A stretch of 64,000 bases of DNA. It comes from Acetobacteraceae bacterium. Lineage in GTDB: Bacteria; Pseudomonadota; Alphaproteobacteria; Acetobacterales; Acetobacteraceae. Shown here piece by piece: positions 1 to 64,000 of this stretch. The notes under the pieces are model-generated. The model saw only the letters and a program-made list of their open reading frames with translations. It was not told where the DNA came from and did not search any database. The position numbers and the translations under genes are program-made. Positions within the stretch are counted from its first letter, which is position 1, and every line of letters starts with the position of its first letter. Location: NCBI GenBank assembly GCA_004843165.1, contig CP039459.1, positions 186,001 to 250,000 on the forward strand. Direction: 5' to 3'.

Positions 1-966
1 TTAAAGGCGAAACCGTTTTTTAACTTCTCTAACCGCTTTCTCTCCTGCATCAAGCGGCTGAAATATATTCGGCTTCATATCGGACGTGAAAGCTTGCGCC
101 CGCCCTGTACTAAACAGCAATTTATGAAATTTTTCCAGTTTTTTGCTCTGTCCTTTGAGGGGAAAAACGCCTAAAGCCGCTGTCGTTGCCGCTGCCTCGG
201 AAAGCATCGAAACGCTGTCCCCCGTCACGCATAAAATATCTGCACAAGCCAGAACGCCTTTATAGGGATTTTCTGTTTTTCCTTCCCAAAATGACACCGG
301 TAAATTTTGTAACTGCGCCTTTAAAATTTCTAAGATTTTTTCATCCGTTCGCCGTGAACGAAGAATGAAGGCCTGTCCATTATTTTTTTCTAAAAAACCT
401 CTGATCTCTTCGGCTAATTTTTGTGCCTCTGCTGCGCCGAATTTATAGCGTCCATTATTTCCGCCCAAAAGAACCCCTAAAAAAGGCGCTTTTTGCATGG
501 GATTAAGAAGCACCTGCCATTTGTTTTTTTCGTTTTCTAAAATCTCGCTCGTAATGCCGTGAAGGGCCGTTGGCAAAGAAAGAATATTTTTACCCGCAAC
601 GCCGTCATGCTCACAGGTGATGATAAAATGATAGCGGAAGAAACTGGCTCTGGGATTTTGAATTTGGATAATTGGCAAATGATAAGCATGGGCTAAAAGT
701 GCGCCGACCCATCCGCCCACGCCACCCACAGAAATAATCATTGCTGTTTCTTTTGGCAGAACCGGGAGTTTCTTCTTTAAAAAGAGTAATGTCAGGGGCA
801 AGGGTAAATGCCGTAAGAGAAAAAGGCTTAATCTGGAAAAATTTCGTTGAACAGGATAGAATTGTCCTTTCCAGCCGAGACGCCCCGATAAACCAAAGAG
901 TTGCGCTCGCATTCCGGCAAAATCTTCTCCGACCAAAGCGGCCAGAAGCCTTTTGTTCTTCCCCAT
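1..966 (-). CDS. ELM1-like (DUF1022) family protein
   Basis: The 321-residue protein resembles the bacterial relatives of plant mitochondrial fission factor ELM1 (DUF1022). The fold is glycosyltransferase-like and the bacterial function is unknown. Visible family marks are a Gly-rich stretch (ISVGGVGGWVGALLA, about residues 79-93), LGVLLGGNNGRYKF near the middle, and a C-terminal CVTGDSVSMLSEAAAT, which looks like a nucleotide-sugar binding loop. There is no signal peptide. The gene is complete, with its TAA stop at the first bases of the window. It is divergent from the helicase at 1003 with only 36 bp between, so the two promoters must overlap. A role in envelope or sugar metabolism would be inference only. 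Confidence 0.8.
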   Translation of the reverse strand: MGKNKRLLAALVGEDFAGMRAQLFGLSGRLGWKGQFYPVQRNFSRLSLFLLRHLPLPLTLLFLKKKLPVLPKETAMIISVGGVGGWVGALLAHAYHLPIIQIQNPRASFFRYHFIITCEHDGVAGKNILSLPTALHGITSEILENEKNKWQVLLNPMQKAPFLGVLLGGNNGRYKFGAAEAQKLAEEIRGFLEKNNGQAFILRSRRTDEKILEILKAQLQNLPVSFWEGKTENPYKGVLACADILCVTGDSVSMLSEAAATTAALGVFPLKGQSKKLEKFHKLLFSTGRAQAFTSDMKPNIFQPLDAGEKAVREVKKRFRL

Positions 967-1002
967 ATATCCCCCTTTTTCTTCTGACTCAATATTGCGC
1001 TT

Positions 1003-2229
1003 ATGACTTTAAAAATAAATAAAAAAAACAACTCTCATACAACGACTCTTTCCTTTAAGGCGTTTAACCTTTCCCCTGCGCTTACGGATGCGTTGGAGAA
1101 AAATAAATTTGAGCATCCCTCCAATACGCAGGCGGAATTATTACCCTCTCTTTTGAAAAATCATCGTGCTTTGCTCCAAGCGCCAACAGGCACCGGAAAA
1201 ACACTGACTTTTCTTTTACCGGGGATTGAGCATCTTCTTAAATTTTATACTGAAGACTGCCATACCTATGCAGAAGACGCCCCTTTATTCCTCATCGTCT
1301 CTCCAACACGGGAGCTTGTGCGGCAAACAGGCACAACATTAAAAAAGCTCTGTAAGGATTTAAATTTAAATGTCTTGATTTCTTTCGCAGGAAGTCTCGC
1401 CCCAAAAGAATTTCCGATTTCAGAAGCGGATATTATTGTTGCAACTCCCGGACGGATTCTAAACCTCTTAGAAAAAGGGACAATTTCCGGATCACGCCTT
1501 TCCTTTATCGTTTTGGATGAGGCCGATCGGCTTTTCTCATCAGAATTTATAGATGAGACCTATATTCTTCACAGTTTCTTAGCAGAGAATGTCTCCATTT
1601 TTTGCGCCTCAGCAACTTTTTCACCTGAAGTCAAAAAAGAGATTAAAAATCTTTTTGGAGAAATGAAATTTTTCACGCTCAACGAAGCGGAAAAAGAAAA
1701 GAAGCTTCCCCCCATTCGCCAGCAGGCAGTGATCCTTGGTACAAAGCGCGAGAAATTTCCATTGCTTCTTGAGCAAGCCGCGCAAAAACAGCTCCCTAGA
1801 GGAACTGTCATTTTTGCCAATACACGCAAAGAAACAGAAGAAATTTTTAAAGAATTACACAAAATTTCTGATGATAAAGCACAGCCTGTTCTTCTCCATG
1901 GCGGTCTGACAGAGGGACAGCGTAAGAACGCTATGAAGATTTTTGAAAATGGCAAAGCCTCTTGGCTCATTACAACCGATGTCACCGCAAGAGGGTTAAA
2001 TCTTTCGAAAGTGACGTTGATTTTAAATTATGATCTGCCGCACATTATTGATGCCTATATTCACCGGATTGGCAGAACAGGACGTGCTGGCAAAAGGGGC
2101 GAAAGCATTTCCTTTATCGCCCCTGAGGATCGTAAAACCCTTCTCGAACTAGAAAGAACGCTCGCCCAGCGCATTCGAGCCATTACGCCGGAACAATTTT
2201 CACAAGAAATGAAGAAGCTTACCAAATAA
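1003..2229 (+). CDS. DEAD-box ATP-dependent RNA helicase
   Basis: A 408-residue superfamily 2 RNA helicase core with almost no extensions. Motifs in order are the Q motif region (FEHPSNTQAELLPSLL), Walker A QAPTGTGKT, Ia PTRELV, Ib TPGR, DEAD (VLDEADRL), SAT (CASATF) and motif VI HRIGRTGRAG. Cytoplasmic RNA remodelling in ribosome assembly or mRNA decay is the known family role. The length fits a minimal RhlE/SrmB-type helicase, but the lack of a distinctive C-terminal tail prevents a firm subfamily call. The gene faces glyA convergently with a 25-bp gap and no visible terminator hairpin between them. Confidence 0.92.
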   Translation: MTLKINKKNNSHTTTLSFKAFNLSPALTDALEKNKFEHPSNTQAELLPSLLKNHRALLQAPTGTGKTLTFLLPGIEHLLKFYTEDCHTYAEDAPLFLIVSPTRELVRQTGTTLKKLCKDLNLNVLISFAGSLAPKEFPISEADIIVATPGRILNLLEKGTISGSRLSFIVLDEADRLFSSEFIDETYILHSFLAENVSIFCASATFSPEVKKEIKNLFGEMKFFTLNEAEKEKKLPPIRQQAVILGTKREKFPLLLEQAAQKQLPRGTVIFANTRKETEEIFKELHKISDDKAQPVLLHGGLTEGQRKNAMKIFENGKASWLITTDVTARGLNLSKVTLILNYDLPHIIDAYIHRIGRTGRAGKRGESISFIAPEDRKTLLELERTLAQRIRAITPEQFSQEMKKLTK

Positions 2230-2254
2230 AGGCGCTCCTTCATCCTCTACTTTC

Positions 2255-3547
2255 TTAGCCCCAAGGTCTCGAATAAATTGGGAATCTCCGTGTAAGTTCA
2301 CTCACTTCCTTACGGATTTTCCCAATCACGGAATCCTTATGACGCCCTTCGGTCAGAGCCTCATCAATCCATTTTGCAATTTGTGTAAATTCTTCAACAC
2401 CAAAACCTCTTGTCGTCGCCGCCGGGCTTCCAAGACGAATACCCGAAGTAATCATTGGCTTTTGCGGGTCAAAAGGAATCGCATTTTTATTTACTGTTAA
2501 CCCTGCTTTTCCAAGCAAATCCTCAGCCTCTTTACCTGTGATTCCTTTTGGACGAAGATCAACAAGCAATAGATGCGTATCTGTTCCCCCTGTCACCAAA
2601 TCAAACCCTGCCGCAATTAAACCGTCTGCCAAGGCTTTGGCATTGTCCAAAACTTGCTGCTGATATTCTTTAAAAGAAGGCTTAAGAGCCTCACCAAAAG
2701 TAACAGCCTTCCCTGCAATCGCATGGAGCAATGGCCCGCCTTGAAGACCCGGAAAAACAGCAGAATTCATTTTTTTAGCAAGATCTGCATTATTCGTAAG
2801 GACAATACCGCCACGCGCGCCACGTAATGTTTTATGCGTTGTCGAAGTTACAATATCAGCATATTCCAGCGGATTTGGATAAAGTCCCGCAGCAACCAAA
2901 CCTGCAAAATGGGCCATATCGACCATTAGAAAGGCCCCGACCTCATCGGCAATTTTACGAAAACGCTTAAAATCAATCACTCTGGCATAGGCAGACCCAC
3001 CGGCAATAATTAGTCCCGGACGTTCGGCACGTGCCTTTGACTCCAGCTCTTCATAATCAAGGGTTCCATCTTCTTCTTTCACACCATAGCTAATCGCCTC
3101 AAACCATTTTCCAGAAAAATTAGGTTTTGCCCCATGAGTTAAATGTCCACCGGCGTTCAAAGACATACCAAGAACTTTATCCCCCGGTTTTAAGGTCACC
3201 ATATAGGCCGCCATATTCGCTGCGGAACCACAATGCGGTTGCACATTGACATAATCAGCTTTGAAAAGTTTTTTTAGACGCTCTCTTGCTAAATTCTCTA
3301 AAAGATCAGCCGCCTCGCATCCGCCATAATAGCGGCGTTCCGGTAACCCCTCGGCATATTTATTGGTAAAAACAGAGCCTTGCGCCTCCAAAACCGCACG
3401 GGAGACCATATTTTCAGAAGCAATAAGCTCAATGCCATCCTGCTGACGATGCAGTTCCTGAAGGATAATATCGCTAATTTCTGAATCTTCTGCTCTTAAA
3501 GAACCTTCAAAGAAAGTCTGGCATTCGGGGGTGGAAACATTGGTCAT
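2255..3547 (-). CDS. glyA: serine hydroxymethyltransferase
   Basis: PLP enzyme that interconverts serine plus tetrahydrofolate with glycine plus 5,10-methylene-THF, the main one-carbon source for purine and thymidylate synthesis. The active-site lysine lies in [33 protein letters not shown] and the C-terminal [13 protein letters not shown] are typical. I chose the ATG at 3547 (MTNVSTPE, 430 aa) over the in-frame start 15 codons upstream. It has an AAGGA about 12 nt upstream and gives the usual family length, while the extension has no family similarity. The gene is divergent from hemB across about 110 bp. Confidence 0.95.
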
Positions 3548-3657
3548 AAGATAAGCGCATCCTTCAGCAATGACAAAGAAATCTATAAGCAAGATATATT
3601 CTTTTATGTTACAAGATGATGCTCTTTATTTAAAATTCTTCTTGGATTTATTTTACG

Positions 3658-4659
3658 ATGACGATTCCTTACACCCCTGCTTTTCCACTTTCCCGTCCAC
3701 GTCGTACCCGCCAAAATCCAGCTATTCGATCTATGGTTTCGGAAAATCATCTCAGCCCGAAAGATCTGATCTGGCCAATTTTTATTCAAGAAGGCGAGCA
3801 AAAAACAAATCCTGTTCCTTCCATGCCCGGTGTGAATCGACTCTCAATCGACTTGGCCATCGAAGCTGTCAAAGAGATATTGTCGCTTGGTGTTTCTACC
3901 ATTGCGCTTTTCCCCGTTACGCCAAAAGAATTATTAGATGAAACAGGCTCAGAATCTCTTAATCCCGATAATCTCATTTGCCGTGCAACAAAAGCGCTCA
4001 AAGCCGCCTGTCCTGAAATCACTTTAATTGGCGATGTTGCCCTTGATCCCTACACGTCTCATGGACATGACGGTATCATTAAAAATGGCAAAATTGAAAA
4101 TGATGGAACAGTTGAAATCCTTGTAAAACAGGCACTTAACCAAGCTAAAGCAGGCGTTGACATCATTGCCCCCTCTGACATGATGGACGGGCGCATCGGC
4201 GCTATTCGAAAGGCACTTGATGAGGCCGGCTTGGAGCTAACCTGTATTATGTCTTATGCAGCAAAATATGCCTCTGCTTTTTATGGTCCTTTCCGTCAAG
4301 CAGTTGGCGCAGGTGATCGTCTTTGCAGTGGCAAAGAAACCTATCAAATGGATTCTGCCAACTCGGATGAGGCATTGCGCGAGGTTGCCTTTGACCTTCA
4401 AGAAGGGGCCGATATGATTATGGTGAAGCCAGGCATGCCGTATCTGGATATTATCCGCCGTGTCAGGGATAATTTCACGGCACCTTTATTCGCCTATCAG
4501 GTTTCCGGCGAATTTGCGATGCTCAATGCCGCCTTTGACAATGGCTGGCTAGATCGTGAAAAATCTATTCTGGAAAGTCTTCTTGCGTTTAAACGTGCAG
4601 GATGCAACGGTATTCTCACCTATTTTGCACCAGAGGCTGCTCGCCTGCTCCAAAAATGA
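3658..4659 (+). CDS. hemB: delta-aminolevulinic acid dehydratase (porphobilinogen synthase)
   Basis: Condenses two 5-aminolevulinate molecules into porphobilinogen, the second committed step of heme synthesis. The protein has 333 residues, the usual length. The Schiff-base lysines are in SYAAKYASAFYGPF and IMVKPGMPYLD. The metal site reads LDPYTSHGHDGI, with Asp where zinc enzymes have Cys, so this is the magnesium-dependent alphaproteobacterial type. The gene starts with ATG, and yraN follows 20 bp downstream on the same strand, probably co-transcribed. Confidence 0.96.
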   Translation: MTIPYTPAFPLSRPRRTRQNPAIRSMVSENHLSPKDLIWPIFIQEGEQKTNPVPSMPGVNRLSIDLAIEAVKEILSLGVSTIALFPVTPKELLDETGSESLNPDNLICRATKALKAACPEITLIGDVALDPYTSHGHDGIIKNGKIENDGTVEILVKQALNQAKAGVDIIAPSDMMDGRIGAIRKALDEAGLELTCIMSYAAKYASAFYGPFRQAVGAGDRLCSGKETYQMDSANSDEALREVAFDLQEGADMIMVKPGMPYLDIIRRVRDNFTAPLFAYQVSGEFAMLNAAFDNGWLDREKSILESLLAFKRAGCNGILTYFAPEAARLLQK

Positions 4660-4679
4660 TCGAAAGTTTCATCTCTTAA

Positions 4680-5090
4680 ATGTTTCACTTTTTATCCCGC
4701 TTCTCTTTCCAAAAAATCAAAACCTCTCTCCAGAGCAACTCTCGGAAAGAGGCATACCAAATTGGCTTAGAAGCGGAAAAAAATGCAGAAATTCTGCTGA
4801 AACAAATGGGATTTAAGATTTTAGCCCAGCGCTTCAAAACAAAAATGGGAGAAATTGACCTTCTTGCGGCAAATAAGAAATTACTCATCGCTGTAGAGGT
4901 TAAAAAACGTAAGACTTTGGAGGAAGGACAACTTTCACTCCGTCCCCGTCAATGCAAACGCCTTCAAAATGCGCTCAACATCGCCATAACCCTGAATCCT
5001 GAATGGATGCGGGAGAATATCCGTTTTGATATGTTTGCTTTTGACGATCAGGGAAATTACTGCCACGTCCCAAATATCCTTCAGGACTAG
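4680..5090 (+). CDS. YraN family (UPF0102) endonuclease-like protein
   Basis: A 136-residue member of UPF0102/YraN, a family with a restriction-endonuclease-like fold and Holliday-junction resolvase similarity whose cellular role is not settled. The signature is clear: GLEAEKNAEILLKQMGFKIL, then the active-site-like E-I-D-L-L and V-E-V-K-K (MGEIDLLAANKKLLIAVEVK). Later RPRQCKRLQNALNIA matches the conserved helix. The basic N-terminus (about 25 residues) is slightly longer than usual. No good Shine-Dalgarno precedes the ATG, so translation may depend on the upstream hemB transcript. Confidence 0.88.
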   Translation: MFHFLSRFSFQKIKTSLQSNSRKEAYQIGLEAEKNAEILLKQMGFKILAQRFKTKMGEIDLLAANKKLLIAVEVKKRKTLEEGQLSLRPRQCKRLQNALNIAITLNPEWMRENIRFDMFAFDDQGNYCHVPNILQD

Positions 5091-5102
5091 ACAGTAATTT
5101 TT

Positions 5103-5441
5103 TTAGCCAAGCCTTAAACGGCCAAGGCTACTGAGCAAGTGTGAACCTATTTGATGATAAACGGCACGCTTAACCACCGCCCCTCTTCGTTTTGGATGAT
5201 AGGCAGCGCGATGTACTGCGGCACGTTTGGCCGCAGGACGAGATGACTTTTCAGGAAGGTACGAAGCTTGCGCCGTATGGGAAGAGACATGATAGGAATC
5301 ACTCACGAGTGCTGAATATGTCAGCTTTTCAGCTTCCATATTATCAAGGCTTCGGGCGACAGCATGTGTTCCGAGCATGAGCCCAAATCCTCCGCCAATA
5401 GCGGAAAACATCACAAATGACAAAACAGATCTCTTAACCAT
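5103..5441 (-). CDS. small secreted basic protein of unknown function
   Basis: A 112-residue protein I do not recognise. Residues 1-29 look like a cleavable Sec signal (MVKRSVLSFVMFSAIGGGFG, then HAVARS). The mature part is rich in Ala, Arg, Lys, His and Tyr, with imperfect repeats of the form AAVHRAAYHPKRR and AVVKRAVYHQ near the C-terminus. This suggests a basic periplasmic or surface protein. It is the last gene of the purB-purC-bolA-grxD strand, 9 bp after grxD, and may be read from the same transcript. Confidence 0.6.
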   Translation of the reverse strand: MVKRSVLSFVMFSAIGGGFGLMLGTHAVARSLDNMEAEKLTYSALVSDSYHVSSHTAQASYLPEKSSRPAAKRAAVHRAAYHPKRRGAVVKRAVYHQIGSHLLSSLGRLRLG

Positions 5442-5450
5442 CGTTTGATC

Positions 5451-5792
5451 CTAAGCTTTGGAAGGGTTTAAAGGAATACCTTTTTCTTCCAGAAGAGTTT
5501 TCAGTTCACCATTCTGATACATTTCTGTCAAAATGTCACATCCACCGACAAATTCACCTTTAATGTAGAGTTGCGGAATGGTTGGCCAATTTGAAAAATC
5601 CTTGATTCCCTGCCGAATGGCATCATCCTCAAGAACATTACATGTTTCAAAATCGACTCCAAGACGCAAAAGAATTTGAACGACTCGAGAAGAAAAACCA
5701 CATTGCGGAAAATTTTTATTCCCTTTCATGAAAAGCATGACCGGATTTTCTGTAATGAATTTTTCGATAAAAGGGAAAGCAACTTCTGACAT
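5451..5792 (-). CDS. grxD: monothiol glutaredoxin, Grx4 family
   Basis: A 113-residue CGFS-type glutaredoxin that binds and transfers [2Fe-2S] clusters, usually with a BolA partner, in the cytoplasm. The signature runs [20 protein letters not shown], with the single active cysteine in CGFS. The glutathione-binding [19 protein letters not shown] also matches the family. The gene lies just downstream of bolA, the usual alphaproteobacterial arrangement, which supports a joint role in iron-sulfur cluster delivery or iron sensing. Confidence 0.95.
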
Positions 5793-5828
5793 ATTAATAC
5801 CTTAATGTTTTAACAACTGAATAAAAAC

Positions 5829-6074
5829 TTATGCGTCTTCTTCGGGAGGAAGGTAGGTTTTTAATGCCATTGCATGTAACTCTTCTCCCATTTTTCCACC
5901 TAAAGCAGCATAAACAAGTTGATGCTGTGCAATACGGCTCTTTCCCTTAAAAGCCTCACTGCACACTTCACAACTATAATGGTCGCCATCACCTGCTAGA
6001 TCCTGAATACGCACTTCAGCATCTGGCAAAGCAATTTTAATCATTCTTACAATTTCATCTTCTTCCATAGCCAT
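5829..6074 (-). CDS. BolA family protein
   Basis: An 81-residue BolA/IbaG-type protein. The conserved segment reads ALPDAEVRIQDLAGDGDHYS followed by the helix FKGKSRIAQHQLVYAALGGK, with the invariant His of the QHQLVY motif. BolA proteins bind [2Fe-2S] clusters with CGFS glutaredoxins, and the next gene is exactly that partner. I chose the first ATG because an AAAGGA lies about 11 nt upstream; the second ATG two codons later would be too far. Confidence 0.93.
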   Translation of the reverse strand: MAMEEDEIVRMIKIALPDAEVRIQDLAGDGDHYSCEVCSEAFKGKSRIAQHQLVYAALGGKMGEELHAMALKTYLPPEEDA

Positions 6075-6122
6075 AGGAATGATAGTCCTTTTTCTTTTAA
6101 ATTACTGACTTTTCTGCACTAT

Positions 6123-6539
6123 TTAGGAAGATGGTGCCGCCGCTGACTTGCAAGCATAGCTACCATGAAGGGCTAAATAAGCAGCCTTTCCTGCCGGCAT
6201 CTTTCCAGCTTCTGGATGCGCTTGCAACCAAGCAGAAACTAAACCTCTAATTTGCCCTATACCCTGTGATGGCTCTATGCAGAAAGCCTGAGGAACAGCT
6301 TTTTGTGTAACTTTTTCATCATATTTTCCTGCCCAAACCTCACTATCTGTCAGTCCTGAAAGATAGGCATCGCAAATTTTAAACTGCTGTTGCGTTGTAC
6401 ATAAATGTGCCAAAGTTGCACCATTTATTTTTGAAATACGCTGAGCAGAAGCCTGCGGAGAGGAAAAGAAAAAACACAAAGCAGGCACACAGGCTGCCAA
6501 AGATGTTAAAAAAATGGATTTTTGAATAGATTTTTTCAT
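6123..6539 (-). CDS. Rap1a/Tai-like secreted protein
   Basis: A 138-residue exported protein with a signal peptide (about residues 1-32, hydrophobic core then SPQASAQR). The mature part follows the Rap1a/Tai pattern: G-x-x-L-x-x-L-C near the start, a second Cys in KICDAYLSGLTD, then AFCIEPSQGIGQIRGLVSAW, LQAHPEAGKMPAG and a last Cys near GSYACK, suggesting two disulfides. The named family members are immunity proteins for type VI amidase effectors, but most chromosomal copies stand alone with unknown function, as here. The gene sits between the divergent purC and bolA. Confidence 0.7.
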   Translation of the reverse strand: MKKSIQKSIFLTSLAACVPALCFFFSSPQASAQRISKINGATLAHLCTTQQQFKICDAYLSGLTDSEVWAGKYDEKVTQKAVPQAFCIEPSQGIGQIRGLVSAWLQAHPEAGKMPAGKAAYLALHGSYACKSAAAPSS

Positions 6540-6551
6540 AATATCTCTACC

Positions 6552-7295
6552 TCAATGGAAAACCGACGATCCCTGAGAAGGGGAAAAAGACGGCGAAAAT
6601 AAATTTAATCTATTCGCAACTGCTTGATAATACTCAGCAGAGCGATCTTGGTACAAAAGCGTCTCACCGATCACAAGATCGCAACTATCAGCAGAAACTT
6701 CATCTGCCAAAACTAAAGAGAAATCTTCATCATCCCATAATCTTCCAAAACGGAAACGAACAGCGGCGAGATCAATACCAACGCCAAAAAAAAGTCCTGA
6801 GAGAAAATAATTTGCTTTAAGCGCCATAGCCTTCATGTCTTCAAGCTCATGCGGACAGACCCAATCAAAAAGTGAAAGATGCTCTTCATTCACTAAAAGC
6901 GTCTCTTCATTCTCCTCACAATAGCTATACTCTACCAAAGGTCTTGGTAAATAACCGCCTTCGAGCAGACTAAAATGTTTTGCAAAGACCCCATAAGCCA
7001 TATTCCGCACTTGAATTTCTAAGGGAATAATTTCTGTTTCCTGAATGAGCTGCTCACGCATATTCAAACGTTTAAGAAATTGATTCTCTACCCCCATTCT
7101 CTGAAGGCCATTCATTAAAAATTCACTTAAACGGTTATTGATAACCCCCCTGCCCGGAATCACATTTTCTTTCGAAGGGATTCGAGATGGGAATTCATCT
7201 TTAAAATATTGAATTAACGTGCCAGGTTCGGGGCCTGCAAATAAAATCTTTGTATCCCCTTCGAACACAGGGCGACGTCTCGACGTTGGACTCAC
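6552..7295 (-). CDS. purC: divergent SAICAR synthetase-like protein (PurC family)
   Basis: A 247-residue PurC-family protein. The fold markers are clear: GPEPGTLIQYFKDE, LKRLNMREQLI, EIIPLEIQVRN, FLSGLFFGVGIDLA. Several positions normally near-invariant in SAICAR synthetase are changed. The N-terminal GKAK is GDTK, the D-x-K-x-EFG strand is AAVRFRFG, and the DExSPDxxRxWD segment reads DEVSADSCDLVIGE, losing Arg, Trp and Asp. The protein may be a non-catalytic or altered paralog. It starts at GTG 7295, with an unusually strong AGGAGG 5 nt upstream. It follows purB. In many alphaproteobacteria purS-purQ-purL would come next; here bolA-grxD follow after a Rap1a-like gene. Confidence 0.78.
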   Translation of the reverse strand: MSPTSRRRPVFEGDTKILFAGPEPGTLIQYFKDEFPSRIPSKENVIPGRGVINNRLSEFLMNGLQRMGVENQFLKRLNMREQLIQETEIIPLEIQVRNMAYGVFAKHFSLLEGGYLPRPLVEYSYCEENEETLLVNEEHLSLFDWVCPHELEDMKAMALKANYFLSGLFFGVGIDLAAVRFRFGRLWDDEDFSLVLADEVSADSCDLVIGETLLYQDRSAEYYQAVANRLNLFSPSFSPSQGSSVFH

Positions 7296-7398
7296 CCAAT
7301 CCTCCTCAGCTTGTCGTTCTAGGAAACCATTTTAAAGAAATTTCGTTGAAAAAAATAGGAAAAAGAAAGAAGTTTTCCTCCCTATTCCCTTTTATTTT

Positions 7399-8754
7399 TT
7401 ATGCAGTGCCAAAGAGACGCTTAAAAATCTCATCGACAGCTTTATAATGTCCCTCAGAGGAAAAAACATCAGCCAAAAATTTTTGTTTCTCTTCGGATTG
7501 AAGGACTGGATGTTTTTTCAGACGGGTTTCAAAACGATTTACCTCTCGTTCCTCCTCTGTCTCTGCCGGTTTTAAGCCATTCCATGTCTGCATAGCTGCT
7601 TCCTGAACAATTTTATAGGCATCCTCTCGTGAGAGACCACTCTCTGCCAAGGCCAAAAGCGCCTGCCCCGAATGGTAAAGTCCTCCCTGACTTTCTAAGT
7701 TAGAAAGCATTTTATCCGGATAAACCTGTAAATTTTTAATCACAGAGGTTAAACGAACCAAGGCAAAATCAAGTGCTTCTGTCGCATCCGGACAGATATT
7801 GCGCTCAACAGAGGAATGGCTAATATCCCTTTCATGCCATAAAATCACATTTTCCAATGCAGGCGTTACAGCAGAACGAACTAAGCGGGCAAGACCTGTT
7901 AAATTTTCCGACAAAACAGGATTGCGTTTATGCGGCATCGCAGAGCTGCCTTTTTGCCCTTTATGGAAAAACTCTTCCACTTCTGAAACTTCAGAACGCT
8001 GTAAATGTCTTATCTCAACCGCCAAGCGTTCAACGGAAGAAGCAATCACGCCTAAAGTGCAGAAAAAAGCAGCATGACGATCTCTTGGAATAATTTGCGT
8101 CGAAACCATTTCAGGTTTTAGAGAAAGATTCTTTGCCACTTCCTTTTCAATATTAGTGCCAATATGGGCATAAGTGCCAACAGCGCCGGAAATGGCACAA
8201 ATCCCAATTTCTTCACGGGCCTGCTGTAAACGTTTTTTATTTCTTTCAAACTCGGCATAATAACCTGCCAATTTTATCCCGAAAGTGGTCGGCTCTGCAT
8301 GAATAGCATGGCTACGTCCCATTATTTTTGTATATTTATGCTCTTCTGCCCTCAAGCGTAACGCTTCCAGCAAATGATCCAAATCCTCTAAAAGCAAATC
8401 GGTTGCTCTCGTCAATTGAACAGAAAGGCAAGTATCTAAAATATCGGAAGAGGTTAAACCTAGATGGACGAAACGGCCATTTTCCCCAACACGTCTTGCC
8501 AGCCACGTTAAAAATGCAATGACATCATGACGGGTTTCACGTTCAATTTCGGAAATTTCTTTAAGATCGTCCTCACTAAACTGATCTATCGCCGCTTGCC
8601 CTTTTTGACGGATTTCCAAAGCCGCCTTGTTTGGAATACGCCCTTCTTGCGCCATTGCCTCGCAAACGAGCGCTTCAATCTCAAACCAAATTTTAAAACG
8701 GCTTGTATCTGACCAGATTTTAGACATTTCAGGACGAATATAGCGTGGGATCAT
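7399..8754 (-). CDS. purB: adenylosuccinate lyase
   Basis: A 451-residue member of the fumarase/aspartase superfamily. It cleaves SAICAR to AICAR and adenylosuccinate to AMP, both with release of fumarate. The signature loop GSSAMPHKRNP is intact. SRFKIWFEIEALVCEAMAQ, FVHLGLTSSDILDTCLS and MGRSHAIHAEPTTFG match PurB regions that carry catalytic histidines. It is divergent from the TerC gene, and its promoter must lie in the 145-bp AT-rich gap at 8755-8899. It probably heads the transcript with purC, bolA and grxD. Confidence 0.96.
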   Translation of the reverse strand: MIPRYIRPEMSKIWSDTSRFKIWFEIEALVCEAMAQEGRIPNKAALEIRQKGQAAIDQFSEDDLKEISEIERETRHDVIAFLTWLARRVGENGRFVHLGLTSSDILDTCLSVQLTRATDLLLEDLDHLLEALRLRAEEHKYTKIMGRSHAIHAEPTTFGIKLAGYYAEFERNKKRLQQAREEIGICAISGAVGTYAHIGTNIEKEVAKNLSLKPEMVSTQIIPRDRHAAFFCTLGVIASSVERLAVEIRHLQRSEVSEVEEFFHKGQKGSSAMPHKRNPVLSENLTGLARLVRSAVTPALENVILWHERDISHSSVERNICPDATEALDFALVRLTSVIKNLQVYPDKMLSNLESQGGLYHSGQALLALAESGLSREDAYKIVQEAAMQTWNGLKPAETEEEREVNRFETRLKKHPVLQSEEKQKFLADVFSSEGHYKAVDEIFKRLFGTA

Positions 8755-8899
8755 TTTAAAAGATAACCTTCTTTAAAAGAGTAAACTGCATGGAAAAGAT
8801 TTATAAAAATGCGACTTAGAATAGATAATAAATAGATAAACCGCTAAAGAATAAAGGAAAACATATTATCTTCTCCTTAACAAAAAGTCAGTCAATTCT

Positions 8900-9496
8900 G
8901 TGGACCATTTTCACCTTTTGAATAATTTTGCCCTTTTCGTTGAAGTCATTTTACTTGACCTTTCCCTTGCAGGCGACAATGCCGTTGTTATCGGCATGGC
9001 TGTCAGAGGCCTTCCTGAGAGGCAAAAACGTCCCGCCATTTATTCGGGGATCGGTCTCGGTGCTATCTTACGGATCGGCTTGGCGCTTATTGCAATTGAA
9101 ATTCTTCGTTACCCTATTGTTTCCTTTCTTGGTGCCTTGGCACTCATTTGGATCTGCTGGGGAATTGCCAAGGACCTTCTCAAAAAAGACACACACGAAG
9201 ATAGTCTGCCAAGCACAGGCAATCTACTTGATGCTATTCTTAAAATTGTTATCGCCGATCTTTCCATGAGTATTGATAATGTGGTCGGTGTTGCTGGCGC
9301 TGCTGAAGGACATCCAATCATTCTCACAATTGGGCTTGTCTTTAGTGTTTTGGTGATGGCAATTGGGGCTGAATTTATGGCAAAACTCTTAGAACGTTAC
9401 CCTTGGCTTGGATGGGGCGCACTCATCCTGATTGCCAATATTGCTATTCAACTTCTCTGGCATTCTGTGCCGGAACTCATGAATTATTTCAGCTAA
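8900..9496 (+). CDS. TerC family integral membrane protein (YjbE type)
   Basis: A 198-residue membrane protein with about six to seven hydrophobic segments and the two TerC repeats DLSLAGDNAVVIG (about residue 20) and DLSMSIDNVVG (about 120), with acidic/Asn residues within the membrane. The family is linked to metal ion export or metalation, including manganese in some bacteria; the substrate here is not evident. The start is GTG at 8900. It has no clear Shine-Dalgarno, but no other in-frame start gives a normal N-terminus. I saw no recognisable manganese riboswitch upstream. A strong hairpin terminator follows at once. Confidence 0.88.
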   Translation: MDHFHLLNNFALFVEVILLDLSLAGDNAVVIGMAVRGLPERQKRPAIYSGIGLGAILRIGLALIAIEILRYPIVSFLGALALIWICWGIAKDLLKKDTHEDSLPSTGNLLDAILKIVIADLSMSIDNVVGVAGAAEGHPIILTIGLVFSVLVMAIGAEFMAKLLERYPWLGWGALILIANIAIQLLWHSVPELMNYFS

Positions 9497-9513
9497 AATA
9501 TTCCCCTCATAAA

Positions 9514-9544
9514 AAAACCTGCTTTTATTAAAAAAGCAGGTTTT
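9514..9544. terminator. bidirectional intrinsic terminator
   Basis: A 13-bp perfect stem (AAAACCTGCTTTT paired with AAAAGCAGGTTTT) around a short AT loop, with A and T flanks on both sides. It lies between the convergent TerC gene and coq10-like gene and can serve both strands. Confidence 0.88.
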
Positions 9545-9557
9545 CTAAAAATCAATC

Positions 9558-9995
9558 TTATCTTTTACCGTATTTCTCGACCGCCCTGTCAATAAAAGCC
9601 TGGATCATTTTACGGCTATTCTCAGCGAATAAACCACCGGCAAGTTTTCCAAGAATAATCGAGCGAAACTCGAAATCAACGCGACACTCAACCAAGCATC
9701 CTCCTTCTGGAAGATCTTTAAAACACCATTCATTTCGAAGACTTTTAAAAGGGCCATCCTTAGATGTCGAAATGATTTTTTCATGTGGATAAAGATGAAC
9801 ATGGCTTTCATAGGATTCTTTAAGCATGCCATTTCCAATTGTCATTGCGCCGAGGAACTCATCTTCTTTAATCGGCGTAATCTTTGCCCCTATGCACCAA
9901 GGTAAGAAATCAGGATAAGTCCCAACATCGGCGACAAGCGCAAAAAACTCCTCAGCGCTATATGGCGTAACTTTACTTTCTTTAACGGTGGCCAT
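9558..9995 (-). CDS. COQ10/RatA-like START-domain protein
   Basis: A 145-residue polyketide cyclase/START-family protein. Typical motifs are YSAEEFFALVADVGTYPDFL and PWCIGAKI near the N-terminus, and VDFEFRSIILGKLAGGLF near the C-terminus. Relatives bind coenzyme Q (COQ10) in respiration; E. coli RatA is a relative described as a ribosome-association toxin. In alphaproteobacteria this gene commonly follows lipA, as here, which favours the ubiquinone-binding role. I chose the ATG at 9995, where GGGAG sits 9 nt upstream, over the one 13 codons earlier. Confidence 0.87.
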   Translation of the reverse strand: MATVKESKVTPYSAEEFFALVADVGTYPDFLPWCIGAKITPIKEDEFLGAMTIGNGMLKESYESHVHLYPHEKIISTSKDGPFKSLRNEWCFKDLPEGGCLVECRVDFEFRSIILGKLAGGLFAENSRKMIQAFIDRAVEKYGKR

Positions 9996-10057
9996 ATGGT
10001 CTTTCTCCCTTCTATGAGGCCCTGAAATCCTCATTAAATTAGTATTCTACACTTTCT

Positions 10058-11038
10058 TTAAAGTGTAATCGTTTTATTTAAAATCCGCTCTTGGCGTTCT
10101 TTTTGTAATTCAGCAAAATCTTCTCCTGCGTGATAAGAAGATCTTGTCAACGGTGAACAGCTGGCTAACAAAAAACCTTTTCTTTTCGCCGTTGCTGCCT
10201 GTGCTTCAAACCATTCCGGTTTTTTAAACTCTTTGACAGGCGCATGGCGCAAAGTTGGTTGAAGATACTGCCCCATTGTCAAAAAATCGATATCTGCACA
10301 ACGCATATCATCTAAAATCTGTGAAATCTCCTCATCTGTTTCCCCTAATCCAACCATAATGCCAGATTTTGTAAAAATAGATGGGTTTAACTCTTTCACC
10401 TTTTGGAGCACTCTTAAAGAATGATAATAGCGTGCGCCAGGGCGGATGGAAGGATATAATCTCGGAACGCATTCAATATTATGATTAAACACATCCGGTG
10501 GAGATTCCATCAAACGTTCTAAAGCCCCTTTTTTTCTTAAAAAATCAGGCGTTAAAACTTCAATGGTCGTTTTAGGACTCGCTTTACGTATACCATCAAT
10601 GACCAAAGCAAAATGTTCTGCCCCACCATCAGAAAGATCATCCCGGTCAACCGAAGTAATCACAACATGGCTGAGCGCCATTTGCGCCGTCATTTCTGCA
10701 ACTTCTTGAGGTTCTTTGTCGTTTAAAGGAAGTGGTTTACCCGTTGTGACATTGCAAAATGCACAGGCACGCGTGCAGATTTCTCCCATGATCATAAAGG
10801 TTGCCTGCCCGGCATTCCAGCATTCACCGATATTTGGGCAGGCCGCCTCTTCGCAAACAGTCGAAAGTGTACGCTTTCGCATATCCTTTACTAAGCGTTC
10901 ATAGCCTTTCCCAGCTGGTGCCCGAACACGTAGCCAATCAGGCTTGGGAGGTGAAGGCTGTAACGGATTTTTCATCTTCTCAGGATGACGAACCCTTTCC
11001 TGCTTTTCACCATGTCGCACTATAATACGCCGTGTCAT
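10058..11038 (-). CDS. lipA: lipoyl synthase
   Basis: Radical SAM enzyme that inserts two sulfurs into octanoyl groups on lipoyl domains. Both iron-sulfur sites are visible: the auxiliary cluster motif [12 protein letters not shown] and the radical SAM motif [17 protein letters not shown] and the C-terminal SSYHAGEDF complete the pattern. The 326-residue length is normal with a short basic N-terminal extension. The gene follows lpd and the pyruvate dehydrogenase genes, whose E2 lipoyl domain is a direct substrate. The ATG has an AGGG 7 nt upstream. Confidence 0.97.
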
Positions 11039-11074
11039 GCGAGAGCCCTAACCTTTTGCTTTTGTTTTGACTTT

Positions 11075-11116
11075 ATATTATCTCTGACTTTCGATGAGGA
11101 AAGTCAGAGATAATAT
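11075..11116. other. 18-bp perfect hairpin between lpd and lipA
   Basis: An inverted repeat with an 18-bp perfect stem (11075-11092 with 11099-11116) and a 6-nt loop fills most of the gap between lpd and lipA. On the transcribed minus strand no U-run follows the stem, so it is not a classical terminator for that direction. It could be an RNA processing or stability element that sets lipA expression below that of the dehydrogenase genes. Confidence 0.65.
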
Positions 11117-11119
11117 GTT

Positions 11120-12523
11120 TTAGATATGAATGGCTTCACCCATTGCACCCAATGTTGCCTCTAGCATTGCCTCAGACATTGTTGGATGTGGGAAAACGGT
11201 TGACGAAGCTTCTGCTTCTGTCAATTCACCTGTTTTCATCAGACAGAAACCTTGAATCATTTCTGTCACTTCTGCACCGATCATATGGGCACCTAAAAGT
11301 TCTCCGGTCGCCTCGTCATAAATGACTTTGACCATACCCTCACTTTCCCCCATTGCAACAGCCTTGCCATTCGCCATGAAAGGGAAACGCCCCACATTTA
11401 GATGATAACCAGCCTCTTTTGCAGCCTTTTCAGTTAAACCAATAGAAGCAACTTGTGGCGTTGAATAAATGCAACCGGGAATATTTGTTTTTTCCAATTC
11501 CTGTGGCATACGACCGGCAATTTTTTCTACCGTAATAACGGCTTCACGGCTTGCCTTATGCGCCAAGCATGGCGGACCTGACAAATCACCAATTGCATAA
11601 ATTCCAGGCTCATTTGTACGGCCAAAGGCATCAACTTTGACAAAACTGCGATCTGTTTCAACAGAAGTTTTCTCAAGGCCAATATTTTCAATATTCCCCT
11701 GAACACCAATCGCCATAATTAAGCGGTCTGCTTCCAGATGAATAGATTTGCCTTTTTCGGTTGCTTTCACTGTCAAGCTGTCATCGTGTTTTTCAACAGA
11801 TTCAATCCGTGTAGACGTCTGAATTTTAATCCCACGCTTTTCAAGCTCACGCTGAAGAAGCTTGACAACCTCTTCATCTTCATTGGGAAGAATTTGATCC
11901 AGTGCCTCAATAATGGTGACCTCTGCCCCAAGATCACGGTAAAAAGACGCAAATTCAATTCCGATAGCACCTGCACCGGCAACCAAAAGACGCTTTGGAA
12001 ACGATTTAGGCGTCATCGCCTCACGAGCGCCCCAAATCAACTTCCCATCAGGCTCTAACCCTGGGAGATAACGGGCTCTAGCGCCTGTTGCAAGGATAAC
12101 ATGGGCGGCTTTAAGCGTAACCTCTTTCCCCTCTTGTGCAACATTAACATGCTGTAACTCTTCTTTGCGGCCAAGAAGGTTTGCTTCTCCCTTAAATACA
12201 TCAACCTTTGCCTTACGAAGAAGCGTTTTAATGCCGCCTTCCATACGGTTGGCAACACCACGTGAGCGAGCAACAATCTTAGAAAGATCAAAAGCGGGCT
12301 TTTCCGCAGAAATACCAAATTCTTCTAAATCAAAAAGCTGACGGTAAAGACTACCGGAACGCAATAATGTTTTTGTTGGGATGCATCCCCAGTTAAGGCA
12401 AACTCCACCAAGCTCTGCACGTTCAACCAGCCCCACTTTCATCCCAAGCTGAGAGGCACGCAATGCTGCAACATATCCACCCGGGCCGCCACCAATCACT
12501 AAAATATCAAAAAAATCTTGCAT
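11120..12523 (-). CDS. lpdA: dihydrolipoyl dehydrogenase (E3)
   Basis: A 467-residue FAD/NAD flavoprotein that reoxidises dihydrolipoamide in the pyruvate dehydrogenase complex. It shows the FAD-binding GGGPGGYVAA, the redox-active disulfide GGVCLNWGCIPTKTL (about residues 40-54), the NAD-binding GAGAIGIEFASFY, and the catalytic HPTMSE at the C-terminus. It follows pdhC at 33 bp, in the usual order for alphaproteobacterial pdh operons. A copy for 2-oxoglutarate dehydrogenase could exist elsewhere. Confidence 0.97.
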   Translation of the reverse strand: MQDFFDILVIGGGPGGYVAALRASQLGMKVGLVERAELGGVCLNWGCIPTKTLLRSGSLYRQLFDLEEFGISAEKPAFDLSKIVARSRGVANRMEGGIKTLLRKAKVDVFKGEANLLGRKEELQHVNVAQEGKEVTLKAAHVILATGARARYLPGLEPDGKLIWGAREAMTPKSFPKRLLVAGAGAIGIEFASFYRDLGAEVTIIEALDQILPNEDEEVVKLLQRELEKRGIKIQTSTRIESVEKHDDSLTVKATEKGKSIHLEADRLIMAIGVQGNIENIGLEKTSVETDRSFVKVDAFGRTNEPGIYAIGDLSGPPCLAHKASREAVITVEKIAGRMPQELEKTNIPGCIYSTPQVASIGLTEKAAKEAGYHLNVGRFPFMANGKAVAMGESEGMVKVIYDEATGELLGAHMIGAEVTEMIQGFCLMKTGELTEAEASSTVFPHPTMSEAMLEATLGAMGEAIHI

Positions 12524-12556
12524 CTTTTATCCCTTATTTTGTATATTTTTTTGAAA

Positions 12557-13825
12557 TTAAAGAACCAAAGAATGCGGATTCTCTAGAAAGTTCTTAAAGG
12601 CATTGAGCCATTGCGCTGCTGTTGCCCCATCAACGGCTCTATGATCGACAGCAATACTAACAGACATCACTGTAGCGACACCAAGCTGACCGTCTTCTTT
12701 GACAACAGGCTGTTTCTGCCCTGCGCCAACTGCCATAATAGCAGCCTGCGGTGGATTGATAATGGAGGTGAATTTTTTCACACCGAACATCCCCAAGTTG
12801 GAAATTGAGAAACTTCCCCCCTGATATTCTTCAAATGCCAATTTGCTGATACGTGCACGCGCAACAAGATCCTTAACCTCTGCGCTAATCTGACGTAGGG
12901 ACTTTGTATCTGCCTTACGAACGATTGGTGTAATCAAACCGTCTGGCACAGAAACGACAACAGAAATATCTATATTGGCAAGACGACGCATGTGATTTTC
13001 TTCAAAAATAACATTCATGCCCGGCTCTTTTTTCAAAGCGAGAGCAGCCGCTTTAATAATCATATCATTGACAGAAATTTTAAAGCCTTCCTCGTCACCC
13101 AAATGATTGAGCTCTTTTCTCAAGGCAAGCAACTTATCAAGTTTAACATCTGCAAAAACATAGAAATGCGGCGCATCTTGCTTAGAAGCAACCATGCGAC
13201 GGGCAATTACTTTCCGCATAAGAGAATGCGGTACCATAGAATCTTCTGCTTTTTCAGAAGCAGCAGGTGCCTGAACTTTTTGCGGCATCGCTTTTGGCGC
13301 CTGCACCTCAGAAGATTTTAAATGGGTTTCGACGTCACGGCGAACAATACGTCCGTTTGGACCTGTGCCATTAATGGTGGCAAGCGCAACATCTTTTTCT
13401 TTCGCAATACGACGTGCCAAAGGAGAGGCGAATACACGCTTTTGAGAAGATTCTTCCTCTTTTTCCGGTGCTGTTTGTGCCGCCTTTGCAGGTACTTCTT
13501 TCGTCTTTTCTGCTTCTACTGGCTTTTCAGCTGGCGCAGAGGACTTTTCTGTTGAAGCAGAAGCCTGTGCAGGCACTTCCTCCCCTTCTTCGATAACAAT
13601 AGCAATAGGGGTTTTAATCGCAATATCTTCTGTACCCGCAGCAACCAAAATCTTGCCTAGAATGCCCTCATCCAGCGCTTCGACTTCCATAACTGCTTTA
13701 TCTGTTTCGATTTCAGCGATAACGTCACCAATTTCAATACGATCGCCCTCTTTTTTGAGCCAACGCGTTAAATTGCCTGTTGTCATTGTTGGTGAAAGCG
13801 CTGGCAAAAGAATTTCATGTGCCAT
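12557..13825 (-). CDS. pdhC: pyruvate dehydrogenase E2, dihydrolipoamide acetyltransferase
   Basis: A 422-residue E2 core. Domain order is one lipoyl domain (residues 1-80, lipoylated lysine in [13 protein letters not shown]), an Ala/Pro/Glu/Lys-rich linker, an E3-binding domain (about 130-170, [15 protein letters not shown]), a second linker, and the acetyltransferase domain ending in the catalytic DHRAVDGA. A single lipoyl domain is common in alphaproteobacteria. The gene lies 7 bp after pdhB and before lpd, in one transcript. Confidence 0.96.
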
Positions 13826-13832
13826 TAAATTT

Positions 13833-14861
13833 TTATCCTTTTATCTGAGCTTTGACAGCTTCAACAACCTCTTCAACTGTTGGAAGGGCTAATTTCTCTA
13901 AATTTGCCGCATAAGGCAATGGGACATCCTTTCCTGTAACACGTACAGGAGGGGCATCTAGCCAATCAAAGGCCTCATCACAGGCAATCGCACTGATTTC
14001 CGAACCAATACCGGCAAAAGGCCAGCCCTCTTCGACAGTAACAACATGCGCCGTTTTACGAATACTTTTTAAGACAGTTTCTTTATCTAGCGGACGCAAG
14101 GTACGAAGGTTAATAACCTCGGCATCAATGCCCTCTTTTGCAAGAATTTCAGCAGCTTCAAGTGCCCAGCCAACAGCAATCGAATAGGCAACAAGGGTAA
14201 CATCCTTCCCCTCTCTTTCGATCTTTGCCTTACCCAAAGGTAAAATGAAATCTTCGTCCTCAGGAATCGGGAAGCTTTTACCGTATAGAATTTCATTTTC
14301 AAGAAAAACAATAGGATTGGGATCTCTAATGGCCGCACGCAAAAGCCCTTTTGCATCTTCTGCAGAATATGGGGCAACCACTTTCAAACCCGGGACATGC
14401 GCATACCAGCTAGCATAACATTGTGAATGCTGTGCGCCGACCCTCGCAGCAGCACCATTTGGTCCACGGAAAACGATTGGGCATGAGATCTGTCCACCGG
14501 ACATATAACGTGTTTTAGCGGCAGAATTAATAATCTGATCCATCGCCTGCATCGAAAAATTCATTGTCATGAACTCAACAATCGGCTTAAGCCCCGTCAT
14601 TGCTGCACCAACGGCCATACCAGTAAAACCATGTTCGGTAATGGGCATATCAAAGACACGACGATCCCCAAACTCTTGAAGCAATCCACGGCTAACCTTA
14701 TAGGCTCCCTGATATTCAGCAACCTCTTCCCCTAAAAGAAAGACATCTTTATCTCGCTTCATCTCTGCGGCCATCGCATCACGCAAGGCATCACGTACCG
14801 TAATCATGACCTTACCGTCAGGCAGTGCTTCTGAAGAATTTTGTGTTACAGCTTCTGACAT
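13833..14861 (-). CDS. pdhB: pyruvate dehydrogenase E1 component, beta subunit
   Basis: A 342-residue transketolase-like E1 beta. It includes [32 protein letters not shown] and [17 protein letters not shown], which form the thiamine diphosphate and subunit interface sites. Many alphaproteobacterial E1 beta subunits carry an N-terminal lipoyl domain; this one does not. The ATG at 14861 overlaps the pdhA stop codon (TAATG) with GGAG upstream, which indicates translational coupling. An in-frame start 12 codons earlier is less likely because it lies inside pdhA. Confidence 0.95.
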
Positions 14862-15880
14862 TAGACAGTTTCTCCTTCTGCAATAATATCCGTCCAAAGT
14901 TCAGACGCATCTGGATATGGGCTTTTTTCAGCAAAATCGGCAGCCTCAGCGACTTGCTTACGAATAGTAGATTCTAAATCCTTAAAGAAGTTTTCCGGAA
15001 CAGATTCATCTAAAAGCAGTTTCTTCGTTGCTTCGAGAGGGTCACGTGTTTTTCTAACTTCATCCACCTCACTTCTGGCACGATATCTGGCAGGATCAGA
15101 CATAGAATGTCCACGATAGCGATAGGTGTCCATCTCCAACAAGTAAGGTCCATTACCGGAACGGCAATATTCCAAAGCTTCCGCAGCCGCCGCAAAGACA
15201 GCCTCAACATTCATGCCATCCACTTTTTTACCTGGAATACCCCAAGGTGCACCATTTTGAGAAAGGTCTTTAGAGGCACAGGCACGAGATTGACTTGTTC
15301 CCATCCCATAACGGTTATTTTCAATCACAAAAACGACTGGAAGCTTCAAAAGGGCTGCCAAGTTAAAGCACTCATAAACCTGCCCTTGGTTAGAGGCACC
15401 TTCCCCCATATAAGCAACGGCTGCCGTATTATCTTTTCTATACATACTAGCGAATGCTAGACCTGTACCGATTGCAATCTGTGCCCCAACGATACCATGC
15501 CCGCCGTAAAATTCTTCTTTACGAGAAAACATATGCATCGAGCCGCCTTTACCATGAGAATATCCATCTGCACGGCCGGTTAATTCTGCCATAATACGGC
15601 GAGGCTCCATGCCGGCAACCAGCATTTGTCCATGATCGCGGTAAGAAGTAACAGAGCGATCCCCTTTTTTCATCGCCATGCTGATACCAACAGCGATCGC
15701 TTCTTGTCCACTATATAAATGGCAGAAACCGTGGATTTCTCCCATACCATAAAGATGGGCTGTTTTTTCTTCAAAACGGCGAACGAGAAGCATTTTTCGG
15801 TATGCTTCTTTTTTCTCATCTAAACTCAAGACAAATTTATGCTGAGAATCTTTCCCCTTAGCTGATGATTTTTTAATCAT
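14861..15880 (-). CDS. pdhA: pyruvate dehydrogenase E1 component, alpha subunit
   Basis: A 339-residue E1 alpha that decarboxylates pyruvate with thiamine diphosphate. The cofactor motif reads [19 protein letters not shown] and ends in [10 protein letters not shown]. The loop [14 protein letters not shown] and the N-terminal [19 protein letters not shown] match the family. It is the first gene of the pdhA-pdhB-pdhC-lpd-lipA block. The promoter is expected in 15881-16089, a 209-bp gap in which I saw no gene. Confidence 0.96.
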
Positions 15881-16089
15881 TGATATGCCTTTCCTAAAAA
15901 ATCCATTCTCTTTACGGAGAGCCTTCTCATTCCGTCTAACCCTTCCTAAAACTTTTTCTCATTTTAAAAGATTTTCTGTTTCATTTCTTTCAAAACGAGA
16001 GTGATCGCTTCCTTCTTGCCGAGCAACAACAGCTTTCTCAAGTAAAATCATCATAAAAAAGATTTTACGATCCCTTAAGTCGGCAAGAA

Positions 16090-18006
16090 TTAACGTACAA
16101 AATGGGAAATTATCTCTTGATAACGTTTAACATTGAAATTTTTAGGCTGATATTTACCAATGTAAAATCTACCTAAATTCTCTGTAATATCTCCTCGAAG
16201 CGACTCTGTTGCCTTTTGCTGAAGGTCAGAAGACATCTTTGATTCCTCCTGAGACGGCAAAGGGACAATTTTTGTTATTTTTACGATCCAAAATTCTGAT
16301 CCATCCTGATCCATAACAACTTTTTCTGAATCTGATGTCAAAATACGATTCGCTAAACGATTGGAAATTCCTGAGGATGACTTCATCCGAGAAACAGTTA
16401 AATCTTTACGATATTCTCCCCCTTTAATACCAGACTGATCCAAGCTTTGCTTTAAGGAATGTGTCTTAGCATCTTGGAGCAAATTTGTAGCCTGAACCTC
16501 AGATAAATGTAATGCCTCGGCCTCTCGCCATTTTTGGATCACATCCTCTTTAATTTCTTGAAATTCCTGTAAACGTGCGGGCGAAGTTTCATCAACAGAA
16601 ATCGCATAAGCCCGTTCATCATTACTGATAACCTGAGGCATATCCCCCTGTTTATGCACAAATGCCTCTCTCAAGATTTCTTTTTGAAGCGTTGCGCCAC
16701 CAGGAATAACCACTTCTCGATTAGCAGGTGTCTTCCCTTCAGAATCTAAGGTCGCTGAAAAAATTTCCAGACCTAATTTTGGCGATAATTTGTTCAAATT
16801 GCCTGTGCCGGCAATTGCTTCTTCAAACTCTCCTAATTTCTGACGAAAAGCTTCCGCTGTGCCGGAGACCTGAATTTCCTTTGTTAATTCTGGACGAACC
16901 TCCTCAAAGGAACGGTTTTTAGGCGCATAAACATTATCCACTAAAAGAATAGCAAACTGCCTATCTAGAGAGATCGGCCCCTCAAGAACGTTTACCTGAG
17001 CTGTAAAGACCGTCTCAGCCAAATGGTCAGAAGGAATATCTGACTTCCTTGCTTTGGACAAAGAAGCAGAAACGCCTTCAGAGCATACCTGACTCAATTT
17101 TTGCCAACTTAAACCTTTATGCCAATGTTTCTTGCATTCCCTTGCCTCTTTTTCATTTTTAAAGGTCAAAATATTCACATCACGTGTTTGCGGCACATTG
17201 TATAAATGCTGGCGCTCATCATATAGACGATGCAACATTTCTGAAGAAACCTCTATAGATGAAGCGGCCTTTTCCTTTGTCAAAACAGCAACTGTAATAT
17301 GGCGGTATTCTGGCACCCGAAATAAAGAAGCATGATTCAGATAAAAACGTTTCAACTGTGCCTCTTTCGGAGTCATAGAAGAGGCATCTGACATGTTGAC
17401 CGAAAAATGAACCGCGTCGATCTGGTAACTTCTTCCAAAATAACGGCTTAAATAGTCAGAGATCACTTTAGAACTTTGAACAGAGTTTCCGAGCCCTTCT
17501 AAAACAGCTTCCTCGTAAAGTTCTTGACGAACCTGCTTAATAAGATCTTCATGGGTCTGACCATTCGCCTGCAAAAGCATATTCATTTTCACAGGGTCAA
17601 AATTTCCATCTTCCCCTTTGAATTGTGGGTCTGAAAAAACACGTTCTCTGACACGCTCATCACTGACGATAAAGCCAGCCGATTTAGCAGCTTGCATAGA
17701 AGCCAAAGAATTAACCATAGAAGAGAGCGTCACTTGCCCAAGTTGGGCAACACTTTCCTGACTGTAAATCCATTTTGCATTTTGGAATTTATCGGCCAGA
17801 ATTTTTTGCCTGAGATCTAAAAGACGCTCAAAATCCGATGCTTTAACAACTTCGTCCCCCACAGAAACAAGTGCATCCTCCGATGTTCCTGTTGAGAGAT
17901 TGAAAATACTATTCCCTCCCCACACAACGAAGGCAAAAAAAGTCAGTAACGCCATAAGACGTCCCAACCAAGAATCTACAAATAAATGCCGCAGAGCCGT
18001 AATCAT
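16090..18006 (-). CDS. ppiD: SurA-N/PpiC-domain periplasmic folding factor, PpiD-like
   Basis: A 638-residue membrane-anchored chaperone. One transmembrane segment (about residues 15-35, LMALLTFFAFVVWGG) precedes a SurA_N-type domain with VSVGDEVVKASDFERLLDLR and FSDPQFKGEDGNFDPVKMNM. A degenerate parvulin domain follows (about 270-380). PpiD family members sit at the Sec translocon and assist folding of exported proteins. The gene is divergent from tpiA, as commonly seen in this class. I took ATG 18006; the TTG directly before it is also in frame. Peptidyl-prolyl isomerase activity is uncertain. Confidence 0.87.
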   Translation of the reverse strand: MITALRHLFVDSWLGRLMALLTFFAFVVWGGNSIFNLSTGTSEDALVSVGDEVVKASDFERLLDLRQKILADKFQNAKWIYSQESVAQLGQVTLSSMVNSLASMQAAKSAGFIVSDERVRERVFSDPQFKGEDGNFDPVKMNMLLQANGQTHEDLIKQVRQELYEEAVLEGLGNSVQSSKVISDYLSRYFGRSYQIDAVHFSVNMSDASSMTPKEAQLKRFYLNHASLFRVPEYRHITVAVLTKEKAASSIEVSSEMLHRLYDERQHLYNVPQTRDVNILTFKNEKEARECKKHWHKGLSWQKLSQVCSEGVSASLSKARKSDIPSDHLAETVFTAQVNVLEGPISLDRQFAILLVDNVYAPKNRSFEEVRPELTKEIQVSGTAEAFRQKLGEFEEAIAGTGNLNKLSPKLGLEIFSATLDSEGKTPANREVVIPGGATLQKEILREAFVHKQGDMPQVISNDERAYAISVDETSPARLQEFQEIKEDVIQKWREAEALHLSEVQATNLLQDAKTHSLKQSLDQSGIKGGEYRKDLTVSRMKSSSGISNRLANRILTSDSEKVVMDQDGSEFWIVKITKIVPLPSQEESKMSSDLQQKATESLRGDITENLGRFYIGKYQPKNFNVKRYQEIISHFVR

Positions 18007-18210
18007 CAATGAAACTCAATTAAGTCCAATAAATTTAGAGAAAGATCTACTATATACAAACACGCACAAAGAGACAGGGACCCCCTGCCTTTTGTTTTGA
18101 AAATACGATATGTTTCCTTGAAAATATATGACGATCCGTGACTGGGAAACAATGACCCATGATTTTTCTTCTGTATATAAGTAAGCAAACCTGACAAGGA
18201 CTCCCTGTTC

Positions 18211-19023
18211 ATGCCCGCCTCTCTTCATACCCCATTATCAAAGCATTACATAATCGGAAACTGGAAAATGAATGGCACATGCCATGAAGCAGATCAGGTT
18301 ACGGCAGGTATTATAAACGGGATCAAAAAAATATATGCCCCAGATCTTTCTCCGATTATCTGCCCTCCTTTTACCCTTTTAGATCGAATCGGAACGTTTC
18401 TTTCAAAGGAAGAAGAGCAGGGAGAATACAATTTTCCGCTTGGTGCGCAAAACTGCTCCTATCCAACAGATACCCCAAGAACAGGCTCTATTTCAGCAAC
18501 AATGCTCGCAGATCTAGGGGTTGATTTTGTCATTCTGGGACATTCCGAGCGTCGAAAACATAATCGAGAAAGTTGCGATGAAATCTGTCGCAAAGCGCAA
18601 GCAGCACAGGCCGCTGGGATAAAACCGATTATCTGTATCGGTGAAAATTCTCTTGTGAGAGACAGCGGAAAGACATCTGAGTTTTTAAAAAAACAAATTG
18701 AAGATTCGGTTCCTGAGCATTTTTCGGGATTCCTTTCTTATGAACCCATTTGGGCTATCGGACAAAAAAATGCGGCGCCGATCCCTGCAATCGCAAGAGC
18801 GGCAAAAGAAATTAAAGAAATTTTACTTAAAAAAAATCCTGAAGCAGCACCTGTTGTCTTTTATGGGGGATCCGTAAATGCACAAAATGTCTCCGATATT
18901 TTAAGTCTTAAAGAAATTAATGGCGTTCTTCTGGGACGGGCCAGTTTGCATGTTGATTCTTTTTTAGAAGTTTATCATCAAGCGGTTGCGACAGTTGCTC
19001 TGAAAAGGCAAAATACAAACTAA
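18211..19023 (+). CDS. tpiA: triosephosphate isomerase
   Basis: A 270-residue TIM barrel that interconverts dihydroxyacetone phosphate and glyceraldehyde 3-phosphate. The substrate lysine is in IIGNWKMNG, the catalytic His in ILGHSERRK, the catalytic Glu in YEPIWAIG, and the phosphate loop in FYGGSVNAQN. It is about 15 residues longer than E. coli TpiA, with a longer N-terminus. It begins a plus-strand run with secG, pyrG, kdsA and eno. The 200-bp gap to ppiD holds divergent promoters but no gene. Confidence 0.96.
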   Translation: MPASLHTPLSKHYIIGNWKMNGTCHEADQVTAGIINGIKKIYAPDLSPIICPPFTLLDRIGTFLSKEEEQGEYNFPLGAQNCSYPTDTPRTGSISATMLADLGVDFVILGHSERRKHNRESCDEICRKAQAAQAAGIKPIICIGENSLVRDSGKTSEFLKKQIEDSVPEHFSGFLSYEPIWAIGQKNAAPIPAIARAAKEIKEILLKKNPEAAPVVFYGGSVNAQNVSDILSLKEINGVLLGRASLHVDSFLEVYHQAVATVALKRQNTN

Positions 19024-19089
19024 AGTACGGATGCGCCTTCATCTTGCCTCATTTGCCTTCTCTCTTTTTTTAGGTATAACCAGCTCACA

Positions 19090-19395
19090 ATGACTACAGC
19101 ACTTCTTATTATCAATCTTATTGTTACCATTGCCTTAATCGGCTTTATCCTCCTCCAACGTAGTGAAGGGGGCGGCTTGGGTATCGGCGGCGGTGGAAGT
19201 GGCGGTCTGATGACCGGACGTGGAGCGGCGAATCTTTTAACACATGCCACAACAATCTTAGCGACTATTTTTATGTGCCTGTGTTTAGCGCTTGCAGTGC
19301 TTAATCGTGGTGCTGTTAATCACCAGAAAGATATTCTTTCATCTCCACCTGCACCTGTGCAGCATCAAAATACAACCCCATCTAAATCTTCTTAA
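19090..19395 (+). CDS. secG: preprotein translocase subunit SecG
   Basis: A 101-residue two-helix membrane protein of the SecYEG channel. Helix 1 (LLIINLIVTIALIGFILLQ) is followed by the conserved Gly-rich loop (SEGGGLGIGGGGSGGLM). Helix 2 follows LLTHATTI, and the C-terminal tail is rich in Pro, Gln and Ser. The gene lies between tpiA and pyrG, the usual alphaproteobacterial order, which strengthens the call. Confidence 0.94.
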   Translation: MTTALLIINLIVTIALIGFILLQRSEGGGLGIGGGGSGGLMTGRGAANLLTHATTILATIFMCLCLALAVLNRGAVNHQKDILSSPPAPVQHQNTTPSKSS

Positions 19396-19403
19396 AAATA
19401 TAG

Positions 19404-21859
<2,456 letters not shown>

Positions 21860-21955
21860 GTCAGATATATCTATAAAAAAAAGCCTAGAAGGACTATGCT
21901 TTAGGCACCCTTAACTGGTGTATATAAATCGGTTCCCCAGTTCAGGTTCTATTAG

Positions 21956-23266
<1,311 letters not shown>

Positions 23267-23316
23267 GCTTTAAATTGATTTGGTTTTGATTTTTCAGTAG
23301 AGAATCACTACAAAGG

Positions 23317-23348
23317 AACGGCAGGGAAATTCATCTCTGCCGTTTTTT
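23317..23348 (+). terminator. intrinsic terminator after eno
   Basis: An 8-bp perfect stem AACGGCAG/CTGCCGTT with a 12-nt loop, running into six T residues. It ends only 12 nt before the ftsB start codon, so ftsB expression from the eno transcript would need read-through. Confidence 0.85.
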
Positions 23349-23360
23349 GTGTGTCTAGAA

Positions 23361-23711
23361 ATGAAAAAAATTTTTACTTTCTTGGGTCACCTTTGCAAGA
23401 ATTTGTTGCCCGCTTGCTTTTTTTTGCTTCTAGCATTTTATTTTATTTGGAGTCGAAGCGAAGGCTTACATGGCAGCAGAGCTTCCCTCATTTACCAGCA
23501 TCAGCTTGAAGACGCAGAAAAACAGCTCGCTAAATCAAAACGAGAAGAAGAGAACTGGCTTAATCACGTCAAGTCACTTGGATCTCAGGCTCTCGATCGA
23601 GACCTTCTTGATGAGCGAAGCCGGGCGATGCTTAATCACAGCACCATGGATGAAATCCTCATTCCCTATCCAGCAACTGCGCCAGGTGGCACAAAGGGGA
23701 TAAGTCAGTAA
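23361..23711 (+). CDS. ftsB: FtsB/DivIC-like septum formation initiator
   Basis: A 116-residue bitopic membrane protein. A transmembrane helix (about residues 15-33, LLPACFFLLLAFYFIW) is followed by a periplasmic coiled coil (YQHQLEDAEKQLAKSKREEE) and the short conserved motif around DRDLLDERSRAMLNHS. FtsB links FtsL and FtsQ in the divisome. Its position after eno is standard in proteobacteria. I chose ATG 23361; an in-frame GTG four codons earlier overlaps the terminator tail. Neither has a good Shine-Dalgarno. Confidence 0.84.
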   Translation: MKKIFTFLGHLCKNLLPACFFLLLAFYFIWSRSEGLHGSRASLIYQHQLEDAEKQLAKSKREEENWLNHVKSLGSQALDRDLLDERSRAMLNHSTMDEILIPYPATAPGGTKGISQ

Positions 23712-23731
23712 TCAACCGACTATCCCCTTTG
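23692..23731. terminator. hairpin between ftsB and rpmG
   Basis: An 11-bp perfect stem CAAAGGGGATA/TATCCCCTTTG overlaps the last codons of ftsB and lies in the gap between the convergent ftsB and rpmG. No long T-run follows on either strand, so it may be a weak terminator or a 3' stability hairpin. Confidence 0.5.
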
Positions 23732-23759
23732 AGAATACTTCAAATTTAAAGTGCTAAAA

Positions 23760-23927
23760 TTATTTGATTTTAGCTTCTTTAAAAATCACGTGCTTACGTG
23801 CAACTGGATCATATTTCTTAAGTTCCATTTTGCCTGTTGCAGAACGTGCATTTTTGCGTGTTACATAGAAGTAGCCTGTATCAGCAGAGGATACGAGGCG
23901 GATTTTGATTACATTCGTTTTGGCCAT
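23760..23927 (-). CDS. rpmG: 50S ribosomal protein L33
   Basis: A 55-residue L33. It begins [18 protein letters not shown], continues [20 protein letters not shown] and ends [12 protein letters not shown]. It lacks the CxxC pairs of zinc-binding L33, so it is the zinc-independent type. The start is ATG 23927 and the stop TAA is at 23760. It is a monocistronic minus-strand gene between ftsB and a lipoprotein gene. Confidence 0.95.
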
Positions 23928-24093
23928 AATTTTCTTACCTGAATTCTTATAGAGTCCGAATATTAAAGATATTAGGCCTCTTTTTATTCAGCCTTCACAT
24001 TCGGTTAATGTCTGATTAATGAAGATTTTCCAGCAAAAGGTCAAGTCCGGAGAAAAACAAAGACCAAATTTAACCTATTAAAATACTCAGATT

Positions 24094-24717
24094 TTACTTT
24101 GTTTTGCGATTTGGGTTCTTCCTCTTAACATTCGATGTTTTTTTCTTAACGGGTGGGATATCTGAGCCTGGCGGTGCGGTATCTAAAAATTCTTTTTCAG
24201 AAATTACTTTAACAGATCCATCCGGCGCAACCATCGTTACAGTTCCATCACCGTTTGGAATAGCAACAACATGGGTGTTCGGCCCTTCAATATATTTTGA
24301 AGCCGCATCTGGTAAAGGATCCTGCCGATTGCCTAATCGTATATCTTCATCTTCCCCTAGCGCAAGCTTTCCACCAACAGGGAGTTGATTTTCAGGAAAA
24401 ATTTTATTGAGGTCATTATCTAAATGTTTTGTCGTTTTTCCGTAATTGCGATTAAATTCACTATTCGGATTATCGACATCCATCAAGGTTGGAACCGATT
24501 CAGGATGATCGTTCCAAATATTACCTGACTGCGGTAGAATAGGTGTCACAGCAATTTCCTTTTTGCCGTGAGATCTCTTGAAATTTTCTCCACCATGTTT
24601 TGGACCATTTTCCTGCCATGGCCAAACCATATCCATAAGTAAGTGCCCTATACCGCCGCAGCCGGATAACAGCAAAAGAGATAAAAGAGAAACTCTCCCT
24701 AAACAAGCAGAGCGCAT
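24094..24717 (-). CDS. putative lipoprotein of unknown function
   Basis: A 207-residue protein with a lipoprotein signal: basic N-terminus, hydrophobic core and lipobox LLLLSGCGG, so Cys20 would be lipidated. The mature part is hydrophilic, with many Asp, Asn and Pro. A short region (THVVAIPNGDGTVTMVAPDG) looks like a small beta-rich segment, and the C-terminus is strongly basic (KKKTSNVKRKNPNRKTK). I do not recognise a family. It follows pgsA on the same strand at 38 bp, so it may share the uvrC-pgsA transcript. Confidence 0.65.
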   Translation of the reverse strand: MRSACLGRVSLLSLLLLSGCGGIGHLLMDMVWPWQENGPKHGGENFKRSHGKKEIAVTPILPQSGNIWNDHPESVPTLMDVDNPNSEFNRNYGKTTKHLDNDLNKIFPENQLPVGGKLALGEDEDIRLGNRQDPLPDAASKYIEGPNTHVVAIPNGDGTVTMVAPDGSVKVISEKEFLDTAPPGSDIPPVKKKTSNVKRKNPNRKTK

Positions 24718-24755
24718 ACCAACATATTTCTGATAAGGGTTTTTAGAGACGTTTT

Positions 24756-25349
24756 TTATTGCTTAGCTCCTTCTTGACGAAAGATTTGAACAGCGTAGCG
24801 CAAATAAATCAAACCGGAAATCCAAGTTGGAATAACAGAGATCCATAATAAAACAGCACCGATCAAAGTAACAGGAACCTGAGGAAGCCCAAGCCAGACC
24901 CCACCAGACTTCCCTACGATCAAAAATCCTAAACCTGTCATTTGAACGGCTGTTTTCCATTTTGCAATACGTATTGTTGGAATTTTAGACCCTGCGGCGG
25001 AAGCATAATCTCTCAAACCACCAACCATAATTTCCCTAAATAAAATTAAAATAGCCGCATAAAGCGTTCCATAATCCGAAAGATGACCTAAACCGGCCAA
25101 GACTAAAAGTAAGCATGCTACCAATAATTTATCGGCGATTGGGTCCATAATACGACCCAGCTCAGATTGAACTTTTTGGCGTCTTGCGAGTGCCCCATCC
25201 AGATAATCCGTAACACAGGCGAGAATAAATAGTCCGCAACACATCACACGCCAAAAAGACGTTTCAAAAGCTAAAAAAAGAATAATAATGGGAATTGCAA
25301 CAACTCTTAAAAGTGTCAAGAGATTTGGAAGCATGTTAGAATTATACAT
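24756..25349 (-). CDS. pgsA: CDP-diacylglycerol--glycerol-3-phosphate 3-phosphatidyltransferase
   Basis: A 197-residue membrane enzyme of phosphatidylglycerol synthesis. The CDP-alcohol phosphotransferase motif D-G-x2-A-R-x8-G-x3-D-x3-D reads DYLDGALARRQKVQSELGR followed by IMDPIADKLL. NLLTLLRVVAIPIII forms the first membrane segment. The ATG overlaps the uvrC stop (TAATG), the same one-base coupling seen between pdhA and pdhB. An ATG five codons later is an alternative. Confidence 0.94.
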   Translation of the reverse strand: MYNSNMLPNLLTLLRVVAIPIIILFLAFETSFWRVMCCGLFILACVTDYLDGALARRQKVQSELGRIMDPIADKLLVACLLLVLAGLGHLSDYGTLYAAILILFREIMVGGLRDYASAAGSKIPTIRIAKWKTAVQMTGLGFLIVGKSGGVWLGLPQVPVTLIGAVLLWISVIPTWISGLIYLRYAVQIFRQEGAKQ

Positions 25350-27274
25350 TACGGGTTTATTTCACCCTCCCTTTCTGAAATGTGAAAATAATCATAAATT
25401 TCTTGAGATAGACGCCTGCTTACACCCGGCACTTGCTCCAGCTCCTCAACTGTCGCCTGTCCAATATTTTTAAGAGATCCAAAACGCGCAAGAAGCGCAC
25501 GACGCCGTTTATTCCCAACACCTGGAACATCTTCAAGTTTTGAATGTAAAAAAGCCTTACCTCTCCCTTTCCGATGCGTTGTGATCGCAAAACGATGCGC
25601 CTCATCCCTTAAACGCTGTAAATAATAAAGAAGCAAGTCCTCTGAAGGAAGTTGAAAAGGATCTTTTCCGTCAACAAAGAACCATTCTCTTCCCGCATTA
25701 CGATCTGGCCCCTTTGCAATTCCCATCACGGGAATATTTGAAATCCCCAATGATTGCAGAATTTCTTTAACAGCGCTTACCTGTCCTTTTCCTCCATCAA
25801 TGAGTAAAAGATCCGGCCTTGTCCAGTCCTCGGTCTCACCTTCTCTTTCCTCTGCGCTCATACGCAAGAAACGACGTTGCATGACCTCTTTCATCATGCC
25901 AAAATCATCGCCTGCCTTGGCTGTCTGAATTGAAAATTTCCGATAAGCATTCCGCATAAAGCCATCCCTACCAGCCACCACCATAACCCCATAAGGTGAA
26001 GTCCCCATGATGTGAGAGTTATCATAAATTTCGATACGTTCAGGATGAGCCTTTAAATTTGCGACTTCTTGAAGCTGCTTTAAAATTTTTTCTTGGGAAA
26101 GTTTTTCAGATAAATGTCGTGCAAGAGCCTCTTTTGCATTCATAATGGCATAATCAAGAACAGCCTTACGATCTCCACGTTGTGGGAAACGGAAAAATAA
26201 TTTCTTTTCTCTTCGAATTTCCAACGCTTCGAGTAAGAGTAACTCATCTTTAGGATAATCACTCAAAATAATCTCTTTGGGCGGAATTTTATCCTCGTAA
26301 AACTGTCCTAGAAAAGCAGATAATATTTCTGTTGCCTCCGCATCTGCTGCATGTTCCGGATAAAATGCACGATTGCCGTTACTATTGCCACCCCGAATAA
26401 AAAAAACCTGAATACAGCTTCGCCCTTTATCCTGTGCAATCGCAATCACATCCGCCTCAACAATACTGGCAGGATTAATAGCGTTTGAAGATCTAATATT
26501 GCCAAACGCCCGCAAACGATCTCGGAGCAAAGCTGCCTTTTCAAAATTTAAATTTTCAGACGCTTCTGCCATTTCCTTTCCGAGCTGTTGCTGAAGGGTT
26601 GCCCCCCCACCTGCCAAGAATTCTTTTGTTTCTTCAACCAGATGCCCATATTCCTCTGGTTCAATTTTCCCGACACAAGGTGCCGAACAACGTTTAATTT
26701 GATGAAGTAAACAAGGACGCGTTCGAGAGGCTAAAGTAGAATCCGAACAAGTACGAAGAAGAAAACTTCGCTGTATAACTTGCAAGGTTTGTTCTGCCGC
26801 CCAAGCGCTTGCAAAAGGCCCCCAATATGTCAGACCCTTTTTTTGCTTACCACGCTGTCGAAGCAATCTTGGAAAATCGGGATTTTTTCCGGGGTCAAGC
26901 ATTAGCCAAGGATAGCTTTTGTCATCCCGTAATAAAATGTTAAATCTAGGCTTCATCCGGCGAATAAAATTCGCCTCTTGCAATAATGCTTCCGCCTCAT
27001 TCGCCGTGATAACGATTTCCATTGAAACCGTTAAGGAAACCATAAGACGCAAACGATCTGGCAATGCGCTCAAACGTGTATAAGAAGTGACTCTTTTTTT
27101 AAGACTTAAAGCCTTACCGACATATAGAACCTCCCCTTTTTCACCCAACATGCGATAAACACCTGGGAGAAAAGGAATAGTCTTCAGCGCATTTTGGATC
27201 GCCTCAACACCCTTTAAGTCTTTTTCCTGAATGTCAGAATGCGCTTCCGCTGATAAAAAAATGGGATGTTCCAT
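25349..27274 (-). CDS. uvrC: excinuclease ABC subunit C
   Basis: A 641-residue nucleotide excision repair nuclease that cuts both sides of the lesion in the UvrB complex. It has an N-terminal GIY-YIG domain (PGVYRMLGEKGEVLYVGKA), a UVR motif (FEKAALLRDRLRAF), an RNase H-like endonuclease domain with DNSHIMGTSPYGVMVV and LLIDGGKGQVSAV, and C-terminal helix-hairpin-helix repeats (VPGVGNKRRRALLARFGS, VPGVSRRLSQEIYDYF). Normal length. It is coupled to pgsA and divergent from xth. Confidence 0.96.
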   Translation of the reverse strand: MEHPIFLSAEAHSDIQEKDLKGVEAIQNALKTIPFLPGVYRMLGEKGEVLYVGKALSLKKRVTSYTRLSALPDRLRLMVSLTVSMEIVITANEAEALLQEANFIRRMKPRFNILLRDDKSYPWLMLDPGKNPDFPRLLRQRGKQKKGLTYWGPFASAWAAEQTLQVIQRSFLLRTCSDSTLASRTRPCLLHQIKRCSAPCVGKIEPEEYGHLVEETKEFLAGGGATLQQQLGKEMAEASENLNFEKAALLRDRLRAFGNIRSSNAINPASIVEADVIAIAQDKGRSCIQVFFIRGGNSNGNRAFYPEHAADAEATEILSAFLGQFYEDKIPPKEIILSDYPKDELLLLEALEIRREKKLFFRFPQRGDRKAVLDYAIMNAKEALARHLSEKLSQEKILKQLQEVANLKAHPERIEIYDNSHIMGTSPYGVMVVAGRDGFMRNAYRKFSIQTAKAGDDFGMMKEVMQRRFLRMSAEEREGETEDWTRPDLLLIDGGKGQVSAVKEILQSLGISNIPVMGIAKGPDRNAGREWFFVDGKDPFQLPSEDLLLYYLQRLRDEAHRFAITTHRKGRGKAFLHSKLEDVPGVGNKRRRALLARFGSLKNIGQATVEELEQVPGVSRRLSQEIYDYFHISEREGEINP

Positions 27275-27356
27275 AGACTTTTATAATCTGACAAATAGTT
27301 TCTTTTTTATAACAAAAGATTTTCATCTCTCAACAAACCAATTAAAGTGATTTGCT

Positions 27357-28193
27357 ATGACAAAATCAATCTCTTCTCCGCCTCTTCCAAAGCATTTACG
27401 TATTCTAACATGGAATATCAATTCTCTGCGCTTACGTCTCCCCCTTCTGGAAAAGATTGTTCAAGAAAAAAATCCTGATATCATTTGCCTTCAAGAAACA
27501 AAAGTAACAGATGCCCTTTTCCCCTTGGAAGGCGTCCAAAAAATTGGCTTTGAACATTGCCTCTTTAAAGGGATGAAATCTTACAATGGCGTTGCCATTC
27601 TCTCCAAATATCCATTGACTCTTTTAGACGATTTTCCTGAATGGCAAGGACTGCAAGATTGCCGACATATTGCTGCACGCCTTGAAAGTTCCACTGGCCA
27701 CATTGATTTGCACAATTTTTATGTACCTGCCGGGGGTGATATTCCAGACCCCGAGGAAAACCCTAAATTTGCCCATAAGCTTGGTTTTCTCGAAGAAGCA
27801 AAAGAATGGTTTGCTAAAAACCCACCCAAAAGAGCTGTTCTTATGGGCGATTTAAATGTTGCACCGCTACCAGATGATGTCTGGTCTCATAAACAACTTT
27901 TAAAAATTGTCAGCCATACACCAGAAGAAACCGAAAGATGCCATCTCTGGCAACAGGAGGGGTTTATAGATGCGATGCGCACCCTCCATCCAGAGCCGGA
28001 AAAACTCTTTACATGGTGGTCTTATCGCAACAAAGACTGGAAAAAATCCAACCGAGGCAGGCGCTTAGATCATCTTTGGATCACGCCTGATCTTCGGGAA
28101 TCATTAGCTTCTCTTGAAATTATGAAAGAGGCAAGAGATTTCGAAAGGCCTTCAGACCATGTACCTTGCTTTATTGATCTCGAATTAAAATAA
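27357..28193 (+). CDS. xth: exodeoxyribonuclease III (AP endonuclease)
   Basis: A 278-residue endonuclease/exonuclease/phosphatase-fold enzyme that nicks abasic sites and removes 3' blocks. Motifs are ILTWNINSLRLRLPLL, IICLQETKV (catalytic Glu), VPAGGDIPDPEENPKF, MGDLNVAP, and the C-terminal RRLDHLWIT and PSDHVPCFIDLEL (catalytic Asp-His). It is divergent from uvrC with 82 bp between, so two DNA repair genes share a control region. A strong terminator follows. Confidence 0.95.
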   Translation: MTKSISSPPLPKHLRILTWNINSLRLRLPLLEKIVQEKNPDIICLQETKVTDALFPLEGVQKIGFEHCLFKGMKSYNGVAILSKYPLTLLDDFPEWQGLQDCRHIAARLESSTGHIDLHNFYVPAGGDIPDPEENPKFAHKLGFLEEAKEWFAKNPPKRAVLMGDLNVAPLPDDVWSHKQLLKIVSHTPEETERCHLWQQEGFIDAMRTLHPEPEKLFTWWSYRNKDWKKSNRGRRLDHLWITPDLRESLASLEIMKEARDFERPSDHVPCFIDLELK

Positions 28194-28196
28194 CAT

Positions 28197-28226
28197 AAAA
28201 ACAGGAGGTAAATACCTCCTGTTTTA
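28197..28226. terminator. bidirectional intrinsic terminator
   Basis: A perfect stem of about 13 bp (AAAACAGGAGGTA/TACCTCCTGTTTT) with a 2-nt apex and A/T flanks lies between the convergent xth and rsmB-like genes. Confidence 0.88.
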
Positions 28227-28230
28227 AAAT

Positions 28231-29613
28231 TTAATCCGCTTCTTTTCGCTCCAGCAAACAGGCAAAGAAACCATCCGTCTCATGCTGTGCGGGTGTTAAA
28301 CGAATATAGCCCTTTTCCTGTAATTGTTTTTTCAAAATTTCCGGTAAATCGACAGAAATAGTTGCAGGATCTTTCATTTGAAAATCAGGATGGGTTTTAA
28401 GAAATTTCTCAATTCTTTTTTCATTCTCGTCTGCAAGAATGGAGCAGGTTGCATAAAGCAAGCATCCGCCTATTTTAAGCAGGCTTGAGGCTTTCTCAAG
28501 AACCTCCTCCTGCTTTTGCATAATCTCTTCTAAATCAATCGGTGCAAGTGTCCGGCGGGCATCCGGATTACGGCGCCATGTCCCTGTTCCCGTACAGGGG
28601 GCATCAATCACAACAAGATCAAAATCTTTTTTGTGACGTTTGAGCCATTTGTCCCCTTCAACGAGCAAATGGCGTTCAACATTATGAACACCGGCCCGGC
28701 GCAAACGTTTTACAGCACCATTTAGGCGAACTTCAGAAACATCACAGGCAACAATTTTCCCACGATTTTCCATATTCATCGCCATCGCCATTGTTTTACC
28801 ACCGGCACCTGCACAATAATCAACAACCCTTTGTCCAGGCTTAGCATTTGCCAAGAGGGCAACAATCTGACTGCCCTCATCTTGAATTTCGACAATACCG
28901 TTTTTAAAGAAGTCCAAAGACATAATGGCACTTCTTGATGGTAGTCTGATGCCCCAAGGCGATAAAGGAGAGATCTCGGCAGGAAAATCAGCTTTACGAA
29001 GCACAGAAAGTGCCTCTTCTCGGGTTGCCTTTAAAAGATTAACCCGAATGTCCAAAGGCGCTTCCGCCTGCATTGCGGCAACTTCTTTTGCGATCTTTTC
29101 TGGAGAACCAAAGCTTTCTTCTAAAAGGGGCGAAAGCCAATCCGGATATTCCCCTCTCACCGCAGGTGATTGATCTTGATGATCGAAAGGAAGCCCTTCC
29201 AAACGTGACAGCAAAGTCAGTTCATTTTTACTTAAAGGTGCCGCAGCATATTTGCCTGTTCCGAAAGAAGCTTGAAGCGCTTTTACGCTACCCGTTCCCA
29301 TCACAGAAAAAGCGAGACAAATTTCTCTTGATGAAAAAAAAGATTCCTCATCGCTTTCTTCTTTTTTAGCAGAGAAGAGATTCTTAAGAATTTCCTCCCC
29401 TTTAAATTTTTGTTGTATCAAATGCCAATGAATACGACGCCAATGACGTAAGACACCCCAAACAATTATTGAGATGAAACGGCGATCACCGCTCCCGATA
29501 TAGCGCCGCTGTCTAAAGAATACCGAGGCAACAGCATCCGCAGGACGACGCCCTGCTGAACGTATTTCATTTAGGAGTTCAATGGCCGTAGAAAAACGTG
29601 CACCAGGTGTCAT
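28231..29613 (-). CDS. RsmB/NOP family RNA cytosine-5 methyltransferase
   Basis: A 460-residue SAM-dependent methyltransferase. The N-terminal NusB-like region is divergent, but the catalytic domain is clear: VVDYCAGAGGKTMAMAM (SAM motif I), DAPCTGTGTWRRNPDARR (first catalytic Cys) and YATCSILADENE (second Cys). The family methylates rRNA cytosines such as 16S C967; the exact target cannot be read from sequence. It follows guaB on the same strand at 44 bp and is probably co-transcribed with it. Confidence 0.92.
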   Translation of the reverse strand: MTPGARFSTAIELLNEIRSAGRRPADAVASVFFRQRRYIGSGDRRFISIIVWGVLRHWRRIHWHLIQQKFKGEEILKNLFSAKKEESDEESFFSSREICLAFSVMGTGSVKALQASFGTGKYAAAPLSKNELTLLSRLEGLPFDHQDQSPAVRGEYPDWLSPLLEESFGSPEKIAKEVAAMQAEAPLDIRVNLLKATREEALSVLRKADFPAEISPLSPWGIRLPSRSAIMSLDFFKNGIVEIQDEGSQIVALLANAKPGQRVVDYCAGAGGKTMAMAMNMENRGKIVACDVSEVRLNGAVKRLRRAGVHNVERHLLVEGDKWLKRHKKDFDLVVIDAPCTGTGTWRRNPDARRTLAPIDLEEIMQKQEEVLEKASSLLKIGGCLLYATCSILADENEKRIEKFLKTHPDFQMKDPATISVDLPEILKKQLQEKGYIRLTPAQHETDGFFACLLERKEAD

Positions 29614-29657
29614 AAAAATATCCCGCCTCAGCTTAAAAGACTTAATTTTCTGTTCGC

Positions 29658-31133
29658 TTAGTAGCGGTAGTTTGGAGATTCACGTGTGATGGAAACATCA
29701 TGTACATGGCTTTCACGTAAACCGGCATTGGTAATCTGTCTAAAGCGCACATTTTTCTTTAACGCATCCAAATCTGCGGCCCCTACATATCCCATACCGG
29801 CACGAAGACCGCCGACAAGCTGATGAATAACCTCACCCATCATGCCTTTATACGGCACCTGGCCTTCAATCCCTTCAGGGACAAGTTTCAAAGTATCACG
29901 CACATTACCTTGGAAGTAACGATCTGCGGAACCTTTTGCCATTGCACCGAGAGATCCCATGCCACGATAGGATTTATAGGTGCGGCCCTGATATAAGAAA
30001 GTTTCACCCGGGCTTTCCTCACAACCGGCAAGCAAAGAGCCAACCATCACCATATCTGCCCCAGCACCTAAGGCTTTAACGATATCGCCTGAATTACGAA
30101 TTCCCCCATCTGCAATGGTTGGAATATTCATTTCCTTACAAGCTGCAGCGACCTCTTTAACCGCAGAAAACTGAGGGACACCGACACCGGCAACAATTCT
30201 TGTTGTACAAATTGATCCCGGACCAATCCCCACTTTAACGCAGTCTGCCCCTGCTTTAATCAAGGCTAAAGCGCCTTCTGGAACAGCAACATTCCCGGCA
30301 ACAATTTGAAGCTCAGGGTAATGATCTCTTAAATTCGCAACAGAACGCAGAACACCTGCTGAATGACCATGTGCGGTATCAACAAATAAGGCATCCACTC
30401 CTGCTTCAATCAATAATTTTGCACGTTCAAACTCTGCATCTCCAACCCCAACAGCCGCGGCGCATAATAAACGTCCTTGAGAATCTTTTACAGCCAGAGG
30501 ATAAGCTTGCGCTTTTTCCATATCCTTAACCGTAATAAGACCAACGCAACGGCCTGCATCATCGGTGACGACAAGACGTTCAATACGTCTTTGTTGTAAA
30601 ATATCTTTTGCATCTGATGGGGTTGCTTCTGGAGAAATGGTTGCAAGATTCTGACTCGTCATCAGATCACGAACACGCATTTCCATATTTTTAGCAAAAC
30701 GCATATCTCTATTGGTTAAAATACCAACAAGAATACCGTCTTTTTCGATCACGGGAAGACCAGAAATACCATGCGTCTCCATCACATTTTTCACTTCAGA
30801 AAGCGTTTGATCTGGCCCAACAGTCACAGGATCAATCACCATGCCTGCCTCAAAACGCTTCACACGGCGCACCTGTGATGCCTGTTCTTTTGGACGTAAA
30901 TTCTTATGGATAACACCAAGGCCACCATTTTGTGCCATGGCAATGGCCATTCCCGCTTCCGTCACCGTATCCATCGCAGCGGAAATCAAAGGAATATTTA
31001 AAGCAATTTTATTTGTAAGACGTGAGTTGACCTTTGCCTGAGAGGGCAAAATTTCAGAGGCGGCCGGTGAAATTAGAACATCATCATAGGCTAATGCCAT
31101 TGGAATGGCTGTGTTATCTTCTGAATTTCTCAT
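29658..31133 (-). CDS. guaB: inosine-5'-monophosphate dehydrogenase
   Basis: A 491-residue enzyme oxidising IMP to XMP, the committed step to GMP. The catalytic loop is [17 protein letters not shown], and two CBS domains (about residues 95-210) interrupt the barrel. [21 protein letters not shown] and the flap [10 protein letters not shown] are typical. AAGG lies 7 nt before the ATG. Together with purB in this window it covers branch steps of purine nucleotide synthesis. Confidence 0.97.
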
Positions 31134-31326
31134 AATCTTACCTTTTCTTACGCTTTACCGCTTATGATGGATAACTGAATTAGGCTCGTTTATTAAACAC
31201 TGCATTTCAAAATGAATTTACAATAATCCGATGCCGTGAAAGCCCTTTTAGCTAAATATAAAGAAAACATAAAGTGAGAGAGAATTGAGAAAAACTCCAA
31301 CCTCTACAAATTCCTTTAAATTCTCT

Positions 31327-31355
31327 TTGCCGATTAGACATTATCTCTCTATTAT
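31327..31355 (+). promoter_or_regulatory. sigma70-type promoter for the Lys/Ala-rich gene
   Basis: The -35 box TTGCCG (31327-31332) and -10 box TATTAT (31350-31355) are separated by exactly 17 nt. Transcription would start near 31362, about 80 nt upstream of the ATG at 31444. Confidence 0.5.
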
Positions 31356-31364
31356 TAGAACCAA

Positions 31365-31382
31365 TCTTCACAATTGTGAAGA
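31365..31382. promoter_or_regulatory. 18-bp perfect palindrome, likely operator
   Basis: TCTTCACAATTGTGAAGA is its own reverse complement over 18 bp. It starts about 10 bp downstream of the -10 box, where a dimeric repressor would block transcription. It could instead form a small hairpin at the 5' end of the mRNA, but a perfect palindrome without a loop is more typical of a protein-binding site. Confidence 0.5.
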
Positions 31383-31443
31383 AATGAGGGGGCCGGATTT
31401 TTATGTTAGGCCTTGTTTTTAATCTTCTATTAGGAGAAATCTC

Positions 31444-31839
31444 ATGCGTCTTTCATACAAGACCTTGATCGCAGCCGTTGCCGCTGCTGCTTTTGTTGTT
31501 CCAGCTTCTTTTACTTCTGTTGCTTTCGCTGCGGATGCAGCTCAGCAAAATGAACAGGCTGCACAAGACAATGCACAAAAAGCCAAAGCTTCAAAAGAAG
31601 TTGCAAAAGCCGATGCTTCACATGCTAAAGTAGCAAAAAAAGCTGCAAAAGCCGATGAAAAAGCTGCAGATCTCGATGCGAAAGCTGTAAAAGCTGATGA
31701 CCATGCTGCGAAAGCCGAAGCTGATTCCGATAAAAAAGCAAAGCATCACCACAAATGCAAATGTCATGACAAAAAAGAGCACAGCAAGAAAAAGCATTGC
31801 TGCCATGACAAAAAAGCAGATGCTTCTGAAGCAAAATAA
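31444..31839 (+). CDS. secreted Lys/Ala-rich protein with His/Cys-rich tail
   Basis: A 131-residue protein I cannot assign. Residues 1-30 form a clear Sec signal ending SVAFA-ADA. Residues about 35-98 are almost only Ala, Lys, Asp and Glu in a repeating pattern (AKADEKAADLDAKAVKADD), expected to be helical or a coiled coil. The tail (about 99-125) is dense in His, Cys and Lys (KHHHKCKCHDKKEH, then KKHCCHDKK), suggesting metal binding. AGGAG sits just upstream of the ATG. It has its own promoter, a palindromic operator-like site and a strong terminator, so it is a single-gene, regulated unit. Confidence 0.8.
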   Translation: MRLSYKTLIAAVAAAAFVVPASFTSVAFAADAAQQNEQAAQDNAQKAKASKEVAKADASHAKVAKKAAKADEKAADLDAKAVKADDHAAKAEADSDKKAKHHHKCKCHDKKEHSKKKHCCHDKKADASEAK

Positions 31840-31869
31840 TTCCTAATGTTAAAAAATTAGGTAATTATC

Positions 31870-31906
31870 AATAAGGGATGGCGTGAGCCATCCCTTATTT
31901 CTTTTT
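31870..31906 (+). terminator. intrinsic terminator
   Basis: A 13-bp perfect stem AATAAGGGATGGC/GCCATCCCTTATT with a GTGA tetraloop and a T-rich tail (TCTTTTT), right after the Lys/Ala-rich gene. Confidence 0.92.
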
Positions 31907-31998
31907 CAGCCTTTAAAAATCATTCATAATGTTTCTATATATGGCTATAATAAGAAATCCTTTTCCCAAAGGGTAACTTTTCCGATTTTTCAGATTTG

Positions 31999-32547
31999 AT
32001 GACTAGAACACTTATGCAGAATAAATTACGTGTATCATTTCTATGCCTCCCCTTTTTAGCGGGATGTAGCTATTTTCACTCGCAGGATCAAAAAGATTTC
32101 AAGACAGATGCACCACCCAAACAAAGTGTGATGCAAGAAAAAACGGCATTGAAAGATAAGACAGAGCACCCAGCTGCAAAGAAAACACTCGCCCCTCAAC
32201 CAGAAGAACAAGTAGAGCCCGAAAAAGTCATTGCAGGGAATCAGCCGTTACATCATATCAGCCCATTATCTCCCCCAGATCCGACAGCAATGGAAAATAA
32301 TTCCAACCCAAGCTTACCATCCAATGGCACCGTGACCTCAACACCTACTGTAAAAGATGATTATGCCCCAGCTCTTTCCGCCCGCCAGCAGGAGCGCCAA
32401 GCAGCCATTAAATTACGGGATAGTTTAGAACGCATTCAAAACGGGCACTTAAATAATTCAGAAGAAGATCGACAACTTGCTGAATTACCTTCCTCACAAA
32501 GAAAAGCCATGCTTGAACAACTTAATCAGGCTCTTGCAACAAAATAG
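31999..32547 (+). CDS. putative lipoprotein of unknown function
   Basis: A roughly 180-residue protein with lipobox FLAGCSYF after a hydrophobic segment (VSFLCLPFLAG). The middle is low-complexity, rich in Pro, Lys, Gln and Glu. The C-terminal 70 residues are predicted helical and charged (LSARQQERQAAIKLRDSLER, then a Gln/Leu/Glu-rich end). The start is uncertain: ATG 31999 is used here, but ATG 32014 gives a more typical lipoprotein signal (MQNKLRVSFL). Neither has a strong ribosome binding site. No family recognised. A terminator follows. Confidence 0.62.
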   Translation: MTRTLMQNKLRVSFLCLPFLAGCSYFHSQDQKDFKTDAPPKQSVMQEKTALKDKTEHPAAKKTLAPQPEEQVEPEKVIAGNQPLHHISPLSPPDPTAMENNSNPSLPSNGTVTSTPTVKDDYAPALSARQQERQAAIKLRDSLERIQNGHLNNSEEDRQLAELPSSQRKAMLEQLNQALATK

Positions 32548-32554
32548 TTAACAA

Positions 32555-32581
32555 AAAAATCCCCTAAGAAGGGGATTTTTC
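32555..32581. terminator. intrinsic terminator
   Basis: A perfect AAAAATCCCC/GGGGATTTTT stem with a short loop between the lipoprotein gene and the convergent glucokinase gene; A and T flanks allow action on both strands. Confidence 0.88.
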
Positions 32582-32596
32582 AATCATGAGACAAAT

Positions 32597-33601
32597 TCAA
32601 GAATTTTTCGTTGCGTAAGCTGCTGCTGCACCAAATAATCCAGGTTCGGGATGAGTGATAACTTTCACAGGAAATTTACGCATTAAATTTTCAAAACGTC
32701 CCTTGGCCTGAAAACGCTGTGCAAAACCGGATTTCTCTAAATAATGTGAAATCCGAAAACCAACGCCGCCGCCAATAACCAGCGCAGAAGAACCATGTGC
32801 AAGCACAAGATCCCCGGCAACAGAACCTAAAGAAAGACAAAAATGATCTAGAGCCTCACGAGCAAGTAAATCGCTACCATCAACAGCTGATACCCAAAGC
32901 GTGCGATTATCTATCGAATCTGAAACTTCTACGCCTTTTATCTCTCCTAACGCCTTATAAATTGCGGCAAGTCCTGGACCAGAAACAATTCTTTCTGAAG
33001 AAACACGGCAGAGGCCTTTTCGAACAATTTGAAGAATTTTATCTTCAATCTCATTCTGAGGTGCAAAAGCAACATGCCCCCCCTCTGTCTCAACAACCTG
33101 ATAAGGCCTCCCTTCCGGACGGAGCAATAAAGCAACACCTAAACCTGTTCCCGGCCCAACAATACTAATATCATTATGCCCAGAAAGATTCTCTTCAGGA
33201 CCGCAAAGATGACGAAAATGCGTGTGGTCCAAATGCGCAACAGCATGCGCAACAGCAGAGAAATCATTAACTAAAACAAAATCATCTAACTGAAGATCCT
33301 GCACCAGCTTACTTTGATGAATAATCCAAGGATTATTCGTCATTTTTAAAATCTCTCCTGAAAGTGGGCATGCAATCGCAATCCCAGCTTTACGAGGCAT
33401 TGGAGAATCTAACTGCTGCTCAAATGCTTTCCAAGCAGAAGCAAGTGACTCATATTCCGCACATTTAAACGTAACGGGCTCTTCCATGTAAAGAACCTGC
33501 CCTTTTTCTATCGTAGCAATAGCAAAACGAGCATGGGTTCCCCCAATATCAACCGCAACGATTTTACAAGGGAAACCTTCTGAGTTTTCATAAATAGAAA
33601 T
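32597..33601 (-). CDS. glk: glucokinase, apparent ATT start
   Basis: An ROK-unrelated, E. coli Glk-type glucokinase that phosphorylates glucose with ATP. The phosphate-binding motif VAVDIGGTHARFAIA lies upstream of the first ATG (33487) and in the same frame, so the real start is further out. Between an in-frame TAA and that motif there is no ATG, GTG or TTG. Two ATT codons (33604, 33601) lie 5 and 8 nt after AAGGGG. Starting at 33601 gives 334 residues, close to the family length. Other landmarks are VNDFSAVAHAVAH, GPGTGLGVALL, ETEGGHVAFAPQ and SGPGLAAIYKAL. An alternative is a one-base deletion in an A-run that separates an out-of-frame ATG at 33591 from the gene. Confidence 0.88.
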   Translation of the reverse strand: MSIYENSEGFPCKIVAVDIGGTHARFAIATIEKGQVLYMEEPVTFKCAEYESLASAWKAFEQQLDSPMPRKAGIAIACPLSGEILKMTNNPWIIHQSKLVQDLQLDDFVLVNDFSAVAHAVAHLDHTHFRHLCGPEENLSGHNDISIVGPGTGLGVALLLRPEGRPYQVVETEGGHVAFAPQNEIEDKILQIVRKGLCRVSSERIVSGPGLAAIYKALGEIKGVEVSDSIDNRTLWVSAVDGSDLLAREALDHFCLSLGSVAGDLVLAHGSSALVIGGGVGFRISHYLEKSGFAQRFQAKGRFENLMRKFPVKVITHPEPGLFGAAAAYATKNS

Positions 33602-33653
33602 AATCTGAACCCCTTATTTTTTATGTCCTAGTATAAAAATACCTAAATAAATA

Positions 33654-34454
33654 TTATTTTTTTTCTGGACGTTGCATCACGTGAAAAATGCGCAATACTT
33701 TGTGAACCAATGGACGTGGTGCAATCGCTTCTAAGAAACGAGCAACATGAAAAGGCCAAGGGAAAATCACCGTAATTTTACGGTTATCAATTGCCGCTTT
33801 GATTTTCTGAGAAGCCTTTTCAACGGTCAGCATGAAAGGTCGTCCAACCCCTTTAAGACGCTGGCTCATCGGCGTATCAATAAAACCAGGAATAATAAGC
33901 GTAACACTCACATTATGCGGTGACATTGCTGCCGCTAAGGCTGTGCTGAATCTGCCAATTCCTGCTTTTGTTCCTGAATAAACAGAGGCCTGAGGCAAAT
34001 CATGGAAGGAAGCAACAGAACCGATAAAAGCGATAGAACCTTTACGGCGACGCCCCATTCTTTCCGCTGCTTCACACGCCATGACGACAGGTGTTGTGAA
34101 ATTAACCTGAGACATCGCCAAGGCGCTTTCAGCACTTTCAATTAATTTTCCTGCAGAGCGCAGATGTGAAAGACCTGCAGCGAGGATGGCAATATCAACA
34201 GGAAGCTCATCATCAGCCTCTGCAAAAGCTCTAATAGCCTCGGCAGAATCTTCGAGATCGATCTGACGGGTAAAAACAGTTGCCCCTTTTGCCTGTATCT
34301 CAGCGGCAATTTGAGATAGACGGCGGCGATTACGCCCCCAAAGCGTCACCGCAACACCAGGCTCCGCATATTGCCGAGCCAATTCTGCCCCAATGCCACT
34401 TGAGCCGCCTGTAATTAAAATATGACGGCTGATACCTGTAAGATCCTGTGTCAA
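33654..34454 (-). CDS. short-chain dehydrogenase/reductase
   Basis: A 266-residue classical SDR. The cofactor site is LITGGSSGIGAELAR, with Arg residues after the second strand (WGRNRRRL) that favour NADPH. The catalytic Ser is in GSVASFHDLP and the YxxxK in VYSGTKAGIGRF. The C-terminal 50 residues hold a basic, hydrophobic stretch (ITVIFPWPFHVARFLEA) common in membrane-associated lipid-acting SDRs. The substrate is unknown. The gene is divergent from the YghO-like acyltransferase at 34536 with about 80 bp between, so shared regulation is plausible. Confidence 0.85.
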   Translation of the reverse strand: MTQDLTGISRHILITGGSSGIGAELARQYAEPGVAVTLWGRNRRRLSQIAAEIQAKGATVFTRQIDLEDSAEAIRAFAEADDELPVDIAILAAGLSHLRSAGKLIESAESALAMSQVNFTTPVVMACEAAERMGRRRKGSIAFIGSVASFHDLPQASVYSGTKAGIGRFSTALAAAMSPHNVSVTLIIPGFIDTPMSQRLKGVGRPFMLTVEKASQKIKAAIDNRKITVIFPWPFHVARFLEAIAPRPLVHKVLRIFHVMQRPEKK

Positions 34455-34535
34455 CGCTACGCCTCACTTTTTCTATTATTATTTTTTCACCAAAAGACTA
34501 GCTTTTGGGTCATTTGTAAGCGTATAGCTTACTGT

Positions 34536-35738
34536 ATGCAATCTTCCATTTCCAATATCTTATCTTCATTTATTTCCGATTCTCAGGAAATAAATGTTAA
34601 ATTCGTCTCAGGGAAAAAAGATTTAAATCTCTTTATTACCCTGCCACAGAAACTGTATGCAGAATATACTGACTATGTTCCAGCGCTAAAGATGGAACAA
34701 GAAGCTCTGCTTCACCCTAAAAAGAATTCACTTTTTAGGCACTGTGAGCATCAGTATTTTATCGCCTGGGTTGATGATAAACCTGTTGGGCGAATTGCTG
34801 CGCTGATTGACCATGTCGCTCAAGAATATCTCCAAACAAAAATTGGATATTTTGGCGCTCTGGACTGTATTCCTGATCCGAGAATTGTTGCTGCACTTTT
34901 AAAAGCCGCTGAAGATTGGCTATCGACCCAGGATACTAAAACCGTTAGAGGGCCTCTAACTCTGAGCTCCAACGGAGAATCCGGCGTTATGGTGACAGGG
35001 CAGCAAGAAGAAATCATGGTCGAAACGCCATGGCACCCTCCAGGATTGGCAGAACTCATTGAGGCTTCTGGATATACACAAACCGAAGATCTTTTAAGTT
35101 ATCGCCTGGAAATTAAAACAGAACAGGTTCAAAATTATAAAATCCCCGGAAATCTTGAGATCGGGGCAGGACGTCTCAAGGACGTTACCATTGAAAAAGT
35201 TTCTAAAAAGCAAATTCAACAACAAGCTGAGATTTTGCGTGATCTTTATAATGATGCTTGGGATGCAGCCTACAATTTCGTTCCGCTTCAGGACTATGAA
35301 ATGAAAGATATGCTGCATCGTATGAAGCCGATTATTCATACCAACAATTATGTTCAAATTAACAAAGGCGGCGAAGCGCTTGCGATTGCACTCGTCATTC
35401 CAAATGTTTATGAGCTGTCAGCTGGTATCGGATCCTCCCCATCCCTTTTAGGCTGGGTTAAAATTGGCTGGCGCCTATTACGTGGCCGCTTTAAATCTGG
35501 ACGCGTTATTCTGCTTGGTGTTTCCAACAAAATCCGCGGAACCGTTCTCGGCTCTCTTTTTCCAGGACTTGCTATCCATGAACTCATTAAAAGAGAAGGC
35601 CTGCCCGGAATGAATTTTGATTGGGTAGAGCTTGGCTGGATACGCAGCAAAGACCGTCCGATGCGAAATCTTATTGAAGATTCCCTCGTCCCAGAACCTT
35701 ATAAAGTTCACCGTCTTTTTGAAAAAGAGCTTCCTTAA
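34536..35738 (+). CDS. YghO-like GNAT-fold acyltransferase
   Basis: A 400-residue protein resembling the YghO family. FRHCEHQYFIAWVDDKPVGR near the N-terminus is a GNAT-like strand, followed by GYFGALDCIPDP and VRGPLTLSSNGESGVM. LYNDAWDAAYNFVPLQDYE and the C-terminal NFDWVELGWIRSKDRPMRNL are typical of this family. The family includes uncharacterised proteins and, to my recollection, the bacterial ceramide synthase of Caulobacter. A role in sphingolipid N-acylation is therefore possible but unproven. I chose ATG 34536; the longer frame would run into the divergent SDR gene. Confidence 0.7.
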   Translation: MQSSISNILSSFISDSQEINVKFVSGKKDLNLFITLPQKLYAEYTDYVPALKMEQEALLHPKKNSLFRHCEHQYFIAWVDDKPVGRIAALIDHVAQEYLQTKIGYFGALDCIPDPRIVAALLKAAEDWLSTQDTKTVRGPLTLSSNGESGVMVTGQQEEIMVETPWHPPGLAELIEASGYTQTEDLLSYRLEIKTEQVQNYKIPGNLEIGAGRLKDVTIEKVSKKQIQQQAEILRDLYNDAWDAAYNFVPLQDYEMKDMLHRMKPIIHTNNYVQINKGGEALAIALVIPNVYELSAGIGSSPSLLGWVKIGWRLLRGRFKSGRVILLGVSNKIRGTVLGSLFPGLAIHELIKREGLPGMNFDWVELGWIRSKDRPMRNLIEDSLVPEPYKVHRLFEKELP

Positions 35739-35744
35739 AGAAAA

Positions 35745-35780
35745 AAAAGGGGGCTTTAAAAATGGCGCCAGCCCCCTTTT
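35745..35780 (+). terminator. intrinsic terminator inside the end of thiL
   Basis: An 11-bp perfect stem AAAAGGGGGCT/AGCCCCCTTTT follows the YghO-like gene. Its right half overlaps the last codons of the convergent thiL. Confidence 0.8.
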
Positions 35781-36733
35781 CCACTCAAATTCTTCCCCTC
35801 TGTATTCTTTAGAAACAGTCCTTTTCCCTGAATAACCTCACCAATGCAGGTAACTTGTATATTTTCTGCTTCTGCCCGTGCCATCATACGGGCTTTATTT
35901 TTGGGATTTATCGTAAAAAGTAGCTGATAATCATCTCCGCCTTCTAAAATAATATCTGGATGAGTCTCAAAATATGGCTGAGCCTGAGGCAAAAGCGGAA
36001 TATCTAAAATATCTACAGAAATGCCTACCTGAGACTGTTCCGCGATATGCTCTAAATCTTGTAGCAAACCATCCGAAATATCGATTCCCGCTGAAGCAAT
36101 ATCCCCTACTAAAAATTTCACAGGGGGGTTGGGTAAAAGATAACTTTCAGCAAAAATATTATCCGAATCAGAAATCTTCCCCTCACGACATAACAACCCT
36201 AAAGCCGAATTACCGATCGTTCCTGTCACCCAAAGCTCATCCCCTATTTGCGCACCGTTACGGCGCAAAATTCCTTTTTGATGAACCTCGCCAACAATCG
36301 TTATGCTTAAAAAAATCCCACCTTTAATCCGTGTCGTATCCCCACCGAGCAGGGAAAGAGCATATTTTTCCTGATCCGAAGCAAGTCCCTGCTGAAAAGC
36401 TTCAAACCACTCTTCGACATCAAGATTTTCTGGATTAAAGGCCAGAGAAAGGAAATATCCCCTTGGAACAGCCCCCATTGCAACCATATCGGAAAGATTT
36501 CGGCGCAACAGTTTTTGAGCCACACGCCTCGGAGAATCCTCGGGAAAGAAATGCACCCCTTCTGCTAAATTATCGACAGAGACAACAAAACAACTCTCTG
36601 AGGAGAGTGGCGGAAGCGCAGCGGCATCATCTCCAAGATTCCAAGCGGTTTTACCTGCCAAGGGCGCAAAAAAACGACGGATAAAGGAAAATTCTCCCAT
36701 TTTTTCTTGAGATTCGACTTTTACGCTTTCCAT
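35756..36733 (-). CDS. thiL: thiamine-monophosphate kinase
   Basis: A 325-residue AIR-synthase-fold kinase that makes thiamine diphosphate from the monophosphate. The motifs are NLGDDAAALP, VSVDNLAEGVHF (D-x-L-x-E-x-x-H-F type), RRNLSDMVAMGA, LLGGDTTRIKGGIFLS and GIDISDGLLQDLEHIA. It lies 6 bp after nusB, the standard pairing. The cofactor it makes is needed by the PdhA/PdhB enzyme encoded in this window. The start at 36733 lacks a Shine-Dalgarno and may rely on coupling; ATG 36700 is an alternative. Confidence 0.94.
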   Translation of the reverse strand: MESVKVESQEKMGEFSFIRRFFAPLAGKTAWNLGDDAAALPPLSSESCFVVSVDNLAEGVHFFPEDSPRRVAQKLLRRNLSDMVAMGAVPRGYFLSLAFNPENLDVEEWFEAFQQGLASDQEKYALSLLGGDTTRIKGGIFLSITIVGEVHQKGILRRNGAQIGDELWVTGTIGNSALGLLCREGKISDSDNIFAESYLLPNPPVKFLVGDIASAGIDISDGLLQDLEHIAEQSQVGISVDILDIPLLPQAQPYFETHPDIILEGGDDYQLLFTINPKNKARMMARAEAENIQVTCIGEVIQGKGLFLKNTEGKNLSGKGGWRHF

Positions 36734-36739
36734 TATTTT

Positions 36740-37249
36740 TTAATTTGATTTACTCACTGCTTCCCGACGTTTTGCCGCTGTTTCCAGAATGCCATTCAGC
36801 ATACGTGCGGTCTCATCACTGAGAAAAGCATGTGTTACATCCATATATTCATTAATTGTCACGGCTGTTGGTAAACCATCATTCAATTCCGCAAGCGCTG
36901 CTCTTAAAATCGCACGCAAAACAGAATCGATTTGCTTCAATGGCCATTGTTTTGGCAAAATCTCCGAAAGCTCTGCATCAATTTTTTCTTGATTGAGCGC
37001 TGCTTTTCGAACAATTTTACCTAGAAGAAGCATATCCGCCTCCGGCACCCTTCCTTCTTCGAACTGCTCTAGATGCCCGCCACCACGATGCTGGTTGAAT
37101 TGTAGAATAATAAGATCAACAGAATCACCTGATTGTTCATATTGAAAAAGTGCCTGAACGGCGCCTGCCCGTGCGATAGTGCGTTGCCTTGGTTGTCCGG
37201 TTCGTTTTTTATTTGCTTTATGATGAGAGACGGAAATAGAATCCGACAT
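36740..37249 (-). CDS. nusB: transcription antitermination protein NusB
   Basis: A 169-residue all-helical protein that binds boxA RNA with S10 in rRNA antitermination. RTIARAGAVQALFQYEQSGD, LKQIDSVLRAILRAALAEL and PTAVTINEYMDVTHAFLSDE match the family. The N-terminal 20 residues are a basic, probably disordered extension. AAGGA precedes the ATG. thiL follows directly. Confidence 0.94.
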   Translation of the reverse strand: MSDSISVSHHKANKKRTGQPRQRTIARAGAVQALFQYEQSGDSVDLIILQFNQHRGGGHLEQFEEGRVPEADMLLLGKIVRKAALNQEKIDAELSEILPKQWPLKQIDSVLRAILRAALAELNDGLPTAVTINEYMDVTHAFLSDETARMLNGILETAAKRREAVSKSN

Positions 37250-37378
37250 AAAAATTCCTTAAAATTTACTTCTTCTACAAAATGAGAGTAACTTCTACTC
37301 TATCTTTTTTAAGGCTTTTGGGAAAGCAATACGCCTGCAAGAAAAACGTCCCTGAACAATAATTAGGAATAGCTAACC

Positions 37379-37996
37379 ATGTTTTTTCTCTCGAGATACC
37401 GCCAACGCTCTATAAAATCTCACATTTTTTCTCTCGCTGTGACGGCTTTATGCATCCCCTCTCTGTCCACAATGGCCTATGCCGACAAAGCAAATGACAG
37501 CGCAAAGCTTTCTGCCACCCCGAATTCCTCAAATGCGGCTTCTGCAAAGAAAATTCAAACAGAGGCCTATAATTATCAGCACCAATCGACTCTTAATGCG
37601 CCCGTAAGCAGTATTGAAATTCAAAACGCTGTTTTAAAAAAATCATCGAATGACCTCATCGAAGGAAGCTTTATTCTAAAAAATAAAGCCAATAAAGATT
37701 TTCTTCTAAAAAGTATCAGCGCTGAAAAATGCCAATCTGTTGGACAATTTCAAGATAATCAAGCCTCTATTGAAGCGACAGAAGAGACCTCAAATGCTGC
37801 TGTAAATATTTTTAAAAATCTTCCTATCGCCCATCTCAATACGATTTCTTTCCCCTTCAACAGCTTCCATCTTGCCTGCGTTCCTAAAAAAGACTCTACG
37901 TTCGAAGAAGGAACCACAATCCCCTTCATCTTCCATTTTCAAGAAGGCGATCAAACCTATAACTTCACTGTTCAAAATAATAACGCCGAAGGGTAA
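37379..37996 (+). CDS. secreted PCuAC-like protein lacking the Met ligands
   Basis: A 205-residue exported protein with a long signal peptide ending AYA-DKAND. From about residue 75 the layout matches the periplasmic copper chaperone PCuAC domain: IEIQNAVL, GSFILKNKANKDFLLKSISA, then SFHLACVP and EGTTIPFIFHFQEG. The copper site of PCuAC uses His and Met residues in an H-x-M motif near the second half; here the segment reads FHLACV and the Met residues are missing, with Cys residues nearby. Copper binding is therefore doubtful. The gene stands alone, with stop 2 bp from a convergent oxidoreductase gene. Confidence 0.6.
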   Translation: MFFLSRYRQRSIKSHIFSLAVTALCIPSLSTMAYADKANDSAKLSATPNSSNAASAKKIQTEAYNYQHQSTLNAPVSSIEIQNAVLKKSSNDLIEGSFILKNKANKDFLLKSISAEKCQSVGQFQDNQASIEATEETSNAAVNIFKNLPIAHLNTISFPFNSFHLACVPKKDSTFEEGTTIPFIFHFQEGDQTYNFTVQNNNAEG

Positions 37997-37998
37997 AT

Positions 37999-38952
37999 TT
38001 ATTTCGTCTTTAAAAGACTAAACGAATCAGGCGCATTTTGTATTTGCTCTATAATCTCTTTTTCTAAAAGATTTGCCATACATAGCGCCTGATAGGCAGA
38101 TTCGAGTGATGATACATTCTCTTTGCCAAATAAGCAGGACTGCGTGAAAGCATCATGCTCTTCCCATAAAAGATCTTTTTTTTGCCATGAAATTTGTTTT
38201 ACCAAATGATCTTTTTCAAAAAACAACAGCTCATGCGCGACAAAATCAACCTTCAAAGCACCTTTTTCTCCCTCAATAAGAAAAAAACGTTCAGGCTTTG
38301 AAGCCGCACGGCTGGCAAACAAATCAACACGGCACGTTTTTTTAAATAGAAAACTTGCCCTTACTTCATCTAAATAATGTGTTTGGTATTTCCGGCCGCA
38401 TGCCTCTAAAAGCACACCTTTTTCTCCCATGAGAGAAAAAAGAAACTCAAGATCATGAATCATCAAATCTAAAATAACGGAAACATCAGACCCTCTGTTT
38501 AAAAAAGGAACAGATCGACGCATCTGCATTTTGATCGGTTTTGGAATAAAATTTAAAATTTTTTGCGGTGGTAGAGAAAATGTTACAAGATGACCTACCT
38601 GAAGGACTTTTCCTATCTTTTTAGAAAGGGAAATAAGCGCTTCTCCCTCTTCCCTGCTAACAGACAGGGGTTTCTCTAAAAAAACATGTTTACCCCTCTC
38701 TAAAGCCTGTTTTGCAAGGGTAAAATGTGTTGTCGCCGGTGTCGCAATAATCACGGCATCAACAGATTCCAAAAGGTCGCTTTGTTGCGAAAAGAAAGAA
38801 ACATCAAAATCTTTAGCAACCGAAAATGCTTTATGGCGATCAAGATCAAATACCCCAACCAGCTGCTCTAAAGGATGGGCGTGCGATTTCTGAGCATGAA
38901 AATACCCAAAATGCCCAACCCCGATAATGCCAACGCGCAAGCTTTTAGGCAT
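37999..38952 (-). CDS. Gfo/Idh/MocA family oxidoreductase
   Basis: A 317-residue NAD(P)-dependent sugar oxidoreductase family member. The Rossmann motif is VGIIGVGHFGYFHAQ, followed by ATPATTH and the catalytic-type HVFLEKPLSVSREEGEAL. The C-terminal half contains LDLMIHDLEFLFSLMG, with the His often used for catalysis. The substrate cannot be assigned; relatives act on inositol, hexoses or UDP-sugars for surface polysaccharides. I chose ATG 38952, which has AGGGA just upstream, over a start nine codons earlier. Confidence 0.87.
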   Translation of the reverse strand: MPKSLRVGIIGVGHFGYFHAQKSHAHPLEQLVGVFDLDRHKAFSVAKDFDVSFFSQQSDLLESVDAVIIATPATTHFTLAKQALERGKHVFLEKPLSVSREEGEALISLSKKIGKVLQVGHLVTFSLPPQKILNFIPKPIKMQMRRSVPFLNRGSDVSVILDLMIHDLEFLFSLMGEKGVLLEACGRKYQTHYLDEVRASFLFKKTCRVDLFASRAASKPERFFLIEGEKGALKVDFVAHELLFFEKDHLVKQISWQKKDLLWEEHDAFTQSCLFGKENVSSLESAYQALCMANLLEKEIIEQIQNAPDSFSLLKTK

Positions 38953-39128
38953 AAAATCCCTGCCTTCCTTTTCAAGCAATTTTAAGCAACATTTCTTCTG
39001 CCCTCTTTCTTACACGTTTTACCCCTCCAGACTTAGAAGAAAATTGAATTTCATTCTTGGAGTTGCGCCTTCGCTGAGAAAGCGGCATTGTACGAACGCC
39101 GAATGTTAAGGGGATTATTCTTTACGCT

Positions 39129-40667
39129 ATGCTTTACTACACGCGTCTTCGCCTATTAGGGATTCTCGCTATTTGCCTGGCTGGCATCTTATTCTGCCTG
39201 CCAAATATTATAAAACAGCCCATGTCACAATTGCCGTGGCGTCAAATTCACCTTGGGTTAGACCTTAAGGGTGGATCTTACCTGTTGATGCAGCTTGATA
39301 CAGCCTCCCTTGAAAAAGATCAGCTTCACTCTCTTCGAGAGCAATTAAAACAGTCTCTTCTTGCTAAAGGAGCCGGTTACGTTAATTTGCTGGCAATCGA
39401 AAGCAAAAACGAAATTTCATTTTCACTTCGTGCCCCACAAGAGCATGATATCGTTGTTGCAACGCTCAATAAGCTGATGAAAACGAATGACAATGTTTTT
39501 ACCTTCCGTGAAACCAATGGTCATTTTATTCTGAGCTTTGAAAAAGAAGCCTTTGACGCAAAAGCAAAAGAGGCGGTCAGCCGTGCTATTGAAATTGTTC
39601 GCCGTAGAATTGATGAGACAGGCGCTATGGACCCGACCATTGCGCGCGAAGGTGACAACAGAATCATGGTTGAGCTTCCGGGTGTCAGCGACCCCGAAAG
39701 AATTAAAACGCTCCTTGGAACAACCGCACGTCTAACCTTCCGTTTGGTTGCACAGCCTAATGAAAGCTTTGGCACAGCCCTTCTAAAAGATGAGCAAACA
39801 GGTCGGGATATTCTTATTCGTGACCATATCGCCGTTGATGGCGCAGACCTCACCAATGCAGGTGCCTCTATTGACCAGCAAAGTGGTGGATGGGCCGTAA
39901 CTTTCCAACTTAATAGCAAAGGTGCAGATGCTTTTGCTAGCGTAACGCAAGCTAATGTTGGGAAACAATTTGCGATCGTTCTAGATCAAAAAGTGATCGA
40001 AGCACCACGCATCATGAGTCCAATTACAGGCGGGAATGGACAAATCACGGGCGGATTTACCTCTCAAAGCGCTTCTGACCTTGCCCTTCTTCTACGTGCC
40101 GGAGCCCTGCCTGCGCCGCTCAAAATTATTGAAGAAAGAAGCATTGGCCCAAGCCTTGGGAAAGCCTCTATCCATGCCGGAATTACAAGTCTTGGTGTTG
40201 GCTTCTTGCTTGTGACCCTCTTTATGGTGATCTTTTATGGCCAATTCGGGATTTATGCAGATATTTCCCTTCTTGCGAATTTGGGTCTGATGTTAGGGAT
40301 ACTTTCCCTCTTCCAAGCCACCCTAACTTTGGCTGGAATGGCAGGTATTCTATTAACCCTCGGTATGGCTTTGGATGCGAATATCCTTATCAATGCACGT
40401 ATTAGAGAGGAAACGGAAAAAGGGAAACCACCCTTACAAGCGCTCCAAAGTGGTTTTTCCCATGCAAAAGCTACCGTCATTGATAGTAACGTCACCGCCT
40501 TTTTAGCGCATGTGATGCTCTTCATCTTTGGCGCAGGCCCTGTCCGAAACTTTGCCTTAACCATTACGATCGGTATTGGAACAACTTTGTTCACAACCCT
40601 TCTTTTAACACCGCTTTTGATTATGCGCTGGTATTCGCGCACCCGTCCTAAAAAGCTTCCAGTTTAA
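39129..40667 (+). CDS. secD: protein translocase subunit SecD
   Basis: A 512-residue RND-superfamily membrane protein that uses proton motive force to complete Sec export. It has a first membrane helix, then HLGLDLKGGSYLLMQLD (the conserved periplasmic P1 motif), VSRAIEIVRRRIDETGAMDP, and after about residue 345 five more helices including ITLGMALDANILINARIREE, with the proton-pathway Asp. It lies 8 bp before secF, as usual. A yajC gene is not adjacent. Confidence 0.97.
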   Translation: MLYYTRLRLLGILAICLAGILFCLPNIIKQPMSQLPWRQIHLGLDLKGGSYLLMQLDTASLEKDQLHSLREQLKQSLLAKGAGYVNLLAIESKNEISFSLRAPQEHDIVVATLNKLMKTNDNVFTFRETNGHFILSFEKEAFDAKAKEAVSRAIEIVRRRIDETGAMDPTIAREGDNRIMVELPGVSDPERIKTLLGTTARLTFRLVAQPNESFGTALLKDEQTGRDILIRDHIAVDGADLTNAGASIDQQSGGWAVTFQLNSKGADAFASVTQANVGKQFAIVLDQKVIEAPRIMSPITGGNGQITGGFTSQSASDLALLLRAGALPAPLKIIEERSIGPSLGKASIHAGITSLGVGFLLVTLFMVIFYGQFGIYADISLLANLGLMLGILSLFQATLTLAGMAGILLTLGMALDANILINARIREETEKGKPPLQALQSGFSHAKATVIDSNVTAFLAHVMLFIFGAGPVRNFALTITIGIGTTLFTTLLLTPLLIMRWYSRTRPKKLPV

Positions 40668-40675
40668 GGTCTGTC

Positions 40676-41602
40676 ATGCGTTTAAAACCACTTTTGCATT
40701 TTTTTGCTAAACAGCCACATTTTAACTTCATGAAAGGAAGATGGGCAGGCCTTGGCACGTCCGCCTTTCTGTCAACACTTTCCATCATTCTCTTTTTCCA
40801 CCCTGGTTTAAAGCTTGGCTTAGATTTCCGTGGAGGGGTCGTCATTGAAGCGCACTCGCCAAAAGCTGAGCCGCCTGAAGAAATTCAGAAAATTCTAGAA
40901 AAAAAAGGGATCTCCGCTTCTGTTCAATCTTTTGGAACGGATCAGGATTATCGTATTTCTGCAAACTCACCCCGTGAAGAGAGTTCTGAAAATAGCAAAA
41001 ATCTTGTGACGCAAATCCAATCTGCCCTAAATGAACACACGGCAGGAACAAAAATTCTGCGTACTGATTCGGTTGGTGCCTCTGTGTCTAAGGAACTTTT
41101 CCGTGATGGCCTCCTGGCGCTTTTCCTGAGCCTTGGCATGATTATGATCTATATTTGGATCAGATTTGAGCGGGAATTTGCGATTGCTGCGGTGGCAACC
41201 CTTCTTCTAGATCTGACCAAAATGGTCGGTTTTCTTATCCTGACAGGGTTTGAGTTTGACCTGATTATGGTTGCAGCTCTCCTCACCATTATTGGCTATT
41301 CCACCAATGATAAAGTTGTTGTTTATGACCGGGTACGTGAAAATCTGCGCAAATATCGAACAATGCCACTCATTGAAATTCTAAACCTTTCAATCAATGA
41401 AACATTGAACCGAACATTAGCAACTTCGAGCACGCTTTTCTTAGCCGCTTTACCTTTAGCGCTTTTCGGCGGAAGCACCCTAACCGCTTTTGCATGGGTT
41501 ATGTTGGCCGGAATCGTCATTGGCACGTCCTCTTCGATCTTTATTGCAGCGCCTTTACTCCTTTTAATGGGAAAAAAACGCCTACGGCCACATGCAAAAT
41601 AG
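40676..41602 (+). CDS. secF: protein translocase subunit SecF
   Basis: A 308-residue partner of SecD with six membrane helices. The family motif LGLDFRGGVVIEAH appears after the first helix, and IIGYSTNDKVVVYDRVRENL in the middle; ETLNRTLATSSTLFLAALPLALFGG is also typical. AAGG precedes the ATG. A terminator follows at 41637. Confidence 0.97.
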   Translation: MRLKPLLHFFAKQPHFNFMKGRWAGLGTSAFLSTLSIILFFHPGLKLGLDFRGGVVIEAHSPKAEPPEEIQKILEKKGISASVQSFGTDQDYRISANSPREESSENSKNLVTQIQSALNEHTAGTKILRTDSVGASVSKELFRDGLLALFLSLGMIMIYIWIRFEREFAIAAVATLLLDLTKMVGFLILTGFEFDLIMVAALLTIIGYSTNDKVVVYDRVRENLRKYRTMPLIEILNLSINETLNRTLATSSTLFLAALPLALFGGSTLTAFAWVMLAGIVIGTSSSIFIAAPLLLLMGKKRLRPHAK

Positions 41603-41636
41603 AAACATCTAAAGGAAGGAATATTTTCCAGACAAC

Positions 41637-41669
41637 AAAACCCCGTCTTTTCATAAAGCGGGGTTTTTT
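41637..41669. terminator. intrinsic terminator after secF
   Basis: A 9-bp stem AAAACCCCG/CGGGGTTTT with a 13-nt loop and a T-run, lying just before the convergent lipoprotein gene; A-rich left flank allows some action on both strands. Confidence 0.85.
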
Positions 41670-41672
41670 ACT

Positions 41673-42005
41673 TTAAGGATGGATCGAAAGTTCATAATGA
41701 ATAAGCGACCTTTCCATCTTCCCCTCGAAAGCTTTGTTTATCAGATTTTGCTTTGCCTGTGCGTCAGCCTTAACAAGAATCTTAATTTGTGCTGGTGAAA
41801 GTTTCCCTCGACCCAATGCACTTTGCGCTGCACCGTGAAGGATAAAATAGCTGTAAAAACGGGCTTCTGGAGAAGAAGTTCCTATCCCTAACCGCTGAAA
41901 AGGATGCAAAGAACAACCTAAAAGAAAAACGGTGATACAGGAAATCGTTAAAAAAACGATCTTAAAAGGAAACGCAGGAGAGAGATGTTGCGGATGATCT
42001 TTCAT
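41673..42005 (-). CDS. small putative lipoprotein
   Basis: A 110-residue protein with a hydrophobic signal and lipobox VFLLGCSLHP. The mature part (about 80 residues) contains SSPEARFYSYFILHGAAQSA and a helical KLSPAQIKILVKADAQAKQN. I do not recognise the family. The pattern of an alpha-helical, roughly 80-residue lipoprotein recurs in acetic acid bacteria as uncharacterised genes (recollection, low certainty). It is monocistronic between secF and rpmE. Confidence 0.6.
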   Translation of the reverse strand: MKDHPQHLSPAFPFKIVFLTISCITVFLLGCSLHPFQRLGIGTSSPEARFYSYFILHGAAQSALGRGKLSPAQIKILVKADAQAKQNLINKAFEGKMERSLIHYELSIHP

Positions 42006-42193
42006 TCTTTAGATCATAAATGATTTTTAGAAAAAACATAACGCTTTCTTTACAGAAGTAAAATCAGCACAAAAACCAGCTTCTGCTTTTGGCCTTTTCG
42101 ATTTTGGAAAATTCAGCTATAAGGAAGAAAATTTTTCTTCTTTTAAGGAAGAATTTCCCCAAATTAATTATTCTACAACGAAGCAGAGACCTA

Positions 42194-42424
42194 ATGAAGC
42201 AAGGTATTCACCCAGATTATCACGAAGTCAACGTTATTATGAGCGATGGCAGCGAATATAAAACACGCTCTTGCTACGGCAAGAAAGGCGACAGCATCCG
42301 TCTAGATATTGATCCAACCAGCCATCCTGCATGGACTGGTGTTCATCGTATTATCGACAGTGGCGGAAGAGTGGCACGCTTTGCAAAACGTTTTGGTACG
42401 CTTGGCGCCCCAAAAGGCAAATAA
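42194..42424 (+). CDS. rpmE: 50S ribosomal protein L31
   Basis: A 76-residue L31 starting [19 protein letters not shown] and continuing [19 protein letters not shown] and SHPAWTG. It has only one Cys in the usual zinc region, so it is the zinc-free type, matching the zinc-free L33 in this window. I chose ATG 42194; the frame stays open for 35 codons upstream, but that part has no L31 similarity. Confidence 0.95.
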
Positions 42425-42457
42425 TTTCTTTTCTGCACTGCTTTGAACGGTTCTTTT

Positions 42458-43042
42458 ATGACAGCTCCATTGATGCCCAAAGCCACAGCCGTATGGTTAG
42501 TTGAAAAAACGGCTCTGACTTTTGAACAGATTGCTGATTTCTGCGGAATGCATCCGCTTGAAGTGCAGGCTATTGCAGACGGAGAAGTCGGCAAAGGCAT
42601 TAACGGGTATGATCCCGTTAAAAACCGTCAGCTTCCGGCAGGTGAAATTCAACGCTGTGAGGCTGATACGACAGCCCGTCTCAAAAAAATTGAGCCGGAT
42701 AATCCTGTTGTCCGTCGGACTAAAGGCGCACGCTATACACCTTTAGCACGTCGTCATGATCGTCCCGATGCAATTGCCTTTTTGCTGAAACAATATCCTC
42801 ATATGGAGGATAAGCAGATTGTGAAATTATTAGGCACAACCAAGGATACGATTGATAAAATCCGTACACGCCAACATTGGAATACGCCTAATATTAAGCC
42901 TAGAGACCCTGTTATTATGGGACTATGTACCCAGATGGATCTTAATGCCGCGATCAATCTTGCCAATGAAAAAGCCGCTCAAAAAGGGCAGCTGGATCAG
43001 CAAAATGAAATCATTGATGAATTAAAGAATTTTGGCCTCTGA
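42458..43042 (+). CDS. trcR: DUF1013 cell-cycle regulator, TrcR-like
   Basis: A 194-residue DUF1013 protein, an alphaproteobacterial family whose Caulobacter member TrcR is described as a cell-cycle transcriptional regulator that associates with RNA polymerase. It starts MTAPLMPKATAVWLVEKTAL and includes FEQIADFCGMHPLEVQAIAD, a helix-turn-helix-like segment, then GINGYDPVKNRQL and RPDAIAFLLKQYPHMEDKQI. I chose ATG 42458 over a TTG five codons earlier. It follows rpmE by 33 bp. Confidence 0.88.
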   Translation: MTAPLMPKATAVWLVEKTALTFEQIADFCGMHPLEVQAIADGEVGKGINGYDPVKNRQLPAGEIQRCEADTTARLKKIEPDNPVVRRTKGARYTPLARRHDRPDAIAFLLKQYPHMEDKQIVKLLGTTKDTIDKIRTRQHWNTPNIKPRDPVIMGLCTQMDLNAAINLANEKAAQKGQLDQQNEIIDELKNFGL

Positions 43043-43143
43043 GACATTATTCTTTAAATTCAAAAATAATTGAGTCTTTCCCTATTTATGGGGAAAGATG
43101 AAATTATTTTAAGGACTCCCCTTTTCTAAAAAGGAAACATCTT

Positions 43144-45330
43144 ATTCTTCCCTCTGATCCAGCGTGCTATTTAGACAGACTCAATCCTGAGCAAAGGGCC
43201 GCCGTTGAACAGACTGAAGGTTCCCTTCTTATTTTAGCGGGTGCAGGTACCGGAAAAACCAGCGTTTTAACGACACGTTTTGCACATCTTCTTTTAAGTG
43301 GCAAAGCCTACCCTTCCCAAATTCTTGCTGTGACTTTTACCAATAAGGCCGCACGTGAAATGCGTGAACGTATCGGTAAAATTCTTGACCGTCCTGTAGA
43401 GGGGCTTTGGCTCGGCACATTTCACTCTCTTTGCGTTCGTATGTTGAGACAACATGCCCCCCTTGTTGGGCTAGAACGTGATTTCCTCATTTTAGACAGT
43501 GACGATCAGATTCGGCTGATTAAACAGCTCATGGCCGATCTGGGGATGAATCCTAAAGTGCTTGCGCCGCAAAAGGCTCTGAATGAAATTCAGCTCTGGA
43601 AAGACAAAGCGCTTACCTACCGTAAATTACGTGCAACAGATGAAGTCAAAGTTGGTGAACATACGCTTTCTGCGCTTTATCAACGTTACCAAGAGCGTTT
43701 AATTGCCTTAAATGCCTGTGATTTTGGCGATCTCATGCTACATATTACAGAAATTTTTATTAAATATCCTGATATTTTGGCTGAGTATCAAAAACGTTTT
43801 CGCTATATTATGGTGGATGAATATCAAGATACAAATGCGATTCAGTATCTTTGGCTTCGTCTTCTCTCCCGAAGAGACGATAAAACGCAGCCGAATATTG
43901 CCTGTGTCGGAGATGATGACCAGTCCATCTATTCTTGGCGTGGCGCAGATGTCACCAATATTCTACGTTTTCAAAAAGATTTTCCGGGCGCAAATATTAT
44001 CCGCTTGGAAAGAAATTACCGATCAACCCCAACGATCTTAAGTGCAGCCTCCGGGTTAATTTCCCATAACCAAGGCCGCCTTGGAAAAGAACTTTGCTCT
44101 GGATTGCCTCAGCAAGAAAAAAAAGATGATTTAATCAAAATCATTTCTGCAGAAGATTCAAATCAAGAGGCAGATCTCATTGCCGAAGATATTTTAAAAG
44201 CGCACCGAAAAAAAACCTCTTTTCGAGAAATGGCGCTCCTGATCCGTGCAAGCTTTCAGGCACGATCTTTTGAGGATTCTTTTATCCGCCAAAATATTCC
44301 CTATCGTATCATTAGCGGTCAGGGATTTTACGAACGTGCCGAAATTCGTGATTGCATTGCCTATATCCGCACCCTTGTTCAACCTGCAGACGATCTCGCC
44401 TTTGAACGGATTATCAATCTACCCCGTAGAGGAATGGGCAATGTTGCTGTTGGAAAATTACGTCTAGAAGCGCAGGAACAACAGATTTCTTTGCAAAATG
44501 CACTTGCGGCGCAATATCAAAATGGCCTCTTAAAAGGGAAAAAAGGTCTCCCGCTCATTGCGTTCATCGAAATGATGGACGAAGGACGCAATCGCCTCGA
44601 AAATGATACACATGGCGAAGTCATCCAATGGCTTTTGGAAGCCAGTGGCTATATTGATTATTGGAAAACGCAAACAACACCTGATGTCCAGGGAAGATTA
44701 GACAATATCCAAGAGCTTTTGCGAGCGATTGAAGAGTTCCCTTCTCTCAATGATTTTTTAGAACATATTGCCCTTGTCATGGACGTTGATGCGCTCAAAG
44801 CCGAAGATGAATATGTCAGCATTATGACCATTCATGCGGCAAAAGGTCTAGAGTTTGATCTCGTCTTTTTACCCGGCTGGGAGGAAGGGATTTTTCCTTC
44901 TCAGCGTTCGCTAGATGAGAGAGGCACAGAAGCGCTTGAAGAAGAAAGGCGCCTTGCCTATGTAGCGCTCACACGGGCACGAAAAACAGCGATTGTTACT
45001 CATGCTGCCAGACGGCGAGTCTACGGGACATGGCAGGATTGTATCCCTTCACGTTTTGTTCGGGAGATCCCGATTGATTTTACAACGAGCGTGACACCGA
45101 AAGAAAATGCTTATGGCTTTCAATCCGCACGCTCACAAAATAAATCTTTCTTTTTCCGCCCAGCATCAACATCTACAGAAGCACAAACAACTTTTAAAAT
45201 TGGTATGGATGTTTCTCACCGTAAATTTGGTGAGGGTGTGATCGTCGAAGCCAACGGCAATCAATTAACAATCACTTTTGATGATGGCCAAACACGCTGC
45301 CTCATGGCTGATTACGTGACCTTAAAATAA
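43144..45330 (+). CDS. uvrD: UvrD/PcrA-type DNA helicase, apparent ATT start
   Basis: A superfamily 1 helicase of 728 residues for excision and mismatch repair. Walker A is LAGAGTGKTSV and the N-terminal Q motif region is LDRLNPEQRAAVE. Both lie upstream of the first GTG (43330) in the same frame. After an in-frame TGA at 43099 no ATG, GTG or TTG occurs before them. ATT at 43144 follows AAGGA by 8 nt and yields MLPSDPACYLDRLNPEQ, a normal UvrD N-terminus. Later motifs are TFTNKAAREM, VDEYQDTN, GDDDQSIYSWRGAD, LERNYRS, TIHAAKGLEFD and EEERRLAYVALTRA. The start codon is the oddity; the gene is otherwise intact. Confidence 0.9.
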   Translation: MLPSDPACYLDRLNPEQRAAVEQTEGSLLILAGAGTGKTSVLTTRFAHLLLSGKAYPSQILAVTFTNKAAREMRERIGKILDRPVEGLWLGTFHSLCVRMLRQHAPLVGLERDFLILDSDDQIRLIKQLMADLGMNPKVLAPQKALNEIQLWKDKALTYRKLRATDEVKVGEHTLSALYQRYQERLIALNACDFGDLMLHITEIFIKYPDILAEYQKRFRYIMVDEYQDTNAIQYLWLRLLSRRDDKTQPNIACVGDDDQSIYSWRGADVTNILRFQKDFPGANIIRLERNYRSTPTILSAASGLISHNQGRLGKELCSGLPQQEKKDDLIKIISAEDSNQEADLIAEDILKAHRKKTSFREMALLIRASFQARSFEDSFIRQNIPYRIISGQGFYERAEIRDCIAYIRTLVQPADDLAFERIINLPRRGMGNVAVGKLRLEAQEQQISLQNALAAQYQNGLLKGKKGLPLIAFIEMMDEGRNRLENDTHGEVIQWLLEASGYIDYWKTQTTPDVQGRLDNIQELLRAIEEFPSLNDFLEHIALVMDVDALKAEDEYVSIMTIHAAKGLEFDLVFLPGWEEGIFPSQRSLDERGTEALEEERRLAYVALTRARKTAIVTHAARRRVYGTWQDCIPSRFVREIPIDFTTSVTPKENAYGFQSARSQNKSFFFRPASTSTEAQTTFKIGMDVSHRKFGEGVIVEANGNQLTITFDDGQTRCLMADYVTLK

Positions 45331-45354
45331 AGCCTCTATTATTTGGAATAAATT

Positions 45355-46269
45355 ATGCCCCATTCAGAAATCCCAGAAGGTTTTTTAGAAAATATCTCTT
45401 TCACCGTGCATGAAAAAGATGCGCCTATTTTTGAAAAAGCCTTACAGCCAAACTGCTTGGCTGTGAGTATTTTTGAAGTGGATGAAAAAAATCTCACTTG
45501 GAAAGTTGAGGGCATTAAAATCCCCGGTGAAAAACAAGAAGAGCTTGATTCCGCCCTTGATCTTGCCAGCTTTCTGACAGGTTGTACGCCTGATATTTTC
45601 ATTGAATATGTCCCGCAAAAAGGCTGGCTGGAAAAAGTCGCACAGGAATTTCCGCCCCTCCTTGCTGGTCAAAAATTCTGCATCAATGGCAGTCATTTGC
45701 TCGGCGAAAAACCAGAACATCCCGAGCGAATCAATCTTTATTTAGATGCCGGCATTGCCTTTGGTTCCGGTCAGCATGAAACGACAAAAGGCTGTCTCCA
45801 AGCCCTTGAGGAAATTGCCAGAGACTATCCAGAAACATTTGACGGCAATATTTTAGATATGGGCTGTGGATCTGGAATCTTGGCAATGGCTGCGGCAAAA
45901 TTATGGCAGCATCCTGTTCTCGGTATTGATATCGAAGACGATGCCGTTCGTGTCACAAAAGAAAACGCCGATCGCAATCAGATAACTCACCTCATCACTG
46001 CCTATCAGGCTGACGGTTGGCAGGGAGAACATGCGCTGAAAAATGCGCCTTACAAATTGATCTTTGCCAATATTCTGGCTGGTCCTCTTTGTGAAATGGC
46101 ACAAGACCTCTCAAAAGCTTTGGCCAAAGGGGGCTATGCCATTTTAGCAGGACTTTTAGCTGTTCAGGCAGACGAAGTTTTATCGGCTTATGATAAAGCA
46201 GGGCTCTCCTTGGAAAAAAGATTGGATGATAATGGCTGGACGATCCTGCTTTTAAAAAAGAATTTTTAA
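45355..46269 (+). CDS. prmA: ribosomal protein L11 methyltransferase
   Basis: A 304-residue SAM methyltransferase that trimethylates L11. The substrate-recognition N-terminus precedes LYLDAGIAFGSGQHETTKGC, SAM motif LDMGCGSGILAMAAAKL, and FANILAGPLCEMAQDL, the NILA(x)PL motif of the family. It follows uvrD by 24 bp, likely on the same transcript. Confidence 0.93.
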   Translation: MPHSEIPEGFLENISFTVHEKDAPIFEKALQPNCLAVSIFEVDEKNLTWKVEGIKIPGEKQEELDSALDLASFLTGCTPDIFIEYVPQKGWLEKVAQEFPPLLAGQKFCINGSHLLGEKPEHPERINLYLDAGIAFGSGQHETTKGCLQALEEIARDYPETFDGNILDMGCGSGILAMAAAKLWQHPVLGIDIEDDAVRVTKENADRNQITHLITAYQADGWQGEHALKNAPYKLIFANILAGPLCEMAQDLSKALAKGGYAILAGLLAVQADEVLSAYDKAGLSLEKRLDDNGWTILLLKKNF

Positions 46270-46288
46270 TTACAAGGATATTTTTATG

Positions 46289-46298
46289 AACAGAACAG
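46289..46298 (+). repeat. AACAG tandem repeat in the 5' end of the DUF262 gene
   Basis: Two adjacent AACAG units follow the ATG at 46286, which has AAGGA 7 nt upstream. With two copies this reading frame ends after five codons (M-N-R-T-E-stop). Adding one 5-bp unit would join the ATG to the DUF262 frame without a stop. Confidence 0.6.
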
Positions 46299-46334
46299 AA
46301 TAAAAATTCTAAACGCTGGACACTGGAGCAACTT

Positions 46335-48131
46335 TTGAATGAATGGGAATTTGAAATTCCCTTCTATCAGCGCTCTTATGCGTGGGGTTTAAAACAGCTT
46401 CAAAATTTCCGTGAAGATCTAGAAAATCAAATTGAGGCCAATCTCGATGATCCTTATTTTTATGGTGCCATTCTCTACGCACCGCAAAAACCAAAATCAG
46501 AAGGTTTTCGACAAACCACTTCCGATATTATTGATGGGCAGCAACGCTTAACAACGGCAATGCTCTTTTTTGCTTCAGCTCATCTTCTGCTGAAAGCGGA
46601 ATACCCTAAAAACGCAGAAATCCTAGAGAAAATTTTAACAACCGAAAACCATAATCCCCGTTTAAGACTTCAAAAACCTTTTGGTATTGCCGCAGAGCAA
46701 ACAGACGATGCTTTTTTTCAGAGATTGATTACTAACGGAAAAATGCCAAAAGCAGACACACCAGCTAAAAAAAATTTAGAACAAGCAAAAAAATATTTTA
46801 ATCAATGGCTCGGGGCGATTGAAGATAAAACAAGAATCCAAAAACTCACCAATGCGCTTTTAAAGGCTGAAATTTGGCCGCATTGCATTCCATCCAAAGA
46901 ATCCGCTGCACGTATTTTTGAACTCCAAAATGACCGTGGCAAAGGATTGACGGAATTAGAGAAATTAAAAGCCTCCCTCATGCGAATGGCCTATATGAAA
47001 GGCGACGAAAACTCAAAAAAAATCATTGATCAAATTTATAAAAATTTTGCAGAAATCAATCTTCTGCTAGAAGAAATCACTGCTGAAACAGATGGGCTTG
47101 AAGAAGATGCCATTCTTTCACATTTCCTCATCGGTTATAAAAATGATCTAACCGCTGATGAGGACGGTCATCTTTTACCTAAAGAATATGAAAAGAACCG
47201 TTCTAAATACTGGCAACATATCCAGCACGCCATTCGTTATCATTTCAAAAATCTTAAACAAAATGGCAAAGATGTTCTTGAAGGCATAACACATTTTAAC
47301 AAAGAATTACGTCAAGCTTATGTCGCCTGTCGTGATATTTTAAAGTATCGCAAAGAAAATGATGATCTAGCTTGCCATTTTATTGCCCAAAAAAAACTTT
47401 ATTATTTTTGGCCTCTCTTTCTGAAAATTCAACGCTTAGATGGTTTTGAAGCTTTAAAAACAGTTACGCAGGCCAGTGCAGAATTAAATATTGCCTTTAT
47501 CCATACACCGAAAAGCAATACAGGTGAGGCAGAACTGCGCACGCATGCCTTTAAATATGAAAAAGGACATGCAGAACAGTGTGCAAATAAATTAAGAAAA
47601 TATAAGGAAAACTTTTCCGATCAACTGCAAAACGCCTTAACAAGTGAAACATTCTATCAAGAGAATAAACCTGCTGGTTACTATATTCTTTGGCGCTATG
47701 AAAATTACTTGCGACGACAAAATGGCGGCAATCTTGCCCGTATCGAATGGGTAAATTTTAATTCTGATGCAAAGCGAGGGGGAAAATTCACCCTAGATCA
47801 TATTATTTCCCAAAACCCAAAGGATGCTGCTGAAAAATCGTGGTTAAATAAAAAAATCGGCGAAGATGATAACGGTGATCCTATCAGGAATGAATATAAA
47901 CACCTGCATCGTTTTGGAAATCTTGCAATTGTAAGGCATAGCATCAATGCAAAATATGGTAATGAAGCTGCACTAACAAAAATTTCAGATAAAAAGATGG
48001 GGTTTCGGGAATTTATTTCCTATTACAAACTTGATGAATTTATTGAAAATGACAAATGGCAGGCAAAAGCCATTAATAACCGAGAAAAGGCCTTAATTGA
48101 TTTTGTGTGGGAGGAACTCTTTCGAGGCTAA
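46335..48131 (+). CDS. DUF262/HNH (DUF1524) GmrSD-like protein, 5' end out of frame
   Basis: A 598-residue protein with the architecture of GmrSD-like type IV restriction enzymes, which cut modified phage DNA. The N-terminal DUF262 part shows FEIPFYQRSYAWG and the nucleotide-binding DIIDGQQRLTTAM (about residues 60-75). The C-terminal part holds FTLDHIISQNPKDAAEKSW and HRFGNLAIVRHSINAKYG, the His-based HNH/DUF1524 site. The TTG start used here (GGAG 6 nt upstream) omits the first DUF262 helix, which is encoded just upstream (KRWTLEQLLNEWE). The best ATG, 46286, is out of frame; see the repeat entry. The gene stands alone between prmA and pepP. Confidence 0.8.
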   Translation: MNEWEFEIPFYQRSYAWGLKQLQNFREDLENQIEANLDDPYFYGAILYAPQKPKSEGFRQTTSDIIDGQQRLTTAMLFFASAHLLLKAEYPKNAEILEKILTTENHNPRLRLQKPFGIAAEQTDDAFFQRLITNGKMPKADTPAKKNLEQAKKYFNQWLGAIEDKTRIQKLTNALLKAEIWPHCIPSKESAARIFELQNDRGKGLTELEKLKASLMRMAYMKGDENSKKIIDQIYKNFAEINLLLEEITAETDGLEEDAILSHFLIGYKNDLTADEDGHLLPKEYEKNRSKYWQHIQHAIRYHFKNLKQNGKDVLEGITHFNKELRQAYVACRDILKYRKENDDLACHFIAQKKLYYFWPLFLKIQRLDGFEALKTVTQASAELNIAFIHTPKSNTGEAELRTHAFKYEKGHAEQCANKLRKYKENFSDQLQNALTSETFYQENKPAGYYILWRYENYLRRQNGGNLARIEWVNFNSDAKRGGKFTLDHIISQNPKDAAEKSWLNKKIGEDDNGDPIRNEYKHLHRFGNLAIVRHSINAKYGNEAALTKISDKKMGFREFISYYKLDEFIENDKWQAKAINNREKALIDFVWEELFRG

Positions 48132-48155
48132 AATCACCTAAAACAGAAAAATTTT

Positions 48156-48192
48156 AAAAAGGCAGAAGAATTTCCTATCCTGCCTTTTTTTT
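48156..48192 (+). terminator. intrinsic terminator
   Basis: A 10-bp stem AAAAAGGCAG/CTGCCTTTTT with a 14-nt loop and a T-run after the DUF262/HNH gene. Confidence 0.88.
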
Positions 48193-48261
48193 ATTCCTTT
48201 TATCCCTTAGCCTTAAAGAAAATTAATATGCCTAAACAATGATTTCCTAATTTAGAGGTTT

Positions 48262-50061
48262 ATGATGACATCTTCCCCCGATAAAAAAACTTCTGAACAA
48301 AGGCTGAGAGCGCTCCGCAATCTCATGAAAGAACAAGGGATTACGGCCTTTATTCAGCCGCATGACGATGAATTTTTGGGGGAATATATCCCTGAATCCG
48401 CAGAGCGTATTGCCTATATCAGTAATTTCTCCGGCAGTGCTGGACTGGCCGTCATTACCCTAGAGGATGCCTGCGTTTTTTCTGACGGACGCTATACCGA
48501 ACAATTAAAAACAGAAATTTTTCCAAATTGGCAAGGCAAACATATTGTTGAAAACCCGCCGCAAAATTGGCTGAAATCTCTCCTTAGAACAGGTGACAAA
48601 GTTGCGTATGATCCACGCATCCTGACGCTTCCTTCCCTTAAAAAATGGGAAAAAGCAGGACTAGAAATGGTGCCTGTTGAAAAAAATCTTATTGATGAGA
48701 TTTGGACAGACCGCCCTGTACCGCCTGCTACGGAAGTTAAAACGCACCCTATCGAATTTACAGGACAGACTAGCTTTGAAAAACGTCTCGCTTTAGGCTC
48801 CTTTTTAAAAAGTCAAAAAGAAGATGCTTTTTTAGCAACAGATGCCTCTGCCATTGCTTGGGCGCTCAATCTTCGAGCCAGTGATTTAGAATGTTTACCA
48901 ATTGCTTTGGGCTATGCCCTCTTTCACCAAAATGGCGAGGCAGAATTTTTTATTGATCCCACACGCCTTAAAGGCACGCTGGAAGATGATAAGATCAAAC
49001 TCTTTCCGGCAGATAAAATTTCTGAAAATCTTACTCTTTTAAAAGACAAGAAAATCCGTTTTTGCCCTGCGGAAACCCCTGTCTTTTTAAAATCACAGAT
49101 TGAAAAAGCAAGTGCCAAAGCAATTGAGGGGGAAAATCCACTTCTGCTTCCAAGAGCCATTAAAAATGATCTGGAAATTGCAGGCCATAAAAAAGCACAG
49201 CGTATAGATGGCGCCTCGCTCGTTAAATTTCTCTCCTTTGTGAAAAAAAATAACGGTGCGGATTTGAGCGAAGTTGAACTGGCGGATAAATTAGATAATA
49301 TTCGCCTTTCTGCCCCTGAATGTCAGGCTTTGAGCTTTGGAACGATTTCCGCTGTCGGCAAAAATGCGGCACTGCCTCATTATCATGCCAAAAAAGACAC
49401 TGCGGCGATTTTAAATAAAAATCAGATGTATCTGGTTGATAGCGGTGGACAATATCCTTTTGGGACTACCGATTGCACCCGAACAATCTGGAGCGGCCCA
49501 GCAGAAGCACCAAAAGAGCTAAAAGAAGCTTTTACACGGGTTTTGAAGGGTAATATTGCGCTTTCTAAAGCACGTTTCCCTTCTGGTCTCCCTGGCTATC
49601 GCCTTGATACGTTGGCCAGAGCGCCCTTATGGGAAGGCGGCCTTGATTACGATCACGGCACAGGCCACGGCGTTGGGAGCTATCTCTCTGTGCATGAAGG
49701 ACCGCATTCCATTTCGCCAGCACCTCGCCCTGTTGGCATTGAGGCCGGCATGATTATCTCCAATGAGCCGGGCTATTATGAAATCGGTCATTACGGTATC
49801 CGTATTGAAAATCTCATTCTCGCTGTCAAAGATGGGATCGGAAGAAATGGGAAAAATCATTTAAAATTTGAAACCCTGACCTTTGTACCGATTGATCAAG
49901 ACCTCATTGATCCAACGCTTTTAAATAAAGAGGAACTCGGTTGGCTGAACCAGTATCATGCCGAAACCCTTAAATACCTCTCTCCCCTTTTGGAAGGCGA
50001 TACCCTTGAATGGTTAAAAGAAGCTTGTACGCCGATTAAAGAACTGCACACCCCTCTCTAA
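48262..50061 (+). CDS. pepP: Xaa-Pro aminopeptidase (M24 family)
   Basis: A 599-residue three-domain aminopeptidase P of the long bacterial/eukaryotic type, releasing N-terminal residues before proline. The metal ligands are in VDSGGQYPFGTTDCTRTIW (two Asp), DHGTGHGVGSYLSVHEGP (His), ISNEPGYYE (Glu) and GIRIENLIL (Glu). Two start ATGs lie in tandem; the second (48265) is better spaced from GAGG. It is probably cytoplasmic because no signal peptide is seen. Confidence 0.93.
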   Translation: MMTSSPDKKTSEQRLRALRNLMKEQGITAFIQPHDDEFLGEYIPESAERIAYISNFSGSAGLAVITLEDACVFSDGRYTEQLKTEIFPNWQGKHIVENPPQNWLKSLLRTGDKVAYDPRILTLPSLKKWEKAGLEMVPVEKNLIDEIWTDRPVPPATEVKTHPIEFTGQTSFEKRLALGSFLKSQKEDAFLATDASAIAWALNLRASDLECLPIALGYALFHQNGEAEFFIDPTRLKGTLEDDKIKLFPADKISENLTLLKDKKIRFCPAETPVFLKSQIEKASAKAIEGENPLLLPRAIKNDLEIAGHKKAQRIDGASLVKFLSFVKKNNGADLSEVELADKLDNIRLSAPECQALSFGTISAVGKNAALPHYHAKKDTAAILNKNQMYLVDSGGQYPFGTTDCTRTIWSGPAEAPKELKEAFTRVLKGNIALSKARFPSGLPGYRLDTLARAPLWEGGLDYDHGTGHGVGSYLSVHEGPHSISPAPRPVGIEAGMIISNEPGYYEIGHYGIRIENLILAVKDGIGRNGKNHLKFETLTFVPIDQDLIDPTLLNKEELGWLNQYHAETLKYLSPLLEGDTLEWLKEACTPIKELHTPL

Positions 50062-50116
50062 TCGGTATATATAATAAGAAGCGACACAATCGTCTGCTCT
50101 TCCAAGGAAATAAGAA

Positions 50117-50770
50117 ATGTTGACCATTTACCATCTTGAACATTCCCGCTCTGAACGTATTGTCTGGCTTGCGGAAGAAATGGGACTAGATTACCGCCTC
50201 GTTTCTTTTAAGCGTGATCCGCAAACCCATCGTGCCCCTGATAAACTCAAAGCGCTTACACCGCTTGGTCGGGTACCTTTTATTGAGGATGGCGATGTAA
50301 AGCTTTCGGAATCTGGTGCGATTGTAACGTGGATACTTGAAAAATACGGCGCTAAGACGTCTGATGGCGCTTCCTTACGTCCTGATGTGAAAGCGCCTGA
50401 ATTCCCTGCTTATACACATTGGATGTTCGCTGCGGAATCTACTCTGATGACAGCCCCCATAACAGACCTTCTCACACAGATGACACAGGCCAGATCACCT
50501 GCTTTAGAAGGGCTTCTCAAAAATGAATATCATCTGATCCTTGGTCTCTTGGAAGATATTTTGTCAAAACAAGATTATATCGCTGGCAATAATTTCAGCG
50601 CCGCCGATATTATGATTGCTTTCCCTTTGCGCTTTATGGGCTTACGGGATGTCTTCCCCGGTATTAGATTACTTCCAAATCTTGAAGATTACCCTGCCAT
50701 CAAAACTTACCTTGGACGTGTTCTCTCCCGTCCGGCATGGCAAAAGACTTTAGAAAAAATTAGAGAATAA
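50117..50770 (+). CDS. glutathione S-transferase family protein
   Basis: A 217-residue GST. The N-terminal thioredoxin-like domain reads MLTIYHLEHSRSERIVWLAE with LGRVPFIEDGDVKLSESGAI, which carries the cis-Pro and glutathione gamma-glutamyl site. The C-terminal all-helical domain includes YIAGNNFSAADIMIAFPLRF. The SRSERIVW segment resembles bacterial GSTs of the theta/beta type. Substrate unknown. It starts 55 bp after pepP. Confidence 0.9.
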   Translation: MLTIYHLEHSRSERIVWLAEEMGLDYRLVSFKRDPQTHRAPDKLKALTPLGRVPFIEDGDVKLSESGAIVTWILEKYGAKTSDGASLRPDVKAPEFPAYTHWMFAAESTLMTAPITDLLTQMTQARSPALEGLLKNEYHLILGLLEDILSKQDYIAGNNFSAADIMIAFPLRFMGLRDVFPGIRLLPNLEDYPAIKTYLGRVLSRPAWQKTLEKIRE

Positions 50771-50785
50771 CTATCTATTTCTTAA

Positions 50786-50826
50786 AACAAAACTGCCTCG
50801 TTTCCTTCTGAAAATGGGGCGGTTTT
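50786..50826 (+). terminator. probable terminator after the GST gene
   Basis: AAAACTGCC pairs with GGCGGTTTT (one G-U pair) across a 20-nt loop and ends in a short T-run. It is weaker than the other terminators in the window. Confidence 0.5.
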
Positions 50827-50928
50827 ATAAATAGCTTTTTACTCTTTTAATACGGATAATATTCTCTCTAAATCAGCTTTATCTTTCCCAAAAATCTCTG
50901 TTGCTTTTAAAAATATTTATTGATTTCC

Positions 50929-52581
50929 CTATCTGTCAAACCTAAACAATTCAGCAAAAGAGCAGGATGGGGTTATGGCGCTTCTTTCCGGTGTGAATTC
51001 GCCGGATTGAAGAGCAGCTGTTATCATTTCTTTTTTAAAACCAACAGATTTCATAATAATGGCGCAAGTCAGCATTCGTGTCGCTGACAAAATAGGAAGA
51101 AGGCGCATCGCCGCAGAGGTACCCTTCCCGATTTCAAAGATACTTGCCTGATGGGCGAGGTAATTTCTTAAAGATGTAAATTCATTCGTGAAATTTCGTA
51201 TCTCTTTCCAAGAAAAATCACATTCCAAGAATTGAATAGCCAGCCATAATCTATTCTTAAAATACAGCCGCTGGAGGGATTTTTCCAAAGAGGCATTTTC
51301 ATTGCTTAGAATCTGCTTCTTGATATGTTCCAGATTACCCTTTGAATCTCTCAAACTATTTTTTAGCGCCATATCAGTATGAGAATTTTTTAAACTCTCA
51401 ATATCCTCCTCCAACGAAGCGATAATTTTTTCCATTGCAGACAGTAAAACAGACGCTGTTGTGAAATTTTCATGTAGCAAAAGATTAACGAGATGCTCCA
51501 AGGAAGCTGCAAGAAAGAAAAAGGCCGCCTCATTTTTTTCAAGGGAATAGGCATCTTTGACATAAACAGAATAGCCTGACTGGATAATCTTAGATTTTTC
51601 TAAATAATGGGTAAGGTAATCTCCAAATTCCGCCTTCATCTGATTAAAGGGAAAAATATTTTTATAGATAGACGGAGATTGCGTCTTTTGCGGTCTTATC
51701 GCCATTCTTGGTACGATTAAACGGGCATGAAGGCCATTACTTAACCGCAATTCCGGATAAGGTATTTGCTGATCTCTTGAAACGAATGTGCGAAAAAAGC
51801 TTTCAATCCCGGAATATAAAGTCCCTGCTTCTTGTACATTATAATTTCTATGAGGCGTAATCTGTAAAAAGCCGCTGGTTTTAATCCGCCCTTCCGTTTG
51901 GAAAAGACTGGTCTCCCCCAAAGTGCAATTTCGGCTCACCTTAATTTTACCTAATGCGGTTCGATATTCTTTTATTTCGCTTTTAAATTCATACGGAACA
52001 AAAGCGAGTTCGCCATCGGCAATCAGGGAAATACGATCACCGGCCGTTTCTTTAAGGTCTTTTTGTAAAGTGAGATCAGGCTGGTAACGACACCGTACAA
52101 AAGCACCGAGCCACGCTCTAAAATCATCTAAATCCCATATAAAAGAGGTGATATTTAAATCATATGGCAGTGACGGTGGCGCATAGCCGAGCAGATAATG
52201 CGTCTTTTTCTTTGCATAATCGAAGAAGACAGCAGCATCTATTTCTAAAATCTGCCAGAAGACATCAAAATCCCCTAAACCGTCATTTGCTTCCAAATCT
52301 TCTGAAGTGGAAAGAAGTGCTGGATGATAGAGATAAAAAGGCTGGCCTGTTTTTAAAATTTTTCCCCAGATTTGCGGGAGTTTACGTAATTTTCCTGAAA
52401 TTTCTTGTGCGGATTGAAGCGCTTTCTGAAAAAAAAGGGGAAGATCTGTCAAAATGGCTGTGATTTCACCATTTTTAGTAATTGTGATCTGCCCTGTAAC
52501 ACTTTGCCTGTCCGTAATTGAATTTAAATAAAATTCAGCGAGTTCATTTTCAAAAATAACATTTTTAAGGGTCTCTTTCAT
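50929..52581 (-). CDS. HEPN-domain protein, ApeA-like (possible anti-phage)
   Basis: A 550-residue protein. The C-terminal third is helical and contains FTNEFTSLRNYLAHQ, in which RNYLAH fits the R-x4-6-H active site of HEPN ribonucleases. The N-terminal 300 residues are beta-rich, without a signal or membrane segment, and fit the general layout of ApeA, an abortive-infection protein with a C-terminal HEPN. Assignment to ApeA is tentative because the N-terminal domain was judged by layout only. The gene is monocistronic, starts 33 bp after the dsrE-like gene, and its neighbours are unrelated housekeeping genes. Confidence 0.6.
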   Translation of the reverse strand: MKETLKNVIFENELAEFYLNSITDRQSVTGQITITKNGEITAILTDLPLFFQKALQSAQEISGKLRKLPQIWGKILKTGQPFYLYHPALLSTSEDLEANDGLGDFDVFWQILEIDAAVFFDYAKKKTHYLLGYAPPSLPYDLNITSFIWDLDDFRAWLGAFVRCRYQPDLTLQKDLKETAGDRISLIADGELAFVPYEFKSEIKEYRTALGKIKVSRNCTLGETSLFQTEGRIKTSGFLQITPHRNYNVQEAGTLYSGIESFFRTFVSRDQQIPYPELRLSNGLHARLIVPRMAIRPQKTQSPSIYKNIFPFNQMKAEFGDYLTHYLEKSKIIQSGYSVYVKDAYSLEKNEAAFFFLAASLEHLVNLLLHENFTTASVLLSAMEKIIASLEEDIESLKNSHTDMALKNSLRDSKGNLEHIKKQILSNENASLEKSLQRLYFKNRLWLAIQFLECDFSWKEIRNFTNEFTSLRNYLAHQASIFEIGKGTSAAMRLLPILSATRMLTCAIIMKSVGFKKEMITAALQSGEFTPERSAITPSCSFAELFRFDR

Positions 52582-52614
52582 ATTTCCAATTCACTTTATA
52601 GATAAAGAATGAAT

Positions 52615-52998
52615 TTAAAAGACCATCATATTTTCTGAACCGACTTCTGCTAAAAGCCCAACCATTCCGCCAACTTGCACCCCTTCGATCAAGTCTGTTT
52701 CTTTTAAATTTGTTTGGAAAAGCCCTGTTTCACAGGCAATTAATCTTGCCCCAAGTCCTACGCTTTCCTCAATCAATTTATCAAGGCAAAGAACGCCGCT
52801 TCCTTCTGGACAACATTCGCTTTCACAATCTGCTCTTAATTTTCCTAAAAGACGAACAGATTTTCCGCCGGCAAATAGCGTGACTTCTCGGCCTAGCGCC
52901 AAAGCAGCCAAACTCAAAGAAAAAGCAACATGCGCCCGATTATGATCATCGCTTGCAAGCAAAATAAACAGAGGTGGAAAAGAAGTTACATTTGTCAT
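52615..52998 (-). CDS. DsrE family protein
   Basis: A 127-residue DsrE/TusD-like fold protein. FILLASDDHNRAHVAFSLSL, ALGREVTLFAGGKSVRLL and the active-site-like ACETGLFQTNL, followed by DLIEGVQVGGMVGLL, match the family, which carries persulfide sulfur in relay systems. One Cys (in IACETG) stands where the sulfur-carrying Cys is expected. It follows the moeB-like gene at 24 bp, so the two are likely to be expressed together. Confidence 0.8.
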   Translation of the reverse strand: MTNVTSFPPLFILLASDDHNRAHVAFSLSLAALALGREVTLFAGGKSVRLLGKLRADCESECCPEGSGVLCLDKLIEESVGLGARLIACETGLFQTNLKETDLIEGVQVGGMVGLLAEVGSENMMVF

Positions 52999-53022
52999 AA
53001 AGCCGCCTCAAATATTGAAAAG

Positions 53023-53787
53023 CTACGTAGATTTTTGCCCATAATGTGGACAATTTTGATGCGGTGCAATCCGAACTTTTCTTAAATGCCGTTCCATTGC
53101 ATCCCACATATAGAGGCGAGGTTCATCCGCATAACCTTGCCACTCCAAAGCCATTCTGAAAATCTCTGTTCCCATCATGCCGGCAATGGTTGCACAGACA
53201 CTGCCGACAACACCGGCCAGTGCACAGCCGCCAGCCTGCATGTTTTCCAAATCAGGATAGAGGCAACGATAACACGCAATTTCATTATTTTTATGATAAG
53301 GAAAACTTGCCCACTGTCCCCAAGTTCCTTGCACAGCACCACTAATCAAGGGCTTTTTCAGTTTTCGACATATATCGGAAACCAAACCTCTTGTTTTGGG
53401 ATCATCACATCCATCGGCAATAATATCGACTTTTGAAATGATCTCTTCGGCGTTACCAGAGCTTAGATATTCACAAATCGGCGTGACAATGGTTTCGGGA
53501 TTAAGCGCCTTTGCACATTCGGCAGAAACTTCCGCCTTAAATTTGCCAATATCTGAGGTACGGTAAAGCGTCTGTCTCGGTAGATTCCCGAGTTCAATCC
53601 GATCGGGATCTATCAGAAAAATCTGACCGAACCCTGCGCCAACAAGTTGTGGAAGCAAGGGGGCACCAAGCCCCCCTGCGCCGACAAGAAGAATTTTCAG
53701 TTCGCTAAGACGCTGCTGCCCCACTGCACCAATGGCAGGCAAAAGAATTTGTCTGGAATAGCGTTCCAGCTTTTCTGGCGTCAGCAT
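53023..53787 (-). CDS. moeB: ThiF/MoeB/HesA family adenylyltransferase
   Basis: A 254-residue E1-like enzyme that adenylates the C-terminal Gly of a ubiquitin-like sulfur carrier such as MoaD or ThiS. It begins RYSRQILLPAIGAVGQQRL, with the nucleotide loop LVGAGGLGAPLLPQL, IDLD-like region IFLIDPDRIELGNLPRQ, DGCDDPKTRG, and the zinc Cys pair CYRCLYP; the second pair is present as CPHYG-type sequence near the end (NCPHYG). Whether it serves molybdopterin or thiamine cannot be told from sequence alone. It lies 15 bp after the DUF3126 gene. Confidence 0.85.
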   Translation of the reverse strand: MLTPEKLERYSRQILLPAIGAVGQQRLSELKILLVGAGGLGAPLLPQLVGAGFGQIFLIDPDRIELGNLPRQTLYRTSDIGKFKAEVSAECAKALNPETIVTPICEYLSSGNAEEIISKVDIIADGCDDPKTRGLVSDICRKLKKPLISGAVQGTWGQWASFPYHKNNEIACYRCLYPDLENMQAGGCALAGVVGSVCATIAGMMGTEIFRMALEWQGYADEPRLYMWDAMERHLRKVRIAPHQNCPHYGQKST

Positions 53788-53801
53788 AAAAATTCCTAAA
53801 A

Positions 53802-54026
53802 TTACGCTTCTGGGAGATCTTCTTGAAGCAAAGTAATATTTACGGCATAGGAAACTTCGCCATCTTCCTCGTCTTTATAGACGGTGCCAATGGTTTCATC
53901 CCCGACCAAAACTTCAACACTCACCCCTTTGCGGGCAACTGGCGGAATACGAATATCGGGGGATTTAAGAAGTTTCTGCAAACCGGCTTCAAGTCTTGAG
54001 ATCTCTGATTGCGTAAAATCAGCCAT
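53802..54026 (-). CDS. DUF3126 family protein
   Basis: A 74-residue member of DUF3126, a small family found mainly in alphaproteobacteria. It reads MADFTQSEISRLEAGLQKLL, RKGVSVEVLVGDETIGTVYK and DEEDGEVSYAVNITLLQEDL. Function unknown. It is the first gene of the DUF3126, moeB-like, dsrE-like run, which suggests a link with sulfur handling (inference from position). Confidence 0.85.
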   Translation of the reverse strand: MADFTQSEISRLEAGLQKLLKSPDIRIPPVARKGVSVEVLVGDETIGTVYKDEEDGEVSYAVNITLLQEDLPEA

Positions 54027-54130
54027 AAAATATCCTGTTCAAAATAAAAATCTCTGTTCGGGCTGAAACATATCAGCTTTTTTCAAAGAAATCTTTGCTT
54101 TCTTTAAAAAATTTAATCCTTTTTTAACCT

Positions 54131-54856
54131 TTATCCACGTTTCTTATTCATATAAATTTGCATTTTTGAAACCGCTTTTGAAAGTCCTGTAAATAAGGCT
54201 TCTCCAATAAGATAATGGCCAATATTTAATTCTGAAATCTCTTTAATTGCCCCCACATCGCCGACATTTTCATAAGTAAGTCCATGACCTGCATGCACTT
54301 CCAAGGCTTTTCCTTTAGCAAAAGCGGCCCCTTTTTGAAGTCGGGAAAGTTCATATTTTAAGACATCTTCCGAAGATGCCTCTGCATAGGCACCTGTATG
54401 CAATTCAACCGCATCTGCGCCTATTTTAGCGGCTTGTTCAAGTTGATTACAATCAGGATCGACAAATAAAGAAGTTCTAATCTCTGCTTTTTTCAAGTGG
54501 GAAATAAATTCAGGAAGTGCCTCCTGAAAAGTATTTAATCCGCCTTCCGTTGTGAGTTCCTCGCGTCTTTCCGGCACAAGACAAACGGCAAAAGGTTTGA
54601 GCTCCAAAGCAATAGCGAGCATTTCTTGCGTTGCCGCCATTTCAAAATTTAAAGGCGTGGCTAACGCTCTCAAGCGCTTTATATCATCATCCCGAATATG
54701 TCTTCGGTCTTCTCTCAAATGCGCCGTAATCGAATCAGCCCCGCCTTTAACAGCCTCTTTTGCGAGCAATACCGGATCTGGCCAACTTCCGCCTCTCGCA
54801 TTTCTTAAAGTTGCTGAATGGTCAATATTGATTCCTAATCTCAATTTTTCTGTCAT
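54131..54856 (-). CDS. pdxJ: pyridoxine 5'-phosphate synthase
   Basis: A 241-residue TIM-barrel enzyme that joins 1-deoxyxylulose 5-phosphate with the PdxA product to form pyridoxine phosphate. It starts KLRLGINIDHSATLRNARGG and has ITAHLREDRRHIRDDDI, FEMAATQEML, SLFVDPDCNQ, ELHTGAYA and VHAGHGLTYENV. It lies 5 bp after pdxA on the same strand, so the operon carries two consecutive steps of vitamin B6 synthesis. Confidence 0.96.
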   Translation of the reverse strand: MTEKLRLGINIDHSATLRNARGGSWPDPVLLAKEAVKGGADSITAHLREDRRHIRDDDIKRLRALATPLNFEMAATQEMLAIALELKPFAVCLVPERREELTTEGGLNTFQEALPEFISHLKKAEIRTSLFVDPDCNQLEQAAKIGADAVELHTGAYAEASSEDVLKYELSRLQKGAAFAKGKALEVHAGHGLTYENVGDVGAIKEISELNIGHYLIGEALFTGLSKAVSKMQIYMNKKRG

Positions 54857-54861
54857 TCTTT

Positions 54862-55878
54862 TTACTCTTTTTCTTTCTGGCGGGCTAAAGCGATTTTTTC
54901 CGCTTCAATCAATGCCCAGCGCAAACTTTCCTCTGAGGCAAGACTTTGAGACAATTTTCCTAAATCACAGGCAATATCAAAGGCAGTACCGTGATCGGGA
55001 GAGGTTCTAACAATCGGCAACCCTAAGGTGATATTCACACCTCTTTCCATCGCTAAAGTTTTAAGCGGTATCAGCCCTTGGTCATGATACATGCAAAGGG
55101 CCGCATCATATTTTTCCCGCATTTTCTTTGTAAAAAGTGTATCGGGTGGATAAGGCCCTGTGACATTGATCCCTTCTGCCTGTAGAGCGATAATTGCTGG
55201 TGTAATAAAATCACTCTCTTCTTTCCCCATTCTTCCATTTTCGCCAGCATGAGGATTGAGACCTGCTACGGCAATATGGGGACTTTTTAAACCGAAATCT
55301 TGTTTCAGTGCCTTATCTGTTCGCCGAGCTGTTTCTATAATGCGTTCTTTCGTTAATTCTTTTAATGCCCGTTGAAGAGAGACATGTACTGTTGCCAAAA
55401 CGACTTTGAGTTCCGGACATGCCAGCATCATGATCTCTTCTCCTGAAAAGCCACATAAATGCGCCAGATATTCTGTATGGCCGGGAAAAGAAAACCCGCC
55501 TTTTGCTAAAATATCTTTTGAAATCGGTGCCGTCACGATGCCAGCGAGTTTTTCCTCTTGGCACCATTGAACAGCAATGCGAATGGATTCAATTACGGCA
55601 GCCGCATTTGCAATGTCGGGCTTTCCAGCTTTTGGTAAGTTTTGGCATTTTATTGGAAAAATAGGCAAAGCCTCATCAAAAAATTCCAATGCTTCCTGCG
55701 GCGTTTGAATCACCTTTACCTTACCCGCTTTCTCAAAAATATCTGGATCACCAAAAACCAGAAATTTCGGTATTTTCCATGCTTTCCTTGCCGCCCATAT
55801 TTTAAAAATAATTTCGGGCCCTATGCCTGCTGGGTCTCCCATTGTCATCGCCAAAAGAGATGATTTTAAATCACGCAT
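54862..55878 (-). CDS. pdxA: 4-hydroxythreonine-4-phosphate dehydrogenase
   Basis: A 338-residue NAD-dependent dehydrogenase in B6 synthesis. Typical segments are LAMTMGDPAGIGPEI, GIVTAPISKDILAKGGFSFP, GHTEYLAHL, VAGLNPHAGENGRMG, GPYPPDTLF, MYHDQGLIPLK and RTSPDHGTAFDIA; the metal-binding His residues are present. It lies 1 bp after the glycosyltransferase-like gene and 5 bp before pdxJ. Confidence 0.96.
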   Translation of the reverse strand: MRDLKSSLLAMTMGDPAGIGPEIIFKIWAARKAWKIPKFLVFGDPDIFEKAGKVKVIQTPQEALEFFDEALPIFPIKCQNLPKAGKPDIANAAAVIESIRIAVQWCQEEKLAGIVTAPISKDILAKGGFSFPGHTEYLAHLCGFSGEEIMMLACPELKVVLATVHVSLQRALKELTKERIIETARRTDKALKQDFGLKSPHIAVAGLNPHAGENGRMGKEESDFITPAIIALQAEGINVTGPYPPDTLFTKKMREKYDAALCMYHDQGLIPLKTLAMERGVNITLGLPIVRTSPDHGTAFDIACDLGKLSQSLASEESLRWALIEAEKIALARQKEKE

Positions 55879-55879
55879 T

Positions 55880-58507
55880 TTAATCTTCCAACAATTTCAA
55901 AGGACGACGTGGGGCCTCTCTTTTTTGTCTTTTCAATTCCGAAAATCCATCTTTTTCAACTTCATGCTCTAAAATTTCCTGACGTGAGTGATCGAAGATA
56001 AAACGTAATTTTTCAATTTCAATAGATTCAGCCTTCTCTCCCTCTCTCTGCGGAAGAGAAAGAAAGATCTGCTCTAATTCAGGAAATTTATCTAAGATCG
56101 GCATTTGCCCCTCTTTTTTAAGAGCAACAGTATCGAGTAAGGGATTTTTCACGATCTGAGCAAAAATCTCTTTATCCCAATGCGCTAAATCTGTCTCAAA
56201 GCGAAGATCTAATAAACAGGAACTCAGTGCGTGTGCTTCGCCAAGATGCGCCTGCCAGAATGCTAAGAAAATTTTAACGGGCTCAAGCCCCACGATCCAA
56301 ATTAAATCGGAATTTTCTAAATATTTTAAAAGCGATAAATCCCGATCTTTGGGAGATTCCTCCCAACTTAATTTTGAACCAAAATGAAGAAAACGCTCTA
56401 AAATATCGGTTTTTTGTTTTTCTAATGCGAGCAGATGAACAGAAAAGCCTGCTTTCATCAAAGATTTTATCTCACAGAGAAACTTTTCCGCATCTGGATC
56501 ACACGCTATGTCAGGCAATGTCTGTACAACAAAGGTAATCTTTTCAGATTTTTCAGAAAGAAGAAGATTTGGAAACATCTTTCGCCGCCAACGTGCAAGA
56601 TGACTTTCTCTCGTTGGAAAGGAAAGTTTCCCCTCCGCATACGCAAGAAAGCTCGGAGAAAAAAGAATTTTTTTTGCGTTTTCCCGTAAACTCAACGCCA
56701 GTGATTCAAAATCCGAAAGTCCTGTCCAAACAATACGGTCTTTAACCTTTTGAGATCCTGCAATTTTTTGCCAAATTGCTTTAACTGCCGAAACATCAAA
56801 AAGCAACATTCCAGAAGCCGGCAAATCTATCTCCACCTCCCCTTGGAAAAGGTCATCCCTTTTTTCTGGCATAATCGTCTGAGAGACTAAAGTACCGTCA
56901 ATGGCGACGTTTCCGCCCCACGAATAGCTAATACCTTCTTTAACAATCCCCCCGATGGCAGAAAATTCTTGATTTTCAAGACGGGGAATCATCATTTTGA
57001 GATTTTCACTCCTTAAACGGACACCTGCCTCCAACCATAAGGTCACCCCGCCTCTAAGCGTATCAAGCGCCTTCTGCCAAAAATTTAAAATCTCTTCTGT
57101 TTTAAGAAGATGGCAAAAATGTATCTCACCTTTTACCAGAGTGCGGACAGTTTCTGCCTCTTTTGCATTCCCGGAAGTCACAATAAGAAGCTCTGTCCCT
57201 TGCTGTAAAATGGGAGAGAGACTCTCAATCGAGCTAATTAACGCCGCATAATCCCCATGCGAAAACAAAACCACACTTAAATAAGGTGCTTGAGTATGTA
57301 TTGTTTCTGACCAACTTTGTGTAAAAATTTGTAAGGGAGAACGGCTTAACACCGTAAAAAGCGCCTCTTGGCGTGCCTGTGAGAGACGCATAATCTGCCC
57401 GGAATCCTGTAGGGAATCTTTGGGAGAGATATGATCCTCTTTAGAAGGCTTTGGCAGATCTTCTAAATCTTTTCCAAGCGATTGATAAGCAACATAAAGC
57501 GAAAAAAAATCATCCGCTTCTAAGGCTTTCATTTCAGCTTCTGCCTCAGGCGTTTTTTCAATAAAATGAAAAATATTTCTTGGATAACCGTTTTTATCCG
57601 TTAAAAAAGTTCTTCCCTCTGCTTGCCCGCAGCAAAGGAAATGATCGTACGCATTTCTAAAATGACCGTTTTCAATCGCCCCCTGAATATCAGGGTGATG
57701 CGAAAGATATTCTGCCTCAGAAAAATACGGTAAGGGATTAAATTCAGAAGGTGTTTCATTCGTTAAATAATGATGAAGCGGCGAACTGAATTTCTTTTTT
57801 TCAATTTCTTCAGAAACTTCTGGATAGGTTTGCAGATACCATTGCGGATCAAAATACCAAGAGGTTCTAAGGAAACCCACCTCATCTTCAAAATGACTGA
57901 GAAAAAACTGCCAAGCCCCCATCCCCTCAGGAAGTGCTAAAGATTTTTCCTCTAAATTTTTCAAAAACAAAGAAGGTGAAAAAAAACGATGAGGTCTATA
58001 AGCATTTTTGTCCCCTTCAAGACAGAAATGATCATAGAAATTTAAGAATAAACTTCCCTCTTCGCTAGAAAGGCGCACAAATTCTGATAGATCAAAGGTA
58101 AAATGCTCTTTTGAAAGCCCTTTATTAAAACGCAAATATTCTTTTTCGGAAAAAAGCCAATGTGGTGCATCTCCTGAAAGCCCATTGAGCAAATAAAACT
58201 CCAAGGGAGTTTGGTTCTCAAAAGAGTTATTTGTCGAAAATTTTGTGGCATAAAAAGCAGGGTCGAAAAATAAATTAGGCGCCTGCCCGCTCTCCCAGCC
58301 TCGCTTAAGCCAAAGGAAACGATCCCGACCTTTTTTTTGAGGAATACGTTTACCATACCGATGACGACGCCAAGAGAAATCTAAGAAAGCCCAGCTTAAA
58401 GGCTGTTTTCTGGCTTTTTTGAAATTTTCAAATTCGGACTTGGAAAATTCCGGAAGGATTTCAAAACTGGATAAAGACATGGCCATAATTCTTTTTTTAA
58501 ATTTCAT
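55880..58507 (-). CDS. large glycosyltransferase-like protein with FDxxYY-type repeats
   Basis: A protein of about 875 residues. The first third carries imperfect repeats seen in surface-polysaccharide glycosyltransferases: LFFDPAFYATKF, TPLEFYLLNG, YFDPQWYLQTYPEV, SPLHHYL, YFSEAEYLSHHPDI and HFLCCGQAEGRTF. The middle (about residues 430-680) begins APYLSVVLFSHGDYAALISS, a GT2-like fold start, with SGMLLFDVSAV later; I could not identify a complete catalytic DXD. The end is highly charged. GTG 58543 is a longer in-frame start; ATG 58507 is used here, and the true start is unsure. The stop is 1 bp from pdxA, so it is coupled to the B6 genes. Confidence 0.65.
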   Translation of the reverse strand: MKFKKRIMAMSLSSFEILPEFSKSEFENFKKARKQPLSWAFLDFSWRRHRYGKRIPQKKGRDRFLWLKRGWESGQAPNLFFDPAFYATKFSTNNSFENQTPLEFYLLNGLSGDAPHWLFSEKEYLRFNKGLSKEHFTFDLSEFVRLSSEEGSLFLNFYDHFCLEGDKNAYRPHRFFSPSLFLKNLEEKSLALPEGMGAWQFFLSHFEDEVGFLRTSWYFDPQWYLQTYPEVSEEIEKKKFSSPLHHYLTNETPSEFNPLPYFSEAEYLSHHPDIQGAIENGHFRNAYDHFLCCGQAEGRTFLTDKNGYPRNIFHFIEKTPEAEAEMKALEADDFFSLYVAYQSLGKDLEDLPKPSKEDHISPKDSLQDSGQIMRLSQARQEALFTVLSRSPLQIFTQSWSETIHTQAPYLSVVLFSHGDYAALISSIESLSPILQQGTELLIVTSGNAKEAETVRTLVKGEIHFCHLLKTEEILNFWQKALDTLRGGVTLWLEAGVRLRSENLKMMIPRLENQEFSAIGGIVKEGISYSWGGNVAIDGTLVSQTIMPEKRDDLFQGEVEIDLPASGMLLFDVSAVKAIWQKIAGSQKVKDRIVWTGLSDFESLALSLRENAKKILFSPSFLAYAEGKLSFPTRESHLARWRRKMFPNLLLSEKSEKITFVVQTLPDIACDPDAEKFLCEIKSLMKAGFSVHLLALEKQKTDILERFLHFGSKLSWEESPKDRDLSLLKYLENSDLIWIVGLEPVKIFLAFWQAHLGEAHALSSCLLDLRFETDLAHWDKEIFAQIVKNPLLDTVALKKEGQMPILDKFPELEQIFLSLPQREGEKAESIEIEKLRFIFDHSRQEILEHEVEKDGFSELKRQKREAPRRPLKLLED

Positions 58508-58642
58508 TCCGTTCTTTATAAAAATTTGCTCCGGAAAAAACACTCTAAAAGATATACTTAAAAATCATTGAACGCTATAAAATAGACCGTTAGGGATATA
58601 AATTCCGCCGAATGCCCAGATATTTATAAAATTTCTTTTATT

Positions 58643-59422
58643 ATGAAAAACCAAATGACGAACTCAAATTCTACCCTTGCCAATCCTGCTCTCCGCTTGC
58701 CTAACCGTACAGGCCTGATTGTCGCCCTAGATACGCCCTCTTTGGAAAAAGCAGAAAATATTGCCAAAGCCATTCACCCTTATACAGATATGCTCAAAAC
58801 AGGCATGGAGTATTGTTATGGTGCTGGTCTAGAAAAAACAAAAGAAATTGAGCAGATTCTTCCTATCTTTATGGATTTAAAGCTCTACGATATTCCAGCA
58901 ACCGTGAAAAAAGGCATGAAATCCCTCATGCGCTATCGCCCGACTATGGTAACAATTCACGCTTCAGGCGGTGCTGAGATGGTCAAGGCAGCCAAAGAAG
59001 GCCTCTTGGAGGGTGCTCTAGAAAATCAAGTTGCGCCACCTATTTTGCTCGCCGTAACCGTTTTAACAAGTTTTTCTGCTCAAGCACTTTCGCAAACAGG
59101 TGTCCCCCTTTCTCCACTGGATCAAGCCGTCTTATTGGGGAATTTAGCGATTGAAGCCGGGGCAGACGGTCTTGTATGTTCTGGGCATGAGCTTTCCCGG
59201 CTCCGCCAAGAACTCGGAAAAAAACCCGTTCTCGTTACTCCCGGCATTCGTCCCCTCGGCAATGACACGCACGATCAAAAACGCACAATGACACCTGCCG
59301 AAGCAGCTAAAGAAGGCGCCGATTGGATTGTTGTTGGCCGGCCTATTACAGAGGCAGATGATCCCGCAATGGCAGCAAAAAAGATTCATGAAGAACTTTT
59401 AAATGTCTCAAAAATAGCCTGA
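58643..59422 (+). CDS. pyrF: orotidine 5'-phosphate decarboxylase
   Basis: A 259-residue TIM barrel that makes UMP from OMP. The active site DxKxxD reads MDLKLYDIPATVKKG; other marks are LIVALDTPSLEKAENI, TIHASGGAEMVKAA, LLAVTVLTSF, LVTPGIRPLGNDTHDQKR and WIVVGRPITEADDP. With pyrG in this window it covers two pyrimidine steps. It starts across about 100 bp from the divergent glycosyltransferase-like gene. Confidence 0.96.
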   Translation: MKNQMTNSNSTLANPALRLPNRTGLIVALDTPSLEKAENIAKAIHPYTDMLKTGMEYCYGAGLEKTKEIEQILPIFMDLKLYDIPATVKKGMKSLMRYRPTMVTIHASGGAEMVKAAKEGLLEGALENQVAPPILLAVTVLTSFSAQALSQTGVPLSPLDQAVLLGNLAIEAGADGLVCSGHELSRLRQELGKKPVLVTPGIRPLGNDTHDQKRTMTPAEAAKEGADWIVVGRPITEADDPAMAAKKIHEELLNVSKIA

Positions 59423-59483
59423 TTTCACGAAACTCTCCCCAAAAAGCAGATAATGTATTAAGATACGCAACAACTTTTATGAA

Positions 59484-60020
59484 ATGAGCGAATATAGAAT
59501 GACTGAAATAGATCCTTTTTCTTCTAAACCAGCTGAAAGCCTAAAGGCTCATCCACATCTAGAAAAACAGGTTACGGATTCTGCCGCCTCTACCGATCGC
59601 TCTAAACTCTCTAGCGCCTCTTACCTTAAGGCCCCATCAGAGCCTGAAGAAATCATTTCAAAAAAAGACTCCTCTTCCGAAGAGGAAGAAGCATCTGTAG
59701 AAAAAACAGAAGAGGAGCTTGCGGCTGAAAAAGCAGCTGAAGAAAAAAAACGTCTTGAAGAAGAGTTGGCAAAACTCAAAGAAAAAGCAGAGTCAGAGGC
59801 AAGAAGAGAACTAACTGCGGCACAAATTCAAGCAAAAAGTGCCAAAACAGAGAAAGAAATGTTCGAAGAGCTAGAAATGCTCACAGCGACAAAAAACCTC
59901 ACCCCCTCTCAAATTGGGAGTGTCTTACAATGGTTAATCAAGCAGGAAATTATTCAATCTGAAAGAATCAAACATCTTCAGAAAGAAGTGGTACGCCTCT
60001 CAAACGAGACGCAAGCATAA
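59484..60020 (+). CDS. acidic coiled-coil protein of unknown function
   Basis: A 178-residue soluble protein. The N-terminal 70 residues are Ser/Glu-rich and probably disordered. Residues about 70-125 form an acidic coiled coil (KTEEELAAEKAAEEKKRLEE), and the C-terminus (SQIGSVLQWLIKQEIIQSER) is a helix-turn-helix-like or second coiled-coil part. No family recognised. Two near starts exist (59484, 59499), neither with a clear Shine-Dalgarno. It follows pyrF at about 60 bp. Confidence 0.6.
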   Translation: MSEYRMTEIDPFSSKPAESLKAHPHLEKQVTDSAASTDRSKLSSASYLKAPSEPEEIISKKDSSSEEEEASVEKTEEELAAEKAAEEKKRLEEELAKLKEKAESEARRELTAAQIQAKSAKTEKEMFEELEMLTATKNLTPSQIGSVLQWLIKQEIIQSERIKHLQKEVVRLSNETQA

Positions 60021-60236
60021 TTTTGTTTAATCCTTTCTGAAGGAATTCTTAAAAGATAGTTGTTTTAATACAGCTCTCTTTTTTTATCTCTACAAAGCCA
60101 TTTTGAGGGCTTATCTCTGAGAAGTTTCTCAAGTAAGCTTTTAAGAAGTTCTTTGTGCAGGCTGCACATTATTTAAAAATGAGACAGATAGATTTCATTC
60201 ACTTTTTATCTTCTGTCGCTTCATGGGGAAACAATC

Positions 60237-60485
60237 ATGAAATTTAAACTTTGCAATATTCTTCCCTTAGCTGGCGTCGCCTGCCTGCTCAGTGTCGGAC
60301 TTCTTGCTGGATGCACCAGTGAAAACGAACAAGAAGGAATTTCCAGAATGATGGGAACCGGCAATCAAGAACAGCCTTATGCGGACACAGAGCAGGGCGC
60401 AAAAATGCAATATGACCAACAGCAACAATTAAAAAAACAACAAGCGGCACAAACACAGGAAAATACTCCCCCATCCGCTTCCTAA
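60237..60485 (+). CDS. small putative lipoprotein
   Basis: An 82-residue protein with lipobox VGLLAGCTSEN after a hydrophobic segment. The mature part (about 55 residues) is Gln/Lys-rich and probably unstructured (QYDQQQQLKKQQAAQTQ). No family recognised. GGGGAAAC precedes the ATG. A strong terminator follows. The 216-bp gap upstream (60021-60236) holds no gene that I could see. Confidence 0.65.
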   Translation: MKFKLCNILPLAGVACLLSVGLLAGCTSENEQEGISRMMGTGNQEQPYADTEQGAKMQYDQQQQLKKQQAAQTQENTPPSAS

Positions 60486-60501
60486 AGAAAAAAATTTTCT
60501 A

Positions 60502-60538
60502 AAAAAAGCACTGTAAAATTTTTACAGTGCTTTTTTTG
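60502..60538. terminator. bidirectional intrinsic terminator
   Basis: A 16-bp perfect stem with arms at 60502-60517 and 60521-60536 (core GCACTGTAAA/TTTACAGTGC) and a T-run, between the small lipoprotein gene and the convergent proP copy. Confidence 0.92.
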
Positions 60539-60552
60539 TTTCTTAAATTAGA

Positions 60553-62067
60553 TCAATTTAAATGAGGATGCTGGTCAATGAGACTTTGACGCTTTTGCTC
60601 CAGATCCTTCACCTGCTCTTTGAGCTGCAAAATCTTTTCATCCAAATCAGAAACACGTTGTTCTAATGTATCATGATGCTCATGCAATAATTCTTTTGCC
60701 TCTTCAATATCTGAAGCGGCAGGACGTGCACCCCGCAAAGGTTTGTTCGCCGTTTCTTTGAGAAATAAGGCCGTAACAAAACCAATTGCCCCAATTCCCA
60801 TCAAGTAATAAGCCGGCATCATAAGATTACCTGTGGATTGCACCAGCCAAGCCACAATTGTTGGTGTTAAACCTGCGATAACGACAGAAATATTAAAAGC
60901 ACTGGCCAAAGCACGGTAACGCACCTGCGTTGGAAATAATGCCGGCAAAATAGAAGCTGTTACCCCCATGATACAATTTAAAAGGACAGCAAGAATTAAC
61001 AGCCCCGCAAAGAGTGACGTTCTAACACCGGAACCAATCAAATGAAATGCCAGAATGGATAAGGACATAAGCCCCAATGTCCCAATAAAAATAAAGGGAC
61101 GCCGTCCTACACGATCACTTAAAAATCCCACGACAGGTTGCACAAACAACATGCCGATCATCACAACAAGGATGATGAAAAGTCCCATGCTCGCACTGTA
61201 ACCAAGATTATGTTCAAGATAACTCGGTAAATATGTCCAAAGAACATATTCCTGCACATTGCAGGCAATGACCAAACCAATACAGAGCAAAAGACCGCGC
61301 CAATATTTGGAAACGATTGTAAAGAAAGTCGTTGATTCGTTTTCTTTATTTCCTGCCTTTTCTTTTGTTTCCTGCTTTTCAGAATGTTGCTGAAAAGTCG
61401 GGGTTTCCTCTAAGGCATGACGCAGATAAATCCCAACGAGTCCTAAAGGAAGCGCAAGGAAAAAGGGAATACGCCATCCCCACGATTCTAGAGTGTCCGA
61501 GCCAAGCGTAACGGTGATAAGCTCAACAATACTTGCCCCAAAAAGAAAGCCTAGAATAGAACCAAAATCAAGGAAGCTGGCCATAAAGCCACGTTTCCGA
61601 TCTGGAGAATATTCCGAAACGAAAACGGTTGCGCCAGCATATTCTCCCCCAACAGAAAAACCCTGGGCCATTTTGCATAACAGCAAAGCAATCGGCGCAA
61701 AAAAGCCAATCGTTGCATAAGAGGGAATAAGGCCAATACAAAAAGTACTCACCGTCATGAGAATAACCGTCAACGCCAGAATTTTCTGACGCCCGTATTT
61801 ATCCCCAAGGGCACTAAAAAAGAATCCCCCTAATGGACGAATTAAAAAAGGAACGGAGAAAGTTGCCAAGGTCGCAATTAACTGGATACCGTGACTGGCA
61901 GTGGGAAAGAAAACCTTTCCCAAAACCGTGACAAGATACCCATAAACCCCGAAATCAAACCATTCCAAGGCATTGCCTAACGCCGCGGCAATAATAGCTT
62001 GATATAATTTCTTATCTTCAATGATGGTGACATCGTCTAATTTTAATGGCGTGACACGTTTATCCAT
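60553..62067 (-). CDS. proP: ProP-type osmolyte:H+ symporter, copy 2
   Basis: A 504-residue MFS transporter of the metabolite:H+ symporter family that imports compatible solutes such as proline and glycine betaine. AAALGNALEWFDFGVYGYLV, GDKYGRQKILALT and GFSVGGEYAGATVFVSEYS match E. coli ProP, including the C-terminal ETANKPLRGARPAASDIEEA and a coiled coil (HDTLEQRVSDLDEKILQLKE). In E. coli this coiled coil tunes the osmotic response. The N-terminus differs from copy 1 in DDVTIIEDKKL. It lies about 46 bp downstream of the other copy. Confidence 0.93.
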   Translation of the reverse strand: MDKRVTPLKLDDVTIIEDKKLYQAIIAAALGNALEWFDFGVYGYLVTVLGKVFFPTASHGIQLIATLATFSVPFLIRPLGGFFFSALGDKYGRQKILALTVILMTVSTFCIGLIPSYATIGFFAPIALLLCKMAQGFSVGGEYAGATVFVSEYSPDRKRGFMASFLDFGSILGFLFGASIVELITVTLGSDTLESWGWRIPFFLALPLGLVGIYLRHALEETPTFQQHSEKQETKEKAGNKENESTTFFTIVSKYWRGLLLCIGLVIACNVQEYVLWTYLPSYLEHNLGYSASMGLFIILVVMIGMLFVQPVVGFLSDRVGRRPFIFIGTLGLMSLSILAFHLIGSGVRTSLFAGLLILAVLLNCIMGVTASILPALFPTQVRYRALASAFNISVVIAGLTPTIVAWLVQSTGNLMMPAYYLMGIGAIGFVTALFLKETANKPLRGARPAASDIEEAKELLHEHHDTLEQRVSDLDEKILQLKEQVKDLEQKRQSLIDQHPHLN

Positions 62068-62113
62068 TTTATAAACTCACTCTCCTCAAGGACAGGAAAT
62101 AGACATCCTCTCG

Positions 62114-63634
62114 TCAGTTAATATGCGGATGCTGATCAATAAATCTTTGGCGCTCTTTTTTACTTTCAGAAAGTGTCTTTTCGAGATCACTAATAACCCC
62201 ATCAAGCGTTTCAATCTTTTGGGCAAGCGTTTCATGATGCTCATCTAAAATTTCTCTTGCTTCTTCAAGATCAGAAGCAGCAGGCGATGCGCCACGCAAA
62301 GGTTTATTTGCTGTTTCCTTCATAAAGAAAGCTGTCACAAGCCCAAGTGCCCCAACCCCCATCAAATAATAAGCCGGCATCATAAGATTACCTGTTACCT
62401 GAATGAGCCAAGCTAAAATAGTTGGGGTTAAACCAGCAACAATCACAGAAATATTAAATGAAATTGCAAGCGCACTATAGCGCACTTCCGTAGGGAAAAG
62501 CGCCGGCAAAATGGAAGCCATAACCCCAATAAAACAGTTCAAAATAATAGCTAAAATAAATAGACCAAGGAAAAGCGCCGCTTCAACATGCGAACCAATC
62601 AACTTAAAGGCCAGAATAGCAAAGCAAAGCGCACCCAAGCTTCCTGCGCAAATAAAAGGACGTCTGCCTATTTTATCACTTAAAAACCCAACCAATGGCT
62701 GAACAAATAGCATGCCAATCATAATGACAATGATAATAAGAACGCCTTTGCTCGAACTATAACCTAAATTATGCTCAAGATAACTCGGTAAATATGTCAG
62801 CAAAATATAATAGGTAACGTTGCACACGATCACGAGACCAACAGCAACCAGCAAACTGCGCCAATATTTAACAGCAATATTCTTCAAGGGAACACTAGGC
62901 CCCTCTTCAAGTGCTTGACGATCTACCTTGTCTAAGCCTTTGACATGCTGTTGAAATGTTGGTGTTTCCTCCAAAGCATTTCGCAAATAAATCCCGACAA
63001 AACCTAAAGGCAAAGCAAGGAAAAACGGCAAACGCCATCCCCAGTCCATCAAGCCCTGCTGCCCCACAAGACCTGTCAAAATTTCGACAACCCCAGCCCC
63101 AAGCACAAAGCCTAAAATAGAACCAAAATCAAGGAAACTTCCCATAAGGCCTCTTCGGCGATCTGGAGAATATTCCGCAATAAAGATAGATGCACCTGTA
63201 TATTCGCCACCAACGGAAAAGCCTTGAACCATCTTACAAACCAAGAGCGCAATCGGTGCAAGTACGCCAATCGTTGCGTAAGACGGAATAAGTCCAATAC
63301 AAAAAGTACTAAAGGTCATTAAAATAACCGTTAGGGCTAAAATCTTTTGACGACCGTATTTATCCCCCAAAACACCAAAAAACATTCCTCCAAGCGGACG
63401 AATTAAAAACGGCACAGAAAAGGTCGCCAATGCAGCAATTAGCTGTATGCTCGGACTGGCTGCTGGAAAGAAAACAGCACCAAGAACCGTCACAAGATAC
63501 CCATAAACCCCGAAATCAAACCATTCCAGAGCATTCCCCAAAGCAGCGGCCGTAATCGCTTTGTGAAGTTTTTTGTCATCAATAATCGTGACATCACTTA
63601 ATTTTAAGGGGACTGTTTTTTTTCGTAACCTCAT
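62114..63634 (-). CDS. proP: ProP-type osmolyte:H+ symporter, copy 1
   Basis: A 506-residue MFS transporter, the closer of the two to E. coli ProP. VPLKLSDVTIIDDKKLHKAI, AAALGNALEWFDFGVYGYLV, GEYTGASIFIAEYSPDRRRG and YWRSLLVAVGLVIVCNVTYY agree nearly position by position. The C-terminal coiled coil is present (HETLAQKIETLDGVISDLEK). It is first in the transcript, and an AT-rich upstream region carries a three-fold ACTTACAAAA repeat. It is probably a tandem duplicate of the neighbouring gene. Confidence 0.95.
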   Translation of the reverse strand: MRLRKKTVPLKLSDVTIIDDKKLHKAITAAALGNALEWFDFGVYGYLVTVLGAVFFPAASPSIQLIAALATFSVPFLIRPLGGMFFGVLGDKYGRQKILALTVILMTFSTFCIGLIPSYATIGVLAPIALLVCKMVQGFSVGGEYTGASIFIAEYSPDRRRGLMGSFLDFGSILGFVLGAGVVEILTGLVGQQGLMDWGWRLPFFLALPLGFVGIYLRNALEETPTFQQHVKGLDKVDRQALEEGPSVPLKNIAVKYWRSLLVAVGLVIVCNVTYYILLTYLPSYLEHNLGYSSSKGVLIIIVIMIGMLFVQPLVGFLSDKIGRRPFICAGSLGALCFAILAFKLIGSHVEAALFLGLFILAIILNCFIGVMASILPALFPTEVRYSALAISFNISVIVAGLTPTILAWLIQVTGNLMMPAYYLMGVGALGLVTAFFMKETANKPLRGASPAASDLEEAREILDEHHETLAQKIETLDGVISDLEKTLSESKKERQRFIDQHPHIN

Positions 63635-63750
63635 GGAGATCCTTAGTTATTTTTTAAAAGCTATTAGCAATAGAACGATATAAGTAAGCAGTTTTCTCGT
63701 GGAAAGTCAATTTTTGACAAATAAAACCCAACTTAAAAAAACATAATATT

Positions 63751-63792
63751 ACTTACAAAATACTTACAAAAAATATTTTCTTACTTACAAAA
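63751..63792. repeat. three ACTTACAAAA repeats upstream of proP
   Basis: ACTTACAAAA occurs at 63751-63760, 63762-63771 and 63783-63792, in a very AT-rich gap (63635-63850) between the proP start and the last gene. The copies lie about 115-160 bp upstream of the proP start and may be regulator binding sites. Confidence 0.6.
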
Positions 63793-63850
63793 TATTTTTT
63801 TATTATAAATTAACTAGAAAAATTCAAAGTAATCACACTATTAAAATTTA

Positions 63851-64000
63851 TTAATGTCCTAATGAATTAGATTCTAAATCTTCTGCGTCACAACGGACAA
63901 AACGATGTTCTTTTTGTGGGGAATAATCTGCCTCCCAGCACCAGCCTCTTTCCTGTAATTCCGTTCCAGCAGCGCTTAAAAGAATAGAACCAGCAGCATT
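63851..64000 (-). CDS. C-terminal fragment of a gene cut by the window end
   Basis: The last 49 codons of a minus-strand gene whose start lies beyond 64000. The visible part includes AGSILLSAAGTELQERGW and ends VRCDAEDLESNSLGH before TAA. It has Trp and Cys residues close together (GWCWEADY). I do not recognise the family. Confidence 0.55.
   Translation of the reverse strand, partial: NAAGSILLSAAGTELQERGWCWEADYSPQKEHRFVRCDAEDLESNSLGH

Follow-up and report, generated by a model that had tools for sequence, protein, structure and literature searches.

A uvrD helicase gene without a standard start codon in an ant-gut Acetobacteraceae genus, and its probable initiation at ATT

The window analysed here is a stretch of 64,000 nucleotides from the genome of an Acetobacteraceae bacterium, strain 880 (contig CP039459.1, positions 186,001 to 250,000). 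It contains, directly behind trcR, a long reading frame for a helicase (Table 1). The domains are those of a UvrD/PcrA protein of superfamily SF1A (Pfam UvrD-helicase PF00580, 1.9e-88; PF13361, 2.7e-65), and the closest solved structure is that of PcrA (1pjr, 7.2e-153). The best NCBIfam match is pcrA (3.2e-229), which at 763 of 911 bits falls below the curated equivalog cut-off, while the uvrD model, at 668 of 1144 bits, also misses its own. The helicase is assigned at the level of the UvrD/PcrA family, with the sub-type left unclaimed, and is called uvrD below. It is single-copy in the 1,923,586 bases of genome searched, the only other match being a weak one within a 1208-aa frame, so that a second copy of uvrD can be rejected.

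Table 1. Positions in the window of the features discussed (SD, Shine-Dalgarno)
Feature	Position	Strand	Remarks
Upstream gene trcR	42443..43042	+	
Long, conserved trcR-uvrD intergenic hairpin	43063..43110	+	Tandem GA mismatch; T-rich 3' side
Short ORF	43088..43129	+	MGKDEIILRTPLF-stop (congener MGKDEIILRPF-stop); ends in loop of SD hairpin; lacks its own SD
Out-of-frame mini-ORF	43098..43112	+	ATG AAA TTA TTT TAA; a +1 slip at UUU-U leads into the uvrD frame with no stop
In-frame TGA closing the uvrD frame upstream	43099..43101	+	Also in congener
Small hairpin over the SD	43120..43134	+	CCUUUU-CUA-AAAAGG; weak, -3 to -4 kcal/mol
SD-like AAGGA	43131..43135	+	8 nt from ATT (congener 7 nt)
Proposed ATT initiation codon	43144..43146	+	ATT in congener too
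uvrD/pcrA helicase frame, proposed ATT to TAA stop	43144..45330	+	728 aa
Walker A, AGAGTGKT	43237..43260	+	5' of first standard start
First ATG/GTG/TTG in the frame (GTG)	43330..43332	+	666-aa protein without Walker A; no SD, +1.9 kcal/mol

The frame is open from 43102 to 45330, and its first ATG, GTG or TTG is the GTG at 43330, downstream of the Walker A motif. Both this observation and the layout of TGA, AAGGA, 8-nt spacer and ATT had been pointed out in a sequence-only reading of the same DNA, and both proved exact. An extension of uvrD 5' through the TGA was rejected, the frame upstream of it being short, different between species and interrupted by a stop. The frame thus holds no ATG, GTG or TTG able to start the conserved protein.

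Comparison within the genus was made between two species, the window genome and a single congener, strain 868 (main contig of 2,107,276 bases). Both are ant-gut isolates from Camponotus, obtained in pure culture, with closed PacBio genomes sequenced to 571x for strain 880 and 386x for strain 868 (PMC6558740). The two UvrD proteins are about 82% identical. The congener has no standard start either, across the 43 codons from its in-frame TGA to the Walker A motif.

That this N-terminal part of the protein is nevertheless translated is clear from the pattern of substitution. Over the 54 codons from 43168 to 43329, pN is 0.017 and pS 0.583, giving a dN/dS of 0.015, and third codon positions account for 23 of the 26 differences. 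For the remainder of the gene (43330-45327) dN/dS is 0.06. The codons from 43168 onwards are therefore under strong purifying selection upstream of any standard start, and initiation has to occur at or before 43168. The stretch 43111-43143, which precedes the ATT, lacks a coding-like pattern, with a dN/dS of 0.80 and differences of 6, 3 and 2 at the three codon positions, figures that derive from only nine compared codons. The eight codons that follow the ATT (43144-43167) are likewise unconserved, and because of this the comparison places the start no more precisely than at or before 43168.

Within this interval, the candidate that fits best is the ATT at 43144, and translation of the only uvrD of the genus probably starts there. 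Only three one-mismatch relatives of ATG lie in frame between the TGA and 43168 in the window, namely AAG 43111, AGG 43132 and this ATT. It is situated 12 codons before the LNPEQ motif, where the likely starts in Acetobacteraceae relatives lie about 7 to 20 codons before it. In the congener, the aligned position reads ATT CTT, again with a correctly spaced AAGGA, here 7 nt upstream. The duplex of AAGGA with the ribosome is calculated at -6.2 kcal/mol in both strains, using the textbook anti-SD sequence. This sequence was assumed for the present host, since the 3' end of its 16S rRNA could not be read from the assembly: it was not found with two patterns or with RF00177, although PMC6558740 lists 15 rRNA genes. 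Neither assembly of the genus gave a 16S rRNA match, and these stretches are probably masked.

It should be said that an SD energy of -6.2 kcal/mol is reached by about 5% of random positions, and that an ATT, ATC, ATA or CTG with a comparable SD arises in 25% of dinucleotide shuffles of the region. For this reason the absence of a standard start is the solid part of the result and the choice of ATT the weaker part; the SD being insufficient by itself, the case is made by elimination, by position and by conservation. With only two species compared, the identity of a single ATT codon is itself weak evidence. The ATT proposed in the sequence-only reading is still the best candidate. The relative with ATG at the corresponding position, for which that reading had hoped, was not found, the sole congener having ATT.

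Initiation at ATT 43144 would be guided by the AAGGA located 7-8 nt upstream, and the codon would presumably be read as fMet by the initiator tRNA, giving predicted N-termini of MLPSDPACYLDR in strain 880 and MLLSDNTAYLDK in strain 868. It may be used at a fraction of the efficiency of AUG, with IF3, whose gene is present in the genome, discriminating against it. Such a weak start could keep UvrD low.

The leader contains further structures that suggest other routes into the frame. The long hairpin downstream of trcR has a predicted energy of -22 kcal/mol (z -5.3; congener -20.6). The two species share both of its arms without a single difference (blocks of 18 and 29 nt), and its loop differs by 8 nt; the synonymous sites of the same two species differ by about 0.6. 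The hairpin scores as a terminator and is the probable terminator of trcR. It is worth adding that this hairpin, with its tandem GA/GA mismatch, seems to be kept beyond the needs of a plain terminator. Its right arm is not repeated elsewhere in the genome, and an Rfam search gave only sub-threshold matches, far below the gathering scores. The small hairpin over the SD has a counterpart in the congener (CCUUUU-3 nt-AAAAGG) despite a 6-nt deletion, a comparison of two sequences only.

The main alternative to ATT initiation uses the mini-ORF in the stem of the long hairpin. Translation might start at ATG 43098 and enter uvrD by a +1 frameshift (ATG AAA TTA TTT|T AAG), the tRNA-Phe moving by one base from UUU onto the overlapping UUU at the UAA stop, to give a protein beginning MKLFKDSPFLKRKHLILPSD. 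This would resemble the programmed +1 frameshift of prfB in that the slip occurs at an early stop and the shifted frame is open in both species, here through into uvrD with a net in-frame deletion of 6 nt. Neither the slip site nor the stop differs between the two species, both falling within the 29-nt block of full identity, and the ATG is closely preceded by a GGGGA with an SD energy of -5.5. However, a stem of -20 kcal/mol encloses this ATG together with its SD, which is spaced just 3 nt from it. The identity at the slip site extends over the left hairpin arm as well, and is accounted for because conservation of the hairpin explains the block. UAA is normally an efficient stop. Unlike prfB, the site has no UGA and no SD located 3 nt before it: the slip codon TTT 43107 is preceded by ATGAAATTA, and the nearest SD-like sequence, GGGGA, ends at 43094, 12 nt away. 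Beyond the slip, the nine codons compared in 43111-43143 do not show substitutions of the coding type, as described above. We consider this reading unlikely. To our knowledge UvrD has no sensor role of the kind seen with prfB, and we know of no DNA-repair helicase that is controlled by +1 programmed frameshifting; expression of uvrD in this way would be from a mini-ORF of four codons in a conserved hairpin stem.

The short ORF starting at 43088 offers a second route, either through a -1 slip into uvrD close to the stop of the ORF or by coupling to the ATT through opening of the SD hairpin. The ORF, with its stop in the hairpin loop, is present in both species despite the 6-nt indel, but these are two species only; the ORF has no SD (-2.2 kcal/mol), its start sits in a stem-loop, and neither species has a good heptamer at the slip site. 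This route is very unlikely. Even less probable is initiation at another near-cognate codon upstream of the ATT, for which AAG 43111 and AGG 43132 are the sole other candidates before 43168 in the window frame. A codon whose second base is A or G makes a very poor start, the AGG overlaps the SD, and the stretch in which both are found is not coding-like.

A sequencing or assembly error could in principle hide a normal start, since one base is enough to restore one to the uvrD frame, for example if an extra T in TTTT were removed and ATG 43098 brought into frame; PacBio consensus errors are indeed usually homopolymer indels. The two closed assemblies were, however, made independently, and both have the same TTTT and the same absence of a start in a setting of diverged sequence. 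An artefact would have to be shared by both, which makes it very unlikely, and their depth (386x and 571x; PMC6558740) also speaks against it. The indel or misread base that the sequence-only reading had named as its refutation is thus practically excluded. Finally, a start at GTG 43330, the earliest codon acceptable to a gene finder, or a pseudogene with an untranslated 5' part, is rejected on the dN/dS of 0.015 over the 54 codons upstream with Walker A intact, and on the missing SD, the dN/dS of 0.06 in the remaining gene and the single copy.

To see how unusual the ATT 43144 arrangement is, uvrD was compared with other loci and with its neighbours. Standard starts precede Walker A in all the other uvrD loci that were scored, from Acetobacteraceae and from further Alphaproteobacteria; a differing spelling of the motif kept four distant loci out of the scoring, and one locus is truncated by the end of its contig. 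When 61 homologous gene pairs were compared between the window and the corresponding syntenic stretch of the congener, uvrD was the sole strong outlier: in both strains 74 aligned codons precede the first standard start, against 15, 12, 9 and 8 for the pairs that follow. The order uvrD-prmA is widespread and is kept in most of the Acetobacteraceae examined, whereas none of the loci examined outside this genus has trcR next to uvrD, a distribution which suggests that the 5' end of uvrD was remodelled by a rearrangement. Fast 16S evolution and an AT bias have been reported for the lineage (PMC4939635). The placing of uvrD behind trcR may have cost the gene its usual start, in a lineage of ant-gut bacteria that is AT-rich and evolves fast.

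In the same neighbourhood, the interval from prmA to the following conserved gene holds a large ORF (46335-48131) with the motif IIDGQQRLTT, by eye of the DUF262/GmrSD type; no syntenic homologue of it was found in the congener region.

Among known non-canonical starts, a close parallel to uvrD is infC of E. coli, which starts at AUU and is autoregulated through IF3. Like uvrD here, it is a conserved gene that lacks a standard start and has an ATT with an SD instead. It differs in that infC encodes the very factor that proofreads starts, which makes the feedback obvious, whereas we know of no role of UvrD in initiation. A second AUU start in E. coli is that of pcnB (Binns and Masters 2002, as cited in PMC13009471). 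As proposed for uvrD, an AUU start limits the level of pcnB, which likewise has no part in translation initiation, though it is a different gene in a different bacterial class; the PF01743 gene of the present genus (polyA polymerase/CCA-type) has standard starts available. In S. aureus, cvfC1 starts at AUU, and ccpN and citZ at AUA, and AUU/AUA starts there give about 10% of the expression of AUG (PMC13009471). The sequence-only reading had described AUU starts as very rare and known mainly from infC and pcnB of E. coli, which draws their range somewhat too narrowly, as cvfC1 shows (PMC13009471). These S. aureus genes share with uvrD a non-canonical start with an SD, but they have extended SDs and proof from ribosome profiling or reporters, whereas uvrD has a moderate SD and a case built from sequence comparison. 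By analogy with infC, pcnB, cvfC1, ccpN and citZ, translation of uvrD would be weak and IF3-sensitive. The start might have a regulatory role; it may equally well reflect simple drift, the genome being AT-rich and reduced.

On the comparison presented here, uvrD would be a conserved addition to the AUU-start genes, which are few, and to which gene finders are blind. A standard caller would in this case strip the Walker A motif from a conserved DNA-repair helicase. The question is also raised whether UvrD is held low by its start codon, with effects on mutation or nucleotide excision repair.

The infC gene of the genus is of interest in the same respect (G000:C1:1495686-1496186, L117, and G001:C1:1310226-1310723, L116, both on the minus strand), and infC and uvrD in one genus would allow a clean comparison of such starts. 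The infC of strain 868 has no ATG, GTG or TTG at all, and that of strain 880 has one far-upstream TTG, which is absent from 868. To judge from the two sequences, infC in this genus probably starts at an ATA, which in both strains stands in the context GAGGA-7 nt-ATA GCA CGA, or else at CTG.
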